Source: Candidatus Methanomethylophilaceae archaeon
Lineage (GTDB): Archaea > Thermoplasmatota > Thermoplasmata > Methanomassiliicoccales > Methanomethylophilaceae
Assembly (NCBI GenBank): GCA_017461225.1
Contig: JAFTYV010000035.1
Location: forward strand, 1 to 64,000
Direction of reading: 5' to 3'
Length of the DNA: 64,000 bases
Positions 1-64,000 of the stretch are shown here, one piece after another (the stretch's first letter is position 1; each line of letters begins with the position of its first letter). Both the position numbers and the translations under genes were made by a program. The notes under the pieces were generated by a model, which saw nothing but the letters and a program-made list of their open reading frames with translations, was not told the DNA's origin and searched no databases.

Positions 1-1740
1 AGGGGCTGACACCCTGCGCGATCGATGTGCTGGACAAGGGATAAGAAGTGGCCTTTCGTTCGTTTTGGTTACCACACACAAAAACAGGCCGAAAGGCCGT
101 CTTCTGCATCGGAATCCGACGTATTATGATTGTGGTCGTCGGCCTGTTGGTGTATGGTAGGCAGGATGATGGATTGTCCCGCAGGAAGAGCAGGATCGGG
201 ATCGGCATACCGACCCCAAATGACGATGTGACGATGCCGGTAGGCGCCAAGATGCTGACCGAGGCCGTGTTCAGGGACACGGGCCTCGACGAACTCCTCG
301 ATTCGCTCAAGCGCGACCAGGGGGCCTCCGTCTCCAGGGAGACGGTCGCCCTGGTCGCGAACTCCCTGGAGATGACCGGCATCTCGGTGAACAGGATCGA
401 TTCCATCCTGGAGAGTCGGGACGTCCGTGATGAGTACGGACTTGGGGCCGCGAGCCCCAAGTCCCTGTACCGCACGGTCGAGAGGCTGGGCAGGAACGTG
501 GACCAGATCGTCTCGCACCTCGGAAAGCAGCTGACGTCCAGGTACGGGGTGACCCTCGGGAAGGTGCTGATGGACTGGACATCGATGTACTTCGAGGCCC
601 CGGCCAACGGAACCGTAGTGAGGTTCGGTCACACCCGCGACCACCGGCCGGACAGGCCGCAGGTCGTGGTGGGCCTGTCCGTGGACCAGGCCACAGGCAT
701 GCCCGTGGGGCTGACTGTCATGCCCGGCAACATCCTCGATGTCACGCATTTCGAGGAGACCTTCCGGCAGCTGCTTCCGCTGCTGCCGGAGGATGCGATG
801 ATCGTGTTCGACAACGGCGCCTACTCGCGCACCAACTCCAAGGCCATCGACGACGCAGGCCTGGGATTCCTGACACGCCTGCAGCTGAACGCGTCGGATG
901 ACGCGTTCGTGAAGGCTCATCAGGCCGACTGGGAGTACGTGTGCGACGACATCTGCGTTCTGAGGACCAAGGGCAACCTCGGCAGGACCAGGTTCATCTT
1001 CCTCAGCCTGGACAGGCGCTCGGAAGTCCTGCGGGGATACTGCAGGAAGGCCGAGCACGACTACGACGACATGGTCAATCTGAGGAACGCGCTGGACAAC
1101 GGGAAGAAGCCGAGGAAGAAGTACCGCGTCTCCAACGTCTTCGTCGACACGTACCTCCACTACCGCTTCCCGCTGGCGTTCGCCAGCAGGGAAGCGGCGG
1201 TCGAACACGCGGTGAGGACGATGACATGCGGTCGCGAGGGCATTTTCGTGCTCCTGACAAACCGCCCGTTGACAGCTTAGGAAGCTCTGTCGGCCTACAG
1301 GTCGAGGAACGCGGTCGAGACCGCGTTCCGGGACCTGAAGCACGGTATCGACTGGAGGCCTGCCAGATGCACATCTCCGGATGCGATCAGGGGACGTGTG
1401 CTGATCTCGTTCCTGGCCCTGTTCTGCATGTCCATGGCCAGGTTCCTGTACCCCGAGCTGAGGACAATGACAGCGGAAACGATAGTCTCGGAGCTCACCT
1501 CGTTCTCACTTACGGTCCATACACGCAGGAACGGTCAGAAGAGGCGCATATTCAGCAACTTCGGGCGGGTCATCCGCGCTCTGTACGGTCGGAAACCGCC
1601 TGCCGAGGTGCCGAAGGCACCTGGACAGGTGGTTCTGGACCGGTTCGGATGACCCGATCAGGCTAACTGGGAACGGTGAAAACCACGGGAAAAACACAAT
1701 CGATCAGCGGGAGCTCTCGGGATTAAGTGTCAAACTCGGG
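1..1740 (+). mobile_element. Insertion sequence (IS4/IS1634-like), left end probably outside the window
   Basis: This stretch is dominated by one DDE transposase gene and ends where GC-rich DNA changes to the AT-rich island near 1.74 kb. I cannot define both ends. TGACAC occurs near base 8 and, inverted, near base 1728, and short GATCGAT-type matches lie inside both, but their spacing differs, so these are only candidate terminal inverted repeats. No target-site duplication can be checked because the left boundary is at or beyond the window edge. Confidence 0.6.
48..1652 (+). CDS. DDE transposase (IS4/IS1634-like) with an in-frame amber codon, probably pyrrolysine
   Basis: This is a cut-and-paste transposase of the RNase H-like DDE type. 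First catalytic Asp is about D176 (in LMDWTSMYF), second about D255 (in IVFDNGAYS). A TAG lies at 1278-1280 (codon 411). The same frame then continues for 123 codons to TGA at 1650-1652. That part holds the IS4-type Y-x2-R-x3-E-x6-K signature (Y417, R420, E424, K431), so the third catalytic residue lies after the TAG. The full product would be 534 residues, normal for the family; the 410-residue product would be inactive. The GTG start at 48 is uncertain: the first 60 or so residues look unlike the family, and the conserved part begins near base 233. The alternative is an element killed by a nonsense mutation, but nothing downstream has decayed. Confidence 0.85.
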
Positions 1741-1837
1741 TTTTTAATCAATAATGAGTAATTATCCTCAGTTAGATATATTTCAGGCATTTTTTTGACT
1801 TATCATATCTCATAAGTAGTGTTGACAGTTGTTTATA
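1653..1837. other. AT-rich spacer between the insertion sequence and the repeat protein gene
   Basis: Composition shifts abruptly from GC-rich to AT-rich near base 1735. No ORF or RNA gene is visible. The T-rich tracts just after the downstream gene's stop (reading leftward) could terminate it. Confidence 0.4.
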
Positions 1838-3124
1838 TCATTTTTTAAAGATTTTGATCGAGTTAGTCGTATAGTTACAATAATGGTTTGAACAAGTTTT
1901 GAACCAGCCATTGTTTTTTCCAGGCAAAAGTTTCAATGTATTTCCACAAACAGGGCATCTTGTTTCGTTATTGATGCATCTTTCGTAAACTATAGACTTA
2001 TCCACAGGTAGATTCAAATCCGGGGTGTATCTGCTGTCTCTTAGTTTTTTATCTACTTTGTTAAAAATTGATGTATGCATATCTTTGTACTGAGGGAGTA
2101 TGGGCAAACGCTCAGTGGAATACAATTGACACTCGGCACGAGTAAGGATGTTTGATAAGGAAAAAGAGTTTGAACCTATTTTAGGTACACCTCTTAATAT
2201 TATTGCCTTAACGTTGACACAGCCCTTGAAAGCATTATCTCCGATTTCAATGACATTAGGAGGTATGTCTATAACTTTCAGCTGCACATTGTCCATGAAG
2301 GAATTTTTGCTAATTGAAATGGGTTGGTCATTGGTGAATTTGAGTATTTCTGTATTTTCATCAATTAACCCGATGGCTATTTTATCATAGAACAGGACTT
2401 GTCCAACGGTGCTGAAGTGATCGTTAATGCGTATTAAAGCATCGCAATCTTCAAACGTTTTATAACCGAAGTTTAAAGGTTCTTTGTGGATGTCTAGGTT
2501 TGATAATGATTTGCATCCAGAGAACGTTCTGTCGCCTATTTGTCTAACACTCGGTGCATGGATTTCCTCAAGTTTGTCACAATTGGAAAAAGTGTGATTT
2601 CCAATTGTTTCTATTGTGGAATGTATCGTGACATTCTTAAGATTCGAACAATTTAAGAATGTTCCATCACCTATATGAGTAGTTGTTTCAGGCAATTCTA
2701 CTGATCCTAGTTCCGAACAATTTGAGAAAGCATAATCTCCGATAGTTGTGAGGTCTTTTGGAAGCTTGATTGTTTTTAAAGAGGAACAACCTGAGAATGA
2801 ACACTCACCAATTATTTTTAGAGATTCAGGTAGATGAATATCGGACAGCTGTTTGCAATTTCTAAATAAAAATGAAGGTATCGAATCAACGTCTGGTTTA
2901 ATTTCTACATGTTTTAATGAGTTGCTTCCGTTGTCTGGAGCAAGTTGATGGTCAGAATTCAATCCCTTATACAATATTGCATGCTCGGCATTTTCTTCAA
3001 ATCCTCTAAAGTACAACTTACCGTATTTTTTGATTATTTTGATACCATCTAAAGTGGCGGTTTGACCTTTATTCAATTTTTTGGATAGTTGATTCAAGGG
3101 ATTATCGAGTATCTCGGGATTCAA
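1838..3124 (-). CDS. BspA-like leucine-rich repeat protein with C-terminal zinc ribbon
   Basis: A 428-residue protein built mainly of LRR_5 (BspA-type) repeats, with recurring patterns such as IGDYAFSNCSEL, IGDGTFLNCSNL and IGNHTFSNCDKL. Near residues 390-420 it carries a four-cysteine zinc ribbon (CPVCG ... CSNHYC) like those of topoisomerase tails. There is no signal peptide or membrane segment, so it is probably cytoplasmic. The start is TTG at 3124, chosen because GGAGGG lies about five bases upstream; the nearby ATG codons are in other frames. Base composition is strikingly AT-rich compared with the neighbours and it sits beside a transposase, which suggests recent acquisition. BspA-type repeats are common in gut bacteria, protists and their viruses. 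The cellular role is unknown. Confidence 0.85.
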   Translation of the reverse strand: MNPEILDNPLNQLSKKLNKGQTATLDGIKIIKKYGKLYFRGFEENAEHAILYKGLNSDHQLAPDNGSNSLKHVEIKPDVDSIPSFLFRNCKQLSDIHLPESLKIIGECSFSGCSSLKTIKLPKDLTTIGDYAFSNCSELGSVELPETTTHIGDGTFLNCSNLKNVTIHSTIETIGNHTFSNCDKLEEIHAPSVRQIGDRTFSGCKSLSNLDIHKEPLNFGYKTFEDCDALIRINDHFSTVGQVLFYDKIAIGLIDENTEILKFTNDQPISISKNSFMDNVQLKVIDIPPNVIEIGDNAFKGCVNVKAIILRGVPKIGSNSFSLSNILTRAECQLYSTERLPILPQYKDMHTSIFNKVDKKLRDSRYTPDLNLPVDKSIVYERCINNETRCPVCGNTLKLLPGKNNGWFKTCSNHYCNYTTNSIKIFKK

Positions 3125-3251
3125 AATTACCCTCCATGCTTGGACATTGTTGTCTGACGATATAGAAACTGTCGGATAGATCCGTTCTATATCCGCTACA
3201 GCACAGCACGTAGTTTTTTGTTTTTAAGTTATTGGCGGGAAAGCAAGATGT

Positions 3252-4301
3252 TTAGTTGAGCGGGGTCCTCTCGACCTCGAGTCCGTCCGCTGTGGGGTAC
3301 TGCTCCGACATGTAGCACCTGTAGCGTAACGAATCCGCGATCTCCTCGAGGATCCATGGTGCGACCTCGAGCTTGCCCTGCAGCTCGCACACCATGTCCT
3401 CCGGGACGCCCATGTCCATCAGCTCGCGGCGTGCGGCCGCCGTGTCCTCGCAGTACAGGTAGCCCCTGACGAGGGTGCCGTCGTCGGTGACGGCCTGGTA
3501 GGGGGTGCAGATGTGCTCGGCACGGCGGATCAACCTCCTCCTGAGCTGCACCCCGTCCTTGAACGATGACGAGCAGAAGTGCGTCCTCGCCCTGCGGTTC
3601 CTCTTCATGACGTACCTCGCGGTGTCCTCGGAACCGAGGATGGCGGACGACACATCGTCCCTCACGGAGAACCCGTGGGCATCCATCATGTCCCAGTTGC
3701 TCTCAGAGAACTCGAGCTCGTTCAGGTTGATGAAACGCACTCCGACTGAGTGGGCGTAAGCCACCAGGTCGCAGAGCTCGGACTCCCTTCCCGGGATTGC
3801 TGGCACTTCTATCCCGACGTCCATCGAGGTGCCCGAGACGATCTCCGCGAGGGGTGTGGAGGCCATGTCCGACCACAGCTCCACAGGGGGGTGGAACCTG
3901 ATCTCGTCGAGCCCCGCCGCCTCCAGTGCGGCGACCTTGGAGGGGTCCATCGTGGCCGTGTAGAGGTGGATGTGGTGGTCCTCCCCGAACCTGTCCTTGA
4001 GGAGGCGTATCATGTGCAGGGTGCGGTCCATGACGGCCAGCGGGTCCCCTCCCGTGATGCCCGTCCCCGTGGCGTCTATGGATTCCGCCTCGGCGATGAT
4101 CTCCTCGTCGGTCGTCACCCTGGCCTCGTTGGCGTAGATGACGTCCAGCTCCTTCTTCTCCAGGGAGACGGGGCAGTAGAAGCACCCGCAACCGCACAGT
4201 CCCGTGACGAAAAGGACCATCTTGGATCCGGCGATGCAGTGTTCGCAACCATCGGCGACCCCTCCGTTGCAGAGCGAGCCGCATTCCATCTTCCTGAGCA
4301 T
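3252..4301 (-). CDS. Radical SAM protein, COG2108-like (PFL-activase related)
   Basis: A 349-residue radical SAM protein with the 4Fe-4S motif CX3CX2C at C36, C40 and C43 (LCGCGCFYC). GITGGDPL near residue 82 matches the GGEP-type SAM-binding segment. Four further cysteines lie ahead of it (C7, C11, C19, C22), so a second metal centre or zinc site is likely. It resembles the archaeal group annotated as related to pyruvate formate-lyase activating enzyme; no substrate is known. It is transcribed away from pyrF, and both genes appear to share one AT element. Its ATG start is about 25 bases from that element. Confidence 0.85.
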   Translation of the reverse strand: MLRKMECGSLCNGGVADGCEHCIAGSKMVLFVTGLCGCGCFYCPVSLEKKELDVIYANEARVTTDEEIIAEAESIDATGTGITGGDPLAVMDRTLHMIRLLKDRFGEDHHIHLYTATMDPSKVAALEAAGLDEIRFHPPVELWSDMASTPLAEIVSGTSMDVGIEVPAIPGRESELCDLVAYAHSVGVRFINLNELEFSESNWDMMDAHGFSVRDDVSSAILGSEDTARYVMKRNRRARTHFCSSSFKDGVQLRRRLIRRAEHICTPYQAVTDDGTLVRGYLYCEDTAAARRELMDMGVPEDMVCELQGKLEVAPWILEEIADSLRYRCYMSEQYPTADGLEVERTPLN

Positions 4302-4320
4302 GGGGTGTCATCAGGGCGAT

Positions 4321-4332
4321 GATTTAATAACC
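4321..4332. promoter_or_regulatory. Shared divergent TATA element for the radical SAM gene and pyrF
   Basis: The sequence TTTAATAA reads as a TATA-like box on the plus strand about 27 bases before the pyrF ATG. On the minus strand it reads TTATTAAA, about 25 bases before the radical SAM ATG. It is the only AT-rich stretch between the two start codons. Confidence 0.6.
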
Positions 4333-4353
4333 CTCGGCCAGGTTTTGTCGTCC

Positions 4354-4998
4354 ATGAAGATGGACAGCAGACTCGTCCTCGCCCTGGACGAGACCGATGG
4401 GGAGAAGGCACTGCGCATCGCGGAGTCCGTGGGCGACATCGTCGATGCGATCAAGATCAACTGGCCGCTCGTGCTGTCGGAGGGACCTCAGATGATCACA
4501 CGTCTGTCGGAGCTGTCCGAGGTCATATGCGACTTCAAGGTGGCCGACATCCCGAACACCGTCAGGCTAATCGTTGAGAACTCCGTCTCGCGCGGCGCAT
4601 CCGCCATAATCGTCCACGCGTTCGCCGGCGACGACTCCCTCCGCGCGGCGGTGGAGGCGTCAGGGGACGCCGAGGTCTACGCCGTCACCGAGATGAGCCA
4701 TCCCGGAGGCAGGATGTTCACGGCACCCAACGCAGAGGACATGGCCCGTCTCGGGGTGGAGTGCGGTGTCGACGGGTTCATAGCCCCCGCCACGCGTCCC
4801 GACAGGATCGCGGCGATCCGCGAGGTGATAGGGGACCTGAAGATCCTCTCCCCCGGTGTGGGCGCCCAGGGCGGGAAGGCGTCGGACGCCATATCCGCTG
4901 GGGCGACGTACGCCATCGTGGGGCGTGCGATATACGGTGCCGAGGACCCGCGTGCGGCCGCGAGGGCGTTCGCGGAGGACATCCGCACCGTCCTCTGA
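4354..4998 (+). CDS. pyrF: Orotidine 5'-phosphate decarboxylase
   Basis: Catalyses the last step of UMP synthesis, decarboxylating OMP. The 214-residue protein shows the class motifs: LALDETD at the N-terminus, the strand-2 lysine region AIKIN (K34), and the catalytic D60-x-K62-x2-D65 array in CDFKVADIPNT. A C-terminal phosphate-binding segment reads VGRAIYGAEDPRAAA. The ATG at 4354 is preferred over longer in-frame starts because it begins at the family's usual N-terminus and lies about 27 bases after the TATA element, implying a leaderless message. Confidence 0.95.
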   Translation: MKMDSRLVLALDETDGEKALRIAESVGDIVDAIKINWPLVLSEGPQMITRLSELSEVICDFKVADIPNTVRLIVENSVSRGASAIIVHAFAGDDSLRAAVEASGDAEVYAVTEMSHPGGRMFTAPNAEDMARLGVECGVDGFIAPATRPDRIAAIREVIGDLKILSPGVGAQGGKASDAISAGATYAIVGRAIYGAEDPRAAARAFAEDIRTVL

Positions 4999-5005
4999 AC
5001 CCCCT

Positions 5006-5035
5006 TTCCTTATTTTAATTATAAATAATAAGGAA
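5006..5035. terminator. AT-rich hairpin between pyrF and the AglB-like gene
   Basis: TTCCTTATT (5006-5014) pairs perfectly with AATAAGGAA (5027-5035) around a 12-base AT loop. It lies just after the pyrF stop and before the next TATA box (CTTTTAATAC near 5047-5056). It may be a terminator or a regulatory site. Confidence 0.4.
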
Positions 5036-5100
5036 CAGGATAAAACCTTTTAATACAAGTCCGTGTATGAACGCGCATTCTAAAGACGGAGACTTATAGA

Positions 5101-8100
5101 ATGCGCAAATTCGGAAAAGAGTCAACCGCCCCCGCAGATACGGGGGGCAGTCGCGAGAAAAGCGACAATGGGTGGTTGAAGAACCACTGGTGTGCACTCT
5201 CCATCTGCCTCATCGTCGTCGTGGCGTTCCTGCTCAGGACGGTGTTCGCATATGGTGTTTCCGCGGACGGCAACTTCGCGCTGTCGGGCGGATCCAGTGC
5301 TCAGTATCACCTGCATGTGATCGAAAGTATTCTCAACGGTAGCTACTCCCTGACGGATACGGCCGTCAACTACCCCATTGGTGGACTCAATGTCTATCCG
5401 CCCCTCATGGACTTCGTCGCGGCGATCGTCGCCATGGTCCTCTCCGCGGTCGGATTCAGCACCACCGAGGCGGCATCCGCCGCACTCGCGGGACTCAACC
5501 CCGTCGTCGGTGCACTCACCTGCATCCCCGTCTACCTCGTAGGTAAGGAGCTCTTCGGCAACAAGGTAATCGGAGTCGTGTCGGCACTCATCTTCGCCTT
5601 CCTCGCACTCCCGATCGCCACCTCCGTGTTCTCCAGCGGAACGGAGTACGCCCTCGCAGCATTCCTCACGGCCTTCATGTCGCTCTTCCTGATCAGGATG
5701 GTCCATGCCATCGACGCGGAGGAGGTCTCCCGCAAGGCGGTGTTCACCAACGCCGTGCTCGCCGGCCTGTTCCTCGCGCTCGCGGCGCTCACCTGGAACG
5801 GATTCCGTGTCCTCCTCGTGGTCGTCATCGTCGCCATGGTCCTGCAGATCCTGGTCGACCGTTTCAAGGGAAGGGACTTCTCCACCGTCCTCACGGCCTA
5901 CTCCGCGGTCCTGCTGATCGGTGTCGTCGTCTCCGCACCCTACTACATCGCGGCAGGGCTTTGGGATGCGGTCTTCTCCGGGCCCCTCCTCATCACCGTC
6001 GTCGCGATCGTGTTCGCGTTCGCCTTCAAGGCACTCGAGTCCAAACCCTGGATCTTCACGATCCCCGCGCTCGTCGTGGTGTTCCTGGTCCTCCTCGCGG
6101 TCCTCTACTTCGCCGCACCCGACCTCTTCACCGCGTTCGTCAGCGGCAACAGCATCTACAGCAGCTCCATCATGGAGTCCCTCGTGTCCACACGCGTGTC
6201 CATGTCCAACGTGTCCTCGTACTACGGATGGCTCACCATGTGGCTCCCCATATGCCTCGGCCTCTACGAGGTCTACGTATTCGCGAAGGGTGACCGCTCC
6301 GCCACACAGCTCCTCAAGGTCGTCTGGCTCCTCGGTCTCTTCTTCATCGTCTGGACATCCTACGCCAACGCAGCGGTCGTCGGCGTCGTCTTCGCAGTCG
6401 GATCCGCAGCGGTCATCGTCAAGGTCCTCGACCTCGCCGACCTCCGCTCCTGGTTCAACACCATGAAGGTCGCCGGGTTCCCCGGATGCTTCAGGAAGAT
6501 GCTCAAGCCCTTCCCCCTCGCATCCGTGCTCATCGTGGCGCTCCTCGTGGTCGTCCCCAACCTCTCCGCGGCCGTCGACGCCGGTTCCTCCGACGGATAC
6601 CAGTACACCATCAGGGCGGGCGACTCCTACCCCGTCGGCGACCTCTGGGACTCCTACGAGGACGCACCCAAGTCCGGCGCGCTCGTCACCTGGATCGACT
6701 ACGCCTACGACTCCGTCGCACAGGGCGGCTTCACCTCCGTCACCGACGGAATCGGCGGAGGCGCGAGCGATGCGGCGAACATCTACCTCGCCGACGGCGC
6801 CTCCGGTGCCGTCGCCGGAATGGCACTCCGCCTCATGATGGCGGAGGACACCATCCCCGCATCCGTCCCCGCGGATGTCAGGGCCTACATCGAGGACCCC
6901 TCCAAGGCCGTCTCCGAGATCGTCTCCAACCCCTCCGTCTACGGAAAGGTCAGGGCCGACATCAGCGACGTCAACGCGGTCTACCTCGCATCCATCAACT
7001 ACATGCTCGAGAACATGAGCGGCATCGAGATCATGGAGCTCTACGACTCCGTCCGCTCCGCCACCCAGGACGACATCACGTACGTCCTCGTCGACGGTTC
7101 CATGCTGCCCCTCCAGTACAACGACGGCAGCGACTTCCCCACCATCGCGTACTTCGCAGACTACAAGACCGATGGATACGGGGCCGCGACCCAGTTCTTC
7201 AGCTACAACACCTACTACGGAACCACGGTCTACACCGACGCCATCTACGACACCTTCCTCTGGAAGGCCATGATCGGCACCGATGCAGAGTCCGCCGGCT
7301 TCACCAGCTCCTACAACTACCTCGCGGCACTCGCAGTCAGCGATGGGAAGACCGTCGCGAAGCCTGGATCCTACCTCACCGGATTCGACATCGTCTACTG
7401 GCAGGTTCAGTACAACGAGAACGGTGCGGCCAGCGTGTCCTCCGACGGATGGGAGTACATGGACTACTCCGACGCCATCGAGGCCCAGAGGACCCAGGGC
7501 GGAGTGATCAACTACCTGTCCTCCATCATCCTCTACGAGTACGTCGGAACCGGTTCGTCCGTCAGCACGATGACCGTCACCTCCGCCGACGGAGCCACCG
7601 TCGACGGCGCCAGGGTCGTCGTCAACGCGGAGGGATCCGATGTCCGCGAGAACTACTCCGAGGCCTACACCATAGCCGGCAAGGCACAGGTCATGGTCCC
7701 CTCCGGAGACTACACGGTCACGCTCTACCTCGGCGACATCGAGTACGCGTCCTACCGCAACCAGGTCCCCGCGACCGTGTCCGTCGCAGCAGCGTCCCTC
7801 GACCTCGACGTCGTGGTCGGAGGCGCCCCCGTCACCGGAGCCGACTTCAAGGTCGTCCTCGAGAATGTGGACAACGGCGGCACATACGAGGTCGAGACCA
7901 CCGACGGATCCGCGACCATCCAGACCATGGTCCCCGGAACCTACACCTACAGGCTCCTCGACGCCACCGGAGTGGCTTCCGCCACCGGAGAGGTCGACGT
8001 CGCACCCGGATCCAACACCGGATTCGAGATCGCACCCAAGACCTACAACATCACCGCCACACTCAAGGACGTCCTCGGCAACACCGTCGACGGGTCCGTC

Positions 8101-10560
8101 GTCGTGGTCGGAACCGAGAACGGAATGACCTTCACCGGTGATGCAACCGACGGAAAGGCCGTCATCGCGGTCCTCCCCGGCAAGTACAACGCATACGCGA
8201 CCGGCGACTACGTCTCCATGAACACCACCGACCTCAACGCCACCAGCGGCAACAAGTCAGTGACCCTCAACGTGTTCGAGGCGGACAACGTGTCCACCAG
8301 CCTCCCCTCCGGAGTCATGGTGTCATCCGGTGCGTTCAGCACCGTCGTCACCGACGGAAGCTTCTCCGTCCCCGTCGGATACGCGACCGACCTCCAGCTC
8401 TACTCCGTCTACGGTGTCGTCGACGGGAAGGTCCACATGGGAACCTACGACGGAAAGGGCGTCACCGCCACCAGCGGCAACGCGGTCTCCGTCACCGGTA
8501 CCCTCAAGGACGGCGAGAAGGCCGTCAGCGGAACCGTCCAGTTCATCAACGGGAAGACGAAGACCGTCGTCACCGTCAAGGCGGGATCCGACGGAAAGTT
8601 CTCCGCCGACCTCGTCGCAGGTGACTACACCATCCTCGCCAACAACGGGTCCAAGGTCGCACTCGTCGACAAGACCGTCGGCGGAGACGTCGGCGACATC
8701 GTCCTCGGCGACGGGAAGAAGGTCAGCACCACGTTCAGGTTCGATGCCCAGATGTCCGGTGCAACCAACCTCAAGCTCAACTCCGTCCTCGCACAGGTCG
8801 ACTTCACGACCGGCGGAAAGGCGTACACCGTCTACGCGATGACCGGTACCGATGGAACCGCATCGTTCTACGTCCCCAAGGACGCCACCGGCAAGCTCCT
8901 CCTCAACGGAGGTGCACTCGACAACGCGATCTTCGACTGCAAGAAGCTGGAGAAGGAGCTCAGCGAGAGCGGAACCACCACCTACACCCTCACCGTCAAG
9001 GTCGGCGAGGCCGGAGCGGACAAGAACGTCCTCAAGGACGTCAGTGTGAAGTCCGACTACGCGATGACCGCCACCCTGTACGATGACGACGAGGTCAAGT
9101 ACACCTTCACAGCGGGACAGACCCAGACCATCCAGCCCGGTCAGTACGACATCGTCATCGACGGTGCCTCCGGAGTCTACTTCGACGGCACCGCCTACGT
9201 CTACCCCGGAACCAACGTGTTCTCCGGTCTCGACCCCGTGGACGTCTACACCGTGACCATCCAGAAGAACTCCGGTGACGTCGTCACCATCTCCGGAGAC
9301 GGCGAGCACTACCTCGTCGATGGAAAGTACTACTTCGAGGACGGATTCGAGTACTTCCTCAAGTCCGTCAACGGAAACGGCTCCGAGCAGAAGATCGCAT
9401 ACGGATACATCTCCGACGAGACCATCGCGGACACCACCGTGGACCTCAGGGCACAGGACGCCAGGATGACCGTCACCGGTTCCACAGGAGTGGACGGGGA
9501 CGGAAAGCTCACCGTCACCTACGGATCCGACAAGGTCGTGTTCGACATCGAGAACGGTTCCTACACCGTCGTGCTCCCCTCCTCCGTGACAGCCGCCAAC
9601 TTCGAGGCGACCGTCACCGCCACCGTCGACGGCGACGAGATCGAGTACACCAACGCCGTGGACGTCACCGGACTCAAGGACAAGGAGATCCGCAACGTCG
9701 CGGTCCTCACCCTCGGAGAGGTCGTGTCCGACGAGGACGAGCCCTTCACCGCCGATGCATCCAGTGCGCAGTTCGGAGCGGGTGTCGGAGAGGTCGATGT
9801 GACCATCACCAACAACGGCGACTCCGAGAAGACCTTCATGATCTCCGCAGGAGACGCATGGGTCCTCGACAAGGTCTACAGTGCATCCGTCGCGGCGGGA
9901 AAGACCGCGACCGTCACCGTCACCGGATACTACAACGCCGCAACGGTCGGACTCGGTTCCGATGGAATGACCGTCACCGTCACCGACATCAACGGTTCCG
10001 ACAGCGTCGAGTGCGACATCGTCGGATTCGATTCCGGTTCCACCAGCAACGGTGCGCAGATCCTCTTCGCCAAGGACGGCGGAATCGCCTCCAAGGACAG
10101 GGTCTCCGCATCCGAGTACATGTACGCGATCACCGTGGTCAACTCCGACGACTTCTCCAAGCTGGTCGAGGTCGATGTCAACGCCGTGTCCGGATGGTTC
10201 GTCACCATCATGGACGAGGATGGATGCACCATCGTCGAGCCCGGAACCGCGCTCGAGGTCTTCGCGTTCCAGACTACCACCGTGTACGTCAAGCTCATGC
10301 CCATGACCGGGTCCGTCGCAGGCGAGACGCCCTCCGTCTCCGGAAGCGTCTCCGTCGGATCCGACTCCAAGCAGTTCAACCTCAGTCCCGAGAAGGTCGA
10401 CCTCGCAGTCGACTCCATGGAGGCCGAGGGAACGGACATCTCCAACGAGGCACCCTCCGTGCCCACCGGTGTCTGGATCCTCCTGGCGTTCGGCATCCTG
10501 ATGCTGATCGCCGTCTTCTGGCTCGGAAGCAAGAGGGGGGTGTTCTCACGCAGAAACTGA
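5101..10560 (+). CDS. aglB: Giant AglB/STT3-like membrane protein with long extracellular Ig-like tail
   Basis: An 1819-residue protein; typical archaeal AglB is roughly half that. Residues 35 to about 500 hold a multi-span membrane region of STT3 type. After it comes a lumenal domain with TWIDYAYDS (W531-I-D533-Y534-A) at the position of the WWDYG acceptor-binding motif. From about residue 800 to 1780 there are many beta-rich modules of about 60-90 residues resembling carboxypeptidase-regulatory or CNA-B folds (for example repeats ending in VPSGDYTVTLY, VPGTYTYRL, LPGKYNAYA). A final membrane helix (WILLAFGILMLIAVFWLG) and a basic tail end the protein. Metal-binding motifs look altered: SSAQYH (65-70) where D-x-x-Y-H is usual, GTEYA (180-184) where DHH is usual, SMSN (367-370) where TIxE is usual. 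Strong C-ending codon bias suggests high expression. It is an STT3 relative by fold; oligosaccharyl-transferase activity is uncertain. Confidence 0.85.
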   Translation: MRKFGKESTAPADTGGSREKSDNGWLKNHWCALSICLIVVVAFLLRTVFAYGVSADGNFALSGGSSAQYHLHVIESILNGSYSLTDTAVNYPIGGLNVYPPLMDFVAAIVAMVLSAVGFSTTEAASAALAGLNPVVGALTCIPVYLVGKELFGNKVIGVVSALIFAFLALPIATSVFSSGTEYALAAFLTAFMSLFLIRMVHAIDAEEVSRKAVFTNAVLAGLFLALAALTWNGFRVLLVVVIVAMVLQILVDRFKGRDFSTVLTAYSAVLLIGVVVSAPYYIAAGLWDAVFSGPLLITVVAIVFAFAFKALESKPWIFTIPALVVVFLVLLAVLYFAAPDLFTAFVSGNSIYSSSIMESLVSTRVSMSNVSSYYGWLTMWLPICLGLYEVYVFAKGDRSATQLLKVVWLLGLFFIVWTSYANAAVVGVVFAVGSAAVIVKVLDLADLRSWFNTMKVAGFPGCFRKMLKPFPLASVLIVALLVVVPNLSAAVDAGSSDGYQYTIRAGDSYPVGDLWDSYEDAPKSGALVTWIDYAYDSVAQGGFTSVTDGIGGGASDAANIYLADGASGAVAGMALRLMMAEDTIPASVPADVRAYIEDPSKAVSEIVSNPSVYGKVRADISDVNAVYLASINYMLENMSGIEIMELYDSVRSATQDDITYVLVDGSMLPLQYNDGSDFPTIAYFADYKTDGYGAATQFFSYNTYYGTTVYTDAIYDTFLWKAMIGTDAESAGFTSSYNYLAALAVSDGKTVAKPGSYLTGFDIVYWQVQYNENGAASVSSDGWEYMDYSDAIEAQRTQGGVINYLSSIILYEYVGTGSSVSTMTVTSADGATVDGARVVVNAEGSDVRENYSEAYTIAGKAQVMVPSGDYTVTLYLGDIEYASYRNQVPATVSVAAASLDLDVVVGGAPVTGADFKVVLENVDNGGTYEVETTDGSATIQTMVPGTYTYRLLDATGVASATGEVDVAPGSNTGFEIAPKTYNITATLKDVLGNTVDGSVVVVGTENGMTFTGDATDGKAVIAVLPGKYNAYATGDYVSMNTTDLNATSGNKSVTLNVFEADNVSTSLPSGVMVSSGAFSTVVTDGSFSVPVGYATDLQLYSVYGVVDGKVHMGTYDGKGVTATSGNAVSVTGTLKDGEKAVSGTVQFINGKTKTVVTVKAGSDGKFSADLVAGDYTILANNGSKVALVDKTVGGDVGDIVLGDGKKVSTTFRFDAQMSGATNLKLNSVLAQVDFTTGGKAYTVYAMTGTDGTASFYVPKDATGKLLLNGGALDNAIFDCKKLEKELSESGTTTYTLTVKVGEAGADKNVLKDVSVKSDYAMTATLYDDDEVKYTFTAGQTQTIQPGQYDIVIDGASGVYFDGTAYVYPGTNVFSGLDPVDVYTVTIQKNSGDVVTISGDGEHYLVDGKYYFEDGFEYFLKSVNGNGSEQKIAYGYISDETIADTTVDLRAQDARMTVTGSTGVDGDGKLTVTYGSDKVVFDIENGSYTVVLPSSVTAANFEATVTATVDGDEIEYTNAVDVTGLKDKEIRNVAVLTLGEVVSDEDEPFTADASSAQFGAGVGEVDVTITNNGDSEKTFMISAGDAWVLDKVYSASVAAGKTATVTVTGYYNAATVGLGSDGMTVTVTDINGSDSVECDIVGFDSGSTSNGAQILFAKDGGIASKDRVSASEYMYAITVVNSDDFSKLVEVDVNAVSGWFVTIMDEDGCTIVEPGTALEVFAFQTTTVYVKLMPMTGSVAGETPSVSGSVSVGSDSKQFNLSPEKVDLAVDSMEAEGTDISNEAPSVPTGVWILLAFGILMLIAVFWLGSKRGVFSRRN

Positions 10561-10577
10561 AAGCAACATTCGGAGTG

Positions 10578-11342
10578 ATGATGCTCCTCGCCGTGGCGGC
10601 GGTCTGCATGGTCCCCGCCACCGACGCGGAGCCCTTCACCAACATCGGATACGAGACCGACATAATCGAGGTCGGGGAGGACGGTGTGTTCACCATCATC
10701 TTCTCCGACCCCTCCCTCGAGGGAACCGAGGAGGAGGTCTCCATCTCCTACAAGGCCAAACTGACGGATTCCAAGGGCGAGACCATGAGCAGTGCGGTCT
10801 CCCCCTCCTCCGGCGACCTGACCAACGACGTCTCCGAGGAGATCACCGTCGAGGCCCCCAAGGAGGCCGGCAAGTACACCCTCGTCGTCGAGTACACCTA
10901 CAAGGTCGGCGACGCGGACGAGAAGGTCATCACCGAGGAGAAGACCGTCCGTGCGGTCGAGCCCATCACCCTCTCCGTCACCTTGTCCAACAAGGACGGT
11001 AACGTGGACGCGGCGATCGGACTCTACTTCGTGGTCGACGGCAACGTCATCGAGGACAGCTACACAACCACCACGTTCAACAAGGACGGGACCGCCACCG
11101 CATCCTACGACTGGATCGCGGCACCCTCCGACGGGAAGCACACCTTCAAGGTCATCCCCGCAGAGGGCGAGGCGCTCGCCATCGAGGGTCTGGGCGAAAC
11201 CCACACCTTCTACGTCGGCGAGACCAGCTACACGACCTACATCATCCTCGCGGTGCTGTTCGTCGTCATCATGGTCTTCGTCCTGATCTGGGTCTACCGC
11301 AAGCCCGTCAAGAACTACGGTAAGCCCAAGTCCAGGCGCTGA
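10578..11342 (+). CDS. Secreted beta-rich protein with C-terminal membrane anchor
   Basis: About 254 residues. It begins with a hydrophobic signal-like segment (MMLLAVAAVCMVPATDA), followed by an acidic beta-sandwich region that includes an Ig-like stretch from about residue 130. It ends with a membrane helix (YIILAVLFVVIMVFVLIWVY) and a basic tail (RKPVKNYGKPKSRR). It therefore sits outside the cell, anchored like the tail of its neighbour. The ATG is only 17 bases after the stop of the AglB-like gene, and codon bias is the same, so the two are almost certainly co-transcribed. The reading frame is open upstream into the neighbour and includes lysines that would suit a signal peptide, so a non-ATG start a few codons earlier is possible. 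No family recognised. Confidence 0.75.
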   Translation: MMLLAVAAVCMVPATDAEPFTNIGYETDIIEVGEDGVFTIIFSDPSLEGTEEEVSISYKAKLTDSKGETMSSAVSPSSGDLTNDVSEEITVEAPKEAGKYTLVVEYTYKVGDADEKVITEEKTVRAVEPITLSVTLSNKDGNVDAAIGLYFVVDGNVIEDSYTTTTFNKDGTATASYDWIAAPSDGKHTFKVIPAEGEALAIEGLGETHTFYVGETSYTTYIILAVLFVVIMVFVLIWVYRKPVKNYGKPKSRR

Positions 11343-11356
11343 ACAGGATCACAAAC

Positions 11357-11376
11357 GGGGAGGGGTCACCCTCCCC
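11357..11376. terminator. GC hairpin between convergent genes
   Basis: GGGGAGGG pairs perfectly with CCCTCCCC around a GTCA loop and is followed by TTTAAAA. It can end transcription from the AglB-like operon and, in the other direction, from the translin operon. Confidence 0.7.
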
Positions 11377-11388
11377 TTTAAAAACGAC

Positions 11389-12012
11389 TTACCTTCTGCC
11401 CACGTCCATTATCGATGCCATGGTCAGGTCCGAGCGGGTCTTGTCCATTATCCCGCGTGCGATGTCCTGCTTCCTCCTCATCGGAGCCACCCCGTCGGGG
11501 ACGTCGAAGAGCATCACCGCGTTGTGCACCTCCTCCATCATGCGGAAGAGTCCCATGGCCGAATCCAGGTCACCGTCCATCAGACGGGTCATCACCGCCC
11601 TCCTGATCTCCCCCTCGCAGTCGGCCAGACCCATCGCCCACGATGCCGCCGTCACACCGAGATCGGCGTGGGTCGGGAGCTCCTCCCCGTGCATCATCGA
11701 CACGAACAGCACGGCCTCGCAGTACTCGCACATGGCGTCCTGCACGGGGCCGAGTGTGCGGATCCACGGGTCGCGGCACAGTTCCAGCAGACCGTCCATG
11801 GTCCCCCTCAGTTCGGGGAGCGTCGACGACACGTCGCCGGATGTATGCATGTCGTGGATGACCGCCTTCGTCTGACGGATCACCCTGCGGGACAGGGCCA
11901 TGGCGGATTCGCGCCCCTCCTCCAGATACGAGAGCTCCCCCATCACGGAGGACACCCCCTCGTCCAAACCTCTCATGACCGAACGAACGTCGGGGAGATA
12001 GAAAAAACTCAC
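11389..12012 (-). CDS. Translin-family nucleic-acid binding protein
   Basis: A 207-residue, mostly helical protein resembling archaeal translin-like proteins (COG2178), which bind RNA or DNA and in some relatives act as RNases. The region with ALSRRVIRQTKAVIHDMH and the later acidic helices around LFVSMMHGEELPTHADLG fit the family. The start is a GTG at 12012 that overlaps the truA stop (GTGA), which yields MSFFYLPDVRSVMRGLDEG and implies translational coupling. A later ATG at 11976 is possible. It is the last gene of hypB-purD-truA-translin. Confidence 0.75.
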   Translation of the reverse strand: MSFFYLPDVRSVMRGLDEGVSSVMGELSYLEEGRESAMALSRRVIRQTKAVIHDMHTSGDVSSTLPELRGTMDGLLELCRDPWIRTLGPVQDAMCEYCEAVLFVSMMHGEELPTHADLGVTAASWAMGLADCEGEIRRAVMTRLMDGDLDSAMGLFRMMEEVHNAVMLFDVPDGVAPMRRKQDIARGIMDKTRSDLTMASIMDVGRR

Positions 12013-12785
12013 AGTGAGCGGAGGAACCCCATGCGGAGCTCGGAGGTGAGGATCTCCCCGTCCCTCCTGCGGGAGTACCTGCGGGGATCGGCCGGGACGA
12101 ACTCCAGCCAGTCGTACTCGACGTCCACAAGGGTGAGGGCGTCCGGGCGGGAGACCCCGAAGGACACGTCCTTCCCATCCAGGGCCGAACGGACCTCGGA
12201 CATGTCGGACCTCCCGGTGGAGACGGCGTGTATGGCGGACGATATCCTGCGGATCATGTTCCACAGGAAGAAGCGTGCCTTGAACTCCAGGACGACGGTG
12301 TCCCCCTCGGGCATCACGGTTATGGAGTCCACGGTGGCGACGGTCGGTTTCCCGTCGTAGCGGCAGAACCTCGCGAAGTCGTGCTCTCCCAGGAACATCT
12401 CCGCGCACTCCTCGGCGAGACCGATGTCCATGCCCTCGGCCGGGAGCACGTACCTGTAGGTGCGGCGGGACGCGTGACGCGGGTTGAACCCGTCGTCGAC
12501 CTCGCAGTAGGACCTGTAGAAGATGCTCCTGGAGACCGAGTTGAGCGCCCTGGTGAGCACGTCGCCGTCCTCCAGGATGGAATAGAACACCACGGCGTTG
12601 CCGAGTGCGTTGACCCCCTTGTCAGTGCGGCTGGAGAAGCGGAGGTCGAGGTCGGAGGGATCCATCCTCGTGACGAGTACCAGGTTCGCGAGGACCTCCG
12701 ACTCCACCGTCCTGGCATCGGGTTGTACCTGGGATCCGGAGAAACCGTCACCCAGGTACGCGATCTTCACTGCGAAGCGCTTCAT
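12009..12785 (-). CDS. truA: tRNA pseudouridine(38-40) synthase
   Basis: Makes pseudouridine at positions 38-40 in the tRNA anticodon arm. The 258-residue protein begins KRFAVKIAYLGDGFSGSQ and carries the catalytic Asp at D55 in RFSSRTDKGVNA, the TruA active-site motif (RTDxGV). The later FLWNMIRRI matches the family's conserved C-terminal half. The start overlaps the purD stop by ATGA, and its own stop overlaps the translin start. Confidence 0.95.
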   Translation of the reverse strand: MKRFAVKIAYLGDGFSGSQVQPDARTVESEVLANLVLVTRMDPSDLDLRFSSRTDKGVNALGNAVVFYSILEDGDVLTRALNSVSRSIFYRSYCEVDDGFNPRHASRRTYRYVLPAEGMDIGLAEECAEMFLGEHDFARFCRYDGKPTVATVDSITVMPEGDTVVLEFKARFFLWNMIRRISSAIHAVSTGRSDMSEVRSALDGKDVSFGVSRPDALTLVDVEYDWLEFVPADPRRYSRRRDGEILTSELRMGFLRSL

Positions 12786-14104
12786 GCCGAGCGCAGTTCC
12801 CTCATGTGGTCCACCCTGCGCTGGACCAGGGCACGGGTGCCGATGTCGTGGCGGACCGCGATGGCGTCGCACTTCACGTACTCGAGTGCGGCCTCGCAGT
12901 TCCTCTCGGCTTCCTCGAGGGTCGGGGCCATGCCGATGACGCCCACGGATCTGGAGGTCCCGGTCACGAGGACGCCGTCCCTCTGGTCCACGTTGGCGTA
13001 GAACACTGTGGCGCCGCATTTCGCGATGGACTCCTCGTCCACGGCTATCTCGTGTCCGGACTCGGACTTCACACCGTATCCGCGGGGGACCACGTACTTG
13101 CAGACAGTGGCCTTGTCGGAGAAGCGGACCTCGCCGGACAGGGTGCCTGTGGCCATCATCCAGCATATGTCGGTGAACCCGGTCTCGAGGATGGGGAGGA
13201 CGTTCATCGCCTCCGGGTCCCCGAACCTGGCGTTGATCTCGATGATCTTGGGGCCGTTGACGGTCAGCATGAACTGCCCGTACATGGTGCCGCGGTAGGG
13301 GCAGCCCTCCTCGGCCATGGCGTCGACGATGGACTGCAGTATGGCGATGGCCTGCTCCCTCTCCCCCTGGGTTATGAAGGGCAGGAGGTGGTCGGAGTCG
13401 GTGTACGATCCCATTCCGCCCGTGTTGGGTCCGACGTCCCCCTCGTACGCCCTCTTGTGGTCCTGGACCAGGGGCATGGGGACTATGTTCCTGCCGTCGA
13501 CGAACACCATCTGGGTGAACTCCTCCCCGACGGCCCTCTCCTCGAGGATCACGCCTGCGCCGCCGATGTTCTGGTCGAAGATCTCGTTGATGTACTGCAT
13601 CGTGTCTCCCATGCCGTGCAGGTGCTCGCCCTGGACCTTGACGCCCTTGCCTCCGGTGAGTCCGACGGGTTTGACCACGATCTCGTGGTCGATGCCGCGG
13701 AGGTACTCCTCCGCATCCCCGGCGTTGTCGAAGTGGGCGAAACCGAGGTTCCCCTCGATCCCGTACTTGTCGACGAGCTCCCTCATGAACGTCTTGGATG
13801 TCTCTATCCTCGCCGCCGCCTTCGTGGGTGCGGCGCATCTGATCCCCTCGGCCTCGAGGGCGTCGACGATGCCCACCTCGAGGGGGGCCTCGGGACCGAC
13901 GTACGCCAGTTCGACCCCGTTCTCCTTCGCGAACGCGCAGACGGCCGCGACGTCCTTCTCGTCGCAGAGCATGTACCCGGCGGACCTGGCGATGATTCCG
14001 GGGTTTGCGTTCTTCATCACGGCGTAAATCTCCGCGCCGGAGCGGTGGAGCGCCTCGACGGCCGCATGCTCCCTTCCGCCTCCTCCAACTGTGAGTACCT
14101 TCAT
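12782..14104 (-). CDS. purD: Phosphoribosylamine-glycine ligase (GAR synthetase)
   Basis: ATP-grasp enzyme of purine synthesis that joins glycine to phosphoribosylamine. The 440-residue protein starts MKVLTVGGGGREHA, the standard N-domain nucleotide-fold motif. It contains the ATP-grasp core (VVKPVGLTGGKGV near residue 145) and metal-binding IEINARFGDPEAM near residue 292. The length is normal. It lies 9 bases after hypB and overlaps truA, so it is the second gene of a four-gene operon. An AGGTG Shine-Dalgarno-like sequence precedes its ATG. Confidence 0.96.
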   Translation of the reverse strand: MKVLTVGGGGREHAAVEALHRSGAEIYAVMKNANPGIIARSAGYMLCDEKDVAAVCAFAKENGVELAYVGPEAPLEVGIVDALEAEGIRCAAPTKAAARIETSKTFMRELVDKYGIEGNLGFAHFDNAGDAEEYLRGIDHEIVVKPVGLTGGKGVKVQGEHLHGMGDTMQYINEIFDQNIGGAGVILEERAVGEEFTQMVFVDGRNIVPMPLVQDHKRAYEGDVGPNTGGMGSYTDSDHLLPFITQGEREQAIAILQSIVDAMAEEGCPYRGTMYGQFMLTVNGPKIIEINARFGDPEAMNVLPILETGFTDICWMMATGTLSGEVRFSDKATVCKYVVPRGYGVKSESGHEIAVDEESIAKCGATVFYANVDQRDGVLVTGTSRSVGVIGMAPTLEEAERNCEAALEYVKCDAIAVRHDIGTRALVQRRVDHMRELRSA

Positions 14105-14113
14105 TGTGACACC

Positions 14114-14764
14114 TCAGAGCTTGAGTGCAGCCAGGATCTCCTCGAGACCCTGGTCCCTCTTCACACTGCACCTGTGCATTTCCTTGATCCCGCCGGTGAG
14201 CTTCCTGTAGTCCCCCGCTATGACGTCGGGGTCGACGTCCACGGCATCCGCGATGTCCACCTTGTTGAGGATCGCGATGTCCGAGTGCAGGAAGATGTCG
14301 TGGTGCTTCCTCACCATGTCGTCCCCCTCCGTGGTGGACACGACCACGACCCTGTAGTCGGTGCCGAGGGGGAAGTCGGCGGGGCACACGAGGTTCCCGA
14401 CGTTCTCGATGAAGACGACGTCGTACCTCTCCAGGTCCATCTGGGACAGCGTGCGCCTCACGAGGTTGGCATCGAGGTGGCACTCGTGCCCGGTGCTGCA
14501 GTTCACCGCCTCCAGTCCCGACTTCTCGAACCTGGTGTAGTCGTCCGCACCCGTGACGTCGCCCGCGATGGCGCACACCCTCACACCCCTCTCCCTGAGC
14601 TTCTCGGCGAGTTTGATGATGAGGGCGGTCTTGCCCGCTCCGATGGACCCCATGAAATCGACGGATTTGATTCCGTGGCTCTTCATGAGGCGGTAGTTCT
14701 CATGGGCGATCTTGCTGTTCTCCTTGAGGACGTCGATCTCCATCCCGGGTTGGATCATGTGCAT
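14114..14764 (-). CDS. hypB: Hydrogenase nickel incorporation GTPase HypB
   Basis: SIMIBI-class GTPase that delivers nickel to [NiFe]-hydrogenase. Visible motifs: P-loop GSIGAGKT (39-46), GDVTGADD switch region, NKVD base-recognition motif, and the dimer-interface metal site C95, H96 and C127 (in STGHECHLD and NLVCPADF), as known for methanogen HypB. There is no His-rich N-terminus. The ATG at 14764 is the first of three close in-frame ATGs (14764, 14758, 14743). It leads the operon with purD, truA and translin. hypE is in the window but about 16 kb away. Confidence 0.93.
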   Translation of the reverse strand: MHMIQPGMEIDVLKENSKIAHENYRLMKSHGIKSVDFMGSIGAGKTALIIKLAEKLRERGVRVCAIAGDVTGADDYTRFEKSGLEAVNCSTGHECHLDANLVRRTLSQMDLERYDVVFIENVGNLVCPADFPLGTDYRVVVVSTTEGDDMVRKHHDIFLHSDIAILNKVDIADAVDVDPDVIAGDYRKLTGGIKEMHRCSVKRDQGLEEILAALKL

Positions 14765-14828
14765 GCCGCCCGTATCCGCGCGCGTGCTAATAATGTGTCG
14801 CACAACGCGGGGGCGCGCATGAAGAAAC

Positions 14829-14837
14829 CGTATAAAC
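14829..14837 (+). promoter_or_regulatory. TATA box of gatD-gatE
   Basis: CGTATAAAC lies about 30 bases before the gatD ATG and has no other AT-rich competitor, so the transcript would have only a few leader bases. Confidence 0.6.
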
Positions 14838-14864
14838 AACCAACCGCTTCCCCATCCGAACAGC

Positions 14865-16163
14865 ATGAGCTACTCAGATTCACTATCTAAGACCCTGGAG
14901 GCACTCGGCGCTACCGAGGGGTCCAGGATGTCCGTCGTCAAGAACGGCAGGACGTACGTGGGGACACTTATGCCCCACCACGAGTTCAGCGCGGAGGATG
15001 TGCTGATACTCAAGATGAAGAGCGGTTACAACGTGGGCATCAGGGTCACCGACGACACCACCGTCGAGATGCTGGAGGCCCCCGCGGCACCCGTCAGGAG
15101 GGAGGAGCCCGTGGAGACCCGCGAGGGACTGCCCAGGCTCGTACTCATCGGAACCGGCGGGACCATCGCATCCTACGTCGACTACAGGACCGGTGCGGTG
15201 CACCCCGCCCTGTCCACCTCCGACATGATCAACGCCGTCCCCGAGATCAGGGAGATCGCCAACATCGACGCCACCGTCCTGTTCTCCATATTCTCCGAGA
15301 ACATGAACGTCGAGAACTGGCAGAGGCTGGCCGAGGAGGTCGCCGCACAGATCAACGCAGGTGCCGACGGCATCATCATCCCCCACGGGACCGACACCAT
15401 GGGCTACACCGCCGCCGCCCTCTCCTTCATGCTGGGCGACGTGTCGAAACCCGTCGTGCTGGTCGGTGCCCAGAGGTCCTCCGACCGTCCCTCGTCCGAT
15501 GCGTCCAGCAACCTCATGGCATGCGCCAGGTTCTGCACCGGTGCGGACCGCGCCGGCGTGTACGTCGTCATGCACGACACCACCGGCGACGACTCATTTG
15601 CCGTCCACATCGGATCCCGTGTCAGGAAGATGCACACCTCCAGGCGCGACGCCTTCCACAGCATCAACGCGGCACCCGTGGCGCACATCGACGCATCCGG
15701 CGCCATGGAGGTCTCCGCCGACGGACCCCGCGTGGGTTCCGCCGAGGTCGTGGCCAGGACGGGAATGGAGAGGGCGTGCGCCCTGCTCCAGTACTACCCC
15801 GGCATGGACCCCGCGCTCTTCGAGGACGTGTTCATGAGGTGCAGGGGGATCGTGATCTCCGGATCCGGACTCGGTCACGTGAACTCCAACATGATCCCGC
15901 TCATCAAGAGGGCATGCGACAACGGCACCGTCGTCGTGATGACGTCCCAGTGCCTCAACGGCAGGACCAACCTGAACGTGTACAACACCGGAAGGGACAT
16001 CCTGTCCGCCGGTGCGATCACCGTGCTCGACATGCTCCCCGAGACGGCGTACGTGAAGCTGATGTGGGTCCTGGCCAACACATCCTCCGTCGAGGAGGCC
16101 AGGGAGATGATGATGACGCCCCTCGCGGGCGAGATGTCCGACAGGAGGACCGTAGATGTCTGA
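14865..16163 (+). CDS. gatD: Glutamyl-tRNA(Gln) amidotransferase subunit D
   Basis: Asparaginase-like subunit that releases ammonia from glutamine or asparagine for GatE. The 432-residue protein has an N-terminal beta-barrel domain (1 to about 75), then the asparaginase domain with GTGGTIAS (catalytic T100), HGTDTM (T176, D177) and the DDSFAVH segment. Archaea without glutaminyl-tRNA synthetase use GatDE to make Gln-tRNA(Gln). The gene overlaps gatE by 8 bases, as expected for a stoichiometric complex. Confidence 0.96.
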   Translation: MSYSDSLSKTLEALGATEGSRMSVVKNGRTYVGTLMPHHEFSAEDVLILKMKSGYNVGIRVTDDTTVEMLEAPAAPVRREEPVETREGLPRLVLIGTGGTIASYVDYRTGAVHPALSTSDMINAVPEIREIANIDATVLFSIFSENMNVENWQRLAEEVAAQINAGADGIIIPHGTDTMGYTAAALSFMLGDVSKPVVLVGAQRSSDRPSSDASSNLMACARFCTGADRAGVYVVMHDTTGDDSFAVHIGSRVRKMHTSRRDAFHSINAAPVAHIDASGAMEVSADGPRVGSAEVVARTGMERACALLQYYPGMDPALFEDVFMRCRGIVISGSGLGHVNSNMIPLIKRACDNGTVVVMTSQCLNGRTNLNVYNTGRDILSAGAITVLDMLPETAYVKLMWVLANTSSVEEAREMMMTPLAGEMSDRRTVDV

Positions 16164-18024
16164 GGATTACGAGATGATGTGCGGTATCGAGATCCACCAG
16201 CAGCTCGACACCAAGAAACTGTTCTGCTCATGCGACAGCCGTCTCTGCGAGGAGGGTACCGGTGCCCACTACAGGAGGCTCAGGCCCACCAACTCCGAGA
16301 CCGGCGAGATCGACCGCGCCGCGCTCGCGCAGTTCCAGAGGCAGCTCGGCTACAGGTACCAGTGCTGCGACGGGACCAGCTGCCTCGTCGAGCTGGACGA
16401 GGAGCCCCCGCACGACGTCAACGCCGAGGCGCTCCAGACGGCGCTCACGTTCTCCGAGATGCTCGGGGCCAACGTCATCGACGAGATCCACTTCATGAGG
16501 AAGATCGTCGTGGACGGATCGAACACCTCCGGTTTCCAGAGGACCGCCCTCATCGCCACCGACGGTTTCGTCGAGGTCGGCGACAGGAAGGTTTCCATCC
16601 TCTCCGTCTGTCTCGAGGAGGATGCGGCACGCAAGGTCGAGACGAAGAACGACGAGGTCCTGTACAGGCTGGACCGTCTCGGCATACCCCTCATCGAGGT
16701 CGCGACCGGGCCCGACATGAGGACCCCCGAGGAGGTCATGGAGGTCGCTTTCAGGCTCGGTACCCTCCTCAGGGCCACCAGGAAGGTCAAGCGCGGTATC
16801 GGTACGATCCGTCAGGACCTCAACATCTCCATCCCCGGCGGGGCCCGCATCGAGCTCAAGGGTGTCGGGGACCTCAAGCTCATCCCCGACTACGTCAGGA
16901 ACGAGGTCAACAGGCAGAGGATGCTCATCAGGATCAAGGACATCCTGACGGAGCGCGGTGTCGCGGAGGTCCCGTTCGACCCCGTGGACGTCACCGGGGT
17001 CTTCGCATCCTGCGAGTCCAAGGTCATAAGGGGCGCACTGGACGACAAGGGCAAGGTCATCGCCGTGCGTCTCCCCGGTTTCGCCGGTGTCATGAACGGC
17101 GACAACAAGACCCTCAGGCTCGGATCCGAGATGGCACAGCGCGCCCGCACCAAGGGTGTCAAGGGCATATTCCACTCCGACGAGCTCCCCAACTACGGCA
17201 TAGAGCAGGGGACCGTCGACGCGCTCAGGGAGTACCTGGGCATGACCGGTGCCGATGACGCCTTCGTCATCTGCGCTGCGAGGGAGAAGAGGGCGAGGGA
17301 CGCCCTCGAGGCAGCCGTCACCAGGGCCAACGAGGCCCTCGTCGGTGTCCCCGAGGAGACCAGGGACCCGCTCCCGGACGGCACCACGAAGTACTCCAGG
17401 CCCCTGCCCGGTGCGGCCAGGATGTACCCCGAGACCGACGTCCCGCCCACCACCATCACGGACGAGAGGCTCCAGTGGACCAGGGACAACATGCCCGAGT
17501 TCCCCGAGCAGATCGAGGGCCGCCTGGTGGAGCAGTACGGCATCAACCAGCAGCAGGCCAGGCAGATCGTCAGGCAGTCCAACGACGAGCTCTTCGAGAG
17601 GATCGCCCAGGACAGGGCGATGGCACCCATCGCGGCCACAATGTTCCTCAACGTGTTCAGCGAGATGGAGCACGACGGCATAGACCTCGGTGTCTTCACG
17701 GACGACGACATCCTCGGCGTGTTCGCGCTCCTGAGGGAGGGACGCTTCGCCAAGGAGGCGCTGCCCGCACTCCTCAGGGAGATGTCCACCGGAACGGCCG
17801 CGGAGGATGCGATCAGGAAGCTCGGACTCGAGGCGGTCGACGCCGGCTAGGCCGCGAGGATAATCGAGCAGATCGTCAACGAGCGTGCGGATTTCGTACG
17901 CGAGAAGGGCATGGCGGCCATCGGCGGCCTCATGGGTCCCGTCATGGGCGCCCTCAGGGGGAAGCTCGACGGCAAGCAGGCGAACCAGCTGCTCACCGAA
18001 GCGATCAGGAAGCTCCTCGGATGA
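16156..18024 (+). CDS. gatE: Glutamyl-tRNA(Gln) amidotransferase subunit E with an in-frame amber codon, probably pyrrolysine
   Basis: Kinase and transamidase subunit that converts Glu-tRNA(Gln) to Gln-tRNA(Gln). The N-terminal GatB-like cradle (CGIEIHQQLDTKKLFC ...) is intact. A TAG at 17848-17850 is codon 565. The same frame continues for 57 codons (ARIIEQIVNERADFVREKG ... NQLLTEAIRKLLG) to TGA at 18022-18024. That segment is the ordinary end of the YqeY-like tRNA-binding tail (ERADFVREKG, GPVMGALRGKLDG) and brings the protein to 622 residues, the usual GatE length. Stopping at the TAG would remove the final helices. Reading UAG as pyrrolysine is the best explanation; a natural truncation or sequencing error is less likely because the downstream sequence is fully conserved. 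Confidence 0.93.
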
Positions 18025-18029
18025 GGGGC

Positions 18030-18053
18030 CATCCCGGGCTCACGCCCGGGATG
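18030..18053. terminator. Perfect 10-bp hairpin after gatE
   Basis: CATCCCGGGC pairs perfectly with GCCCGGGATG around TCAC, starting 5 bases after the TGA at 18024 and followed by a T-rich run. Its position right after the TGA, not after the TAG, supports TGA as the true gatE end. Confidence 0.75.
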
Positions 18054-18075
18054 ATAAACATCTTGGTTTTTCAGT

Positions 18076-18474
18076 TCAGGGGAGGAGCAGGTCCATACTG
18101 CTGCTCCCCATCTCCACCATGGCGACGACACCGAACCTCTCGACGACGGTGTCGGCCATCTCCATCGCGGTGTCCGAGTCGATGCCGTTCACGATGAACA
18201 CGAGCGTGGTGCCGTCCCTGATGACCTCGCCGTCGACGACGGCGGCACCGGACGCCCTGTACACCGTGTAGCCCTGACCGTACCCGGTGGTTACGAGGTC
18301 CGAGACGAAGGATTCGATCTCCGTTATCTCCGCATCGGTCCTGTCCCCCATGCCGAAGTGCATGGCGGCCCTGTTGTCTTCATCCCCCGTGGCGACCTCG
18401 AAGAGCGCCACGGCGGACAGGATCACGGCCACCACGGCCAGTGCCGCGGTGACCTTGCTACCCATGGATTCCAT
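18076..18474 (-). CDS. Membrane-anchored small protein, DUF3574-like
   Basis: A 132-residue protein with one N-terminal membrane segment (VTAALAVVAVILSAVALFEVA) and an extracellular domain. The domain pattern (MHFGMGDRTDAEI ... GYTVYRASGA ... GEVIRDGTTLVFIV) resembles DUF3574 secreted proteins, whose function is unknown; this is my pattern match. A TATA-like GTTATACC lies about 28 bases upstream and overlaps the end of the methyltransferase gene, so it probably has its own transcript. Confidence 0.65.
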   Translation of the reverse strand: MESMGSKVTAALAVVAVILSAVALFEVATGDEDNRAAMHFGMGDRTDAEITEIESFVSDLVTTGYGQGYTVYRASGAAVVDGEVIRDGTTLVFIVNGIDSDTAMEMADTVVERFGVVAMVEMGSSSMDLLLP

Positions 18475-18505
18475 GGGTTGGGATTCACCGGTGACGGTAT
18501 AACGG

Positions 18506-19078
18506 TTACTGGAGTGGGCGGATCTCCAGCACCGACAGCTTCTCGAAGAACAGCTTCAGCTCCCCCAGGGACCTGACGTCGTACCTGTCCAGCAGCTCCC
18601 ACAGCTCGGCGGTGTCCATGAGCGATGACACCACCACGACCTCGCGTCCCCCGTCCGAGATGTGCCCAGGTGCCCCCTCGAGGAGCTCCGGCAGCGGTCC
18701 GAGGCCGTCCGGACCACCGGACCAGGCCTTGGCGAGGAGCCCGTCCTCGTCCACGGGCAGATAGGGCAGGTTGAACAGGATCGTGTCGAACCTTCCCTCC
18801 ACGTTGCTGTACACGTCCGTCTCCACGACGGTCATCCGGACCCCGTTGGCCTCCGCGTTGCGTGCGGCAAGCTCCACCGCCCTCGGGTTGATGTCTCCGC
18901 AGGTCACGGCGCAACCCGCCTTGGCGCAGTGGATCGAAACCACGCCCGATCCGCACCCTATCTCGAGCACCCTCTCCCCCGGGACGACCTCGAGGGACTC
19001 TATGAAGAGGATGCTGTCCTCGGATGGCGGGTACACCTCGGGGTCGGTCCCGATCTCGAGTCCCGGGTCGTACCTCAT
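18506..19078 (-). CDS. HemK/PrmC-like SAM-dependent methyltransferase (archaeal Mtq2 type)
   Basis: A 190-residue class I methyltransferase. Motif I is VLEIGCGSGVVS; the catalytic NPPY-type motif reads NLPYLP, in the place used by glutamine methyltransferases that modify the GGQ loop of release factors. YPPSEDSILFIESL at the N-terminus is typical of the archaeal/eukaryotic short form, which pairs with Trm112. Modification of aRF1 is the likely role by family. It would matter here if aRF1 must handle or ignore UAG, but nothing in the sequence shows that. Confidence 0.85.
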   Translation of the reverse strand: MRYDPGLEIGTDPEVYPPSEDSILFIESLEVVPGERVLEIGCGSGVVSIHCAKAGCAVTCGDINPRAVELAARNAEANGVRMTVVETDVYSNVEGRFDTILFNLPYLPVDEDGLLAKAWSGGPDGLGPLPELLEGAPGHISDGGREVVVVSSLMDTAELWELLDRYDVRSLGELKLFFEKLSVLEIRPLQ

Positions 19079-19160
19079 GGGAGCACCTCCGGGTCACGGG
19101 TGCGTTCGGTACACTCCTTCAGGGGGGTATGCGGTGCCATGCAACGTCATCGGCCCCACG

Positions 19161-19193
19161 GGTATATCAACCCCATCAAAGTGGATTTATACC
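19161..19193. promoter_or_regulatory. Divergent TATA boxes facing the methyltransferase and the metallo-hydrolase genes
   Basis: GGTATATC (19161-19168) reads as TATA for the minus-strand methyltransferase, with a longer leader. TTTATACC (19186-19193) is a TATA for the plus-strand gene about 25 bases before its ATG. Confidence 0.5.
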
Positions 19194-19213
19194 AACATCC
19201 GACTGACAACCGT

Positions 19214-19792
19214 ATGATTCAGTTGGACATCCTCGCGGTCGGGGACCTGGAACGCGATGCGGACGGGAACGTCACCAAGGCCGATTCCACATCGGTCCTC
19301 ATCCGTGCGCAGGGCCACACGATTGTGGTCGACCCCAGCACCAGGTACATGGAACCCGCGGTGAGGACCGCGTTCAAGCAGATAGGGGTGTTCCCGAAGG
19401 ACGTGGACACCGTGGTCCTCACACACACGCATGCGGACCACATGGAGAACCTCGGCTTCTACAGGAACGCCCGCGTGTACGTGCACTCCGGCGGGGATGT
19501 CGACGTCCCCGGTGCCACGGTGGTGGACGTCCCCGAGTACGAGCTCTGCCGTGGTGTGAAGCTGGTCCACGTCCCCGGTCACACGATGGACTCGATGGCG
19601 GTGTTCGTGGATGCGGACAGGCACTACGTCGTCGCCGGGGACGCGGTGCCCCTCGAGGACAACCTCCGCCGCGGTGTGCCCCCCGCCCTCAACGTGGACG
19701 GGACCCTGGCATTGGAAAGTATTAAGAAGATAGGGCGCTACGCAGACGTAGTCATTCCGGGGCACGGTTTCCCGTTCATGACGGACCTGTGA
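19214..19792 (+). CDS. Metallo-beta-lactamase fold hydrolase
   Basis: A 192-residue stand-alone MBL-fold protein with the dinuclear metal motif HTHADHMEN (HxHxDH), later HVPGHTMDS, AGDAVP and the final VIPGHG histidine. The substrate is not predictable; relatives include glyoxalase II-like and small RNase-like enzymes. The ATG at 19214 is about 25 bases after a TATA box, indicating a leaderless message, and longer in-frame starts lie upstream of that box. Its stop is 5 bases before the next ATG, so it forms a bicistron with the zinc-finger gene. Confidence 0.85.
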   Translation: MIQLDILAVGDLERDADGNVTKADSTSVLIRAQGHTIVVDPSTRYMEPAVRTAFKQIGVFPKDVDTVVLTHTHADHMENLGFYRNARVYVHSGGDVDVPGATVVDVPEYELCRGVKLVHVPGHTMDSMAVFVDADRHYVVAGDAVPLEDNLRRGVPPALNVDGTLALESIKKIGRYADVVIPGHGFPFMTDL

Positions 19793-19797
19793 TTCTT

Positions 19798-20487
19798 ATG
19801 TTGAAGAGAGAGATGCCGGACACCCTGTTCTACGAGTGCCCCGTCTGCGACGACGAGACCGAGCACCAGATCCTCAAGGGGAGGATGGGCAAGGCGACGA
19901 TAGAGGGCACCTTCAAGTGCAACGGCTGCGGACGCGTGACGTCCGAGACCATCAAGATCCCCGAGCTCATCGAGGTCCCCGTCGTGTTCAGCGACGGCGA
20001 CGAGTCGGAGGTCATAAAGACCACGATCGAGAGCAACGACATCCTGGCCATCGAGGACGAGTTCTTCCTCGACGACGGCAGGAGGGTCTGCGTCACCCAC
20101 ATCGACGTCAAGGAGGGACCCACGCCCAAGAAGGTCCTCGCCACCAACGTCAGGAAGATCTGGGTCAAGCAGTTCGACCTCCTCAGCGTCAAGGTCTCCG
20201 TGAACGACGACAGGACCACCTACTCGCTCAGGGTGGAGGCCGAGCCCGACGACGAGTTCGTCGTGGGCACCCAGCTCTCCTTCGAGGACTTCGACTGCCT
20301 CATCCACGCGATCAAGACCAAGCACAGCCTGGTCAAGAGGGGTGCCGCGGAGGCCCGTGACATCACCAGGATCTACGGGAAGCTCAGGAAGAAGAGGTAC
20401 GACGTCCTCGAGTTCGACGATGAGGACGACGACTTCGACGGGGACGATTTCGACTTCGATTTCGAAGACGACGATTACGACGAGTGA
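19798..20487 (+). CDS. HVO_0476-family zinc-finger protein
   Basis: A 229-residue archaeal protein of the HVO_0476 zinc-finger group. Two CxxC pairs near the N-terminus (CPVCDD and CNGCGR) form a zinc ribbon. A beta-rich middle region includes FFLDDGRRVCVTHIDV and KKVLATNVRKIWVKQ. The last 30 residues are almost all Asp, Glu and Phe, an acidic disordered tail. A GTG at 19789 overlapping the upstream stop is an alternative start. The role is unknown; nucleic acid or ribosome association is a guess from the zinc ribbon. Confidence 0.8.
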   Translation: MLKREMPDTLFYECPVCDDETEHQILKGRMGKATIEGTFKCNGCGRVTSETIKIPELIEVPVVFSDGDESEVIKTTIESNDILAIEDEFFLDDGRRVCVTHIDVKEGPTPKKVLATNVRKIWVKQFDLLSVKVSVNDDRTTYSLRVEAEPDDEFVVGTQLSFEDFDCLIHAIKTKHSLVKRGAAEARDITRIYGKLRKKRYDVLEFDDEDDDFDGDDFDFDFEDDDYDE

Positions 20488-20502
20488 TCGTCGGGTTGAA
20501 AC

Positions 20503-20520
20503 GGGGGCGGGTCCGCCCCC
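20503..20520. terminator. GC hairpin between convergent genes
   Basis: GGGGGCGG pairs with CCGCCCCC around GT. It sits between the stops of the zinc-finger gene and the HAD phosphatase and can serve both. Confidence 0.65.
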
Positions 20521-20521
20521 T

Positions 20522-21214
20522 TCACTCCTCATCCGCGAGGATGAGGTCCAGGACATCGGAGATGTTCTCCGACACGACCGTGTGCGTGGCGGCCTCCGAT
20601 GTGTACGGGTCCGTCGGGTTGAACGCGATGGACAGCCCCGTGTTCTTGAACATGTTGATGTCGGTGAAGGAGTTCCCTATGGACACGGTCCTCTCGGGCG
20701 TCGTGCCGTACTTCTCGATGAACGCCCTGACGTTGACACCCTTGTCCCTCAGGTCGACGACGAGCCTCCCCTCTCCGGTGAGCCTGCCGTCCTCGTACGT
20801 GCACAGCTCGTCCGCCGCATAATCGTCGAACCCGAACTCGCGGGCGATCATCGCCGCCGCGCTGTCTATCCCGCCGCTGACTATGACGCTCCTGATGCCG
20901 TTGGCGCTGAGGCAGGCGATCGTCTCCTGGATCCCGTCGGTCAGGGGCATGTCCCTGAACAGGACTGCGACCTCCGAGGATGTCAGATCGGGTTTGACAT
21001 CCAACCACATGCGTATGTCGCGTCTCATGAACTCCGATTCGTCGATCTCGCCGTTGCAGTACGCTCTGTACGCCTCCTCGTTGTCCACGCCGAAGCATTC
21101 GTGGACCCAGCACCATGAGCTGCGGGTCTTGGTGAGCACACCGTCCATGTCGAAGCAGACGAGATCGTATTTCCTCATGGGTCCCCCATGGGGGTCCCCG
21201 TTTAAACGTTTCAT
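20522..21214 (-). CDS. HAD-family phosphatase, phosphoserine phosphatase-like
   Basis: A 230-residue HAD hydrolase. Motif I is CFDMDGVLT, motif II VIVSGG, and the motif III/IV region SIGNSFTDINMF. The small helical cap and SGGIDS arrangement resemble SerB-type phosphatases, but the substrate is not certain. The start at 21214 is chosen because AGGAGG lies 5 bases upstream and the ATG overlaps the ABC permease stop (ATGA). The homology-based start at 21178 (MRKYDLV) lacks such a good site. It is the third gene of an exporter operon. Confidence 0.8.
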   Translation of the reverse strand: MKRLNGDPHGGPMRKYDLVCFDMDGVLTKTRSSWCWVHECFGVDNEEAYRAYCNGEIDESEFMRRDIRMWLDVKPDLTSSEVAVLFRDMPLTDGIQETIACLSANGIRSVIVSGGIDSAAAMIAREFGFDDYAADELCTYEDGRLTGEGRLVVDLRDKGVNVRAFIEKYGTTPERTVSIGNSFTDINMFKNTGLSIAFNPTDPYTSEAATHTVVSENISDVLDLILADEE

Positions 21215-22068
21215 ACACGCCTCCTGATCCCGACCACCGCGATGGCGAAGAACAGCAGGGTCACGGCCGCCACGTACAGCAGGCTCGTCTCGGGGGTGAA
21301 CGTGAAGTCACCCAGTGACAGCTCGAAGCCCATGTCGGACCTGAACGCGTCCACGGTCTCCGCCGGGGCGCCGGTGAACACATCGTCCATCGCCCCTCCG
21401 CACAGGTTCTGGCGGAACAGCATGGCCATGTGGCTGGCGGGGACCAGCGTCCCCACGACCTGCATGGCCCCGGGCATCGTCCCCATGGGCATGTATATCC
21501 CGGCGAGGAAACCGATCAGGACGCTCACGATGGTGAAGAACCCGGAGAACGCCCCCGTGCTCCTCATGAAGGATGTGATGGCGTAGATGACTATGGACCC
21601 GGAGAGCGCGGAGGGCACCAGGAGTGTGATGCATACGACCACGTCCACGGCGTCCAGGGGGCAACCCGTGGCCACCAGGTACGCCAGGGACAGGACCATG
21701 GTCACAAGGCTCATGACGAACCCGACGATGAACGTGCTCAGGATGTACCCTCCCGCGATCTGCGATGGCGTCATGGGGGTCACGAGGATGTCGCGGGACC
21801 TGCCGTTGGCCCTGTCCTCGATCATCGTCTGGAGGGATCCCGCGGACGTGGTCACGGACACTATCCCGAGTATTCCCGACAGCACCCAGGCGTCGATCAG
21901 CCCGTCCATCCCTGGGAGGTCGGGATAGGCGTCTATGAGCATGTTCCTCAGGAACAGCAGGTACAGGAGCACCACGACCAGGACGCCCATGAGGGAGAAC
22001 ACGACCGATGCGCGGTCGCGGAAGTAGCAGAGGCTGTTCCTCCATGCCAGCGCGAGCATCCCGCTCAT
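21211..22068 (-). CDS. ABC-2 type transporter permease
   Basis: A 285-residue membrane protein with about six predicted helices (for example VVFSLMGVLVVVLLYLLFL and the C-terminal SLLYVAAVTLLFFAIAVVGI). The pattern fits the ABC-2 export permeases used for drugs, lipids or polysaccharides. It overlaps the ATPase gene by ATGA and the HAD gene by ATGA, so the three are translationally coupled. The cargo is unknown. Confidence 0.9.
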   Translation of the reverse strand: MSGMLALAWRNSLCYFRDRASVVFSLMGVLVVVLLYLLFLRNMLIDAYPDLPGMDGLIDAWVLSGILGIVSVTTSAGSLQTMIEDRANGRSRDILVTPMTPSQIAGGYILSTFIVGFVMSLVTMVLSLAYLVATGCPLDAVDVVVCITLLVPSALSGSIVIYAITSFMRSTGAFSGFFTIVSVLIGFLAGIYMPMGTMPGAMQVVGTLVPASHMAMLFRQNLCGGAMDDVFTGAPAETVDAFRSDMGFELSLGDFTFTPETSLLYVAAVTLLFFAIAVVGIRRRV

Positions 22069-22967
22069 GACATCGCCTCCCCCGTGATCCTTATGAAGGC
22101 GTCGTCGAGGGTCCCGGTGCGGACCTCCAGTGACACCATCAGGCCGGTCAGCCTCTCCGCGATGGGCAGCGCGTCCAACGTGCTGCCCAGCGGGATCACC
22201 ACTGTGTCCCTGTCCACCTCGAACCCAACATCCAACCCGGAGAGTATCCCGGTGACGGCGTCCATGTCCGTGGGCAGGACAACCATGGTGTCCGAGCAGT
22301 GCTCCTCCCTCAGCTCGGCGGGGGTCCCGTGCGCTACGATCTCCCCGTGCGAGATTATGACCACGTCGTCGGCGTCCGCCGCCTCCTCCATGTAGTGGGT
22401 GGTGAGGAACACGGTCATCCCCGACTCCCTGTTCAACCTGGTCACCGTGTCCCAGATGTTGCTCCTGGTGTGTGGGTCCAGCCCCGACGTGGGCTCGTCG
22501 AGGAGCAGGATGCGCGGTCCGTGGACGAGGGCACGTGCGATGTCCGCCCTGCGCCTCTGCCCCCCGGACAGCTGGGAGTACCTCCTGTCCGCGAACTCGG
22601 TGGCATCCGCATTGGCGAGCGCACGCTCCACCGATTCCGACAGCTCCCTGCCGGACAGCCCGTACATGGAGCCCCTGACGGAGATGTTCTCCCTCACGGT
22701 CAGCGCACCGTCGAGCATGGACTCCTGTAACACGACCCCGATGTCCCTGCGGACGAGGGGGTCGGAGGAGTCCCTGCCGAAGATCGTGACGTTACCCGAG
22801 TCGGCGGACTGCAGAGAGCAGATTATCGATATCGTTGTGGACTTCCCGGCACCGTTGGGACCGAGGAAGGCGAAGAACGACCCCTCCGGGACGGTGAACG
22901 ACACGCCCCTCACGGCCTCCGTGTCACCGAACGCCTTCCTGAGGTCCCTGACTTCTATCGCGGACAT
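22065..22967 (-). CDS. ABC transporter ATP-binding protein (ABC-2 export type)
   Basis: A 300-residue ATPase with Walker A GPNGAGKST, Q-loop VLQES, signature LSGGQRRR, Walker B ILLLDEP and the switch histidine in LTTHYMEEA. The C-terminal third is the extra domain common to DrrA/NodI-type exporters. It is the first gene of the ATPase-permease-HAD operon. It is divergent from the TraB gene, with a 75-base shared promoter region. Confidence 0.93.
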   Translation of the reverse strand: MSAIEVRDLRKAFGDTEAVRGVSFTVPEGSFFAFLGPNGAGKSTTISIICSLQSADSGNVTIFGRDSSDPLVRRDIGVVLQESMLDGALTVRENISVRGSMYGLSGRELSESVERALANADATEFADRRYSQLSGGQRRRADIARALVHGPRILLLDEPTSGLDPHTRSNIWDTVTRLNRESGMTVFLTTHYMEEAADADDVVIISHGEIVAHGTPAELREEHCSDTMVVLPTDMDAVTGILSGLDVGFEVDRDTVVIPLGSTLDALPIAERLTGLMVSLEVRTGTLDDAFIRITGEAMS

Positions 22968-23042
22968 TGTGATCGGGGGTGCATGCGCTTACCCGTTTGA
23001 ATGGGTTGCGACCTTTTTATCCCATACCGCCATGACCTCCGC

Positions 23043-23759
23043 ATGATAACGATCATCGGCACCGGACACGTCTTCAACCTGGCGGAACCCGTAGCGTTCA
23101 TCGTGAAGAACACGTGGCCGGACGCCGTCCTGATCGAGTTGGACATGTCCCGCTACAACACCATGATGAACGCCCAGAAGGAGGGCGCGGAGGAGGTGCA
23201 GCCGCAGGAGATGTCCGCGATCTACCGTCAGACGGCCAAGTACCAGCAGAGGATGTCCAAGGAGTACGGCAACGAGCTGGGCGGGGAGTTCCTGGCCGCG
23301 GTCAACGCGGGGAAGCTCGCGGGTGCGGAGATCCTCACCATCGACACCGATGCGATGCGCGTCATGAACGAGATGTGGGACGAGATGTCCTTCGGGGAGA
23401 GGTTCCGCTACAGGCTGTCCGGCATATCGGATTCGCTGGGCGGCAGGAAGAAGGTGGACCGTGTCCACAGGGAGTTCGCCGACGACGAGGACGCGTACCT
23501 CGAGGGCATGAGGCGCAGGTACCCAACACTCGTGAGGAAGCTCATCGACGAGAGGAACGTCCACATGGCGGAGCAGATCAACAGGGCGTCGGAGCGCTTC
23601 AGCAACATGGTCGTCGTGGTCGGCGACGCCCATGTGGAGGGCATCGTGGCGATGCTCGACGACCCCGTCATCAGGAAGATCAGGCTCAGGGACCTGATGG
23701 AACGGGAACGCATGGATGCGGTCCGCTCCATGGTCTGGAAGGGGGATGAGGAGAGATGA
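23043..23759 (+). CDS. TraB/PrgY-family protein
   Basis: A 238-residue TraB-domain protein: GTGHV (6-10) at the start, IELD in the second strand, and VVVGDAHVEGI near residue 198 are the conserved TraB/Tiki-type residues that suggest a metal-dependent peptidase or related fold. Archaeal TraB relatives often have C-terminal membrane helices; this one has none and is probably cytoplasmic. The ATG at 23043 is about 27 bases after a TATA box (TTTTTATCC), so the message is leaderless. It leads a tightly overlapped operon with thyX and msrA. Confidence 0.85.
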   Translation: MITIIGTGHVFNLAEPVAFIVKNTWPDAVLIELDMSRYNTMMNAQKEGAEEVQPQEMSAIYRQTAKYQQRMSKEYGNELGGEFLAAVNAGKLAGAEILTIDTDAMRVMNEMWDEMSFGERFRYRLSGISDSLGGRKKVDRVHREFADDEDAYLEGMRRRYPTLVRKLIDERNVHMAEQINRASERFSNMVVVVGDAHVEGIVAMLDDPVIRKIRLRDLMERERMDAVRSMVWKGDEER

Positions 23760-24409
23760 AGGTCGAACTGCTCGCACACACGAGGGACGCCGACGCGATA
23801 TGCGCGGCAGCAGGGAACTCATGCTATTCGGAGAGGTCCGCCGCGGACATCGTGGGGGACATCGACTCCGAGAGGGTGCTCTCACGCATAGTCGGGATGG
23901 GCCACCACTCCGTCATAGAGCACGCCGTGTTCACGTTCTCCGTGGAGGGTGTGTCCAGGGCACTCACCCATCAGCTGGTGAGGCACAGGGTCGCATCATT
24001 CTCCCAGCAGAGCCAGAGGTACGTGTCCATGGAGCGTGCGTCGTACGTGGTCCCCCACACCGTGGAGGGCGACCCGGAGGCCATGGTGCTGTTCGAGTCG
24101 ACAATGGATTCCATATGGGACGCGTACCGCAGACTGGAGTCGATGGGCATCCCGCCAGAGGACGCGAGGTACCTGCTCCCGAACGGGTGCACCACCAACA
24201 TCACTATCACCATGAACGCACGTGAGCTCCTCCACTTCTTCTCGCTCAGGTGTTGCAACCGCGCCCAGTGGGAGATCCGCGAGATTGCGGACCGGATGCT
24301 CGAGATATGCAGGGAGGTGTCCCCGGTGATCTTCAGGGACGCCGGACCGCCGTGCGTGCGCGGCCCGTGCCCCGAGGGGAAGCTGACCTGCGGGAAGCCC
24401 CGCAGATGA
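23756..24409 (+). CDS. thyX: Flavin-dependent thymidylate synthase
   Basis: Makes dTMP from dUMP with FAD and a methylene-pterin. The 217-residue protein has the ThyX signature RHRX7S exactly (R76-H77-R78 to S86, RHRVASFSQQSQRY) plus LLPNGCTTN and the nucleotide-binding REL..FFSLRCCNRAQWEIR. It overlaps the TraB gene and msrA by ATGA at both ends. In a methanogen the methyl donor would be methylene-tetrahydromethanopterin; that is inferred. Confidence 0.96.
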   Translation: MKVELLAHTRDADAICAAAGNSCYSERSAADIVGDIDSERVLSRIVGMGHHSVIEHAVFTFSVEGVSRALTHQLVRHRVASFSQQSQRYVSMERASYVVPHTVEGDPEAMVLFESTMDSIWDAYRRLESMGIPPEDARYLLPNGCTTNITITMNARELLHFFSLRCCNRAQWEIREIADRMLEICREVSPVIFRDAGPPCVRGPCPEGKLTCGKPRR

Positions 24410-24918
24410 ACCGCGAGATCTACCTGGCCGGTGGATGCTTCTGGGGTCTCCAGAGGGCGATGTCCGTTCTGGACGGGGTCCTGGAGACGGAGTGCGGCTA
24501 CGCCAACGGCGATCCGCACTTCATACCGGACTACATGCTCGTGTGCTCCGGCAGGTACGGTTACAGGGAGGTGGTCAGGGTCGAGTACGATCCCGACAGG
24601 ATCCCGTTGGAGCGCATCCTGTGGGCGTTCTTCTTCGTGATCGATCCGACGCAGGAGCGCAGGCAGGGCAACGACCGCGGGATACAGTACCAGACCGGGG
24701 TCTACTGGACCGACGACGACACCGCCCGCAGGGTGTCCGCATTCATGGGGGAGGAGGCCGGGAGGCATCCGGAGTTCCACACGGAGTCGGGTCCGCTGAC
24801 ACAGTACTCCCCGGCGGAGGCGTACCACCAGGGGTACCTGGATTCCAATCCCGGAGGGTACTGTCACATACCATCCGCCAAAATCGATGCGCTGTACCGT
24901 CTGTCACACGGATTGTGA
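24406..24918 (+). CDS. msrA: Peptide-methionine (S)-S-oxide reductase MsrA
   Basis: Reduces oxidised methionine in proteins. The 170-residue protein carries the catalytic GGCFWG motif (C11 nucleophile), GYANG and the Q-Y-S-P segment of the MsrA fold, ending in a YHQGYLDSNPGGYCH region with an additional cysteine that can act in recycling. The ATG at 24406 overlaps the thyX stop; longer in-frame reading upstream is thyX shadow. Placement with thyX and TraB may reflect a shared housekeeping or oxidative-stress transcript. Confidence 0.95.
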   Translation: MNREIYLAGGCFWGLQRAMSVLDGVLETECGYANGDPHFIPDYMLVCSGRYGYREVVRVEYDPDRIPLERILWAFFFVIDPTQERRQGNDRGIQYQTGVYWTDDDTARRVSAFMGEEAGRHPEFHTESGPLTQYSPAEAYHQGYLDSNPGGYCHIPSAKIDALYRLSHGL

Positions 24919-24947
24919 TGCCCAACGGTCATCGGACCGAGGGGTAT

Positions 24948-24957
24948 CTTTAAATAA
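24948..24957 (+). promoter_or_regulatory. TATA box of the S17e gene
   Basis: CTTTAAATAA lies about 40 bases before the S17e ATG. A second AT stretch (AATATACTTAA) follows, so the exact start of transcription is uncertain. Confidence 0.5.
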
Positions 24958-24992
24958 GAAATATACTTAATCGGGTTCACTCGGTGAAAGAT

Positions 24993-25184
24993 ATGGGAAG
25001 AATCAGACCCACCTACATCAAGAGAGTCTCCATTGAGCTTGTCAACAAATACCCCCAGGCCTTCAGCAAGGACTTCGAGGGAAACAAGGAAATGGTCAGC
25101 ACTCTGACTGATGTCTCATCGGTGACAATGAGGAACAGGATCGCTGGTTACATCACCCGCTACCTGTCTCACCCTGAGGCATGA
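24993..25184 (+). CDS. rps17e: 30S ribosomal protein S17e
   Basis: A 63-residue protein with the family's diagnostic opening MGRIRPTYIKR and the conserved RNRIAGYITRY near the C-terminus. S17e is found only in archaea and eukaryotes and binds the small subunit. An upstream in-frame GTG at 24984 would add three residues; the ATG matches the family start. It is a single-gene transcript followed closely by a tRNA-Arg gene. Confidence 0.95.
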   Translation: MGRIRPTYIKRVSIELVNKYPQAFSKDFEGNKEMVSTLTDVSSVTMRNRIAGYITRYLSHPEA

Positions 25185-25220
25185 AAACGCCTTAAACCTT
25201 AACCGGTTTCCGCAGCTTTT

Positions 25221-25297
25221 GCCCGCGTGGGGTAGCTTGGATATCCTGTGAGATTGCGGATCTCTTGACCCGGGTTCGAATCCCGGCGCGGGCACCA
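25221..25297 (+). tRNA. tRNA-Arg (anticodon GCG)
   Basis: Acceptor stem GCCCGCG pairs with CGCGGGC, T-arm CCGGG-TTCGAAT-CCCGG, anticodon loop TTGCGGA gives GCG. The terminal CCA is encoded. The outermost anticodon-stem pair is a T-T mismatch in my folding. Confidence 0.9.
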
Positions 25298-25403
25298 TAC
25301 CTTCTATGGTGTTCAACAACCACATCGGTTGTCCGATGTGAATCCCCTGATGATGGTCCCATTTTCGACCATCTCTCTGAGGCGACTTTGATAAAAGGGG
25401 AGA

Positions 25404-25417
25404 CGGCCCGAAGGCCG
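25404..25417. terminator. Short hairpin after the four-helix membrane protein gene
   Basis: CGGCC pairs with GGCCG around a CGAA loop. On the minus strand it is followed by a pyrimidine tract ending in CCCCTTTT, as expected of a terminator for the gene to the right. Confidence 0.5.
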
Positions 25418-25424
25418 AATGTGT

Positions 25425-25907
25425 TTAGAACTTGTCCTTGACGATGTCGAGGATGCCGCCGAGTGCGGTGATGATCGCTCCGACCATGGCGAGCCAGAAT
25501 CCGATTCCGACGCTGACGGTCACGCTTCCGAGGAATCCTGCATCGACAGCATCGGTCATGTCGCCCTTGAACAGGAACATGATGACGACCGCGACGATGG
25601 CGAGGAGGAGGGAGACGATTCCGAGGATCATTCCGATCTTCTCGTCCTTGACGAACATGGGGAGGACCGTGGTGATGAGTGCGATCACTCCGCATGCGAG
25701 TGCGAGGATGGGTGCATAGCTGTACTCAAGTTCATCCGCGTACTCCCAGTCCGAGATTGCCCATCCGGAGTAGGAGTCCACGCTGCTGTTGCCGAGGATA
25801 ACCGTCTCGATGTCGATCCAGCTCAGGAAGACTCCGACGATCATCAGGATTGCTCCGATGATACCGACGATACCCATGACATTGGCTACTGCTTTCACAT
25901 CTGCCAT
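25425..25907 (-). CDS. Four-helix membrane protein of unknown function
   Basis: A 160-residue protein with four predicted membrane helices: VMGIVGIIGAILMIVGVFLSWI, YAPILALACGVIALITTVL, IGMILGIVSLLLAIVAVVIMF and SVGIGFWLAMVGAIITALGGI. An acidic loop follows the first helix (about residues 33-60). No family is recognised. The codon use is more relaxed than in the highly expressed neighbours. It has its own promoter region to the right (ATTAACTATC about 30-40 bases upstream). Confidence 0.75.
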   Translation of the reverse strand: MADVKAVANVMGIVGIIGAILMIVGVFLSWIDIETVILGNSSVDSYSGWAISDWEYADELEYSYAPILALACGVIALITTVLPMFVKDEKIGMILGIVSLLLAIVAVVIMFLFKGDMTDAVDAGFLGSVTVSVGIGFWLAMVGAIITALGGILDIVKDKF

Positions 25908-25992
25908 GTTATCACATGCAGTTCAACTGCGACCCGGAAATCGGTCGGACGATAGTTAATGTTATCGACGATTGCCGACGATCATACATCCA

Positions 25993-27936
25993 TCATCCGG
26001 TCTCGCCCTCCGCATCCTCGGCGGGCCACACCTCGCGGATGATCTCCACGTCGCCGGGCGGGAGGATCCTGGAGACCTCCTCCTCGGGGACCTGGAACCT
26101 CTTGGCCATCTCGCTGGACTTGCGGCCGGACTTGCCCTTGCCGGGGCGTATGACGAAGTACCTGTCGGACTGGGCGAAGCACTCCGCAGGTCCGCACATG
26201 ACCTTCCTGGCGTTCTGGAAGTAGACCTCCCCGACGACGAGCTCCATGGGGAGGTGGTACTCGTAGTTCCTCTTCCCGCGGATGATGAACGCACCGCGGG
26301 GCACGAACTCACCGGGGTTCGGGGTCTTGCTGACCTGGTCCGGGTACGCCCAGAAGGCGCTGCCCTCGGATAGAGCCGCGACCCACGCCTTGGACTGCGC
26401 TATGGCGAACTGGCACGCGAGCCTGAGCTCGGACTGGTCCAGCTTGGAGCCCTCCTTGATGACGACCGACGGTGCACCGTGGACGTCCGCATGCGCGTAG
26501 AGGTCCCCGTCCTTGAGGTGCTTCTTCACGACGTTGTCGTTGGTGTGCGCATCCTTTCCCGCTATGACGAGCTTGCCCTGCGGGGAGATGTACCATTTGT
26601 ACCTCTCGAACCAGAACTGCTTGGTGGGCTGGGCCTTGCCGGCCATCAGGGCCTTCGCCCTGTCGATGCCCTTCTGCTTCCTTGCCAGCTCCGCACGGCT
26701 CTCCTCCAGGGCCTCCTCGGCGCGTTTGGCCTTCTCCCCGATCTCCTTCCCCCTCTGGTATATGTCGGACGCGTTGGCGTCTATGCCCTTGGTGTAGTCC
26801 AGGGTCACGGTCTGTCCCGCGAAGGTGCCCGTCACGAGGTTCCTCGACGGGTCGATGCCGGTGACGAACGGGATCCTCATCGCACCCTCCCTGAGCTTCT
26901 CCCAGGTGAGCTTCTGCGACTGCTCGCTGAGGACGTTCAGGAGGTCGTTGGCGTTCTGGTAGTCGGTGTAGAGCGATTCCGCCTTGACGCGGAGCTCCTC
27001 GCACTGCGCCCTGTACTCCTCCAGGGTCTCCTCCTGCTTGGCGATCCTCCTGTTGAGCTTCTCGATCTCGGGGTCGACGAAGGATTCCTCCTCCTCGTCC
27101 GAGATCTGCTCCATGTAGGCGTGTATGAGTTCGGACATGGTGCCGAAGCGCTTGGACTCCATGTCCCCGTGGGACATGAGCTCCATGGGGGCGAAGTCCT
27201 CTATCCTGTCCTCCGACAGGTACGCCGTCGGTTCGGGTACGTCGAGGACGTGCTGCACCAGCTCTCCCATCGCGGCGTACATCGCGGCGACCGTCCCGTC
27301 GTCGATGTCGGATGCGGGCGTGTTCTTGTCGACGCCGACGCGCCTGCAGACCTCCTCCGCATACTGTCCTCCCAGGTTCACCGCGGTGGCGAGTGTCCTG
27401 ACGCAGTCGGCATCCGACGAACGGAACGATGCGAGGAACTCCTCGGCGGTGGACGTGGTGGGGTCGAACCTGGACTTCGGGGAGGTGTACTCGGCACCGG
27501 GGCGCGACGTACGGTCCCTCCACGTCTTCTGCACCAGGCAGTTCTGGATGATGCCGTCCTTCACGAGGAGGACGTTCCCTCCCCCGAACATCTCGAATAT
27601 GAGGGTGTAGTCGCCTTCGGACTTCATCAGCTCCATCTCGACGACCCTGTCGAACCCGACCTGCCTGACCTTCCCTATGCGCGCGTTGTCCACGTACTTC
27701 CTGAGGTACGATGCGAAGGACGTGGGCATCGTCGGGGTCTCCGGCTTCACGGACGGAGAGTAGAGCCATTTCCTGTCCTTGAAGAAGAGCTCCTTCTTCC
27801 CCTCGCCCTGGACGTTTATGCGGAAGAGCACGTTTCCGGCGCCCCAGTGGAAGATCTTGTCCATGTGCGCCCCTTCCAGGTCCGCGAGCTCTGTCACGAT
27901 GGAACGGACATCGAAGGAACTCATCTCTTTCTTCAT
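25993..27936 (-). CDS. Archaeal RqcH/NEMF (Rqc2) homologue
   Basis: A 647-residue protein of the NFACT/Rqc2 family that binds 60S/50S-nascent chain-tRNA complexes in ribosome quality control and can direct C-terminal tailing. Domain order: NFACT-N (1 to about 230), helix-hairpin-helix region, long coiled coil (about 280-345 and 405-440), then the NFACT-R domain with FWFERYKWYISPQGKLVIAGKDAHTND, a near-perfect family signature. The C-terminal region holds the FVPRGAFIIRGKRNY segment. It has its own TATA (CTTTATCATC). The tRNAs it would use for tailing cannot be told from sequence. Confidence 0.92.
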   Translation of the reverse strand: MKKEMSSFDVRSIVTELADLEGAHMDKIFHWGAGNVLFRINVQGEGKKELFFKDRKWLYSPSVKPETPTMPTSFASYLRKYVDNARIGKVRQVGFDRVVEMELMKSEGDYTLIFEMFGGGNVLLVKDGIIQNCLVQKTWRDRTSRPGAEYTSPKSRFDPTTSTAEEFLASFRSSDADCVRTLATAVNLGGQYAEEVCRRVGVDKNTPASDIDDGTVAAMYAAMGELVQHVLDVPEPTAYLSEDRIEDFAPMELMSHGDMESKRFGTMSELIHAYMEQISDEEEESFVDPEIEKLNRRIAKQEETLEEYRAQCEELRVKAESLYTDYQNANDLLNVLSEQSQKLTWEKLREGAMRIPFVTGIDPSRNLVTGTFAGQTVTLDYTKGIDANASDIYQRGKEIGEKAKRAEEALEESRAELARKQKGIDRAKALMAGKAQPTKQFWFERYKWYISPQGKLVIAGKDAHTNDNVVKKHLKDGDLYAHADVHGAPSVVIKEGSKLDQSELRLACQFAIAQSKAWVAALSEGSAFWAYPDQVSKTPNPGEFVPRGAFIIRGKRNYEYHLPMELVVGEVYFQNARKVMCGPAECFAQSDRYFVIRPGKGKSGRKSSEMAKRFQVPEEEVSRILPPGDVEIIREVWPAEDAEGETG

Positions 27937-27981
27937 GGGTCCGGCTAGGATGATTCCGATGATAAAGGTTGTTCGGAACCG

Positions 27982-28647
27982 TCAGATGTGGATGCCGTAG
28001 ACGTCTATGCTGTGGGCGGTGATGACGTCGTATATGGCGTCGATCTCCGGTCTGAGGTCCACGTTCGGCATTCCGAAGGACATCACCAGGAGGTCGCCGA
28101 GCAGGTACATGGCGCTCTTGTCGTCGGACATCGAGGGGTCCTTCTCGAACATCTCGAACACGTTGCCCATGGCGCCGAGGCAGATGCAGATGCGCAGCTT
28201 GAAGTCCTCCGCATCGGTGGGGAGCAGCCTCTCGGTGTCCCTCTCGCGTATGAGCTGCACCGTGTAGTCCGCCATCATGTCCATGGTGTCCCAGCGCTTG
28301 TACGCGATGGCCAGGAGCTCCGCGATGCGGGGGGACCTGCTGCTGGCGTAGATCTGGAGGATGAGGGGGAAGCTGATGTTCCTCAGGTAGTTGGTGTTGG
28401 GGAGCAGCCTCTCGGACTCCCTGATGGACTGTTTGAGGATCGCTATTATGGCCTCGGAGAAGATCTCCTCCTTGCTCCTGAAGATGTTGTAGAGGCTGCC
28501 GTTGAGTATGCCCGTCTTCTGCATGATCTGGCGGGTGGTCGTCTTCTCGTACCCGTTCTCCAGGAAGAGCTTGATCGATTCGTCGATGACCCTGCGCTTT
28601 AGCTCCTCGGTCCTCTTCGTATGGGATCCACGTGCGGCAGGCGGCAT
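27982..28647 (-). CDS. TetR/AcrR-family transcriptional regulator
   Basis: A 221-residue regulator with an N-terminal helix-turn-helix (KRRVIDESIKLFLENGYEKTT ... GILNGSLYNIFRSKEEIF) typical of TetR proteins, which are mostly repressors of transport or metabolism genes. The ligand domain is divergent. A TATA-like GTATATAGT (28679-28687) precedes it by about 35 bases. It is followed 45 bases downstream by the RqcH homologue on the same strand, which has its own promoter. The target is unknown; no convincing palindromic operator was found. Confidence 0.88.
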   Translation of the reverse strand: MPPAARGSHTKRTEELKRRVIDESIKLFLENGYEKTTTRQIMQKTGILNGSLYNIFRSKEEIFSEAIIAILKQSIRESERLLPNTNYLRNISFPLILQIYASSRSPRIAELLAIAYKRWDTMDMMADYTVQLIRERDTERLLPTDAEDFKLRICICLGAMGNVFEMFEKDPSMSDDKSAMYLLGDLLVMSFGMPNVDLRPEIDAIYDVITAHSIDVYGIHI

Positions 28648-28885
28648 GGTCTATCTCCGGGCAATCCAAAGGAAATGCGTATATAGTGTTTTTCCACGGT
28701 GGTTTCCCATCGTGCAGAGGTGCCCGTGCGTGGAACGGATGTCGTCGTGGTAACGGGTGCTCCGGATGCCTGAAACCGTCTGGATCGGGGGCATCGTCGC
28801 TCGTTGTGGCGGATGCAGGTCGTCCGAGGTAGCCAGCTATCAGTAAACCTTTAATATCGGTTCATTATTATCCGCAAATACAACT

Positions 28886-28960
28886 GCCGCCGTGGCTAAG
28901 GGGTATAGCGACGCCTTGGTAAGGCGTAGGTCGTGGGTTCGATTCCCATCGGCGGCTCCA
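28886..28960 (+). tRNA. tRNA-Thr (anticodon GGT)
   Basis: Acceptor GCCGCCG pairs with CGGCGGC; anticodon stem ACGCC/GGCGT encloses TTGGTAA, anticodon GGT; T-arm GTGGG-TTCGATT-CCCAT. CCA is encoded. A TATA-like TTTAATATC lies about 35 bases upstream. Confidence 0.93.
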
Positions 28961-29112
28961 TCCACTTTTTACCCTGTCTCATTCATCGTCGTGTTTCATC
29001 TGTGTGTGCGGGCCATCCATCCGGGATTGCTCCGCATCCGCTGTCAGTGAACGTTCCCGAATGTCGTGGAAAATGCGGTAAGGGGTTTGGGGGCGTCCCT
29101 GCGGACGCCGGT

Positions 29113-30300
29113 TCACCTCATGAGGTACGTGACGAACCCGGACCAGATCTTGGGGAAGAAGAACGTCGTCTTCTTGGGCATGCGCTTGCCCACCATGGAC
29201 AGGTCCCAGATGGTCTGGAGGGACGGGTCGTTGAGGATTATCGCGAGGTCATGCCTGCCGTCGGCCATCTTCGCCTTGACGGAGCCGTACTCCGCGTCGT
29301 AGGACACCGTGGCCTTGCCCTCGTCGGACTTGTAGACCCCCTTGAGGATCCTCTCCTGGGCGAAGTAGGTGTCGAGGTTCCAGAGCCCCTCGCCGGCCTC
29401 CTTGGGGTCGGCCAGGAAGCACTTCCCGGATCTGAATACGAGTCCCATCATGTGGTCCCCGAGTCCGGCCTCCATCTCCTCGGCGGTGACCTCCTGCATC
29501 TCCATGACGTTGGAGATGCCCTTGATGGCGTTCTTCTCGGAGATGTTGCCGGTGTCGACGAGACGGTGGGTGGGCCAGATGACCAGGCCCTTGTCATCGG
29601 ATGCGACGAGGGTCGCGAGCACGTACCCCTTGGGTTCCGAGTCCGGGTTCTCCAGGGAGTAGTTCAGGGCGGTCTCGTACCTGTGGTGTCCGTCAGCGAT
29701 GAGCATGCTCTGGGGCTCCAGCTGCCTGGTGACCTCGGATGTGATCTCGGGGTCGGAGAGCCTGTAGTACTTGTGCTCCACGCCGGAGTCGTCCACGTAC
29801 CTGTAGACGAGGGACGCGTTGTCGTTGATCCTCCTGTTGAGCTCGGGTGTGAACCCCTCGTAGATACCGAAGATGGACTCGAGGTGGGCCTCCATGTCCC
29901 TGAGGAGGTTGAGGCGGTCCGCCTTCACCTTGGAGAACGTCTCCTCGTGGGGGATGACCTTCCCCGTCTCGTACTTCTCCGTCTTCAGGATGCCCACGAT
30001 GCCGGTGCGCACCCTGGTCTCTCCGTTGTCGTCGAAGGTCTGCTCGTAGATGTAGAAGGATTCGGGGTCCTGCTTGAGGGCGCCGTCGGCGATCCACGAG
30101 TCCAGTTCCGCCCTCGCGCCGTGGTAGCGCTTGTCGGCGTCGGGGTTGAGCGTGAGCCTGGTGACGTTGAACGGACGGGACTGGAGGTCCGCGAGGTACT
30201 CGTCACCGATGACGTCGTAGGGAGGGGAGATGCGGTCGCTCACATGCTCGCCGGCCCTGAGGTTGGGCCTGAGGCCCTTGAAGGGAAGGAATGTTACCAT
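29113..30300 (-). CDS. DUF1015 (COG4198) family protein
   Basis: A 395-residue protein of the widespread DUF1015 family. Diagnostic segments include the N-terminal PFKGLRPN with ISPPYDVI, HEETFSKVKADRLNLLRDM, and the DGHHRYETALNY motif near residue 200, which may form a catalytic or ligand site. The biochemical function is unknown. The start at 30300 (MVTFLPF) is at the family N-terminus and lies about 30 bases from CTTTATTATC on the minus strand. It ends far from the upstream tRNA, so it is a single-gene transcript. Confidence 0.9.
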   Translation of the reverse strand: MVTFLPFKGLRPNLRAGEHVSDRISPPYDVIGDEYLADLQSRPFNVTRLTLNPDADKRYHGARAELDSWIADGALKQDPESFYIYEQTFDDNGETRVRTGIVGILKTEKYETGKVIPHEETFSKVKADRLNLLRDMEAHLESIFGIYEGFTPELNRRINDNASLVYRYVDDSGVEHKYYRLSDPEITSEVTRQLEPQSMLIADGHHRYETALNYSLENPDSEPKGYVLATLVASDDKGLVIWPTHRLVDTGNISEKNAIKGISNVMEMQEVTAEEMEAGLGDHMMGLVFRSGKCFLADPKEAGEGLWNLDTYFAQERILKGVYKSDEGKATVSYDAEYGSVKAKMADGRHDLAIILNDPSLQTIWDLSMVGKRMPKKTTFFFPKIWSGFVTYLMR

Positions 30301-30346
30301 TTCAGCACCGGGTGGTGCTAATGTGGTGGTGATAATAAAGGTAGTC

Positions 30347-30364
30347 GGTGGGCGGACGCCCACC
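30347..30364. terminator. Perfect hairpin after hypE
   Basis: GGTGGGCG pairs with CGCCCACC around GA, 7 bases beyond the hypE stop on the minus strand and upstream of the DUF1015 promoter. Confidence 0.65.
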
Positions 30365-30370
30365 CTGTTC

Positions 30371-31417
30371 TCAGCAGATCCTGGGCACCGGATCGCCTGC
30401 GGGGGCCTCGAGGATCCTCCTGCCGCCGATCTCCGTCTTGAGGACGACCCTCTCGACACCCTCGGTGGCGTATCCTATGATGGCGGCGTCCCTGCCCTCG
30501 GGGGTTGTGCGGATGGCCTTCAGGACCTCCTCGGCCATCTCGGGGACGACGCCGATCACGGCCTTCCCCTCGTTGCCGATGCTGAGGGGGTCGATCCCGA
30601 GCAGGTCGCAGGCGTTGACGACACCGTCCCTGAGGGGGATGGAGGAGTAGTCGATCTCCATGCCGATGTGCGACTTGGAGCACCACTCGTTCAGCGTGTT
30701 GGCGAGTCCTCCGCGGGTCGGGTCCTTCATGGCGACTATGCCGCCCGCCTTGAGTCCCTCCGCGATCATGCCGTTCAACGGAGCGACGTCGCTCTGGACC
30801 TCGCTCTCGAAGCCGTACCCCTCGCGGAACGACAGCAGCGACACGCCGTGGTCGCCCACGTAGCCGGACACGATGATCGCGTCGCCGGGCCTGACGTTGG
30901 AGTCGGTGCACCACCTGGATTCGACCTCCCTGTACTCCCTTGCGGTGGCGAGGTTGCCGTCCATGTGGGGGGACCTCCTGCCTATGGCCGATGTGGCCAT
31001 GAACATCTGGTCGACCGCACCGGACTCCACCACCTTGGTGTCGCCGGTCACCACGGGGACGCCGCACTCGGACGATGTGCGTCCCATGCTCTCCATGACC
31101 CTGTCGACGATGTCCATGTCGAGCCCCTCCTCGATGATGACGGAGCAGCCGATGCCGACGGGGGATGCGCCCATGACCGAGATGTCGTTGACGGTCCCTG
31201 CGACGGAGATCCTGCCCAGGTCCCCTCCGGGGAAGAATATGGGCTTGACGGTGTGGCCGTCGATGGTGAACACGATGTCGTCCACGACCGCGGAGTCGTC
31301 CATGGACTCGAGGGGGACGTCTGCTTTCATCTTCGGGAAGTGGCTGGTGATGTGCTTGGACAGGAACTCCTGCATGAGCTCCCCTCCGGCACCGTGGTTC
31401 ATGATCACCTTCGGCAT
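30371..31417 (-). CDS. hypE: Hydrogenase expression/formation protein HypE
   Basis: PurM-like ATPase that dehydrates the carbamoylated C-terminal cysteine to a thiocyanate, the source of the CN ligands of [NiFe]-hydrogenase. The 348-residue protein ends in the diagnostic PRIC, with the acceptor cysteine as the last residue. MNHGAGGELMQ, DDSAVVDD, ISVAGTVNDISVMGA and MKDPTRGGLANTLNE are the conserved HypE/PurM motifs. It has its own TATA (CCTTTTAACC). Together with hypB it shows the cell makes [NiFe]-hydrogenase. Confidence 0.95.
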   Translation of the reverse strand: MPKVIMNHGAGGELMQEFLSKHITSHFPKMKADVPLESMDDSAVVDDIVFTIDGHTVKPIFFPGGDLGRISVAGTVNDISVMGASPVGIGCSVIIEEGLDMDIVDRVMESMGRTSSECGVPVVTGDTKVVESGAVDQMFMATSAIGRRSPHMDGNLATAREYREVESRWCTDSNVRPGDAIIVSGYVGDHGVSLLSFREGYGFESEVQSDVAPLNGMIAEGLKAGGIVAMKDPTRGGLANTLNEWCSKSHIGMEIDYSSIPLRDGVVNACDLLGIDPLSIGNEGKAVIGVVPEMAEEVLKAIRTTPEGRDAAIIGYATEGVERVVLKTEIGGRRILEAPAGDPVPRIC

Positions 31418-31508
31418 GGCTGGGCGGATGGGGACACGGGGTTAAAAGGAATGTGCATTGTCCCAGAACGTCAGGGTTTTATCATCGGTCGTACTAGAGG
31501 ATGGTGTC

Positions 31509-31585
31509 GGCCCCGTAGGGTAGCGGATTTATCCTGTTGGCCTTCGGAACCAACGACTCGGGTTCGAATCCCGGCGGGGCCACCA
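31509..31585 (+). tRNA. tRNA-Arg (anticodon TCG)
   Basis: Acceptor GGCCCCG pairs with CGGGGCC; T-arm TCGGG-TTCGAAT-CCCGG; CCA encoded. The anticodon loop CTTCGGA gives TCG, with a C-A mismatch closing the loop. Reading the loop differently would not give a conserved U33. Confidence 0.82.
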
Positions 31586-31679
31586 TCCGTTCTCGATCCC
31601 CGTCCATCCCCCGTTTGTCCCCTCGTCATCATGTCTGGTCGTTCACGATCGACGATCCGGGATGTCACGGGTGCGGAGC

Positions 31680-31704
31680 ACGGCCCCCACGGGATGGGGG
31701 CCGT
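31680..31704. terminator. Perfect 10-bp hairpin after the PEBP gene
   Basis: ACGGCCCCCA pairs with TGGGGGCCGT around CGGGA. It is downstream of the minus-strand PEBP stop, and beyond the plus-strand tRNA, so it can end both transcripts. Confidence 0.6.
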
Positions 31705-31720
31705 ACCCCCTCGTCGCGAC

Positions 31721-32224
31721 TCACTGTCCAGAGGGACGGTAGGTTCCGATGACGGTGGAGTGCGCCAGGACGTGACCCTCCATGGCGAAGCGGAGCTCGT
31801 TCAGCCTGAATCCCCTCTCCAGTCCGAGCTCGGTGTCGAGGGCGTAGACCGTCAGTGTGTACCTGTGGGGGCGGTCCGGCGGAGCCGGCCCCCCGTACCC
31901 GGTGGCCTCCTCCACGGTCAGCTCGTCGAGTGCGCTGCACCAGCTGTTGCAGCCCTCCGTGAACCCCGGGTCGTTGTGCGACGCCCCCTCGGGGATCGAG
32001 GTGGAGCGGATGTCGCATGCGGTCCAGTGGATCCAGTTGAACCCGCAGACGGGGATGGCGTCGTAGTCGTCCATCACGAGTGCGAAGGTCACCGTGCCCT
32101 CGGGGGCATCGGCGATCTCCAACGGCGGGGACAGTCCGGGCATGGTGTTGACGAACACCGTGCCGCCGGAACCGAAGCGCCCGGCGAACTCCCCGTCGAC
32201 GATCCCCGGACAGGATACGCGCAT
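31721..32224 (-). CDS. YbhB/YbcL-type phosphatidylethanolamine-binding (Raf kinase inhibitor-like) protein
   Basis: A 167-residue PEBP-family protein. Conserved elements of the ligand pocket are visible: PPLEIADAP, ALVMDDYDA, the WIHWTACDI strand, GYGGPAPPDRPHRYTLTVYAL. The bacterial and archaeal versions bind small anionic ligands, with function mostly unknown. It starts one base after the apt stop, so it is the second gene of an apt-PEBP operon. Confidence 0.92.
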   Translation of the reverse strand: MRVSCPGIVDGEFAGRFGSGGTVFVNTMPGLSPPLEIADAPEGTVTFALVMDDYDAIPVCGFNWIHWTACDIRSTSIPEGASHNDPGFTEGCNSWCSALDELTVEEATGYGGPAPPDRPHRYTLTVYALDTELGLERGFRLNELRFAMEGHVLAHSTVIGTYRPSGQ

Positions 32225-32225
32225 G

Positions 32226-32750
32226 TCAGGCTCCCTCGTAGGTTATGAGGGACTCCACGTCGTACCCCTCGAGTCTCTCCCTTCCCTTCAGTCCGGCGAG
32301 CTCGATGACGAACAGGATCTTGACGACCTCTCCACCGAGCCTCTCGATCATCCTGATCATGGCCTCCACGGTGCCACCGGTCGCGATCAGGTCGTCGATG
32401 ATGACGACCTTCTGTCCGGGTCTGATGGAGTCGGTGTGCATCTCGAGGGTCGCGGTGCCGTACTCGAGGTCGTACTCCTCGGAAATGGTCTCGCGGGGGA
32501 GCTTCCCCTTCTTGCGTGCGAGGACGAAGCCCTTGCCCATCTCGTAGGCGACGGGCGTCCCGAAGATGAACCCCCTGGATTCGGAACCGACGACGACGTC
32601 GAAATCGACGCCCTCGAGCCTCTCGACCATCCCGTCGACCGAGAGCCTGAGCCCCTCCGGGCTTCCGATTACTGTGGTGATGTCCCTGAAGATGATCCCG
32701 GGTTTGGGGAAGTCCTCTATCGCGGTGACGTAGTCCTCTATGTTTGCCAT
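32226..32750 (-). CDS. apt: Adenine phosphoribosyltransferase
   Basis: Salvages adenine with PRPP to AMP. The 174-residue protein contains the PRPP-binding VVIIDDLIATGGT motif, the DFPKPGIIFRDIT N-terminal segment and the SRGFIFG hood region. A TATA on the minus strand (TTTTATC, about 32771-32777) lies some 25 bases before the ATG. It is co-transcribed with the PEBP gene. Confidence 0.95.
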   Translation of the reverse strand: MANIEDYVTAIEDFPKPGIIFRDITTVIGSPEGLRLSVDGMVERLEGVDFDVVVGSESRGFIFGTPVAYEMGKGFVLARKKGKLPRETISEEYDLEYGTATLEMHTDSIRPGQKVVIIDDLIATGGTVEAMIRMIERLGGEVVKILFVIELAGLKGRERLEGYDVESLITYEGA

Positions 32751-32779
32751 GGGGGATGTATGTGGATGTGGAGATAAAA

Positions 32780-33142
32780 CGTGGGCTCCGTGTCAAAAGG
32801 AGGAAGGGGACGATGGTCCCGTTTGTCGCGGTCATCCGTCGAGTCTTGCGGACGGCGGTGTCACAACGTGCACGTGGGAGAAGTGTCGATCGACCGGTCT
32901 TTCCCCGTGACGGTTGAAACAGTTTCGTCGTCCTCGCCGCAGATCCAGGTCACTTGCCTTTTACCGATCCTTTCGAACCTCCCTTGTGGATATGTTACGG
33001 GTTGGTACTATTTATAACAGTGCGTTAACGGTATTCAAAGAATTTTGGTGTTTTCGATTCGATTCACGTATCAGTTCTACGAATATCGTATCATGTGGGT
33101 ATGGGATCCCCGGTCGGTCGGATGATGAGAAGGGGAAGTGTC
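32780..33142. other. Gene-free region with an AT-rich patch
   Basis: Between the apt promoter and the SPFH gene there are over 350 bases without a convincing gene. Bases 32955-33105 are clearly AT-rich. A good TATA-like element on the plus strand (ACTATTTATAACA, about 33007-33019) is followed about 125 bases later by a GC hairpin, so a short non-coding RNA is conceivable. The open frames here have no recognisable sequence. Confidence 0.4.
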
Positions 33143-33159
33143 GCCGGGTGGTGCCCGGC
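33143..33159. terminator. GC hairpin after the SPFH operon
   Basis: GCCGGG pairs with CCCGGC around TGGTG, 11 bases beyond the SPFH gene stop on the minus strand. Confidence 0.55.
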
Positions 33160-33169
33160 TGTGTTTGGT

Positions 33170-34267
33170 TCAGAGGAGCTGCTCCGCACAGTACGGGCAG
33201 AACCTGGGGGTCTTGGGGAGACCGCTGATGTCCTGTCCGCAGTACGGGCAGTTCCTGAAGCGGGGTGCGCCGTCCGTCGGTTGTGTGGGCTGCTGGACGG
33301 GCGCCGCCTGGGGTGCGGCGGGCTGCGCGCCCAGGGGCTGGACCTGGGGCGACGGCTTGCCGCAGTTGTTGCAGAACCTGTACGGGTTGTCGTTGGCTCC
33401 GCCGCAGTACGGGCAGAGCACCTGGGGCCTCTGCTGGGCCTGGACGCCCTGGACGGGTTGCTGCTGGAGCTGCTGGTACATCTGGGGGAACAGGAGCATG
33501 CCCGTGCCCATCGCGGCACCGCCCTCGGAGTTGCCGATGGCGTCGGCCATCCTGTCCATGACCTCGTACCTCTTGAACGCCTCTCCGTTCGCGCTGCTGA
33601 ACTGGAGGTACTCGAAGATCTTCTTCTGGTCTTCGTCGGTGGTCCTGACCTCGGCGATCTTCAGCGACAGGAGCTCCACACCCCTCTGCGCGAAGTACTG
33701 CTCGATCAGCACCTTCGTGGTCGTGGATGCGACCTCGAGGTTGTTCATGACCTCCATGTAGTACTGCCTGCTGAGCTGCTGGGTGACCTGTTCGTTGATG
33801 AACGCCCTCATGAAGGTGTTCAGGTCCCCCGTCGTGTACGATCCGAGTCCGCCGAGCACCTGTGTGAAGAACACGGGGACGTCGGACACGCGGAACTGGT
33901 AGTCCCCGTTCGCCATCAGGGTGATGGGGACCTCGTAGCCCTGTGCGGCCTTGATCATCCCGCGTATGCCCCATCTCCCGTTGAACATCTTCAGGGAGAT
34001 GTAGACGATCTGCACCTTGAAGGGGGTCTCCTTGTACCCGAGGGCCATCTGGTAGAGCTTGGTCAGCCACGGGATGTTGCTGCTGGTGACCAGGTGCCTG
34101 CCGGGTTCGAGGGCCCCGGTGAGCTGCCCGTCCCTGATGAACACGGCCACCGCGTGCTCGGGGACGGTCACGGACGTGAGCGTCCTCAGGTCGTCGTGTT
34201 CGTAGGAGTAGATTATGTCGTCCGGCCCCTGGGAGTCCCAGGTGACCACGTTCGTCTTGCCCATCAT
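33170..34267 (-). CDS. SPFH-domain protein with two C-terminal zinc ribbons (YdjI-like)
   Basis: A 365-residue protein. Residues about 20-240 form an SPFH/band-7 domain of the virion-core-like (YdjI) type (VPEHAVAVFIRDGQLTGAL, YISLKMFNGRWG, DYQFRVSDVPVFF). A Gln/Pro-rich linker follows, then two double-cysteine zinc ribbons (CPYCGG ... FCNNCG and CPYCGQ ... FCPYCAE). There is no membrane helix. In Bacillus, YdjI works with YdjG and YdjH in membrane-stress responses and PspA recruitment. This gene ends a five-gene operon containing a zinc-ribbon YdjG-like protein, which supports a comparable role here by analogy. Confidence 0.8.
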   Translation of the reverse strand: MMGKTNVVTWDSQGPDDIIYSYEHDDLRTLTSVTVPEHAVAVFIRDGQLTGALEPGRHLVTSSNIPWLTKLYQMALGYKETPFKVQIVYISLKMFNGRWGIRGMIKAAQGYEVPITLMANGDYQFRVSDVPVFFTQVLGGLGSYTTGDLNTFMRAFINEQVTQQLSRQYYMEVMNNLEVASTTTKVLIEQYFAQRGVELLSLKIAEVRTTDEDQKKIFEYLQFSSANGEAFKRYEVMDRMADAIGNSEGGAAMGTGMLLFPQMYQQLQQQPVQGVQAQQRPQVLCPYCGGANDNPYRFCNNCGKPSPQVQPLGAQPAAPQAAPVQQPTQPTDGAPRFRNCPYCGQDISGLPKTPRFCPYCAEQLL

Positions 34268-34803
34268 TCACCACCGTCCTTGTCGAATCCCCTCATCACG
34301 GTCTCCCTGCGGCCGTAGTCCTCTATCATGGAGTCCACGGTCCTCTCGAACGCCCTCAGGATGGCGGACGCATCCCCTCCCGAGTCCACCGTCGCGAGGA
34401 TGTCCGACGCACCCTGCCTGAGGGATGCGATGCCGTCCATCAGGGCGGCGTCCCACCTGATCAGGGCGTCCAGGTCGTCCTCGAGGATCTTCACCGCGGC
34501 GTGGAACCCCGAGTATCCGTTGACGGCCTTCCTGATGTCGGTGTCGTACCGGTCCACCTTGGTCCTGATCCTCTCCACGTCCAGCATGAGGGCCGGCTGC
34601 GAGACAAGGTCCCTCTGTATCGTGGCCAGGTCCTGCTTGGTCCCCTGCACCGCACGGGACAGCTCGTTGCGGATCGCCCTGTCCTCCTCCCTGCGGAGGT
34701 TCTTCTCCCTGTACCCCCTGTAGACGGGCACGTACATCTTGATCCTCTCGACAAGGGACATGTCGTCCCTCATCTCGGTCCTTACAGTGTTGTCGAGTGC
34801 CAT
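34264..34803 (-). CDS. Helical protein of unknown function (SPFH operon)
   Basis: A 179-residue, charged, largely helical protein with long heptad-like stretches (about 50-90 and 105-175). It has no membrane segment, signal or cysteine cluster. It overlaps the SPFH gene by ATGA, so the two are made together. It could be the coiled-coil partner that PspA supplies in bacterial versions, but the sequence shows no clear PspA match, so this is only an analogy. Confidence 0.7.
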   Translation of the reverse strand: MALDNTVRTEMRDDMSLVERIKMYVPVYRGYREKNLRREEDRAIRNELSRAVQGTKQDLATIQRDLVSQPALMLDVERIRTKVDRYDTDIRKAVNGYSGFHAAVKILEDDLDALIRWDAALMDGIASLRQGASDILATVDSGGDASAILRAFERTVDSMIEDYGRRETVMRGFDKDGGE

Positions 34804-34806
34804 TTC

Positions 34807-35178
34807 TCACACACCCCTGTTCTTGACTGCCATGATGATCCCGACGACCGCGATGACCACGATGATGACGACCGCGGTGTACAGGACCTCGTCCGTGAGG
34901 CTGTACACGAGCCCCGCGGCACCCACGCCGGCCAGGAGGGATCCCCCCACGACCGACAGGTCCGACTCGGACGGTCCGAAGCCGTCCTCGTCCCTTCCCT
35001 TGAAGAGCGCCGTGAACGCCAGGTAGATTCCGAAAACTATGAAGACCATCCAGAGCGCATCCAGTCCGTCCCCGGTCTCCATGTACAGCAGGATGCCGAG
35101 TGCCACGGACAGCAGGAGAACACCGACCGAAACGGCGCTCCACGTCCTCTGGGACAGTCCCTTCCCTTTTCCTTCCAT
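34807..35178 (-). CDS. Small multi-pass membrane protein (SPFH operon)
   Basis: A 123-residue protein with four predicted membrane helices (AVSVGVLLLSVALGILLYM, ALWMVFIVFGIYLAFTALF, VVGGSLLAGVGAAGLVYSL, VVIIVVIAVVGIIMAV) and a short acidic loop between the second and third. It sits between the zinc-ribbon protein and the helical protein with gaps of 13 and 3 bases. It is the only membrane-spanning member of the operon and therefore the likely membrane anchor of any complex. No family recognised. Confidence 0.72.
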   Translation of the reverse strand: MEGKGKGLSQRTWSAVSVGVLLLSVALGILLYMETGDGLDALWMVFIVFGIYLAFTALFKGRDEDGFGPSESDLSVVGGSLLAGVGAAGLVYSLTDEVLYTAVVIIVVIAVVGIIMAVKNRGV

Positions 35179-35191
35179 ATGGTTTCCCTCC

Positions 35192-36736
35192 TCAGATCTT
35201 GATTATCCTCTGCATCTCCGGTGATCCTAGGGATGCGGGTTCCAGTCCGTCCAGCTCCCCGGGGAGCGAGACGGAGCCGCCCGTCACGGTGCACGGTATG
35301 TACACGAGCCCCTTGACGTACGGTTTGCTGAGCTTCAGTTTGGAGTGCGACGACGCGCACTGCTTCAGGTACTCCTCCACCAGCCTGACGGCCTCCATGC
35401 GCGTGGACAGGGGCACCACGACCTGTCTGGCGCCCGGTCTGTTCTCGGACGCGGAGGCGGTGAGCCTGCCGACGCCCTTCCCGCCGCTGATGCTGTCCTC
35501 GTTGCCCTTTATCCTGTCAAGGATGGAGCTCTGGGGGGCCATCGCAAAGATGTCCGTGAGCCCCCTGCGGGGGTTGGACAGCGCCTCCGCACTGAGGGTG
35601 AACGTGGCGGGTATGAGGATGTCCTCGGACACCTCGACCACCTTCTTGGAGAACAGCCCGCCGGTGGTGAAGCTGTACTTCAGGTCGACGTCCCAGAACG
35701 GGTACAGGGTGTCCCCCGCGCCGGAGCATATCGGGAGCGTCCCGTCGCTCTTGGCGGTGGATATGGCCTCTATGTACCCGAACAGCTCCCTGTCCCTCTC
35801 CGCCTTCCTCAGGAGCTGGTTCCAGGACGGGTTGTTGGGGTACTCCACGCTGGTGACGCTGTTCAGGAGCTCAAGGGTCCTGAGCGGGTCGGACGAGGTG
35901 CCGGAGGCGACCATGTCCGTGATGTTCTTCAGGGTCCTGCTCTGCGCGATCTCCACGTCCACCGCCCTGATCATCATCGCGAGGCGAGGGTTCGCCAGGA
36001 TGTCCGCCTTGGACCTCTCCAGCATGGATATCGCCTCCCCGACCCTCATGGAGCATCCGAGCGTGTCGCCGTTCAGGACCATGTCCGATGCCGTGCAGAC
36101 CTCGGACAGCGCATCCAGGCGGCCGGCGAGGGCGGAGTAGCCGTCGTGTCCCCTGATGGCGTCCGCGGATTCCCTGAAGTTCTTGGACATCAGCGCGAAG
36201 CGTCCGGGGGTGGTGTCCGTCGTGAGCTTGGAGTTGTTGACGATGAGGGCGTACGCCGTGGCCACGTCCTCGGCCTCCCTGACGGCCCTCCTGTTGGCGT
36301 CGTCCACGGCCAGCGGCTCGATGCTCTTGAGCTTGGCGTTGAACTCGAACGCCTGGGTGGAGGTGTGCTTCGACCTCAGGACCTCCCCCTTGGAGAAGGG
36401 GAGGACTATGAGCGGGGAGGATACCGTCGTGTTGAGTGCGAAGCGGTACTCGTTGATCTCCAGGTCGAGCATCGGCTTCACGTTGTTGATGTATATGCTG
36501 TGCCTGGCGACGGGGTCCACGTTCTCCTGCTGCGCGAGGGAGAACCCTCCGGGGATCGCCCTGCTTATCCAGGACTGGATCTGCCCCATCATCTGGTCCA
36601 TGTACGCCTTGGCGTCCACCCTCTGCTGGGTGGTGCCGCAGCTCCTGCACGTAACGTACGGGGATTCGGACTCGACGTCCTCGCGGTCCAGGGGTGCGCC
36701 GCAGTACTTGCACCTCAGTTCGACCATCCCGTCCAT
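35192..36736 (-). CDS. Large zinc-ribbon protein, YdjG-like (SPFH operon)
   Basis: A 514-residue protein with an N-terminal zinc ribbon (CKYCGAPL ... CRSCGTTQ, residues about 9-34), followed by a long mixed alpha/beta region with no recognised domain. The arrangement, a TFIIB-like ribbon followed by a large domain and encoded beside an SPFH gene, resembles Bacillus YdjG. An in-frame ATG at 36727 (MVELRCKYCG) is an equally plausible start. It lies one base after the TPR-like gene. The function is unknown; a scaffold role in the operon's complex is inferred. Confidence 0.72.
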   Translation of the reverse strand: MDGMVELRCKYCGAPLDREDVESESPYVTCRSCGTTQQRVDAKAYMDQMMGQIQSWISRAIPGGFSLAQQENVDPVARHSIYINNVKPMLDLEINEYRFALNTTVSSPLIVLPFSKGEVLRSKHTSTQAFEFNAKLKSIEPLAVDDANRRAVREAEDVATAYALIVNNSKLTTDTTPGRFALMSKNFRESADAIRGHDGYSALAGRLDALSEVCTASDMVLNGDTLGCSMRVGEAISMLERSKADILANPRLAMMIRAVDVEIAQSRTLKNITDMVASGTSSDPLRTLELLNSVTSVEYPNNPSWNQLLRKAERDRELFGYIEAISTAKSDGTLPICSGAGDTLYPFWDVDLKYSFTTGGLFSKKVVEVSEDILIPATFTLSAEALSNPRRGLTDIFAMAPQSSILDRIKGNEDSISGGKGVGRLTASASENRPGARQVVVPLSTRMEAVRLVEEYLKQCASSHSKLKLSKPYVKGLVYIPCTVTGGSVSLPGELDGLEPASLGSPEMQRIIKI

Positions 36737-36737
36737 G

Positions 36738-37658
36738 TTACCTACTCATCCTCAGCATGGAGATCTGGGATTGGAGCGCGGCGATCTCCGCCTGGAGCCT
36801 GGCCTCGGTCCTCCTGATCTCCGCTATCGAGTCGTTGTAGTACTTCCTGGAGATCTCGTCCGACCTGTTGGAGACGGCGCTGTAGCACGCACGGCAGATG
36901 TAGATGTGGGTCGTGCCCTCGGGTTTGGACTTCCCGACCCCTCCCGTGCCGTCGTCCAGGCACGGGGAGACCTCGGAGGGCGCACTGAAGAAGTGTATGC
37001 CCTCCCCGGTGGCGATCCTGCCGCAGATCCAGCATTTGCAGGTGCGGGCGTACGACCTGATCCTCTCGAGGTTGGCGTCCCCGCTCTGACCGTTCTGCTG
37101 CCTGTACCCCGCGGCGATCTGCTCGTACTCCGCCGCCTTCTGCGGGTCGTCCCAGACGGTGAGGTCGGACAGGGTCTCGTAGGATGTGGCCATGAGGTTG
37201 AAGAACTCGGTCATGCCGGTCACGGTCGAGTCGTTGCGGAACAGTTCGAGGACGATCAGGTTCCTGTCCCCTATCTCCGACTGGAACCTCACCGCGACCT
37301 CCTGCAGCCCCTCCGCCCTGGTCCTCTTGTCGGATGTGCCGAGGAGCTCCAGCTTGCGCTTGGTGAGCTCGCACTCCCTGTCGAGGTCCGCGCAGGAGAC
37401 CGTCACGAGACCGAACTCGAACTCGGTCGCCGTGCTGTTGGAGATGGCGGTCCTGACCCTGCCGTACGCCGAAGGGTCCGTGAGGCGGGTCCTGAGGTCG
37501 ATCAGCGCGATCTTTATCGCCGCGACGTCGTCGACACCGCCGTCCTTGTCGATGGATTTCTGGAAGACGTTGCGCGCCTTCTCGTACTCGCCGCGTTTTA
37601 GCAGTTCCTTGGCGTCCTCGTAGAGGTCGTTGCCGTCCTTGAACAGTTTGAAGGCCAT
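36738..37658 (-). CDS. TPR-like protein with C-terminal zinc-binding region (SPFH operon leader)
   Basis: A 306-residue protein that opens with a TPR-like helix pair (LYEDAKELLKRGEYEKARNVFQKSI). Near residue 210 CKCWICG and later YICRACY provide four cysteines, a split zinc ribbon. The C-terminus is a short coiled coil (RRTEARLQAEIAALQSQISMLR). The ATG at 37658 is about 36 bases after a TATA on the minus strand (TTTTATTAAC, near 37690-37699), making this the first gene of the five-gene operon. No family assigned. Confidence 0.72.
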   Translation of the reverse strand: MAFKLFKDGNDLYEDAKELLKRGEYEKARNVFQKSIDKDGGVDDVAAIKIALIDLRTRLTDPSAYGRVRTAISNSTATEFEFGLVTVSCADLDRECELTKRKLELLGTSDKRTRAEGLQEVAVRFQSEIGDRNLIVLELFRNDSTVTGMTEFFNLMATSYETLSDLTVWDDPQKAAEYEQIAAGYRQQNGQSGDANLERIRSYARTCKCWICGRIATGEGIHFFSAPSEVSPCLDDGTGGVGKSKPEGTTHIYICRACYSAVSNRSDEISRKYYNDSIAEIRRTEARLQAEIAALQSQISMLRMSR

Positions 37659-37763
37659 CTGTGATCGGTACCGTATATTCACGAGTGTTAATAAAATCAT
37701 TCTCCGGACCGCGGGCGGTCGGGGTCCGGCGGGTTCCCGGTGTCCCCCTCCCCCTTTTAAGAA

Positions 37764-37774
37764 TATTAATATAT
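37764..37774 (+). promoter_or_regulatory. TATA box of the glutamine synthetase gene
   Basis: TATTAATATAT lies about 28 bases before the ATG at 37798, consistent with a leaderless message. A second AT stretch (CTTTTAAG) lies just upstream. Confidence 0.55.
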
Positions 37775-37797
37775 CAGATTCGGTAGATTCGAGGTTC

Positions 37798-39978
37798 ATG
37801 TCCAACAGCAGGTTCAAGGCGGTCGAGACCGCGTTCGCACGCACCCCTGTGACGGCCGAGCCCCCGGCCGCAGCAACGTCCGAGTACTACGGATGCAACG
37901 TGTTCAACAGGAGGACGATGCGCAGGTACCTATCCGCGGACACCAGGAGGAAGGTCTACGAGGCGATCGAGGAGGGGCTGTCCCTCGACAGGGAGGTCGC
38001 CGAGCACGTGGCCGCGGGTATGAAGCGTTGGGCAATGGACATGGGCGCGACGCACTACACCCACTGGTTCCAGCCGCTGACGGGCGGCACCGCGGAGAAG
38101 CACGACTCCTTCTCGGAGCCCTACGGCAAGGACGAGTCCCTCGAGCAGTTCGCCGGGAAGCTGCTATGCCAGCAGGAGTCCGACGCATCCTCGTTCCCCA
38201 ACGGGGGACTCAGGAACACCTTCGAGGCAAGGGGGTACACCGCTTGGGACCCCTCGTCGCCCGCGTTCATCATCGGGGACACGATGTGCATCCCCACCGT
38301 CTTCATATCATACACCGGGGAGGCCCTCGACTACAAGGCCCCCCTCCTCAAATCCGAGACCGCCGTCAGCAAGGCGGTGGAGGACATCCTCGGCTACTTC
38401 GGCATGGAGGGCGAGAGGGTCGTCTCGTACCTCGGATGGGAGCAGGAGTTCTTCCTCGTGGACTCCGCGCTCTACTCGCAGCGCCCGGACCTCATGATGG
38501 CCGGGAGGACACTGGTCGGCCACAACTCCGCCAGGAACCAGCAGCTCGACGACCACTACTTCGGCTCAGTCCCCGGCAGGGTCCTGGAGTTCATGAGGGA
38601 CCTGGAGTTCGAGTGCTACAAGCTGGCGATCCCCATCAAGACTCGCCACAACGAGGTCGCGCCCAACCAGTTCGAGGTCGCACCCGTCTACGAGCAGTCC
38701 AACCTGGCCATAGATCACAACCTGCTCCTGATGGCCGTGATGAGGCGCGTCTCCACCAAGCACGGGTTCAAGGTGCTGTTCCACGAGAAGCCCTTCGACG
38801 GGGTCAACGGGTCCGGCAAGCACTGCACCTGGTCCATAGGCACCGAGTCGGGGATAGCCCTCATGTCCCCCGGGAAGACCGAGAGGGAGAACCTCAGGTT
38901 CCTCGTGTTCATGGCGAACGCCCTCAAGGCCGTCTACGACAACAACGCGCTCCTGAAGGCGTCCGTGCTCACCGCGTCCAACGCCCACAGGCTCGGTGCC
39001 AACGAGGCGCCCCCCGCCATCATATCGTCCTTCCTCGGGACGCAGGTCACGGAGGCGTTCAACGAGCTCCTGACCAACGACACCGTCAGGATCGAGGGCA
39101 AGTCCGAGTACAGCCTCGGGATCCCGCAGGTCCCCGAGCTGCTCCTGGACAACACCGACAGGAACAGGACCTCGTCCTTCGCGTTCACCGGCAACAGGTT
39201 CGAGTTCAGGGCGGTGGGCTCGTCCGCCAACTGCTCGTCCGCCATCACCGTGCTCAACACCGCGCTGGCTAACCAGCTCAGGATGTTCAAGGCGGCGGTC
39301 GACGCCCGCATAGCGGCCGGCTCCGATGTGACCGAGGCGCTGCTGGACGAGACCCGTGAGGTCTACCTCGGATGCAGGAACGTGTGCTTCGACGGAAACG
39401 GCTACTCCGAGGAGTGGAGGTGCGAGGCGAAGTGCCGCGGACTCGACTGTGAGACCAGCCCCCCGCTCGCGTTCGACGCATGCACCACCGAGAGGTCGAT
39501 CAGGCTCTTCGCCGAGACCGGTGTGATGAGCGAGGTCGAACTCAGGGCCAGGAACGAGATCCGCTGGGAGATCTACTCCAAGAAGATCGAGATCGAGGCC
39601 AGGGTCTTGGCGGACCTGACTACCAACCACATCCTCCCGGTCGCGGTCAGGTACCAGTCGATGCTCCTGGAGAACGTCACCATGATCAGGGACCTGTTCC
39701 CAGAGGACGAGTACATGAGGATGGCATCCGGCAAGATGCAGGTCATCCGCAGCATATCCTCGCACATAACGCAGTCCAGGGACGCGATGGCACGCATGCT
39801 CGCCTCGTGCGACGCCGCCATGGCGATGGAGTCCCAGCGCGACAGGGCGATCACCATGCACGACGGTGTCATCCCCCTGATGGAGGATATCAGATCCCAT
39901 GTCGACGAGCTCGAGATGATCGTCGATGACCAGATGTGGCCCCTCCCGAAGTACCGCGAGCTCCTTTTCATACGCTGA
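37798..39978 (+). CDS. glnN: Type III glutamine synthetase
   Basis: ATP-dependent synthesis of glutamine from glutamate and ammonia. The 726-residue length and the N-terminal CNVFNRRTMRRYL segment identify GSIII, not the 440-470 residue GSI usual in archaea. Active-site elements: GWEQEFFLVD (Glu ligands), KTRHNEVAPNQFEVAPVYE, VNGSGKHCTWSIG, NRTSSFAFTGNRFEFRAVGSS. GSIII is found mainly in Bacteroidetes, cyanobacteria and some Firmicutes, so gut-bacterial origin is plausible. Its codon use has adapted to the host. ATG chosen for TATA spacing and family N-terminus. Confidence 0.95.
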   Translation: MSNSRFKAVETAFARTPVTAEPPAAATSEYYGCNVFNRRTMRRYLSADTRRKVYEAIEEGLSLDREVAEHVAAGMKRWAMDMGATHYTHWFQPLTGGTAEKHDSFSEPYGKDESLEQFAGKLLCQQESDASSFPNGGLRNTFEARGYTAWDPSSPAFIIGDTMCIPTVFISYTGEALDYKAPLLKSETAVSKAVEDILGYFGMEGERVVSYLGWEQEFFLVDSALYSQRPDLMMAGRTLVGHNSARNQQLDDHYFGSVPGRVLEFMRDLEFECYKLAIPIKTRHNEVAPNQFEVAPVYEQSNLAIDHNLLLMAVMRRVSTKHGFKVLFHEKPFDGVNGSGKHCTWSIGTESGIALMSPGKTERENLRFLVFMANALKAVYDNNALLKASVLTASNAHRLGANEAPPAIISSFLGTQVTEAFNELLTNDTVRIEGKSEYSLGIPQVPELLLDNTDRNRTSSFAFTGNRFEFRAVGSSANCSSAITVLNTALANQLRMFKAAVDARIAAGSDVTEALLDETREVYLGCRNVCFDGNGYSEEWRCEAKCRGLDCETSPPLAFDACTTERSIRLFAETGVMSEVELRARNEIRWEIYSKKIEIEARVLADLTTNHILPVAVRYQSMLLENVTMIRDLFPEDEYMRMASGKMQVIRSISSHITQSRDAMARMLASCDAAMAMESQRDRAITMHDGVIPLMEDIRSHVDELEMIVDDQMWPLPKYRELLFIR

Positions 39979-39985
39979 GTCCGCC

Positions 39986-40002
39986 GCCGGGAGCCTCCCG
40001 GC
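39986..40002. terminator. GC hairpin after glutamine synthetase
   Basis: GCCGGGA pairs with TCCCGGC around GCC, 7 bases after the stop codon. Confidence 0.65.
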
Positions 40003-40065
40003 GACGGTCCGGCCCAACTCGGAGGCGGCGGTCCGAATGCCGTCGCCACCGTGCCTCCAATAAGC

Positions 40066-40077
40066 TATATTTATATA
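40066..40077 (+). promoter_or_regulatory. TATA box of the thermosome gene
   Basis: TATATTTATATA lies about 65 bases before the ATG, so this message has a leader of some 40 bases, unlike most genes here. The leader ends with GGAGG (40124-40128), a Shine-Dalgarno site 8 bases from the ATG. Leader plus strong site fits a highly expressed chaperonin. Confidence 0.65.
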
Positions 40078-40136
40078 GAAGAACAAACTTCACTTACCCT
40101 AGTATTCCGATTTAGGAAAAATTGGAGGAATAAAAT

Positions 40137-41765
40137 ATGGGTATGGGAAACGCCCCCGTCATCATCCTCAGAGAGGGTACGAAGAGGGACAAAGGTAAAG
40201 ATGCTCAGTTCAACAACATCGCAGCGGCAAGGGCCATCTCCGACGCAGTCAGGAGCAGCCTCGGACCCAGGGGAATGGACAAGATGCTCGTCGATTCCCT
40301 CGGGGACGTCGTCATCACCAACGACGGTGTGACCATCCTCAAGGAGATGGATGTCCAGCACCCCGCAGCGAAGATGCTCGTCGAGGTCGCCAAGACCCAG
40401 GACGCAGAGGTCGGAGACGGAACCACAACCTCCGTCATCCTCTCCGGTGAGCTCCTCAAGAAGGCCACCGACCTCATCGACGCCAACGTCCACCCCACCA
40501 TCATCGCAAGCGGATACAGGCTCGCCAACGAGAAGGCCCAGCAGGTCCTCATCGACACCGCGAAGAAGGTCTCCATCGACGACGTCGACACACTCAAGCT
40601 CATCGCACAGACCGCGATGATCTCCAAGTCCGTCAACACTTCCAAGGAGTACTTCGCCGACATGGTCGTCGACGCGGTCAAGACCGTCGTGGACGTCGAC
40701 CAGGACGGAAAGTACACCGTCGACCTCAAGAACATCCAGACCGTCAAGAAGGCAGGCGCCAAGATGGAGGAGTCCTACATCGTCAAGGGTCTCATCATCG
40801 ACAAGGAGCCCGTCCAGCCCTCCATGCCCAAGTCCGTCAAGGACGCCAAGATCGCACTGATCGATGCCGCATTCGAGGTCAAGAAGACCGAGATCGACGC
40901 CAAGATCCAGATCACCGACCCCAGCCAGCTCTCCGCATTCCTCGCAGAGGAGGAGAACATGCTGAAGGACATGGTCATGAAGGTCAAGGCCGCCGGAGCG
41001 AACGTCGTCTTCTGCCAGAAGGGAATCGACGACCTCGCACAGCACATGTTCGCCAGAGAGGGCATCTACGCCTGCAGGCGTGTCAAGAAGTCCGACATGG
41101 AGAGGCTCGGAAGGTCCACCGGTGCAAGCATCGTCAACAAGATCTCCGAGATCGACGCAGACGACCTCGGATACGCCGAGACCGTCGAGCTCAAGAAGGT
41201 CGAGGACGAGGAGATGACATTCATCACCGGCGTCAAGGAGCCCAAGACCGTCTCCGTCCTCGTCAGGGGAGGAACCAACCACGTCGCAGACGAGGTCGAG
41301 AGGTCCCTCGTCGACGCATGGTCCGTCGTCAGGGTCGCCATCGAGGACGGCATGATGGTCACCGGCGGAGGATCCACCGCAATGGAGATCGCCATGCAGC
41401 TCCGCGACTACGCCGCATCCGTCGGCGGAAGGGCGCAGATCGCCATCGAGGCGTACGCCTCCGCTATGGAGATCATCCCCTCCACACTCGCAGAGAACGC
41501 AGGTCTCGACCCCATCGACACCGTCATCGAGATGAGGAAGCAGCACAAGGAGGGCAAGAACTTCGCAGGACTCAACCCCTACACCGGAAAGGTCGAGGAC
41601 ATGTTCGCCCTCAACGTCATCGAGCCCTACAGGATCGGAAAGCAGGCCATCAACTCCGCAACCGATGCGGCCGTCATGATCCTCAGGATCGACGACGTCA
41701 TCGCATCCCAGGCCAGCCCCGTCCCCCAGTTCGGTGACGGAGCACCCTCCGGTCTGGACGACTGA
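40137..41765 (+). CDS. thsA: Thermosome subunit (group II chaperonin)
   Basis: ATP-driven folding chamber subunit, cytoplasmic. The 542-residue protein shows [12 protein letters not shown], the ATP-site [10 protein letters not shown] and the C-terminal [18 protein letters not shown] second ATG at 40143 could be used, but the first has the better Shine-Dalgarno spacing. The tail ends SGLDD and lacks the Gly-Met repeats seen in many thermosomes. It has extreme codon bias. It is separated from grpE by a terminator hairpin. Confidence 0.96.
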
Positions 41766-41785
41766 AACTACAACTGAAACCCATC

Positions 41786-41805
41786 GGAGGGGCCCATGCC
41801 CCTCC
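41786..41805. terminator. Perfect hairpin between the thermosome gene and grpE
   Basis: GGAGGGGC pairs with GCCCCTCC around CCAT, 20 bases after the thermosome stop. It separates the chaperonin transcript from grpE-dnaK-dnaJ. Confidence 0.65.
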
Positions 41806-41840
41806 CAACCACTTATTGAACGATTAAGAGGCAACCACGT

Positions 41841-42353
41841 ATGACTGGTAAGTCTAGAGAGATGGACGAGACCCCCGATGTCGGGGATGTGGAGATTCAG
41901 GAGGATGTCGTCGCCGACCCCCTCGCGGAGGCACAGGCCAAGGCCGATCAGTACCTCGACATGGCCAGGAGGCTCCAGGCTGACTTCGACAACTACCGCA
42001 AGCGCACACAGCGCGAGAACGAGGAGTTCCGCAAGTTCGCATGCTCGTCCATCGTTTCGGACCTCCTCACGATAGTCGACGACCTCGACCGTGCCCTGGA
42101 GCACGCGGGGGAGGAGACGGAGTTCGTCAAGGGGATCCGCGGTATCAGGGCGAACACGATGAAGGTCCTGGAGTCGAACGGTCTCCAGGAGATCCCCTCC
42201 GAGGGCAGGTTCGATCCCAACGTGCACGAGGCCCTGTGCACGGTGGAGGGGGAGGAGGACGACATGGTGGCCGAGGTGTTCCAGAAGGGATACACGCTGA
42301 ACGGCAGGGTCCTCAGGTACTCCAAGGTCAAGGTGACCAGGAAAACGTCTTAA
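41841..42353 (+). CDS. grpE: GrpE nucleotide exchange factor
   Basis: Cochaperone that releases ADP from DnaK. The 170-residue protein has an acidic N-terminus, a long coiled-coil helix with RRLQADFDNYRKRTQRENEEF, and the beta-domain FDPNVHEALCTVEGEEDD ... VAEVFQKGYTLNGRVLRYSKVKV, the family signature. It is first in grpE-dnaK-dnaJ, 21 bases before dnaK. The Hsp70 system is of bacterial origin in archaea. Confidence 0.95.
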   Translation: MTGKSREMDETPDVGDVEIQEDVVADPLAEAQAKADQYLDMARRLQADFDNYRKRTQRENEEFRKFACSSIVSDLLTIVDDLDRALEHAGEETEFVKGIRGIRANTMKVLESNGLQEIPSEGRFDPNVHEALCTVEGEEDDMVAEVFQKGYTLNGRVLRYSKVKVTRKTS

Positions 42354-42374
42354 AAACAAGGAAGGTGAGCAGAA

Positions 42375-44240
42375 ATGTCAAGAATAATCGGAATCGATCT
42401 CGGAACAAGCAACTCGGCCGCCTCCATTATGGAGGGTGGAAGGCCGACCATGATCCCCAGTGCTGAGGGGACGAGCGTCGGAGGAAAGTCCTTCCCCTCG
42501 TACGTAGCATTCACAAAGGACGGACAGCTCCTCGTCGGAGAGCCCGCCAGGAGGCAGGCAGTCACCAACCCCGACGGAACCATCAAGAACGTCAAGAGGA
42601 AGATGGGATCCAACGAGAAGGTCACCGCGCTCGGGAAGGAGTACACGCCCCAGCAGATATCCGCGTTCATCCTCCAGAAGATCAAGAAGGATGCGGAGTC
42701 CTACCTCGGGGAGACCATCGACAAGGCGGTCATCACAGTCCCCGCCTACTTCAACGACAACCAGAGGCAGGCCACCAAGGACGCGGGTGCGATCGCCGGC
42801 CTCGAGGTCGTCCGTATCATCAACGAGCCCACGTCCGCCGCCCTCGCATACGGTCTCGACAAGTCCGATGTCGAGCAGAAGATCATGGTCTTCGATCTCG
42901 GAGGCGGAACCCTCGATGTCACCATCATGGACTTCAGCGACGGTGTGTTCGAGGTCCTCTCCACGTCCGGGGACACACAGCTCGGCGGATCCGACATGGA
43001 CGAGGCGCTCACGAAGTACGTCATCGGAGAGTTCCAGAAGGAGACCGGAATCGACCTCGCACAGGACAACATGTCCTTCTGGAGGGTCAGGGAGGCCTGC
43101 GAGAAGGCCAAGATCGAGCTCTCCACGACCATGCAGACCGAGATCAACCTCCCGTTCATCACATCCGACGCATCCGGACCCAAGCACCTGATCCAGACCG
43201 TCACCCGCGCCAAGCTCGAGGAGCTCGTGGAGCCCATCGTCTCCAGGTGCAGGCAGTCCATGACCCAGGCGATCTCCGATGCGCACCTCTCCAACGACCA
43301 GATCGACAAGATCATCATGGTCGGCGGACCCACCAGGATGCCCATCGTCCAGAACTTCGTCGAGAGCATCGTCGGACCCAAGATCCAGCGTGGAATCGAC
43401 CCCATGGAGTGCGTCTCCATGGGTGCGTCCATCCAGGGTGCCGTCCTGTCCGGAGAGGTCAAGGACGTCCTCCTGCTCGATGTCACGCCCCTCTCCCTCG
43501 GAATCGAGACCCTCGGCGGTGTCTCCACCAAGCTGATCGAGAGGAACACGACCATCCCCACCAAGAAGTCCCAGGTGTTCTCCACAGCCGTCGACAACCA
43601 GCCCTCGGTCGAGATCAACGTCGTCCAGGGGGAGAGGCCCATGGCCGCGGACAACACCTCGCTCGGCAAGTTCGTCCTGGACGGAATACCCCCCGCACCC
43701 CGCGGAATCCCCCAGATCGAGGTCACCTTCTACATCGACGCGAACGGTATCATCACCGTCTCCGCGAAGGACAAGGGAACCGGCAAGGAGCAGAAGATCA
43801 CCATCGCATCCTCCAACAAGCTCAGCAAGGAGGAGATCGACGAGCTGGTGAAGCAGGCGGAGCAGTTCGCGGATGCGGACAAGAAGAAGATGGAGTCCGT
43901 CGAGGTCCACAACCAGGCCGAGACCGCCATCTACACCGTACGCAAGTCCCTCGACGAGCTCGGCGAGAAGGTCTCCCAGGAGGAGAGGGCAAACGTGGAG
44001 GCCGCGGTCAGCGACCTCGAGGCGGCCAACAAGGGCGACAACGTCGAGGAGATCAAGTCCAAGATCGACGCCCTCATGAAGGTCATGGGACCCATCAGCC
44101 AGAGGGTCTACGAGGAGGCCTCCAAGCAGCAGGGCGCCCAGCAGGGTGCACCCGGTGCCGGGGCGTCCGGACAGGCCTCCCAGGAGAACGCCTCCAACGG
44201 CGACTACGTCGACGCCGACTACAAGATCGTTGACGAGTGA
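42375..44240 (+). CDS. dnaK: Hsp70 chaperone DnaK
   Basis: A 621-residue Hsp70. ATPase-domain motifs [44 protein letters not shown] and VGGPTRMP are intact, followed by the substrate-binding domain ([26 protein letters not shown]) and the helical lid. The extreme tail is Gly/Ala/Gln-rich and ends DADYKIVDE. The ATPase domain lacks the roughly 25-residue insertion of Gram-negative DnaK, giving TMIPSAEG directly after the N-terminal strands, which points to the Gram-positive/archaeal type. Confidence 0.97.
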
Positions 44241-44246
44241 TGACAG

Positions 44247-45401
44247 ATGCCGAGGGACTACTACGAGATCCTCGGGGTGGAGAAGACCGCCACTCCCGAG
44301 GAGATAAAGAAGGCGTACCGCTCCCTAGCCAAGAAGCACCACCCCGACGTGTCGTCCGACCCCAAGGAGGTTGCGGAGGCCAAGTTCAAGGAGATCTCGG
44401 AAGCCTACGAGGTCCTCTCGGACCAGGAGAAGAGGAGCCTGTACGACCAGTACGGTCACGACGGCGTGAAGCAGCAGTTCGGGGCCGACGGCTTCAGCTG
44501 GAACGACTTCACCCGCGCCGAGGACATCAGCGACATCTTCGGGGACCTGTTCGGCGGCATGTTCGGAGGCGGACGCCGCGGACAGTCCCGCAACGCGCCC
44601 TCCCAGGGCGAGTCCCTCAGGTACGACCTGGAGATCACCCTCAGGGACGTCCTCGAGGGGAAGAAGGTCAACCTGGACGTCCCCCACACCGTGGTGTGCG
44701 ATCCCTGCAAGGGGACCGGGGGCAAGGACGGCAAGGTCACCACCTGCCAGACATGCGGAGGGGCCGGACAGGTCCAGCAGGTCCGCAGGAGCCCGTTCGG
44801 CAACATGGTGACGGTCAGCGACTGTCCCGACTGCCGTGGAAGGGGGAGGACGTCCGCCGAGAAGTGCCCGCACTGCAGGGGATCGGGTCGCATAACCAAG
44901 GACTCCCACATAGACCTCAAGGTGCCCCCGGGAATGGAGGAGGGCATGAGGCTCAGGGTCACTGAGGCCGGCAACGCCGGTTACAACGGCGGGCCCCCGG
45001 GGGACCTGTTCGTGGTCATCCACGTCAAGCAGGACAAGGTCTTCGACCGCGATGGATCCAATCTCTGGACCGGTATAACCACGTCCTATCCCAAGCTCGT
45101 GCTGGGAGGGGAGGAGACCGTCAAGACGCTCGAGGGTGAGAAGGTCCTCCTGAGGATCCCGCAGGGGACCCAGGTGGGTACCGTCCTCCGCATCGTGGGC
45201 AAGGGTCTTCCCAGGACGAACTCGTCCTCCAGGGGCGACCTCATGGTCAGGGTCTCGATCAACGTGCCCAAGAAGGTCACGGACGAGGAGAGGGAGTTGC
45301 TCATGAAGCTGGACTCCTCCATCAAGCCCGCATCATCCGGGAAGGGCAAGTCCAAGCTCTCCAAGAAGATCAAGGACACCCTCGACGACATAACCAGATG
45401 A
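44247..45401 (+). CDS. dnaJ: Hsp40 cochaperone DnaJ
   Basis: A 384-residue type I DnaJ. J domain with the HPD tripeptide (H32-P33-D34), a Gly/Phe-rich linker (about 85-115), four CxxCxGxG zinc repeats ([32 protein letters not shown]), then the two C-terminal substrate-binding barrels. It lies 6 bases after dnaK. It recruits and activates DnaK on unfolded clients. Confidence 0.97.
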
Positions 45402-45409
45402 GAAACACC

Positions 45410-45428
45410 GCCGGCCCCACGGGCCGGC
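45410..45428. terminator. GC hairpin after dnaJ
   Basis: GCCGGCCC pairs perfectly with GGGCCGGC around CAC, 8 bases past the dnaJ stop and before the convergent membrane protein stop. Confidence 0.7.
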
Positions 45429-45449
45429 ATCCACTTCTATCGAAAGGGT

Positions 45450-46433
45450 TCAGGCCGCCGGGGCCCCCGAGGGGGCGGGTCCGGCGGAGGCGCCCAGCGA
45501 ATCCAGGAGCTCCGCATGGAACGCGGTCGTCTCCGCATCGTCCACCAGGTTGAACACCAGCGTCCCCGACAGGTGGTGGACCACTATGCACAGGTCCGTG
45601 TCCCTGTACACGGCCAGCCTGTACTTCCCGAACTCGTCGTTGTCGAACGTGCCGGTCAGCACCTTGCCGTTGCCCAGCCCCATCGTCCTCGTCCCGTAGT
45701 CCACATCGTCCCTGAGCTCCACGTACGCTATCCCGGAAAGGGGCACACTGTCGTCCATCATCGTCGCATGGATCCTGAGCTCCCCGTCGGATATCTCCGC
45801 ATCCACATCCCCGACGGTCATCGCCCATCCCACCACCGCGAGGCACACCGCCAACAGGACCGCGGACACCGCGATCACGATGTTGCGTGTCCTCCTGTCC
45901 TTCCCGGTGGCCATCGGGTCGGGGTGCAGGCGGTCCCGCACCACGTCGGCACCGACGTTCGATGCGATCAGGTCGTAGAGCCCCCTGGTCTCCTGTTCGT
46001 CCCCGATGTTCAGGACGTATGTCCGCTTGGCCGTGCGGAGCACTATGAAGAACGGGATTCTAGCATCGTAGGCTGCGGTGTACGGTCCGAACACCCTGTT
46101 GGAGAACGACCCGTAGCTCTTCCTGAGGGTCTGGAGTCCCATCGTGCGTACACCTACGGGTCCGATCTCAGTGCAGTGGGAGAGCGATACGATCTCCGTG
46201 AACGGGATGCGCACGTCCACGAAGGGCGCTCTGACGCGGATGCCGTCCGGATCCCGGTCCACGGATGTGTGATGGGGCACGAACAACGGCAGGATCGTGA
46301 CGACCACCGATGCCGCGACGAGCACCCAGAACGATGTCATCGACAGGAAGTCCATCATGACGCCCGCCACGGCGATAGCGACAAGTCCCAGGCACAGGAC
46401 GAGCGACAACGGGAACAGCACGGACCATCTCAT
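45450..46433 (-). CDS. Membrane protein with two PH-like domains
   Basis: A 327-residue protein with two N-terminal membrane helices (SVLFPLSLVLCLGLVAIAVAGV and SFWVLVAASVVVTILPLFV), a PH-like domain (about 75-160), a third helix (IVIAVSAVLLAVCLAVVGWAM, near residue 190) and a second similar domain. Both domains contain an I-x-Y/S-V-x-L ... RTMGL motif, so the protein arose by internal duplication; the fold resembles bacterial PH domains. The ATG at 46433 is favoured over 46478 because a TATA (TGTATATC) lies about 27 bases upstream of it. The function is unknown. Confidence 0.72.
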   Translation of the reverse strand: MRWSVLFPLSLVLCLGLVAIAVAGVMMDFLSMTSFWVLVAASVVVTILPLFVPHHTSVDRDPDGIRVRAPFVDVRIPFTEIVSLSHCTEIGPVGVRTMGLQTLRKSYGSFSNRVFGPYTAAYDARIPFFIVLRTAKRTYVLNIGDEQETRGLYDLIASNVGADVVRDRLHPDPMATGKDRRTRNIVIAVSAVLLAVCLAVVGWAMTVGDVDAEISDGELRIHATMMDDSVPLSGIAYVELRDDVDYGTRTMGLGNGKVLTGTFDNDEFGKYRLAVYRDTDLCIVVHHLSGTLVFNLVDDAETTAFHAELLDSLGASAGPAPSGAPAA

Positions 46434-46494
46434 GATTCGGTGTACGAACCATGCGATATACAAGGGTTGTGAGTACACGGTTCAGAAATGGTAA

Positions 46495-46580
46495 TGGCGC
46501 CGAGGGAGAGATTCGAACTCCCGAGGTCGAAGACCAGCGGTTTTCGAGACCGCCGCCATACCGGGCTTGGCTACCTCGGC
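46495..46580 (-). tRNA. tRNA-Ser (anticodon CGA)
   Basis: Acceptor GCCGAGG pairs with CCTCGGC; anticodon stem GCGGT/ACCGC encloses CTCGAAA, anticodon CGA. A long variable arm (CTGGTCTTCGACCT region) identifies a class II tRNA. CCA is encoded. Confidence 0.93.
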
Positions 46581-46630
46581 TCTAGCATCCGCACCAGGCT
46601 CGTGATATTTCAAGGTTTCCAATCGGATGT

Positions 46631-46637
46631 TATAAAG
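46631..46637 (+). promoter_or_regulatory. TATA box of proA-proB
   Basis: TATAAAG lies about 33 bases before the proA ATG, giving a very short leader. Confidence 0.55.
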
Positions 46638-46666
46638 ATGAAATCACACATGGGCATCCGATTCAA

Positions 46667-47983
46667 ATGACCGACGTCGTCTCGGATATAAGGGGAGCAA
46701 AACTCGCATCGATAGACCTTTCCGTCCTCTCCACGGCCGTCAAGGACCGTGCGCTGGAGGCAATGGCGGAGGCGCTGGACTCCAACCGCGCAGCCATACT
46801 GGAGGCAAACGCGGCGGACCTCGGGGCCGCATCCGGTATGCTCGAACGCGGGGAGATCAGCGGTCCGATGTTCAAGAGGCTCAAACTGGACGACGTCAAG
46901 ATCGACGGGATGATCGCGGGCATCCGCGATGTGATCTCCCTGGCGGACCCCGTGGGGGAGAGGATGTCCGCCCTCGACCTGGACGACGGACTCACCCTGT
47001 ATCAGATACGCTGTCCCATAGGCATGCTCGGGGTGATATTCGAGTCGCGTCCGGACGTCGTCCCCCAGATCATGTCCCTGTGCCTGAAGTCCGGCAACGC
47101 CGTGGCGTTCAAGGGCGGTCGCGAGGCATCCAACTCCATACGTGTGCTCTTCGGCATCCTCCGCGATGCGGCCGCATCCGCGGGCGTCCCCGCGGATGCG
47201 TTCGTCCTGATGGAGTCCCGTTCGGACATCGACGCGATCCTCGGTCTCCACGAGTACATAGATCTCCTGATCCCCCGCGGGTCCAACGAGTTCGTCCAGT
47301 ACATCCAGGCGAACACGATGATACCCGTCCTCGGACACGCCGCCGGCATATGCCATGCATACGTGGACGAGCACGCCGACCTGGAGCAGGCGTCCCGCGT
47401 CGTCCTGGACTCGAAGGTCCAGTACCCCGCGGTCTGCAACGCTCTCGAGACGCTCCTGGTCCATTCCGCCGTCGCGGATGCGTTCCTCCCGGACATGGTC
47501 GAGATGTTCCGCGGGAAGGGTGTGGAGGTCAGGGGGGACGACAGGGTCCTCTCCATCATCCCGGATGCGGTCCCCGCCACCGAGGAGGATTGGTTCACGG
47601 AGTACGGCGACCTGACGGTCTCCGTCCGCATCGTGGACTCGCTCTCGGAGGCCATAGCGTTCATCAACGAGCACGGGTCGCACCACACCGATGCCATAAT
47701 GACCCGCGACATGATGCGCGCTTCGACATTCGTCAGGATGGTCGACTCGGCGGACGTCTTCGTCAACGCATCCACCAGGTTCGCCGACGGTTTCAGGTAC
47801 GGCAAGGGTGCGGAGGTCGGCATCAGCACCAACAAGATCCACTCCCGTGGCCCCGTGGGTATGGAGGGCCTGATGATCTACAAGTACGTCCTGGTGGGCG
47901 ACGGGCAGATCGTCGCCGACTACGTCGGTGCGGACCGTCGTGAGTTCACCCATGTGCCCTCCGAGAGGGAGTACCCCTTCTGA
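46667..47983 (+). CDS. proA: Gamma-glutamyl phosphate reductase
   Basis: Second step of proline synthesis: NADPH-dependent reduction of glutamyl phosphate to the semialdehyde. The 438-residue aldehyde-dehydrogenase-fold protein contains LYQIRCPIGMLGVIFESRPDV, the catalytic cysteine in KVQYPAVCNALETLLVH, and the C-terminal FVNASTRFADGFRYGKGAEVGIS. proB follows 9 bases later. proC is not in the window. Confidence 0.96.
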   Translation: MTDVVSDIRGAKLASIDLSVLSTAVKDRALEAMAEALDSNRAAILEANAADLGAASGMLERGEISGPMFKRLKLDDVKIDGMIAGIRDVISLADPVGERMSALDLDDGLTLYQIRCPIGMLGVIFESRPDVVPQIMSLCLKSGNAVAFKGGREASNSIRVLFGILRDAAASAGVPADAFVLMESRSDIDAILGLHEYIDLLIPRGSNEFVQYIQANTMIPVLGHAAGICHAYVDEHADLEQASRVVLDSKVQYPAVCNALETLLVHSAVADAFLPDMVEMFRGKGVEVRGDDRVLSIIPDAVPATEEDWFTEYGDLTVSVRIVDSLSEAIAFINEHGSHHTDAIMTRDMMRASTFVRMVDSADVFVNASTRFADGFRYGKGAEVGISTNKIHSRGPVGMEGLMIYKYVLVGDGQIVADYVGADRREFTHVPSEREYPF

Positions 47984-47992
47984 GGCGATACC

Positions 47993-49102
47993 GTGGACAG
48001 GAGGCAGCAGCTCGGCGAGGTCGGACGCGTCGTCATCAAGATCGGTTCATCATCCATCATGCGCAACGGTTCGCGCATCTCCAGGGACTTCATGGACTCC
48101 GTCGCGGAGCAGGTCAGGTTCCTGAAGGACTCCGGCGTGGAGGTCCTCATCGTGTCGTCCGGGGCCATAGCCCTCGGGCTCAGGGCGATGGGCGTGGTCC
48201 CTAAGCCCAACGAGATCCCGATACGCCAGGCCGCGGCATCCGTGGGTCAGGGTCTCCTGATGCAGGAGTGGAGCGACAGCTTCCAGAGGAACGGCATGAT
48301 CGTGGGGCAGATCCTCATGACCATGGACGCCTACTCCGACAGGGAGAGTGCCCTGAACCTCCACAACACCGTGGACTCCCTCCTGAAGTGCGGAGTCGTA
48401 CCAATATTCAATGAGAACGACGCCATAAGGACGCAGGAGATCCGTTTCGGCGACAACGACACCCTGTCCGCGATCGTCGCGAGCAGGACCGATGCGGACC
48501 TGCTGGTGATCCTCTCCGACATCGACGGGCTCTACGACGGGAACCCCCGTTCCGATCCGGATGCGAAGCTCATCCCCGTCGTCACGGATCTGGATTCCGT
48601 CCGCGGTTACGCCGGGGACTCCGGATCGAAGGTCGGTACCGGCGGCATGAGGACGAAGCTGAAGGCAGCCGAGATCTGCCGCGACTCCGGTTGCAACATG
48701 ATCATCGCACTCAGCGGTGCGGACCAGATAATCACCAGGGCGGTGACCGGAGAGGATGTCGGCACGATATTCCTCACCGGCACGGGGATCACGAAGAAGC
48801 GCAGGTGGATCAAGTCCGCGCATCCCTCCGGGGCCCTGCACATAGACCAGGGTGCGAGGGATGCGGTCCTCGACCACCGGTCCCTGCTGCCCATCGGCAT
48901 AAGGTCGGTCGACGGGACCTTCGGGAAGGGGGACGTGGTCGACATAATGTGCGACGACCACGTCATAGCCAAGGGGATCGTGAGCTACGGCGCCCACGAC
49001 CTCCGTGCGATAGCCGGACGTCACAGCAGGGACATAGAGTCCGCCCTGGGCTACAGGGGCCACAGCGATGCCGTGATATCCGAGAACATCGCGTTGCTCT
49101 GA
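47993..49102 (+). CDS. proB: Glutamate 5-kinase
   Basis: First step of proline synthesis. The 369-residue protein has an amino-acid-kinase domain (VVIKIGSSSI, VSSGAIALG, PIFNENDAI, FGDNDTLSAIVA, ILSDIDGLYDGNP) and a C-terminal PUA domain (about 280-360, LLPIGIRSVDGTFGKGDVVDI). The start is GTG with GAGGCGAT upstream, 9 bases after proA. Feedback inhibition by proline is known for the family. Confidence 0.96.
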   Translation: MDRRQQLGEVGRVVIKIGSSSIMRNGSRISRDFMDSVAEQVRFLKDSGVEVLIVSSGAIALGLRAMGVVPKPNEIPIRQAAASVGQGLLMQEWSDSFQRNGMIVGQILMTMDAYSDRESALNLHNTVDSLLKCGVVPIFNENDAIRTQEIRFGDNDTLSAIVASRTDADLLVILSDIDGLYDGNPRSDPDAKLIPVVTDLDSVRGYAGDSGSKVGTGGMRTKLKAAEICRDSGCNMIIALSGADQIITRAVTGEDVGTIFLTGTGITKKRRWIKSAHPSGALHIDQGARDAVLDHRSLLPIGIRSVDGTFGKGDVVDIMCDDHVIAKGIVSYGAHDLRAIAGRHSRDIESALGYRGHSDAVISENIALL

Positions 49103-49105
49103 ACC

Positions 49106-50530
49106 TCACTCCCATTCCGTTATGCCCTTGGGGTCGTCGAGGACGTCGCGGTGGAACTCCGGGTCCTCGACACCCTGGTCCCTCTGCCTCCTCCAGTCGG
49201 CATAGGCCTGGAACGCCAGTCCGCTGAGCATGAGGACGCAGGCGATGTTCACCGCTCCGGCCGCCGCCATTATCGTGTCGCTTATCAGGATGGACGCGTC
49301 GGCACCGATCAGCGATGCCGTGAACACGGTCGCTATGACCACAATGCGCATGGCCGTGATGGTGACCCTCCTGTCGGAGATGAACCTGACGTTTGTCTCG
49401 CTGATCGCGTAGTTGCCGATGAGGCTGGTGAACGCGAAGAACAGGAGGAACATGGACAGCAGGATGGATCCCACGTGTCCGATCGCATCGCTGAGGACCA
49501 TCTCGACGAGGGGCGTGTTGGAGAGTCCCGTGGCCAGGATGGAGTCGTAATCATCGAACGCGCACAGGACGACCAGTGCGGTGAAGGTGCAGACGACGAG
49601 GGTGTCCACGAGGGTTCCGAAGGACTGGATCATCCCCTGCTTGACGGGGTGCTTGACATCCGCGGTTCCCGCTATGTTGGCGATGGTACCCAGTCCGGAC
49701 TCGTTGGAGAACACGCCGCGCTTGAGACCGGTCATGATGACGGCTCCGAGGAGACCTCCCGCGACCTGCTCCAGTCCGAACGCGTAGGTGAAGATCATCG
49801 AGATGGCGTTGCCGAGCCCGTCGATGTTGATCGCGATGGCGACGGACCCGAGGAGGATCCATGCGAGAGCCATCACGGGGACGACCTTGGACGAGAACGT
49901 CGCGATCCTCTTCATGCCGCCGAATATGACGAGGGCGGTGACCAGTGTGAAGAGCACCCCGAACACTAGCGTGTTGTTGTCGAACACGAACGTGGAGGCG
50001 AGCGCCTCGACGGAGAGGGACGCCTGGGACGCACAGAACCCGACGCCGGTCATGAGTGCTATGAGGAAGGCCAGGACGATGGCGAGGGGGCGGCTTCCGA
50101 GACCCTTCTGCACGTAGTACGCGGGTCCGCCGTGGAACTGTCCGTCTCCCTTCCTCTCCTTGAACAGCTGGGAGAGGGTGGACTCCACGAAGCTGCTGGC
50201 GGCGCCGATGATCGCGAACACCCACATCCAGAAGATGGCTCCGGGTCCTCCGACGACGATGGCCATGGCCACGCTGGAGATGTTCCCCACGCCGACACGG
50301 GTGCCCAGTCCGATGCAGAACGCCTCGAACGAGGAGACGGATTCCTTGCTGTCCCCCTCGCGGACACCTGAGAGCGAGAGCCTGGAGGTCTCGCCGATCC
50401 TGAGGATCTGCAGACCGCGGAGTTTGAATGTGAAGTACAGTCCGGCTCCGATTAGGAGCACGAACGCCACGTACCAGATGTATGTGTTCAGCGTCCCGAG
50501 GACGTCGTTGAAAGTATCAGTAAGTGTCAT
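49106..50530 (-). CDS. Alanine/glycine:cation symporter (AGCS family), copy 1
   Basis: A 474-residue transporter of the SLC/AGCS type that imports alanine or glycine with Na+ or H+. About ten to eleven membrane helices; family motifs FIGAASSFVESTLSQLFKER..., GPAYYVQKGLGSR and GVFSNESGLGTIANIAGTADVKHPVKQGMIQSFGT are present. It is very similar to the next gene, with matching ends (TEWE), so they are recent duplicates. proB converges on it with only 3 bases between the stops. A TATA-like CTTTAAAAACC (around 50610) precedes it on the minus strand, giving a leader of some 65 bases. Confidence 0.93.
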   Translation of the reverse strand: MTLTDTFNDVLGTLNTYIWYVAFVLLIGAGLYFTFKLRGLQILRIGETSRLSLSGVREGDSKESVSSFEAFCIGLGTRVGVGNISSVAMAIVVGGPGAIFWMWVFAIIGAASSFVESTLSQLFKERKGDGQFHGGPAYYVQKGLGSRPLAIVLAFLIALMTGVGFCASQASLSVEALASTFVFDNNTLVFGVLFTLVTALVIFGGMKRIATFSSKVVPVMALAWILLGSVAIAINIDGLGNAISMIFTYAFGLEQVAGGLLGAVIMTGLKRGVFSNESGLGTIANIAGTADVKHPVKQGMIQSFGTLVDTLVVCTFTALVVLCAFDDYDSILATGLSNTPLVEMVLSDAIGHVGSILLSMFLLFFAFTSLIGNYAISETNVRFISDRRVTITAMRIVVIATVFTASLIGADASILISDTIMAAAGAVNIACVLMLSGLAFQAYADWRRQRDQGVEDPEFHRDVLDDPKGITEWE

Positions 50531-50623
50531 CGTATCACAACGAGGGGCGGAATCCCCTATCGTCGTATGCGATGTGGGTCACGGCCGAGAACTGGAATGG
50601 GAAACGGGTTTTTAAAGGGTTTA

Positions 50624-50640
50624 CCGGGGCGGGGCCCCGG
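50624..50640. terminator. GC hairpin between the two symporter genes
   Basis: CCGGGGC pairs with GCCCCGG around GGG, 13 bases beyond the stop of copy 2. It overlaps the promoter region of copy 1, so each copy has its own transcript. Confidence 0.6.
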
Positions 50641-50652
50641 TCTGGACACGCA

Positions 50653-52077
50653 TCACTCCCACTCCGTGGCTCCGGAGTCCTCTCCGAGGATGGAGCGGTG
50701 GAACACGGGGTCCTCGACACCTGCGGCCTGCTGCTCCTTCCAGTCCTCGTATGCCTTGAAGGCGTATTTGCTGAGGAGGAAGACGCAGATCATGTTGACC
50801 GCACCCATGGCTGCCATGAACGTGTCGCAGATGAGCTCCATGAGGTCGGCGCCTGCGATCGCGGAGACGAACGCGACGACGATGACGAGGATACGGACCG
50901 CGAAGACGGTCGCCCTGTTGTCGGAGACGAACCTGATGTTGGACTCGCTCATGGTGTAGTAACCGATGAGACTGGTGAAGGCGAAGATGAAGACGAACAG
51001 GGAGACGAGGATGGGTCCGATGTCTCCGAGTGTGACCTCGGTGGCGAGCTGGATGAGGTGACCCTTGCTGACACCTGTTGCGAGGATGGCCTCGTAGCTT
51101 CCGAATGTGGTCAGGATGACCATCGCGGAGAAGGTACACACGACGAGGGTGTCCACGAGGGTTCCGAAGGACTGGATCATACCCTGCTTGACGGGGTGCT
51201 TCACATCCGCGGTTCCCGCGATGTTGGCGATGGAACCCAGACCGGCCTCGTTGGAGAACACTCCACGCTTGAGACCGTTCATGATGACGGCTCCGAGCAG
51301 ACCGCCTGCGGCGGACTCCCACTGGAACGCGTAGGTGAAGATCATGGTGATGGCATCGATGATGTGGTCGTAGTTCATGACGATGACGACCGCACCGAGG
51401 AGCAGCCAGAGGACGGCCATGGCGGGGACGACCTTCGCGGAGAAGGTGGCGATCCTCTTCACACCGCCGAAGATGATGAGGGCGGTTGCGAACGCGACGA
51501 TGGCGGCGAAGACGTAGAGGCTGTTCTCGAACTGGAACGCGTTGGCGAGGGCGCTGACGGAGTTGGCCGACTGCACACCGACGAATCCGATACCGAACGT
51601 GATGACGATCATGATCGCGAGGACGATGGCGAGGGGGCGGCTCTTGAGTCCCTTCTGCACGTAGTACGCGGGTCCGCTGTGGAACTGGCCGTCCTCCTTC
51701 TTCTCCTTGAAGATCTGGGAGAGGGTGGACTCCATGAAGCTGCTGGCGGAACCGATGATGGCGAAGATCCACATCCAGAAGATGGCTCCGGGACCTCCCG
51801 CGATGATCGCACCTGCGACACCGGCGATGTTACCCACACCGACGCGCGCACCGATACCGATACAGAAGGCTTCGAACGACGATACTGTTTTGCTGCTGTC
51901 CCCCTCGGTCGTTCCGGAGAGCGACAGTTTGGACGTCTCCTTGATCTTCAGGATGGGCAGGGCCTTGAGCCTGATGAAGAAGTAGAGTCCCAGACCCACG
52001 AGGAACACGAAAGCGATGTACCATATGTAGGTGTTGAGAGGGGTGAATATATCTGTCAGAGTCTGTGAGATACTCAT
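50653..52077 (-). CDS. Alanine/glycine:cation symporter (AGCS family), copy 2
   Basis: A 474-residue paralogue of the neighbouring symporter, colinear over the whole length. The conserved block FIMGSASSF is replaced here by IGSASSFMESTLSQIFKEKK, and GVFSNEAGLGSIANIAGTADVKHPVKQG is retained. Codon bias is stronger than in copy 1, suggesting it is the more highly expressed form. Substrate differences cannot be read from the sequence. Confidence 0.93.
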   Translation of the reverse strand: MSISQTLTDIFTPLNTYIWYIAFVFLVGLGLYFFIRLKALPILKIKETSKLSLSGTTEGDSSKTVSSFEAFCIGIGARVGVGNIAGVAGAIIAGGPGAIFWMWIFAIIGSASSFMESTLSQIFKEKKEDGQFHSGPAYYVQKGLKSRPLAIVLAIMIVITFGIGFVGVQSANSVSALANAFQFENSLYVFAAIVAFATALIIFGGVKRIATFSAKVVPAMAVLWLLLGAVVIVMNYDHIIDAITMIFTYAFQWESAAGGLLGAVIMNGLKRGVFSNEAGLGSIANIAGTADVKHPVKQGMIQSFGTLVDTLVVCTFSAMVILTTFGSYEAILATGVSKGHLIQLATEVTLGDIGPILVSLFVFIFAFTSLIGYYTMSESNIRFVSDNRATVFAVRILVIVVAFVSAIAGADLMELICDTFMAAMGAVNMICVFLLSKYAFKAYEDWKEQQAAGVEDPVFHRSILGEDSGATEWE

Positions 52078-52136
52078 ACAATCACAACCAAATCCGATGA
52101 GAACGAAAGACTCAAAGGATTAAGAAATGGAAAAGC

Positions 52137-52212
52137 TGGTGGGCCCGGCCGGATTTGAACCGGCGACCTCCGCCATGTCAAGGCGACGTCATAACCCCTA
52201 GACCACGAGCCC
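52137..52212 (-). tRNA. tRNA-Val (anticodon GAC)
   Basis: Acceptor GGGCTCG pairs with CGGGCCC (one G-T pair); anticodon stem TCGCC/GGCGG encloses TTGACAT, anticodon GAC; T-arm GCCGG-TTCAAAT-CCGGC. CCA is encoded. Confidence 0.93.
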
Positions 52213-52387
52213 AGCATGACTCCTCATAGAGTTATAGTACTTATACCTTTTGCATAAACACGTGTTCATTAACTCTGGTTTAACCGTTATGTGAGCGATA
52301 TCGAACACAAAAAATGATAAATGTCTGAGGAAAAACAAGTGGAAATCCGGAAGAGATTTTATCTGGGAGTTCGGCCATCATGCCACG

Positions 52388-53500
52388 ATGATCACACTAG
52401 GCATCGAGGGCACCGCCCACACCCTGGGCGTGGGTATAGTCGATTCCGACAACAACGTCCTGGCGAACGAGCTGGACATGTTCCGTCCGGCGGAGGGCGG
52501 ACTGCATCCCAGGGAGGCGGCCAACCACCATGCCGATGTGGTGTCCGGCATAATCGGCAATGCGCTGGATGCCGCCGGTCTGTCGCCCGGCGATGTGGAT
52601 CTGGTATCGTTCTCCATGGGTCCGGGTCTGGGTCCGTGCCTCCGTGTCGCCGGCACTGCCGCCCGTGCGTTCTCCTGCGCCATGGGGATCCCAATTGTGG
52701 GTGTGAACCACTGCATCGCGCACATCGAGATAGGCAGGGCCCTCACCGGTTGCGACGACCCCGCACTGCTGTACGCATCCGGGGGCAACACCCAGGTCAT
52801 CGCCTTCGCCGAGGGTCGCTACAGGATATTCGGAGAGACCCAGGATATCGGCATAGGCAACATGCTGGACAAGCTCGGACGCGACCTGGGGATGGGGTTC
52901 TACGCGGGCCCCGTCTTCGAGAAGCTCGCGAAGGATGGCAGTCACTACCACGAGCTCCCGTACTCCGTCAAGGGCATGGACGTGGCGTTCTCGGGCCTAA
53001 TGACCGCGGCGCTCTCCCTCCACCGCAAGGGTGTCCCGTTGGAGGACATAGCCCTCTCCGTTCAGGAGACCGCGTTCGCGATGCTCACCGAGGTCACGGA
53101 ACGTGCGATGGCCCACATAGGGAAGGACGAGGTCCTCTTGGGAGGGGGCGTCGCACAGAACATGCGTCTGAGGGAGATGGTCTCCGAGATGGCCGAGGCC
53201 AGGGGGGCGGAGATGTTCGTCCCGGACCGCAGGTTCTGCATGGACAACGGTGCCATGATCGCGTGTCTGGGTAACGAGATGTACAAGTCGGGTGTCCGCA
53301 TGGATGTGTCCGAGACCGCCGTGAGGCAGCGCTTCAGGACGGACGAGGTCGAGGTCACCTGGAGGAACCGATCTGGGACGCGACCATCGCGTCGATCCTC
53401 GCGAGGAACTCGTCCACTTTGTCCGCGGGTATGGAGCCTCCGGATGCGATCCTGTGGCCTCCGCCGCTGCCTCCGACCGACGCGCAACCCTCCCTCATGA
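52388..53500 (+). CDS. kae1: KEOPS complex subunit Kae1 (tRNA threonylcarbamoyl transferase) with unusual C-terminal tail
   Basis: Catalytic subunit that adds threonylcarbamoyl to A37 of ANN-decoding tRNAs. The family core ends near residue 326 (RTDEVEVTW). Metal ligands H108 and H112 lie in NHCIAH, with YASGGNTQV and FCMDNGAMIA also present. The frame then runs on for 44 residues rich in Arg, Pro and Ser (327-370), lying antisense to the conserved end of the convergent DHH gene (146-base overlap). The tail looks like loss of the normal stop, not a domain. There is no fused Bud32 kinase. A TATA-like TTTTATC lies about 30 bases before the ATG. Confidence 0.93.
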   Translation: MITLGIEGTAHTLGVGIVDSDNNVLANELDMFRPAEGGLHPREAANHHADVVSGIIGNALDAAGLSPGDVDLVSFSMGPGLGPCLRVAGTAARAFSCAMGIPIVGVNHCIAHIEIGRALTGCDDPALLYASGGNTQVIAFAEGRYRIFGETQDIGIGNMLDKLGRDLGMGFYAGPVFEKLAKDGSHYHELPYSVKGMDVAFSGLMTAALSLHRKGVPLEDIALSVQETAFAMLTEVTERAMAHIGKDEVLLGGGVAQNMRLREMVSEMAEARGAEMFVPDRRFCMDNGAMIACLGNEMYKSGVRMDVSETAVRQRFRTDEVEVTWRNRSGTRPSRRSSRGTRPLCPRVWSLRMRSCGLRRCLRPTRNPPS

Positions 53501-54701
53501 CGACGGAGAGGTCGACGCCCCTGTCGAGCTGCGACCACATCCCCCTCGAGGAGATGTTCACGGGGTCCTTGGACCTGTTGAGCCCTATGGTGGGTTTGTC
53601 GGGGTGGCCTATGCACTGCATCGCGATCCCGCAGAGCATCCCGGTGAACCCGGAGTCCGTGCTGTCGAACCACTGTATGTGCTCCATCTGATTGAGTCCG
53701 GCGGCATCGAGGGCGACCATGCTCTCGACGACGGCCCTGGCGGATTCGCGGGTGAGCTCCCTGCCTATCGTGAGCGACCTCTCGTCGCCCATCCCGGCGG
53801 CCACGCCTATGCCGCCCACACCGGAGCGACCGCAGCCGTTGAGGATCGCGGAGAGCTGCTCCGCATCCATCCTCATGCCCTTCAGGTAGTACCTCTTGCG
53901 GGCTATCTCGTTCATCGACGACAGCTGGACTCCCTGCGCGGTCAGTTTCACCGCGATGAGGGACGACAGCCTCCTCCTCTCCTCGTCGTCGAGGTCGATG
54001 AAGGACTTCCCATGGGGGATGCCCGCATCGGACAGGAGCTTCGACACGCCCTCGCTGTCCCCGCTGACGCCGCGTATGTACGGGTCGGTGGTGAGGAACA
54101 GTTCGGTCATCAGGTCCCCGGAGGGGATCAGGGATCCCGCCATCTCCTCTATGTGGCCCCTCCTGACACCCTCCTCGAGGAGGTGGGTGTTGAGTCCGGT
54201 GAGGCCGTTGATGTGCTGTCTGTCCCCGGCGATGCCGGCGAATGCGATCTGGACCAGGTCCCAGTTGGACTCGTCCATCGTCACGGAGAACAGGAGGGAC
54301 ATGGTCGCCCCGCATCCGGACGTCATCCCGTCAATCCCGTAGAGGTGGGGGTTGGCGTAGCAGACCCTCCTGGCCTCGGAGATGACGGTGTGGTGGTCCA
54401 AGACCACGATGTCGCAGTCCATGGCGTCGAGCTGGTCTATGTAGGACGCCCCCAGGTCGGTTATGATCATGCACTCCGCCTTCGTGTTGCGGATGATGTC
54501 CATGTTGACGTCGTTGAGGGTGGTGAACAGGGTGACCCTGAACTCCTTCCCGGCACGCAGGAGCGTCTTGGCGATGATGGCTGCGGACGATACGCCGTCT
54601 GCATCGTAGTGTGAGAAAACCTGCACGAAATCGTGCCTGCGCACGATGTCCGCGGCAGTGGAAAGGGTGGTAAGAAGTTTTGAAGGGACCTCGGTCTCCA
54701 T
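53355..54701 (-). CDS. Archaeal RecJ-like DHH phosphoesterase
   Basis: A 448-residue DHH/DHHA1 protein of the archaeal RecJ group, which includes the GINS-associated nuclease and Cdc45-related proteins. Metal motifs: H31-x-D33-x-D35 (SHYDADG), D82 (TDLG), D102-H103-H104 (LDHHTV) and a further D in AGIAGDRQH. DHHA1 near the C-terminus has GGSGGGHRIASGG. The ligands are intact, so it should be an active 5'-3' exonuclease or nanoRNase. It follows the S15 gene 6 bases later; the two are probably co-transcribed. Confidence 0.9.
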   Translation of the reverse strand: METEVPSKLLTTLSTAADIVRRHDFVQVFSHYDADGVSSAAIIAKTLLRAGKEFRVTLFTTLNDVNMDIIRNTKAECMIITDLGASYIDQLDAMDCDIVVLDHHTVISEARRVCYANPHLYGIDGMTSGCGATMSLLFSVTMDESNWDLVQIAFAGIAGDRQHINGLTGLNTHLLEEGVRRGHIEEMAGSLIPSGDLMTELFLTTDPYIRGVSGDSEGVSKLLSDAGIPHGKSFIDLDDEERRRLSSLIAVKLTAQGVQLSSMNEIARKRYYLKGMRMDAEQLSAILNGCGRSGVGGIGVAAGMGDERSLTIGRELTRESARAVVESMVALDAAGLNQMEHIQWFDSTDSGFTGMLCGIAMQCIGHPDKPTIGLNRSKDPVNISSRGMWSQLDRGVDLSVVMREGCASVGGSGGGHRIASGGSIPADKVDEFLARIDAMVASQIGSSR

Positions 54702-54707
54702 GGGAGC

Positions 54708-55163
54708 TCACTTAAGCATGAGTTCCGCGTTGCTGAGAGAGTATTTCCACTCTGCGGGAAGGACACCGTTCCTCTTGTAGTAGCGCTCGAGCCTCCTGAT
54801 CTTTGCCTCGATCATGTTGAGACCCCTCTTGTTGGAGACATCTCCCCTGTTGTCCCTGAGGTGGACGTTCAGGTCGATTGCGCGCCTCATGAGGTTGGAA
54901 AGGTCCTCGGGAAGGGAAGGTGCAACCCCTTTCTCGGCCATGATCTTGGTGACGGTCTTCCCGGTTGCGAGCTTGACATCGGGGACACCGTACTGGTCCC
55001 TGAGGATGAGTCCGATCTTCGCGGAGATGACTCCGTCTTTCGCGAGTTTCACTACAATGTCCTCAATCTCGGTGGCGTTGAGAGGAACCCATGCAGGATT
55101 CTCGGAAACCATGGGGCGTTTGGAACAGGATTTTCCCTTTCTTCTTGTGTGCATTCTTGCCAT
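54708..55163 (-). CDS. rps15: 30S ribosomal protein S15 (archaeal S15P/eukaryotic uS15)
   Basis: A 151-residue protein with the archaeal N-terminal extension (MARMHTRRKGKS, AWVPLNATEIEDIVVKLAKDG) and the S15 rRNA-binding core (HLRDNRGDVSNKRGLNMIEAKIRRLERYY). Start at 55163: GGAGG lies 7 bases upstream. Two TATA-like boxes are near 55210 and 55228 on the minus strand. The S15-RecJ gene pair is a known archaeal arrangement. Confidence 0.96.
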   Translation of the reverse strand: MARMHTRRKGKSCSKRPMVSENPAWVPLNATEIEDIVVKLAKDGVISAKIGLILRDQYGVPDVKLATGKTVTKIMAEKGVAPSLPEDLSNLMRRAIDLNVHLRDNRGDVSNKRGLNMIEAKIRRLERYYKRNGVLPAEWKYSLSNAELMLK

Positions 55164-55242
55164 AGTCTGATCCTCCGAATCATATCTAGGCGGCGAGGCT
55201 GTCGTCGCGATTATATAGGGAGTATAAAAAGGTGACTTCTTC

Positions 55243-55593
55243 TTATAATGCACGCGTGACGGCCGACCTCGCCCACGGCACCGTGTCCTCGTACTCGCCA
55301 CGGTCGAAGGACAGCTCGTCGGGGAGCTCCCCGAAGAGCCCCGACTCCATCTCGCATCCCGCCTCCGGCCCGCCGACGACGGCCGCCGCGCACACGTGGC
55401 AGTCGCCGAGGTCGCGGGTGGCGACGACCCTTATCCTGTAGCCCGCCTCCTCTGCGGTCTCGCGGATGACGGCGTCCTCCACGGTCTCCCCTGGTTCCAC
55501 GTGGCCGCCGGGCATCTCCCATCCCCCGCGGCGCGGGTGCCACACCATCAGGAAGCGGTCCCCGTCGAACGCCACGGCGTACGCGGTGCCCAT
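55243..55593 (-). CDS. Nudix hydrolase
   Basis: A 116-residue Nudix protein with a complete Nudix box at residues 30-52 (G30, E36, R44-E45, E48-E49, G51). The family hydrolyses nucleoside diphosphates linked to other moieties, such as damaged dNTPs. The substrate is unknown. The ATG overlaps the fibrillarin stop by one base (TGATG), so translation is coupled. Confidence 0.9.
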
Positions 55594-56252
55594 CAGCACC
55601 TCTCCACGACGATCATGGCGTGCGCCCTCTCGTACGGTTCGAGTCCGCGGTTGTCCAGGATGCGGAGTCCCCTGGACCTCAGGACCTCCTCCGCGGAGCG
55701 GAAGACCTCCTCGGGCGATGCGGTCACGTCCTCGGAACGGGCCTTGATCGCGACCATCCCGTATCTCGCCCCGAACGCCTCCATGTTGGTGCAGAGGATC
55801 TCCGCCTGCCTCTTCTGGGCGACGTCCTGGTACACCACGTCCACCCCGTCCACGAACACGGAGTACCCCTCGGGCCTGGTGGCGTCCCCGAGGATGGGCA
55901 TCATGTTGGGGCGGGTCTCGCAGGTCCCGACCAGGTCCCTGAACATCCTCTGGGCGAACTCCACGCAGTAGACCCTCCCGTCGCCGCAGATGTCCGCCAC
56001 GTGAGACGGCGTGGTGCCGCTGGATGCGCCGAGGTACAGCACCCTGCTGCCCTCGGAGATCGGGACGCACCTGCCCCCGGACGCGATGTACGCGGACAGC
56101 TTGCTCCTGCGCGGGTCCCACTCCCTGTACTCCGTCCCGGCGATGTTGGTGAGCCTCTCCCCGTAGATCCTCCTCCCGGGGCACAGGGAGGCCGTGTACA
56201 GGCGGCCCCTGTCCGAGAACACCCTGCCGTTGCTGAAATCCAATGCTTCCAT
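55593..56252 (-). CDS. flpA: Fibrillarin-like rRNA/tRNA 2'-O-methyltransferase
   Basis: Catalytic subunit of C/D-box ribonucleoproteins that 2'-O-methylate rRNA and tRNA under guide RNAs. The 219-residue protein has the family opening ([32 protein letters not shown]), the SAM-binding [32 protein letters not shown], and [17 protein letters not shown]. Nop5 is not adjacent here. It is divergent from the NAD kinase gene, with GTTATACGG on its own strand as the likely TATA. Confidence 0.95.
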
Positions 56253-56337
56253 CGTCCGTTCAATCGGGACCTCCGTATAACCCGTTTTCGATTACGGGAC
56301 AGCACAGGCAATATACGGGTACCGAGATTGCGGAGCC

Positions 56338-57945
56338 ATGATCACGATGGAAACCCTTTCCGACATCGCCGACGCGGTCGTGGAGGCTATCGGGAAGATC
56401 CCGGACTCCTGCTGCAGGGGAGGCACGGTGTGCATAGGCGCCGACGGGTCCCCCACGTCGCAGATAGACAAGGTCGCGGAGAACGCCGCCCTGATGTACA
56501 TCCAGCTCCACGGCATACAGCTGAACATCCTCAGCGAGGAGATCGGCTTCGTCGACAACGGTGCGGAGGAGACGCTGGTCCTGGATCCAATAGACGGGAC
56601 CTCCAACGCCATCGCGGGCGTCCCGTACTACACCATATCCATGGGCGTGGGCAGGGACACCCTCTCGGGCATGAGGCTGGGGTACCTCCGCAACCCGGTG
56701 ACCGGGGACGTCCTCTGCGCGGAGAGGGGGTGCGGTGCGTTCAAGAACGGCTGTCCGATCCACGTCCGCGAGCCCGACATGGACGACCTGTTCATGATGA
56801 TCTACATGGGCAACGGGGCGCACCCGGATGCGTTCAGGTTGACCAAGGCCGTGAAGTCCTCCCGTTCCTACGGATGCGCGTCGCTGGAGATGGCGATCGT
56901 CGCGGAGGGTGAGGCGGACGGTTTCTACATGAGGTCCGAGAGGTACACCCGCTCCGCCAGGATAGTGGACATCGCGGCGAGCACGCTGATCCTCCGCGAG
57001 GCCGGAGGGGAGGTGTACGACATGGAGGGCAACGTCCTGGACATGCCCATGGACCTCGAGCACCGTGCGAACTTCCTGGCCGTGGGCAGCGACAGGGTCT
57101 TCAACTTCGTGATGGGACGCAGGGGCAACGCCGTCAAGCACAGGTACGGGATATACACCAACACGTCCGTGGCCGCCGCGGTGGACTACACCAGGCAGGT
57201 CATGGAGGCGCTGGAGGGCCAGGAGTACTACGTGGACTCCGACATAGCGGCCGTGATGGGCATCCCGGGGGTCCCGCTGAGGGACATGAACGTCGACACC
57301 GTGATCGTGATCGGCGGCGACGGCACGCTGCTCCGCGCCCTGCAGAGCACGGATGCCATGGTGATCGGCATCAACGGCGGTACCGTGGGCTTCCTCGCGG
57401 AGATCGACCACGACCACATCCGCGAGGGCGTGGAGCGCCTCCTCAGGGAAGACTACATGGTGGAGAACCGCTTCAAGATCAGCACGTGGTACGACGGCGA
57501 GTACCTGTCCGATTCCGTCAACGAGGTCGTTGTGCACACCGCGTCCGTCGCCAAGATCCGCCACTACAAGATATACGTGGACGAGGAGCTGGCGTGCGAG
57601 CTCCGTGCAGACGGCGTGATCGTCTCTACGCCCACCGGGTCCACATGCTACGCCATGAGCCTCGGCGCCCCGTACATACACCCGCAGGTGGGTGCCCTCA
57701 TGATCGTCCCGATGGCCGCGTACAGGTTCTCGTCGAGGCCCTTCATAGTCCCCGCGACCTCCAAGATCACGGTCGAGAGCGTGCTTGACAAGGAGTGCCT
57801 GATCGTCCTGGACGGTCAGGAGGAGCACACCATGGCCGGACTCAGCAGGGTGGAGTTCATGGTCTCCGACGACAAGGCGCGTCTCATCCGCTTCAACCAG
57901 GACTTCTTCTCGAGGGTGCGCGAGAAGCTGGTGAACGACCTATGA
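56338..57945 (+). CDS. Bifunctional NADP phosphatase/NAD kinase
   Basis: A 535-residue fusion. The N-terminal half (1 to about 265) is an inositol-monophosphatase-like domain with the metal motif D83-P-I-D86-G-T (DPIDGTSN). The C-terminal half is an NAD kinase with GGDGT at 326-330 and TPTGSTCYAMS. The same fusion is known from Methanocaldococcus (MJ0917), where it both makes NADP from NAD and removes the phosphate, balancing the two. The downstream gene overlaps its stop by ATGA. A TATA (CAATATACG) lies about 26 bases before the ATG. Confidence 0.93.
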   Translation: MITMETLSDIADAVVEAIGKIPDSCCRGGTVCIGADGSPTSQIDKVAENAALMYIQLHGIQLNILSEEIGFVDNGAEETLVLDPIDGTSNAIAGVPYYTISMGVGRDTLSGMRLGYLRNPVTGDVLCAERGCGAFKNGCPIHVREPDMDDLFMMIYMGNGAHPDAFRLTKAVKSSRSYGCASLEMAIVAEGEADGFYMRSERYTRSARIVDIAASTLILREAGGEVYDMEGNVLDMPMDLEHRANFLAVGSDRVFNFVMGRRGNAVKHRYGIYTNTSVAAAVDYTRQVMEALEGQEYYVDSDIAAVMGIPGVPLRDMNVDTVIVIGGDGTLLRALQSTDAMVIGINGGTVGFLAEIDHDHIREGVERLLREDYMVENRFKISTWYDGEYLSDSVNEVVVHTASVAKIRHYKIYVDEELACELRADGVIVSTPTGSTCYAMSLGAPYIHPQVGALMIVPMAAYRFSSRPFIVPATSKITVESVLDKECLIVLDGQEEHTMAGLSRVEFMVSDDKARLIRFNQDFFSRVREKLVNDL

Positions 57946-58316
57946 ACGGCATAAGGGGTGTGGACGTGGACTTCCTGGACGCCTTCAACGAGGCCGCCAG
58001 GTCCACGTACCCGGACGAGTTCCTGTGCATGGTGCGCGAGGAGGACGGTATCATATCGGAGATGGTCCTGCTGCCCGGCACCGTGTACGGGGACAGCCAC
58101 AGCTTCCTGAACCAGTGGATGGCCCCCATAGACTACAGCATAGCGGGTTCCGCCCACTCGCATCCCGGTTTCTCCAACGAGCCCTCCGATGCCGACAAGG
58201 ACTTCTTCGGGAACATGGGCGGGGTCCACTTCATAACGTGCCAGCCGTACGACCGCTCCAGCTGGAGGGCGTACGACTCGCATGGGGACCCCCTGGACAT
58301 CGAGGTCATTTACTGA
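57942..58316 (+). CDS. JAMM/MPN-domain metalloprotease-like protein
   Basis: A 124-residue JAB/MPN domain with a complete zinc motif: E40, H72-S-H74 (SAHSHPG), S82 and D85 (PSDAD). Stand-alone archaeal JAMM proteins of this size remove ubiquitin-like SAMP modifiers, so desampylation is a reasonable role, untested here. Its ATG overlaps the stop of the NADP phosphatase/NAD kinase gene, and its end overlaps the convergent mutase gene by 7 bases. Confidence 0.88.
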   Translation: MNGIRGVDVDFLDAFNEAARSTYPDEFLCMVREEDGIISEMVLLPGTVYGDSHSFLNQWMAPIDYSIAGSAHSHPGFSNEPSDADKDFFGNMGGVHFITCQPYDRSSWRAYDSHGDPLDIEVIY

Positions 58317-59671
58317 CCCTTGGCGCAGGACTCGACGAGGACGCCTGCGACCTCCATTATGCCGATGAGGTACGCCCTGTCGCGTGACTCCGCCGTGACG
58401 GTCACCGTGTCCTCCGAGTCCCTGTCGAACCTCACGAGGAACCATCCCCCCTCGAGGTTGACCCTCCAGCCGTCTATGCGGAGGACCGACTCGCTCTTCA
58501 CGGATGGGAGGTTCTCCTCCATCATCCTCGAGAACTCGTCCTGTGTGCACTCGTAGTGGTACGTCTCGCTGTCCCGATGGTACTCCGGGAGCGAGGCGAC
58601 CGTCTTCTCCAGGCTGGTCCCACCGGCCAGTTCGGCCAGGACCGCCGCGGCGTGGATGCCGTCGGACATCATGCTCACGTTGCCGAAGATGAAGCCCCCG
58701 TCGTAGTACCCCAGGTCGGCGTCGTTGTTGGCGACCTCCTCGCAGACGGTTCCCGCACCGGGGACCGCCCTGATGAAGAGCCTCTCCTCCGGAGGATGCT
58801 TGGGGTGCGGTGTGTCCACCCATACGCCGGTCCTGCCCCAGAACGCATCCTCCACGAGGGAGGTGGTGTCCACGGGGACCACCATGCGGCGGGGACGCAG
58901 GTACATGACGAGGAGTGCGAGCACCGTCTCGTCGTCCAGGACCTGCCCCTTCTCGTCCAGGACGGTAAGGAGCGTCCCCACGCGGTTCAGGACCACGCCG
59001 ATCATGCCGGGGCCGCTCTCTATGAACTGCCTCAGGTCCCTGAGCTCGGCATCCGTGGTCATGAGGGAACGGGACGTGTAGTTCATGTCCCTCTGCGCGT
59101 TTATGGACACCATGTCCGCACCCATCGCGTTGAGAACCTGGGGTGCCGAGTCCGAGGATGTGCCGCAGTTGCAGTCGAGGACCAGGGAGCACTCGCAGTC
59201 GCGTCCGAGGACGGAGAGCAGCTTCTTGTTGTACTCCTCCGTGGCGAACCTGTGGTACGACACCGATCCGAGGTGCCTGTAGTCGGGGAGGCGGATCTCC
59301 TCCGTGAATATCTTGTCCAGATGGCGTATCTGGTCCTTCCTGAACATGCTCCCGTTGGGGTTCAGGAGGATGTACCCGCTCATGAGGCCGTACTCGCGGT
59401 ACTCCGTGACGTACACGGCGCAGTCGCCCATCCTCGCCATCATGGCGATGACCGGGATCGATGTGCAGCCGAGGTCCACGACGTCCGTGCCCGATGACAC
59501 GAGACCTGCGATGAGGGCCTTCTTCATCATCGTGCTGCTCTTCATGAGGTCCTGCGCGATGACGACCCTCCTGTGGTCCATCGCGAGGGCATGGCCCAGG
59601 AGGATGCCCATCTCCGGGGTGGTGTCCTCGGAGGGGGACGATCTGAGAAGCAGTCTGTCCGCCTGTACCAT
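58310..59671 (-). CDS. Phosphohexomutase-family protein lacking catalytic motifs
   Basis: A 453-residue protein with the four-domain alpha-D-phosphohexomutase layout. The functional loops are altered: the phosphoserine loop (T-A-S-H-N-P) reads TEYREYG (89-95), the metal loop (DGDxDR) reads VVLNRVG (226-232), the sugar loop (GExSGH) reads GYYDGGFIFG (321-330), and the C-terminal phosphate loop reads RFDRDSEDTV. The strand framework (GVVLNRVGTLLTVLDEKGQVL, WFLVRFD) is preserved, so the gene has not decayed. It is probably a non-catalytic, ligand-binding or scaffolding paralogue. Confidence 0.8.
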   Translation of the reverse strand: MVQADRLLLRSSPSEDTTPEMGILLGHALAMDHRRVVIAQDLMKSSTMMKKALIAGLVSSGTDVVDLGCTSIPVIAMMARMGDCAVYVTEYREYGLMSGYILLNPNGSMFRKDQIRHLDKIFTEEIRLPDYRHLGSVSYHRFATEEYNKKLLSVLGRDCECSLVLDCNCGTSSDSAPQVLNAMGADMVSINAQRDMNYTSRSLMTTDAELRDLRQFIESGPGMIGVVLNRVGTLLTVLDEKGQVLDDETVLALLVMYLRPRRMVVPVDTTSLVEDAFWGRTGVWVDTPHPKHPPEERLFIRAVPGAGTVCEEVANNDADLGYYDGGFIFGNVSMMSDGIHAAAVLAELAGGTSLEKTVASLPEYHRDSETYHYECTQDEFSRMMEENLPSVKSESVLRIDGWRVNLEGGWFLVRFDRDSEDTVTVTAESRDRAYLIGIMEVAGVLVESCAKGQ

Positions 59672-59808
59672 CCCCCCGTGTTACATCCATGGTGTTGATA
59701 TTGCTTGCGGTTCCCATGCAATGGATGACTGTGGTCGTTTTTCGCACTCCCATTCGACTATTTTAAAAAAGTTTTAAATAGAGTATATATGGATGCAAAA
59801 ATCGGGCC

Positions 59809-59815
59809 AGGAGGT
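59809..59815 (+). promoter_or_regulatory. Strong Shine-Dalgarno site before the 72-residue protein gene
   Basis: AGGAGGT lies 6 bases before the ATG at 59822, preceded by AT-rich promoter elements (TTTTAAATAGAGTATATAT, about 59772-59790). This supports the small gene as real and gives it a leader. Confidence 0.6.
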
Positions 59816-59821
59816 CTGTAA

Positions 59822-60040
59822 ATGGTGATGGAGCGTATAGATTTCAAGAAGGCACAGGCTATCGCTAAGAACAAGGGGCTCAAGCCTGGCAAGGTGAAGG
59901 GCACGGACGGTGTCCAGTTCACCAAGGGCAACAACAACAGGCTTGACGTCATCACCTGGGATGAGTTCGAGAAGGCCCTGGAGGTCAGGGGTCTCGCGAT
60001 ATACGAGTCCGGCGGTTGGATGAAGATCATGAAGGCATGA
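59822..60040 (+). CDS. Small basic protein of unknown function
   Basis: A 72-residue protein, lysine-rich at the N-terminus (RIDFKKAQAIAKNKGLKPGKVKG) with a C-terminal half containing ITWDEFEKALEVRGLAIYESGGWMKIM. No family recognised; the compact fold, charge and high-quality ribosome site suggest an abundant small protein, perhaps a nucleic-acid binder. A second ATG at 59828 is less well placed. There is no operon partner: the tRNA-Leu gene follows. Confidence 0.75.
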   Translation: MVMERIDFKKAQAIAKNKGLKPGKVKGTDGVQFTKGNNNRLDVITWDEFEKALEVRGLAIYESGGWMKIMKA

Positions 60041-60109
60041 TGCCGTACTGATCCGGATCCATTAGTTGACTATTTATACAAGTATGTAATGGGGGGACAC
60101 AGGCTCAAT

Positions 60110-60197
60110 GCAAGGGTATCCGAGCCTGGCCAAAGGAGATAGGTTCAGGGCCTATTCTCGTAGGAGTTCGAGGGTTCAAATCCCTTCCCTTGCACCA
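60110..60197 (+). tRNA. tRNA-Leu (anticodon CAG)
   Basis: Acceptor GCAAGGG pairs with CCCTTGC; anticodon stem ATAGG/CCTAT encloses TTCAGGG, anticodon CAG; long variable arm (class II); T-arm GAGGG-TTCAAAT-CCCTT. CCA encoded. A TATA-like TATTTATAC lies about 38 bases upstream. Confidence 0.94.
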
Positions 60198-60284
60198 CTT
60201 CCTTTTACCATGATCAACTGATCGTCACCCGTATTCCGTTCCGATCCGGGGTACACGTGTCGGTCCACCATCGTCCGCGTCCGT

Positions 60285-60548
60285 TCATGCGGACAGGACG
60301 ATTCCCACGGAGATTATCGCGATCAGCACCAGCGCCACCGCCGCCCACCTCCTGTCACCGGAGGTGAGCAGTGCGGCGGCGGATGTCAGCACCCCGAGGA
60401 AGGGGGACGCTATCAGGACCGTTATCCCCGCCCACAGCACGGTGTCGCCCATCGACAGCGAATCCAGGACCAGTCCGATCACGATCATCGCGACACCCAG
60501 GGTCATACCGACGCGGAGGGTGGCGGCGGTGGACCTGTTGAGGTTCAT
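60285..60548 (-). CDS. DUF1634 membrane protein
   Basis: An 87-residue protein with three predicted membrane helices (LGVAMIVIGLVLDSL, VLWAGITVLIASPFLGVLTSAAALL, WAAVALVLIAIISVGIVLS). DUF1634 proteins are typically encoded next to TSUP exporters, as here, and may be accessory subunits. The ATG overlaps the exporter stop by ATGA. Confidence 0.8.
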   Translation of the reverse strand: MNLNRSTAATLRVGMTLGVAMIVIGLVLDSLSMGDTVLWAGITVLIASPFLGVLTSAAALLTSGDRRWAAVALVLIAIISVGIVLSA

Positions 60549-61363
60549 ATCACACACCCTACCTGGAGCAGGACCATGCCCGCCATGGCGAACAGGACCA
60601 CGGAGAAGTACCTCCTGAGGTGCCTCGCGTTCAACCTGCGTGATACGGCGACACCAGCGAATGCACCGATGAACGAACCTATGGCGACGAACGCCGCGTA
60701 GTCCGGCAGCACCTGTCCCGCCAGGAGGTACGTGATCGCACCCGAGAACGCGGTGATGCCGATCATGTAGCTGCTGGTCGCGCTGACCGCCTTTATCGGT
60801 ATGTGCATGTAGATGTTCATGAGGGGGACCTTGATCGCCCCTCCCCCTATGCCCGTCATCGAGGATGCCATCCCGGCGAGGGTGCACAGGGCCATGCCGC
60901 CGCGGACGTTCTGGACCTCGTACCTGACCGGTCCGTCGTCGCCGGGGTACTCGAAGACCATGTCCCCGTCGGCATCCCCCGAGGGTTCCACGATCCTCTC
61001 GGGGTTGACTATCATGCGCACCGCGCTGTAGATCACGATCGCGGCCATAAGGAGAAGGAGGATCCAGTCCTCCAGCATGGTGGCGACCATGGCACCCAGT
61101 ATGGCACCGGCCGCCGTGGTGATCTCCAGCAGGAGCCCCAGGCGGACGTTGGACTGTCCGCGGTCCACGTAGACGGTGGACGCCCCGACGGACCCCGCGA
61201 TGATCCCTATGAGGCTGACGGCGACGGCCTCGGTGGGGGCGAGTCCGAACACCACGGTCAGTATGGGTACGAACAGTATCCCTCCGCCGAGTCCGAACAG
61301 CGATCCTATGATCCCTGCCCCGCTGCCGAGCACGAGGAGTCCCACCATGGTCAAGGGTTCCAT
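60545..61363 (-). CDS. TSUP-family (TauE/SafE, DUF81) anion exporter
   Basis: A 272-residue membrane protein with about eight helices and the duplicated TSUP core (GSGAGIIGSLFGLGGGILFVPIL near the N-terminus; AGMASSMTGIGGGAIKVPLMN in the second half). The family exports sulfite, sulfoacetate and related organosulfonates or imports sulfur compounds. A large charged loop (about 120-145) is probably cytoplasmic. Paired with a DUF1634 gene. Confidence 0.9.
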   Translation of the reverse strand: MEPLTMVGLLVLGSGAGIIGSLFGLGGGILFVPILTVVFGLAPTEAVAVSLIGIIAGSVGASTVYVDRGQSNVRLGLLLEITTAAGAILGAMVATMLEDWILLLLMAAIVIYSAVRMIVNPERIVEPSGDADGDMVFEYPGDDGPVRYEVQNVRGGMALCTLAGMASSMTGIGGGAIKVPLMNIYMHIPIKAVSATSSYMIGITAFSGAITYLLAGQVLPDYAAFVAIGSFIGAFAGVAVSRRLNARHLRRYFSVVLFAMAGMVLLQVGCVI

Positions 61364-61445
61364 GCCGCCGGTAACGCGGCCGCGTGTATTTGTTTCTGAC
61401 GCGGTCCATCAGATACCATTTTAATCGCAATGCGGATTAGCGGAC

Positions 61446-62285
61446 GTGGCCATACTGCTCGTTAGATACTCGGAGATCGGTTTGAAGAGCGCTCCCGTCA
61501 GGAAGAGGTTCGAGAACCAGCTTAAGGACAACATGCTCACCATGCTCATGGAGGACGGTGTCGAGGCACTGATCAACAAGAAGGGTGCCAGGTACTACAT
61601 CGAGGCCACGGATCCGGATGCTGCCGTGCGTTCCGTGAGGAAGGTGTTCGGCGTTGCGTCGATATCCGTCGCCGAGGTGTGCTCATCCAAGATGGAGGAC
61701 ATGTGCGCCATGGCCGCCAGGTACTCCATGGACCGCCTCTCCGAGGGACAGTCGTTCGCGGTGAAGGCGCGCAGGGAGGGGTCCCAGCAGTACACGAGCA
61801 TGGATGTCGGACGCGAGACCGGATCGGCCATCTTCCTCGCGAATGAGCACAAGGGGGTCAAAGTCGACCTCACGGATCCGGACGTGCTCTTCTACGTCGA
61901 GGTCCGCGACAACCAGGCGTACATCTTCCAGGACTACGTCCGCTGCCACGCGGGTCTCCCCGTGGGGTGCCAGGGCAAGGTCGTCGCCTTCGTGGAGGAC
62001 GACAGGGGCATGGTGTCCGCATGGCTCATGATGAAGCGCGGATGCAGGGTCATGGTCTGCGGGGACGAGTCCCGTGCGGAGGCCCTCCGCAGCTACGACC
62101 CGCTCCTCAAGGTCGTCGGTCCCGACTGGTCCCGCAACGCGCTCGGTTACGTCATGGGATGTTCCGTGGACGGGGTCGCCGACGTGGACGTGTCGTCCTT
62201 CGACCTGCCGGTGTACTTCCCCACCGTCGGGATGACCGATGCGGAGGTGTCCGCGATGGCGGAGACCATACGCGCGGGCCTCTGA
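61446..62285 (+). CDS. Truncated ThiI-like protein with THUMP domain and degenerate PP-loop
   Basis: A 279-residue relative of ThiI (tRNA 4-thiouridine synthase). The N-terminal ferredoxin-like domain and THUMP domain (LLVRYSEIGLKS, RRFENQL..., SFAVKARREGSQQYTSMDVGRETGSAI) are good. The AANH/PP-loop half is reduced: the SGGxDS motif reads FVEDDRG at 182-188, and the usual C-terminal catalytic part and rhodanese are missing. Length is far below the normal 380-480. It may bind tRNA without adenylating it, or be degenerating, but the frame is intact. GTG start with TTTTAATC about 25 bases upstream. Confidence 0.82.
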   Translation: MAILLVRYSEIGLKSAPVRKRFENQLKDNMLTMLMEDGVEALINKKGARYYIEATDPDAAVRSVRKVFGVASISVAEVCSSKMEDMCAMAARYSMDRLSEGQSFAVKARREGSQQYTSMDVGRETGSAIFLANEHKGVKVDLTDPDVLFYVEVRDNQAYIFQDYVRCHAGLPVGCQGKVVAFVEDDRGMVSAWLMMKRGCRVMVCGDESRAEALRSYDPLLKVVGPDWSRNALGYVMGCSVDGVADVDVSSFDLPVYFPTVGMTDAEVSAMAETIRAGL

Positions 62286-62345
62286 CCTTCTCGGGGCGGA
62301 TGGATCCGTCCCACGGACAAATTCAATCCTGGGAAAAACTGGAAC

Positions 62346-62364
62346 CCGTCCCACGAGGGGACGG
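62346..62364. terminator. GC hairpin after the L15e gene
   Basis: CCGTCCC pairs with GGGACGG around ACGAG, 20 bases beyond the L15e stop on the minus strand. Confidence 0.55.
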
Positions 62365-62384
62365 TAAATGGTTTGGAGGGGGTC

Positions 62385-63008
62385 TTACTTGACCCTCCTT
62401 CCGTTGGCCCTGACGGAGGGCCTGGCCTTCTCGGCACCCTTTCCGGTGTGCCTCATACCGCGACCCTTCTGTCCCGCGGAGGTCTTACCGCGGTAGACAC
62501 GGTTGGTCTGCTTGTTGTCGCAGATCCAGTTGATCTTCTTGTCGGCCTTGATGACGGGGTGTGCGGGATCCACAAGGATGACCTCGTACCACTCCTGCTG
62601 TCCGTCCGCTCCTACCCAGTAGGAGTTCAGGACCTCGAGGTTGGGGTATCTCTTGGCGGTCCTCTCCTCTGCCATCCTCTGGAGGCTCTTTCCGACGGTA
62701 ATCTGGTTGATTCCCTTCCTCTTAGCCCTCCTTCCGGTGACGATGGCCCTCTTCTGGAAGCTTCCCTTCCTGACCCTTGCCCTGACGATGACGTATCCCT
62801 GCTTGGCCTTGTAGCCGAGGGACCTTGCCCTGTCCAGACGGGTGGGCTTCTCGACGCGGAGGAAGTTCTCCTCCTTTCTCCAGACGATCCTGCGCTGGTA
62901 GTTGAGCTCCTTCACGTAGGATTTGCTGGGTACGTTCCATGCGTCAGCGATGTAGCTGTACATGCTCTTCCCGTTGACCGGGCGTGTTTCCTGAGTCTCT
63001 TCGCTCAT
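62385..63008 (-). CDS. rpl15e: 50S ribosomal protein L15e
   Basis: A 207-residue archaeal/eukaryotic large-subunit protein with the signature stretches MYSYIADAW, DRARSLGYKAKQGYVIVRARVRKG and INQITVGKSLQRMAEERTAKRYPNLEVLNSYWVG. The N-terminus is about 10 residues longer than most (MSEETQETRPVNG). GGTGAT precedes the ATG. A TATA (TTTAAATA, about 63096-63103 on the minus strand) gives a leader of some 60 bases. Confidence 0.96.
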   Translation of the reverse strand: MSEETQETRPVNGKSMYSYIADAWNVPSKSYVKELNYQRRIVWRKEENFLRVEKPTRLDRARSLGYKAKQGYVIVRARVRKGSFQKRAIVTGRRAKRKGINQITVGKSLQRMAEERTAKRYPNLEVLNSYWVGADGQQEWYEVILVDPAHPVIKADKKINWICDNKQTNRVYRGKTSAGQKGRGMRHTGKGAEKARPSVRANGRRVK

Positions 63009-63171
63009 GTGTATCACCTTTACGGATTCGCCCCTTGGGGTACATTTCCGTTCGCGGGACTAAGCGTCCCACGGAACCTCGGAGCATGGAGGTACTATTT
63101 AAACCTGCGATACGCGCCCGCGCGCACACCAAACGTTAAAAGCGGGAATACCAATCGACCCGGCGGTCGAC

Positions 63172-64000
63172 ATGATCATCGATGTGAAGTACGGTAAGGA
63201 CGGGGTCCAGAAGGTCGAGATCCCGGATGAGAACTACGTTGGCACGTTCTATCCCAAGGACGTGGAGTGCGGGGACCCCGATGCGGTCATAGGGGAGTCC
63301 ATCGACAACCCCATCGGATACGGATCCATGGAGGAGTTCCTCGAGGGCGGGGAGGACGTGGTCTTCATCGTCAACGACGGCACCCGTCCGACGCCCACGG
63401 CCAAGGTCCTCGACGCGCTCTCCAAGAGGATGGACCTCAGGAAGGCGAGGTACCTCATCGCCACCGGAACCCACAGGGACATGACCGAGGAGGAGTACAA
63501 CTTCGTCTTCGGATCCCATTACCAGGAGCTCAAGGACCGCATCGTGTGCCACGATGCCAAGAACTCCGAGTGCGTGAACCTGGGCACATCGAAGAACGGC
63601 ACCCCCATGGAGGTCAACAGGATCGCCGTGGATGCGGACCGCCTGGTGATCATCACGTCCGTCGAACCGCACTACTTCGCAGGCTACACCGGCGGAAGGA
63701 AGTCCTTCCTCCCCGGAGTCGCATCGTTCAGGACCGTGGAGACCAACCACAAGCTCGCAATGAACAAGGAGGCCCAGTCCCTCGTACTCGAGGGCAACCC
63801 CGTCCACGAGGACATGATGGATGCGCTCGAGGTCGTCAAGGGGAAGGAGATCTTCTCCATCCAGATGGTCCTGGACAGGCACCAGAACATCTACAGGGTG
63901 GCCTCCGGAGCCCTCAACCCCGCGTTCGAGAAGGCCGTGGGATGGGCGAACGAGGTGTTCTCCGTCCCCATCCCCGAGAAGGCGGACCTGGTCATCTCCG
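63172..64000 (+). CDS. larA: LarA-family (DUF2088) nickel-pincer racemase/epimerase, 3' end outside window
   Basis: The first 276 residues of a LarA-like protein, which uses a pyridinium-3-thioamide nickel-pincer cofactor to racemise or epimerise alpha-hydroxy acids. Recognisable motifs: VNDGTRPTPT, IATGTHRDMTEEE, and the EPHYFAGYTGGRKSFLPG catalytic/cofactor region. Lactate specificity is not assured; many homologues act on other 2-hydroxy acids. larB, larC and larE, which make the cofactor, are not in the window. The frame is still open at the window end. Confidence 0.9.
   Translation, partial: MIIDVKYGKDGVQKVEIPDENYVGTFYPKDVECGDPDAVIGESIDNPIGYGSMEEFLEGGEDVVFIVNDGTRPTPTAKVLDALSKRMDLRKARYLIATGTHRDMTEEEYNFVFGSHYQELKDRIVCHDAKNSECVNLGTSKNGTPMEVNRIAVDADRLVIITSVEPHYFAGYTGGRKSFLPGVASFRTVETNHKLAMNKEAQSLVLEGNPVHEDMMDALEVVKGKEIFSIQMVLDRHQNIYRVASGALNPAFEKAVGWANEVFSVPIPEKADLVIS

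Follow-up and report, generated by a model that had tools for sequence, protein, structure and literature searches.

A probably tolerated in-frame amber codon ahead of the catalytic glutamate of an IS1634-family transposase in an archaeon with a complete pyrrolysine cassette

Archaea that decode UAG as pyrrolysine are known to carry transposase genes with in-frame amber codons. In Methanosarcina, one transposase family of M. acetivorans and M. mazei shares a conserved amber that is absent from M. burtonii (PMC2933860), two conserved clusters of amber transposases have been delineated (PMC3639795), and four amber transposase cases have been annotated (PMC1914089). For the methanogen ISO4-H5, 46 genes with an in-frame amber are described, and ten insertion sequences are listed among them (PMC5011839). 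In ‘Ca. M. alvus’, 1.6% of the genes end in TAG and the in-frame ambers have been explained as mutations that became stable, the putative pyrrolysine-containing proteins having arisen without any need for the residue; a tRNA-His guanylyltransferase is a further such case cited in that work (PMC4153887).

The insertion sequence described here resembles these precedents in part. As in Methanosarcina, an in-frame UAG lies in a transposase gene of a pyrrolysine-decoding archaeon and relatives without the UAG exist, but the Methanosarcina ambers are conserved over many copies in two species, whereas ours is found in one copy and is unconserved. The host belongs to the same archaeal order as ISO4-H5 and shares with it the pyl cassette and the presence of an amber in an insertion sequence (PMC5011839). 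Like the putative pyrrolysine proteins of ‘Ca. M. alvus’, the gene has an in-frame TAG where relatives have a sense codon, in a genome in which TAG stops are rare (PMC4153887); unlike them, it belongs to a mobile element and would be unusable in a host without pyrrolysine. Amber-containing insertion sequences being already known from Methanosarcina and ISO4-H5, the TAG reported here is of a kind described before.

We analyzed a stretch of 64,000 nt (the window) from a Candidatus Methanomethylophilaceae archaeon, the left edge of which is occupied by the element. Its features are as follows, with residues numbered from GTG 48 throughout.

1–1740, plus strand: insertion sequence of the IS1634 family, minus its left 42 bp
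174–1652, plus strand: transposase gene with one in-frame TAG, likely start TTG 174, frame open from GTG 48
573–575, plus strand: first catalytic aspartate, D176, invariant among aligned relatives
810–812, plus strand: second catalytic aspartate, D255, invariant in intact relatives and missing from the decayed copy L011
1278–1280, plus strand: in-frame TAG, codon 411 from GTG 48
1295–1340, plus strand: hairpin-forming stretch, 15 nt past the TAG
1296–1340, plus strand: Y417-R420-E424-K431 block with the third catalytic residue, E424, placed by alignment with relatives
1727–1740, minus strand: right terminal inverted repeat, CCCGAGTTTGACAC
1741–1747, plus strand: target site duplication, TTTTTAA

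The window begins where its contig (C4) begins, within the element. A second contig, C7, opens with the reverse complement of window positions 1–141, an overlap of the kind left by a de Bruijn assembler and marking a branch of the assembly graph, and the left 42 bp follow, reversed, at C7:142–183, so that the whole element measures 1782 bp with its right end at 1740. A branch inside the element hints at a near-identical variant in the source sample. The left terminal repeat (C7:170–183) is identical to the right one at 14/14 bp, these two ends are the only exact matches of the repeat in the genome, and TTTTTAA adjoins the left end on C7 as well; the element is thus inserted, has undamaged ends and occurs as a single copy. 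Separately, a regular array with a 66-base period, probably CRISPR, lies on the contig that carries the pyl genes (G000:C45:28–1031); its repeat, CTCGAGTTTGACAA, resembles the element end, probably by chance.

Over residues 57–511 the transposase passes the curated IS1634 model (NF033559 transpos_IS1634; 199 bits, cut-off 100). A structure prediction based on seven relatives (mean pLDDT 68) matches Tn5 transposase best among solved structures in the PDB (E 3e-6). If the TAG is read, the protein has the DDE triad D176, D255 and E424 together with the Y-2-R-3-E-6-K spacing of the IS4 group; along with the inverted repeats and the short target duplication, this places the element in the IS1634 family. 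Translation probably starts at TTG 174 rather than at GTG 48, since in three relatives a TGA precedes column 35 and the starts of relatives fall near column 43; counted from TTG 174, the TAG is codon 369 of 492.

The frame 48–1652 contains a single stop codon, the TAG, and then continues for 123 codons to a TGA at 1650–1652, as the initial annotation had described from the letters alone. The two aspartates lie 5’ of the TAG and the whole YREK block lies 3’ of it (Y417 at 1296–1298, R420 at 1305–1307, E424 at 1317–1319, K431 at 1338–1340), which bears out, by spacing and by homology to relatives, the block that the annotation had named. Its further claim that the catalytic glutamate can be reached only by reading UAG as an amino acid is supported too, as a product stopping at the TAG would lack E424. 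In the predicted structure residue 411 belongs to the opening turn of a helix (410–418) just ahead of the YREK helix. Because an open frame of 123 codons has a chance of about 10% by itself at 61% GC, as judged from genome composition, it is homology rather than frame length that supports a real continuation: residues 405–534 are 67% identical to the relative L018, and the part after the TAG can be aligned to every relative that covers the region.

The host has the complete machinery for pyrrolysine. Its pylS scores above the curated cut-off (267 bits), reading frames for pylB, pylC and pylD adjoin it, and pylT, a tRNA of 70 nt whose anticodon loop is CTCTAAA (CUA anticodon), lies between mtmB and pylS; ARAGORN detected no tRNA-Pyl in the host sequence, and pylT was located by a search with the anticodon-loop sequence of the published tRNA. 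Genes called by codon usage in a 138-kb sample of the genome numbered 112 and ended in TGA (95), TAA (11) or TAG (6). The six TAG-ended calls are mtmB, gatE, a GmhA-GmhB frame, the transposase, pylB and one ORF without a family match. The TAG is in-frame in the first four, that in mtmB being the classical case, and the unmatched ORF is probably spurious, so that only the TAG of pylB looks like a true stop. Three of these genes are located as follows.

16156–18024, plus strand, in the window: gatE (Glu-tRNA(Gln) amidotransferase subunit E), with an in-frame TAG at 17848–17850 and a match of 784 bits over residues 4–620 across the TAG
L071:10105–11139 (G000:C7:30105–31139), minus strand: GmhA-GmhB frame
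L069:4722–5840 (G000:C45:24722–25840), minus strand: pylB

GatE is essential. The TAG of gatE falls 58 codons before the gene end, the genome has no second copy, and the GatE matches listed from the family's other genomes are free of in-frame stops. We interpret UAG in the sampled sequence as mainly a sense codon, most likely read as pyrrolysine, given the pyl cassette, the near absence of TAG as a gene end in 138 kb and the in-frame TAGs in mtmB and the sole gatE. The strongest support for an amino acid at UAG comes from the rarity of TAG ends together with the in-frame TAGs, gatE included, much as in ‘Ca. M. alvus’. In the GmhA-GmhB frame, phosphoheptose isomerase and heptose bisphosphate phosphatase are separated by the TAG alone (GHOAVFIDRDDT) and the join lacks a Met codon; pyrrolysine may fuse the two proteins, or the genes may simply be neighbors. 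We also observed that pylB itself appears to be TAG-terminated, even though UAG becomes readable through the very pathway to which it belongs; a pylB ending in TAG has been reported for several Methanosarcinales (PMC2933860).

The initial annotation had proposed that conservation of the TAG across copies would support recoding, and such conservation is not seen. Codon 411 is a sense codon in 13 of the 14 related copies, namely GAG (4), TCG (4), TGG, GGG, CCG, TTC or TCC, so that the column holds S, E, W, G, P or F, and the one exception, L016, is a decayed copy with several further stops. A search of genome contigs for closer relatives returned only the same ones, 54–67% identical, and a search of viral contigs found no relatives. 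Relatives in hosts that decode pyrrolysine just as ours does also lack a TAG at 411, and some have it elsewhere. Two of them, L078 (Methanoplasma sp. Cf509_bin46) and L073 (Tb.RUG.29), resemble our copy as IS1634-family elements with a 54–59% identical transposase and one in-frame TAG, in pyrrolysine-decoding hosts that belong to the same archaeal family as ours; L078, 54% identical, is even bounded by the same terminal repeat, with a 6-bp duplication (ATCAAC). Unlike in our copy, their TAGs lie at columns 321 (L078) and 474 (L073). In a further relative, L107 (G049:C1:463783–465165), an otherwise full-length transposase has TAG in place of the codon for the catalytic Glu 424, which pyrrolysine is not expected to replace, and this in-frame TAG is plainly inactivating. 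In-frame TAGs thus scatter across positions, and some inactivate. Programmed recoding would call for a conserved stop position, which the relatives do not have.

Past the TAG, the sequence of our copy is both homologous and constrained, as in a pyrrolysine-containing protein. On a fixed tree, its terminal branch accounts for 13.6% of the total tree length before the TAG and 4.6% after it, the opposite of the decayed copy L011 (3.2% before, 10.4% after). The short branch gives no hint of relaxed evolution; the branch lengths argue against long-standing decay after the TAG and agree with the initial annotation, which had seen no decay there; the same pattern fits either translation or a very recent mutation. 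Stop counts did not serve as proof of recoding. TAG makes up 8 of the 10 in-frame stops in transposase matches, against 62% expected from the one-step nonsense changes in these GC-rich genes (P = 0.19), and the TAG share is what mutation supplies; any in-frame stop occurs in 6 of 74 matches from pyrrolysine-positive hosts versus 0 of 31 from negative ones (P = 0.12). A pyrrolysine insertion element after the TAG was likewise rejected: the hairpin at 1295–1340 stays within the range of synonymous shuffles (z = -1.6) and is not TAG-specific, the same hairpin being present in L073, which has GAG at the codon.

In ~600 kb of the related genome G014, we considered multi-copy elements with an internal TAG; the one with five identical copies has no TAG. 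Two other multi-copy elements there have a TAG only ~9 or ~22 codons before the frame end, where it may be the true stop. A TnpB-type element of this genome has three diverged copies (92–94%) that keep a TAG ~22 codons before the next stop, which could be either a stop codon or the start of a short pyrrolysine extension. These copies lie at the following positions.

L137:13738–15335: TnpB-type element
L141:5885–7475: TnpB-type element
L141:15577–17159: TnpB-type element

Bringing these lines together, we favor, with some reservation, the reading that an intact IS1634 element has gained a tolerated amber in its transposase gene, in a host where UAG stands mainly for pyrrolysine, and that the full-length enzyme is made. 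An ordinary insertion sequence of this family, with complete ends and resident in a pyrrolysine-decoding member of the Methanomassiliicoccales, would have acquired the TAG by a single base change, for instance from GAG, TCG or TGG, all of them codons of relatives and each one base change away, at a variable site where a helix begins. The tRNA-Pyl would then insert pyrrolysine at codon 411 and yield a full-length transposase with E424, and the mutation would be tolerated because UAG is mainly sense in the host and the full-length transposase is made. The dependence of this copy on pyrrolysine decoding would be a by-product, neither conserved nor programmed. We infer the incorporation of pyrrolysine, the activity of the enzyme and the origin of the TAG by drift; judging from the sequence comparisons, the full-length transposase is probably made and possibly active, and the pattern fits neutral, tolerated amber codons. 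Weighing against this reading, the single copy means that no TAG-bearing element is seen at several sites, the TAG could be too recent for visible decay, TAG is the commonest nonsense change anyway (62%), and the TAG in L107 is inactivating. We consider it unlikely, though deserving of attention, that the copy is instead dead, with a recent nonsense TAG, a transposase not usefully made and an insertion owed to an earlier intact protein or to another copy in trans. The sense codon that 13 of the 14 related copies have at 411, the single copy, the decayed relatives with several stops (L016, L014), L107 and the nonsignificant TAG excess all speak for a dead copy, but 492 codons without another lesion and with every catalytic residue, the slow branch after the TAG, the intact ends and target duplication, and a host that reads UAG mainly as an amino acid speak against it. 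Of the two findings that the initial annotation had set against its own proposal, a sense codon in most relatives is what we see, whereas an inactive relic is the less probable reading of this copy.

We give little credence to an assembly or strain artefact, in which the TAG would stem from a consensus error or a minor strain: the assembly is fragmented, the contig starts within the element and the 141 bases shared with C7 point to a branch of the graph, but that branch is more than 1 kb away from the TAG, the target duplication agrees across both contigs, and the frame has no other error. Very improbable, in our view, is a programmed switch in which UAG is read only part of the time, so that the pyrrolysine supply would set the proportion of a short DNA-binding product to a long active transposase and limit transposition, as happens in frameshift-controlled insertion sequences. 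The TAG does separate the N-terminal part from E424, UAG is decoded by the host and the element ends are intact; however, no intact relative conserves the TAG position, even in pyrrolysine-decoding hosts, the hairpin past it is not TAG-specific and the element has not multiplied. Equally far-fetched is transposition made conditional on pyrrolysine, with a short product that could block the ends when it is low, an active transposase when it is high, and a spread confined to pyrrolysine-decoding hosts and tied to methylamine metabolism. The initial annotation's idea of mobility tied to the genetic code holds insofar as E424 requires that UAG be read and the pyl cassette is complete, but not as a strategy of the element: with position 411 sense in relatives, TAGs scattered and their excess supplied by mutation, any need for pyrrolysine would be accidental and confined to a single copy.

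If pyrrolysine is inserted at a tolerated amber, as we favor, the activity of the element would depend on the genetic code of its host, a passive barrier to spread into hosts lacking pyrrolysine; this idea is already implicit in the Methanosarcina amber transposases. Several genera of the family, some of their genomes near-complete, have no PylS above the cut-off (G004–G007, G086–G094), and this loss of pyrrolysine decoding offers a comparison, inside one family, of what becomes of in-frame TAGs. More generally, UAG acts as sense in this genome even within gatE, a gene present only once, so that genes of this type are truncated by ordinary gene callers and may be taken for pseudogenes; standard annotation of gatE would give a truncated GatE.
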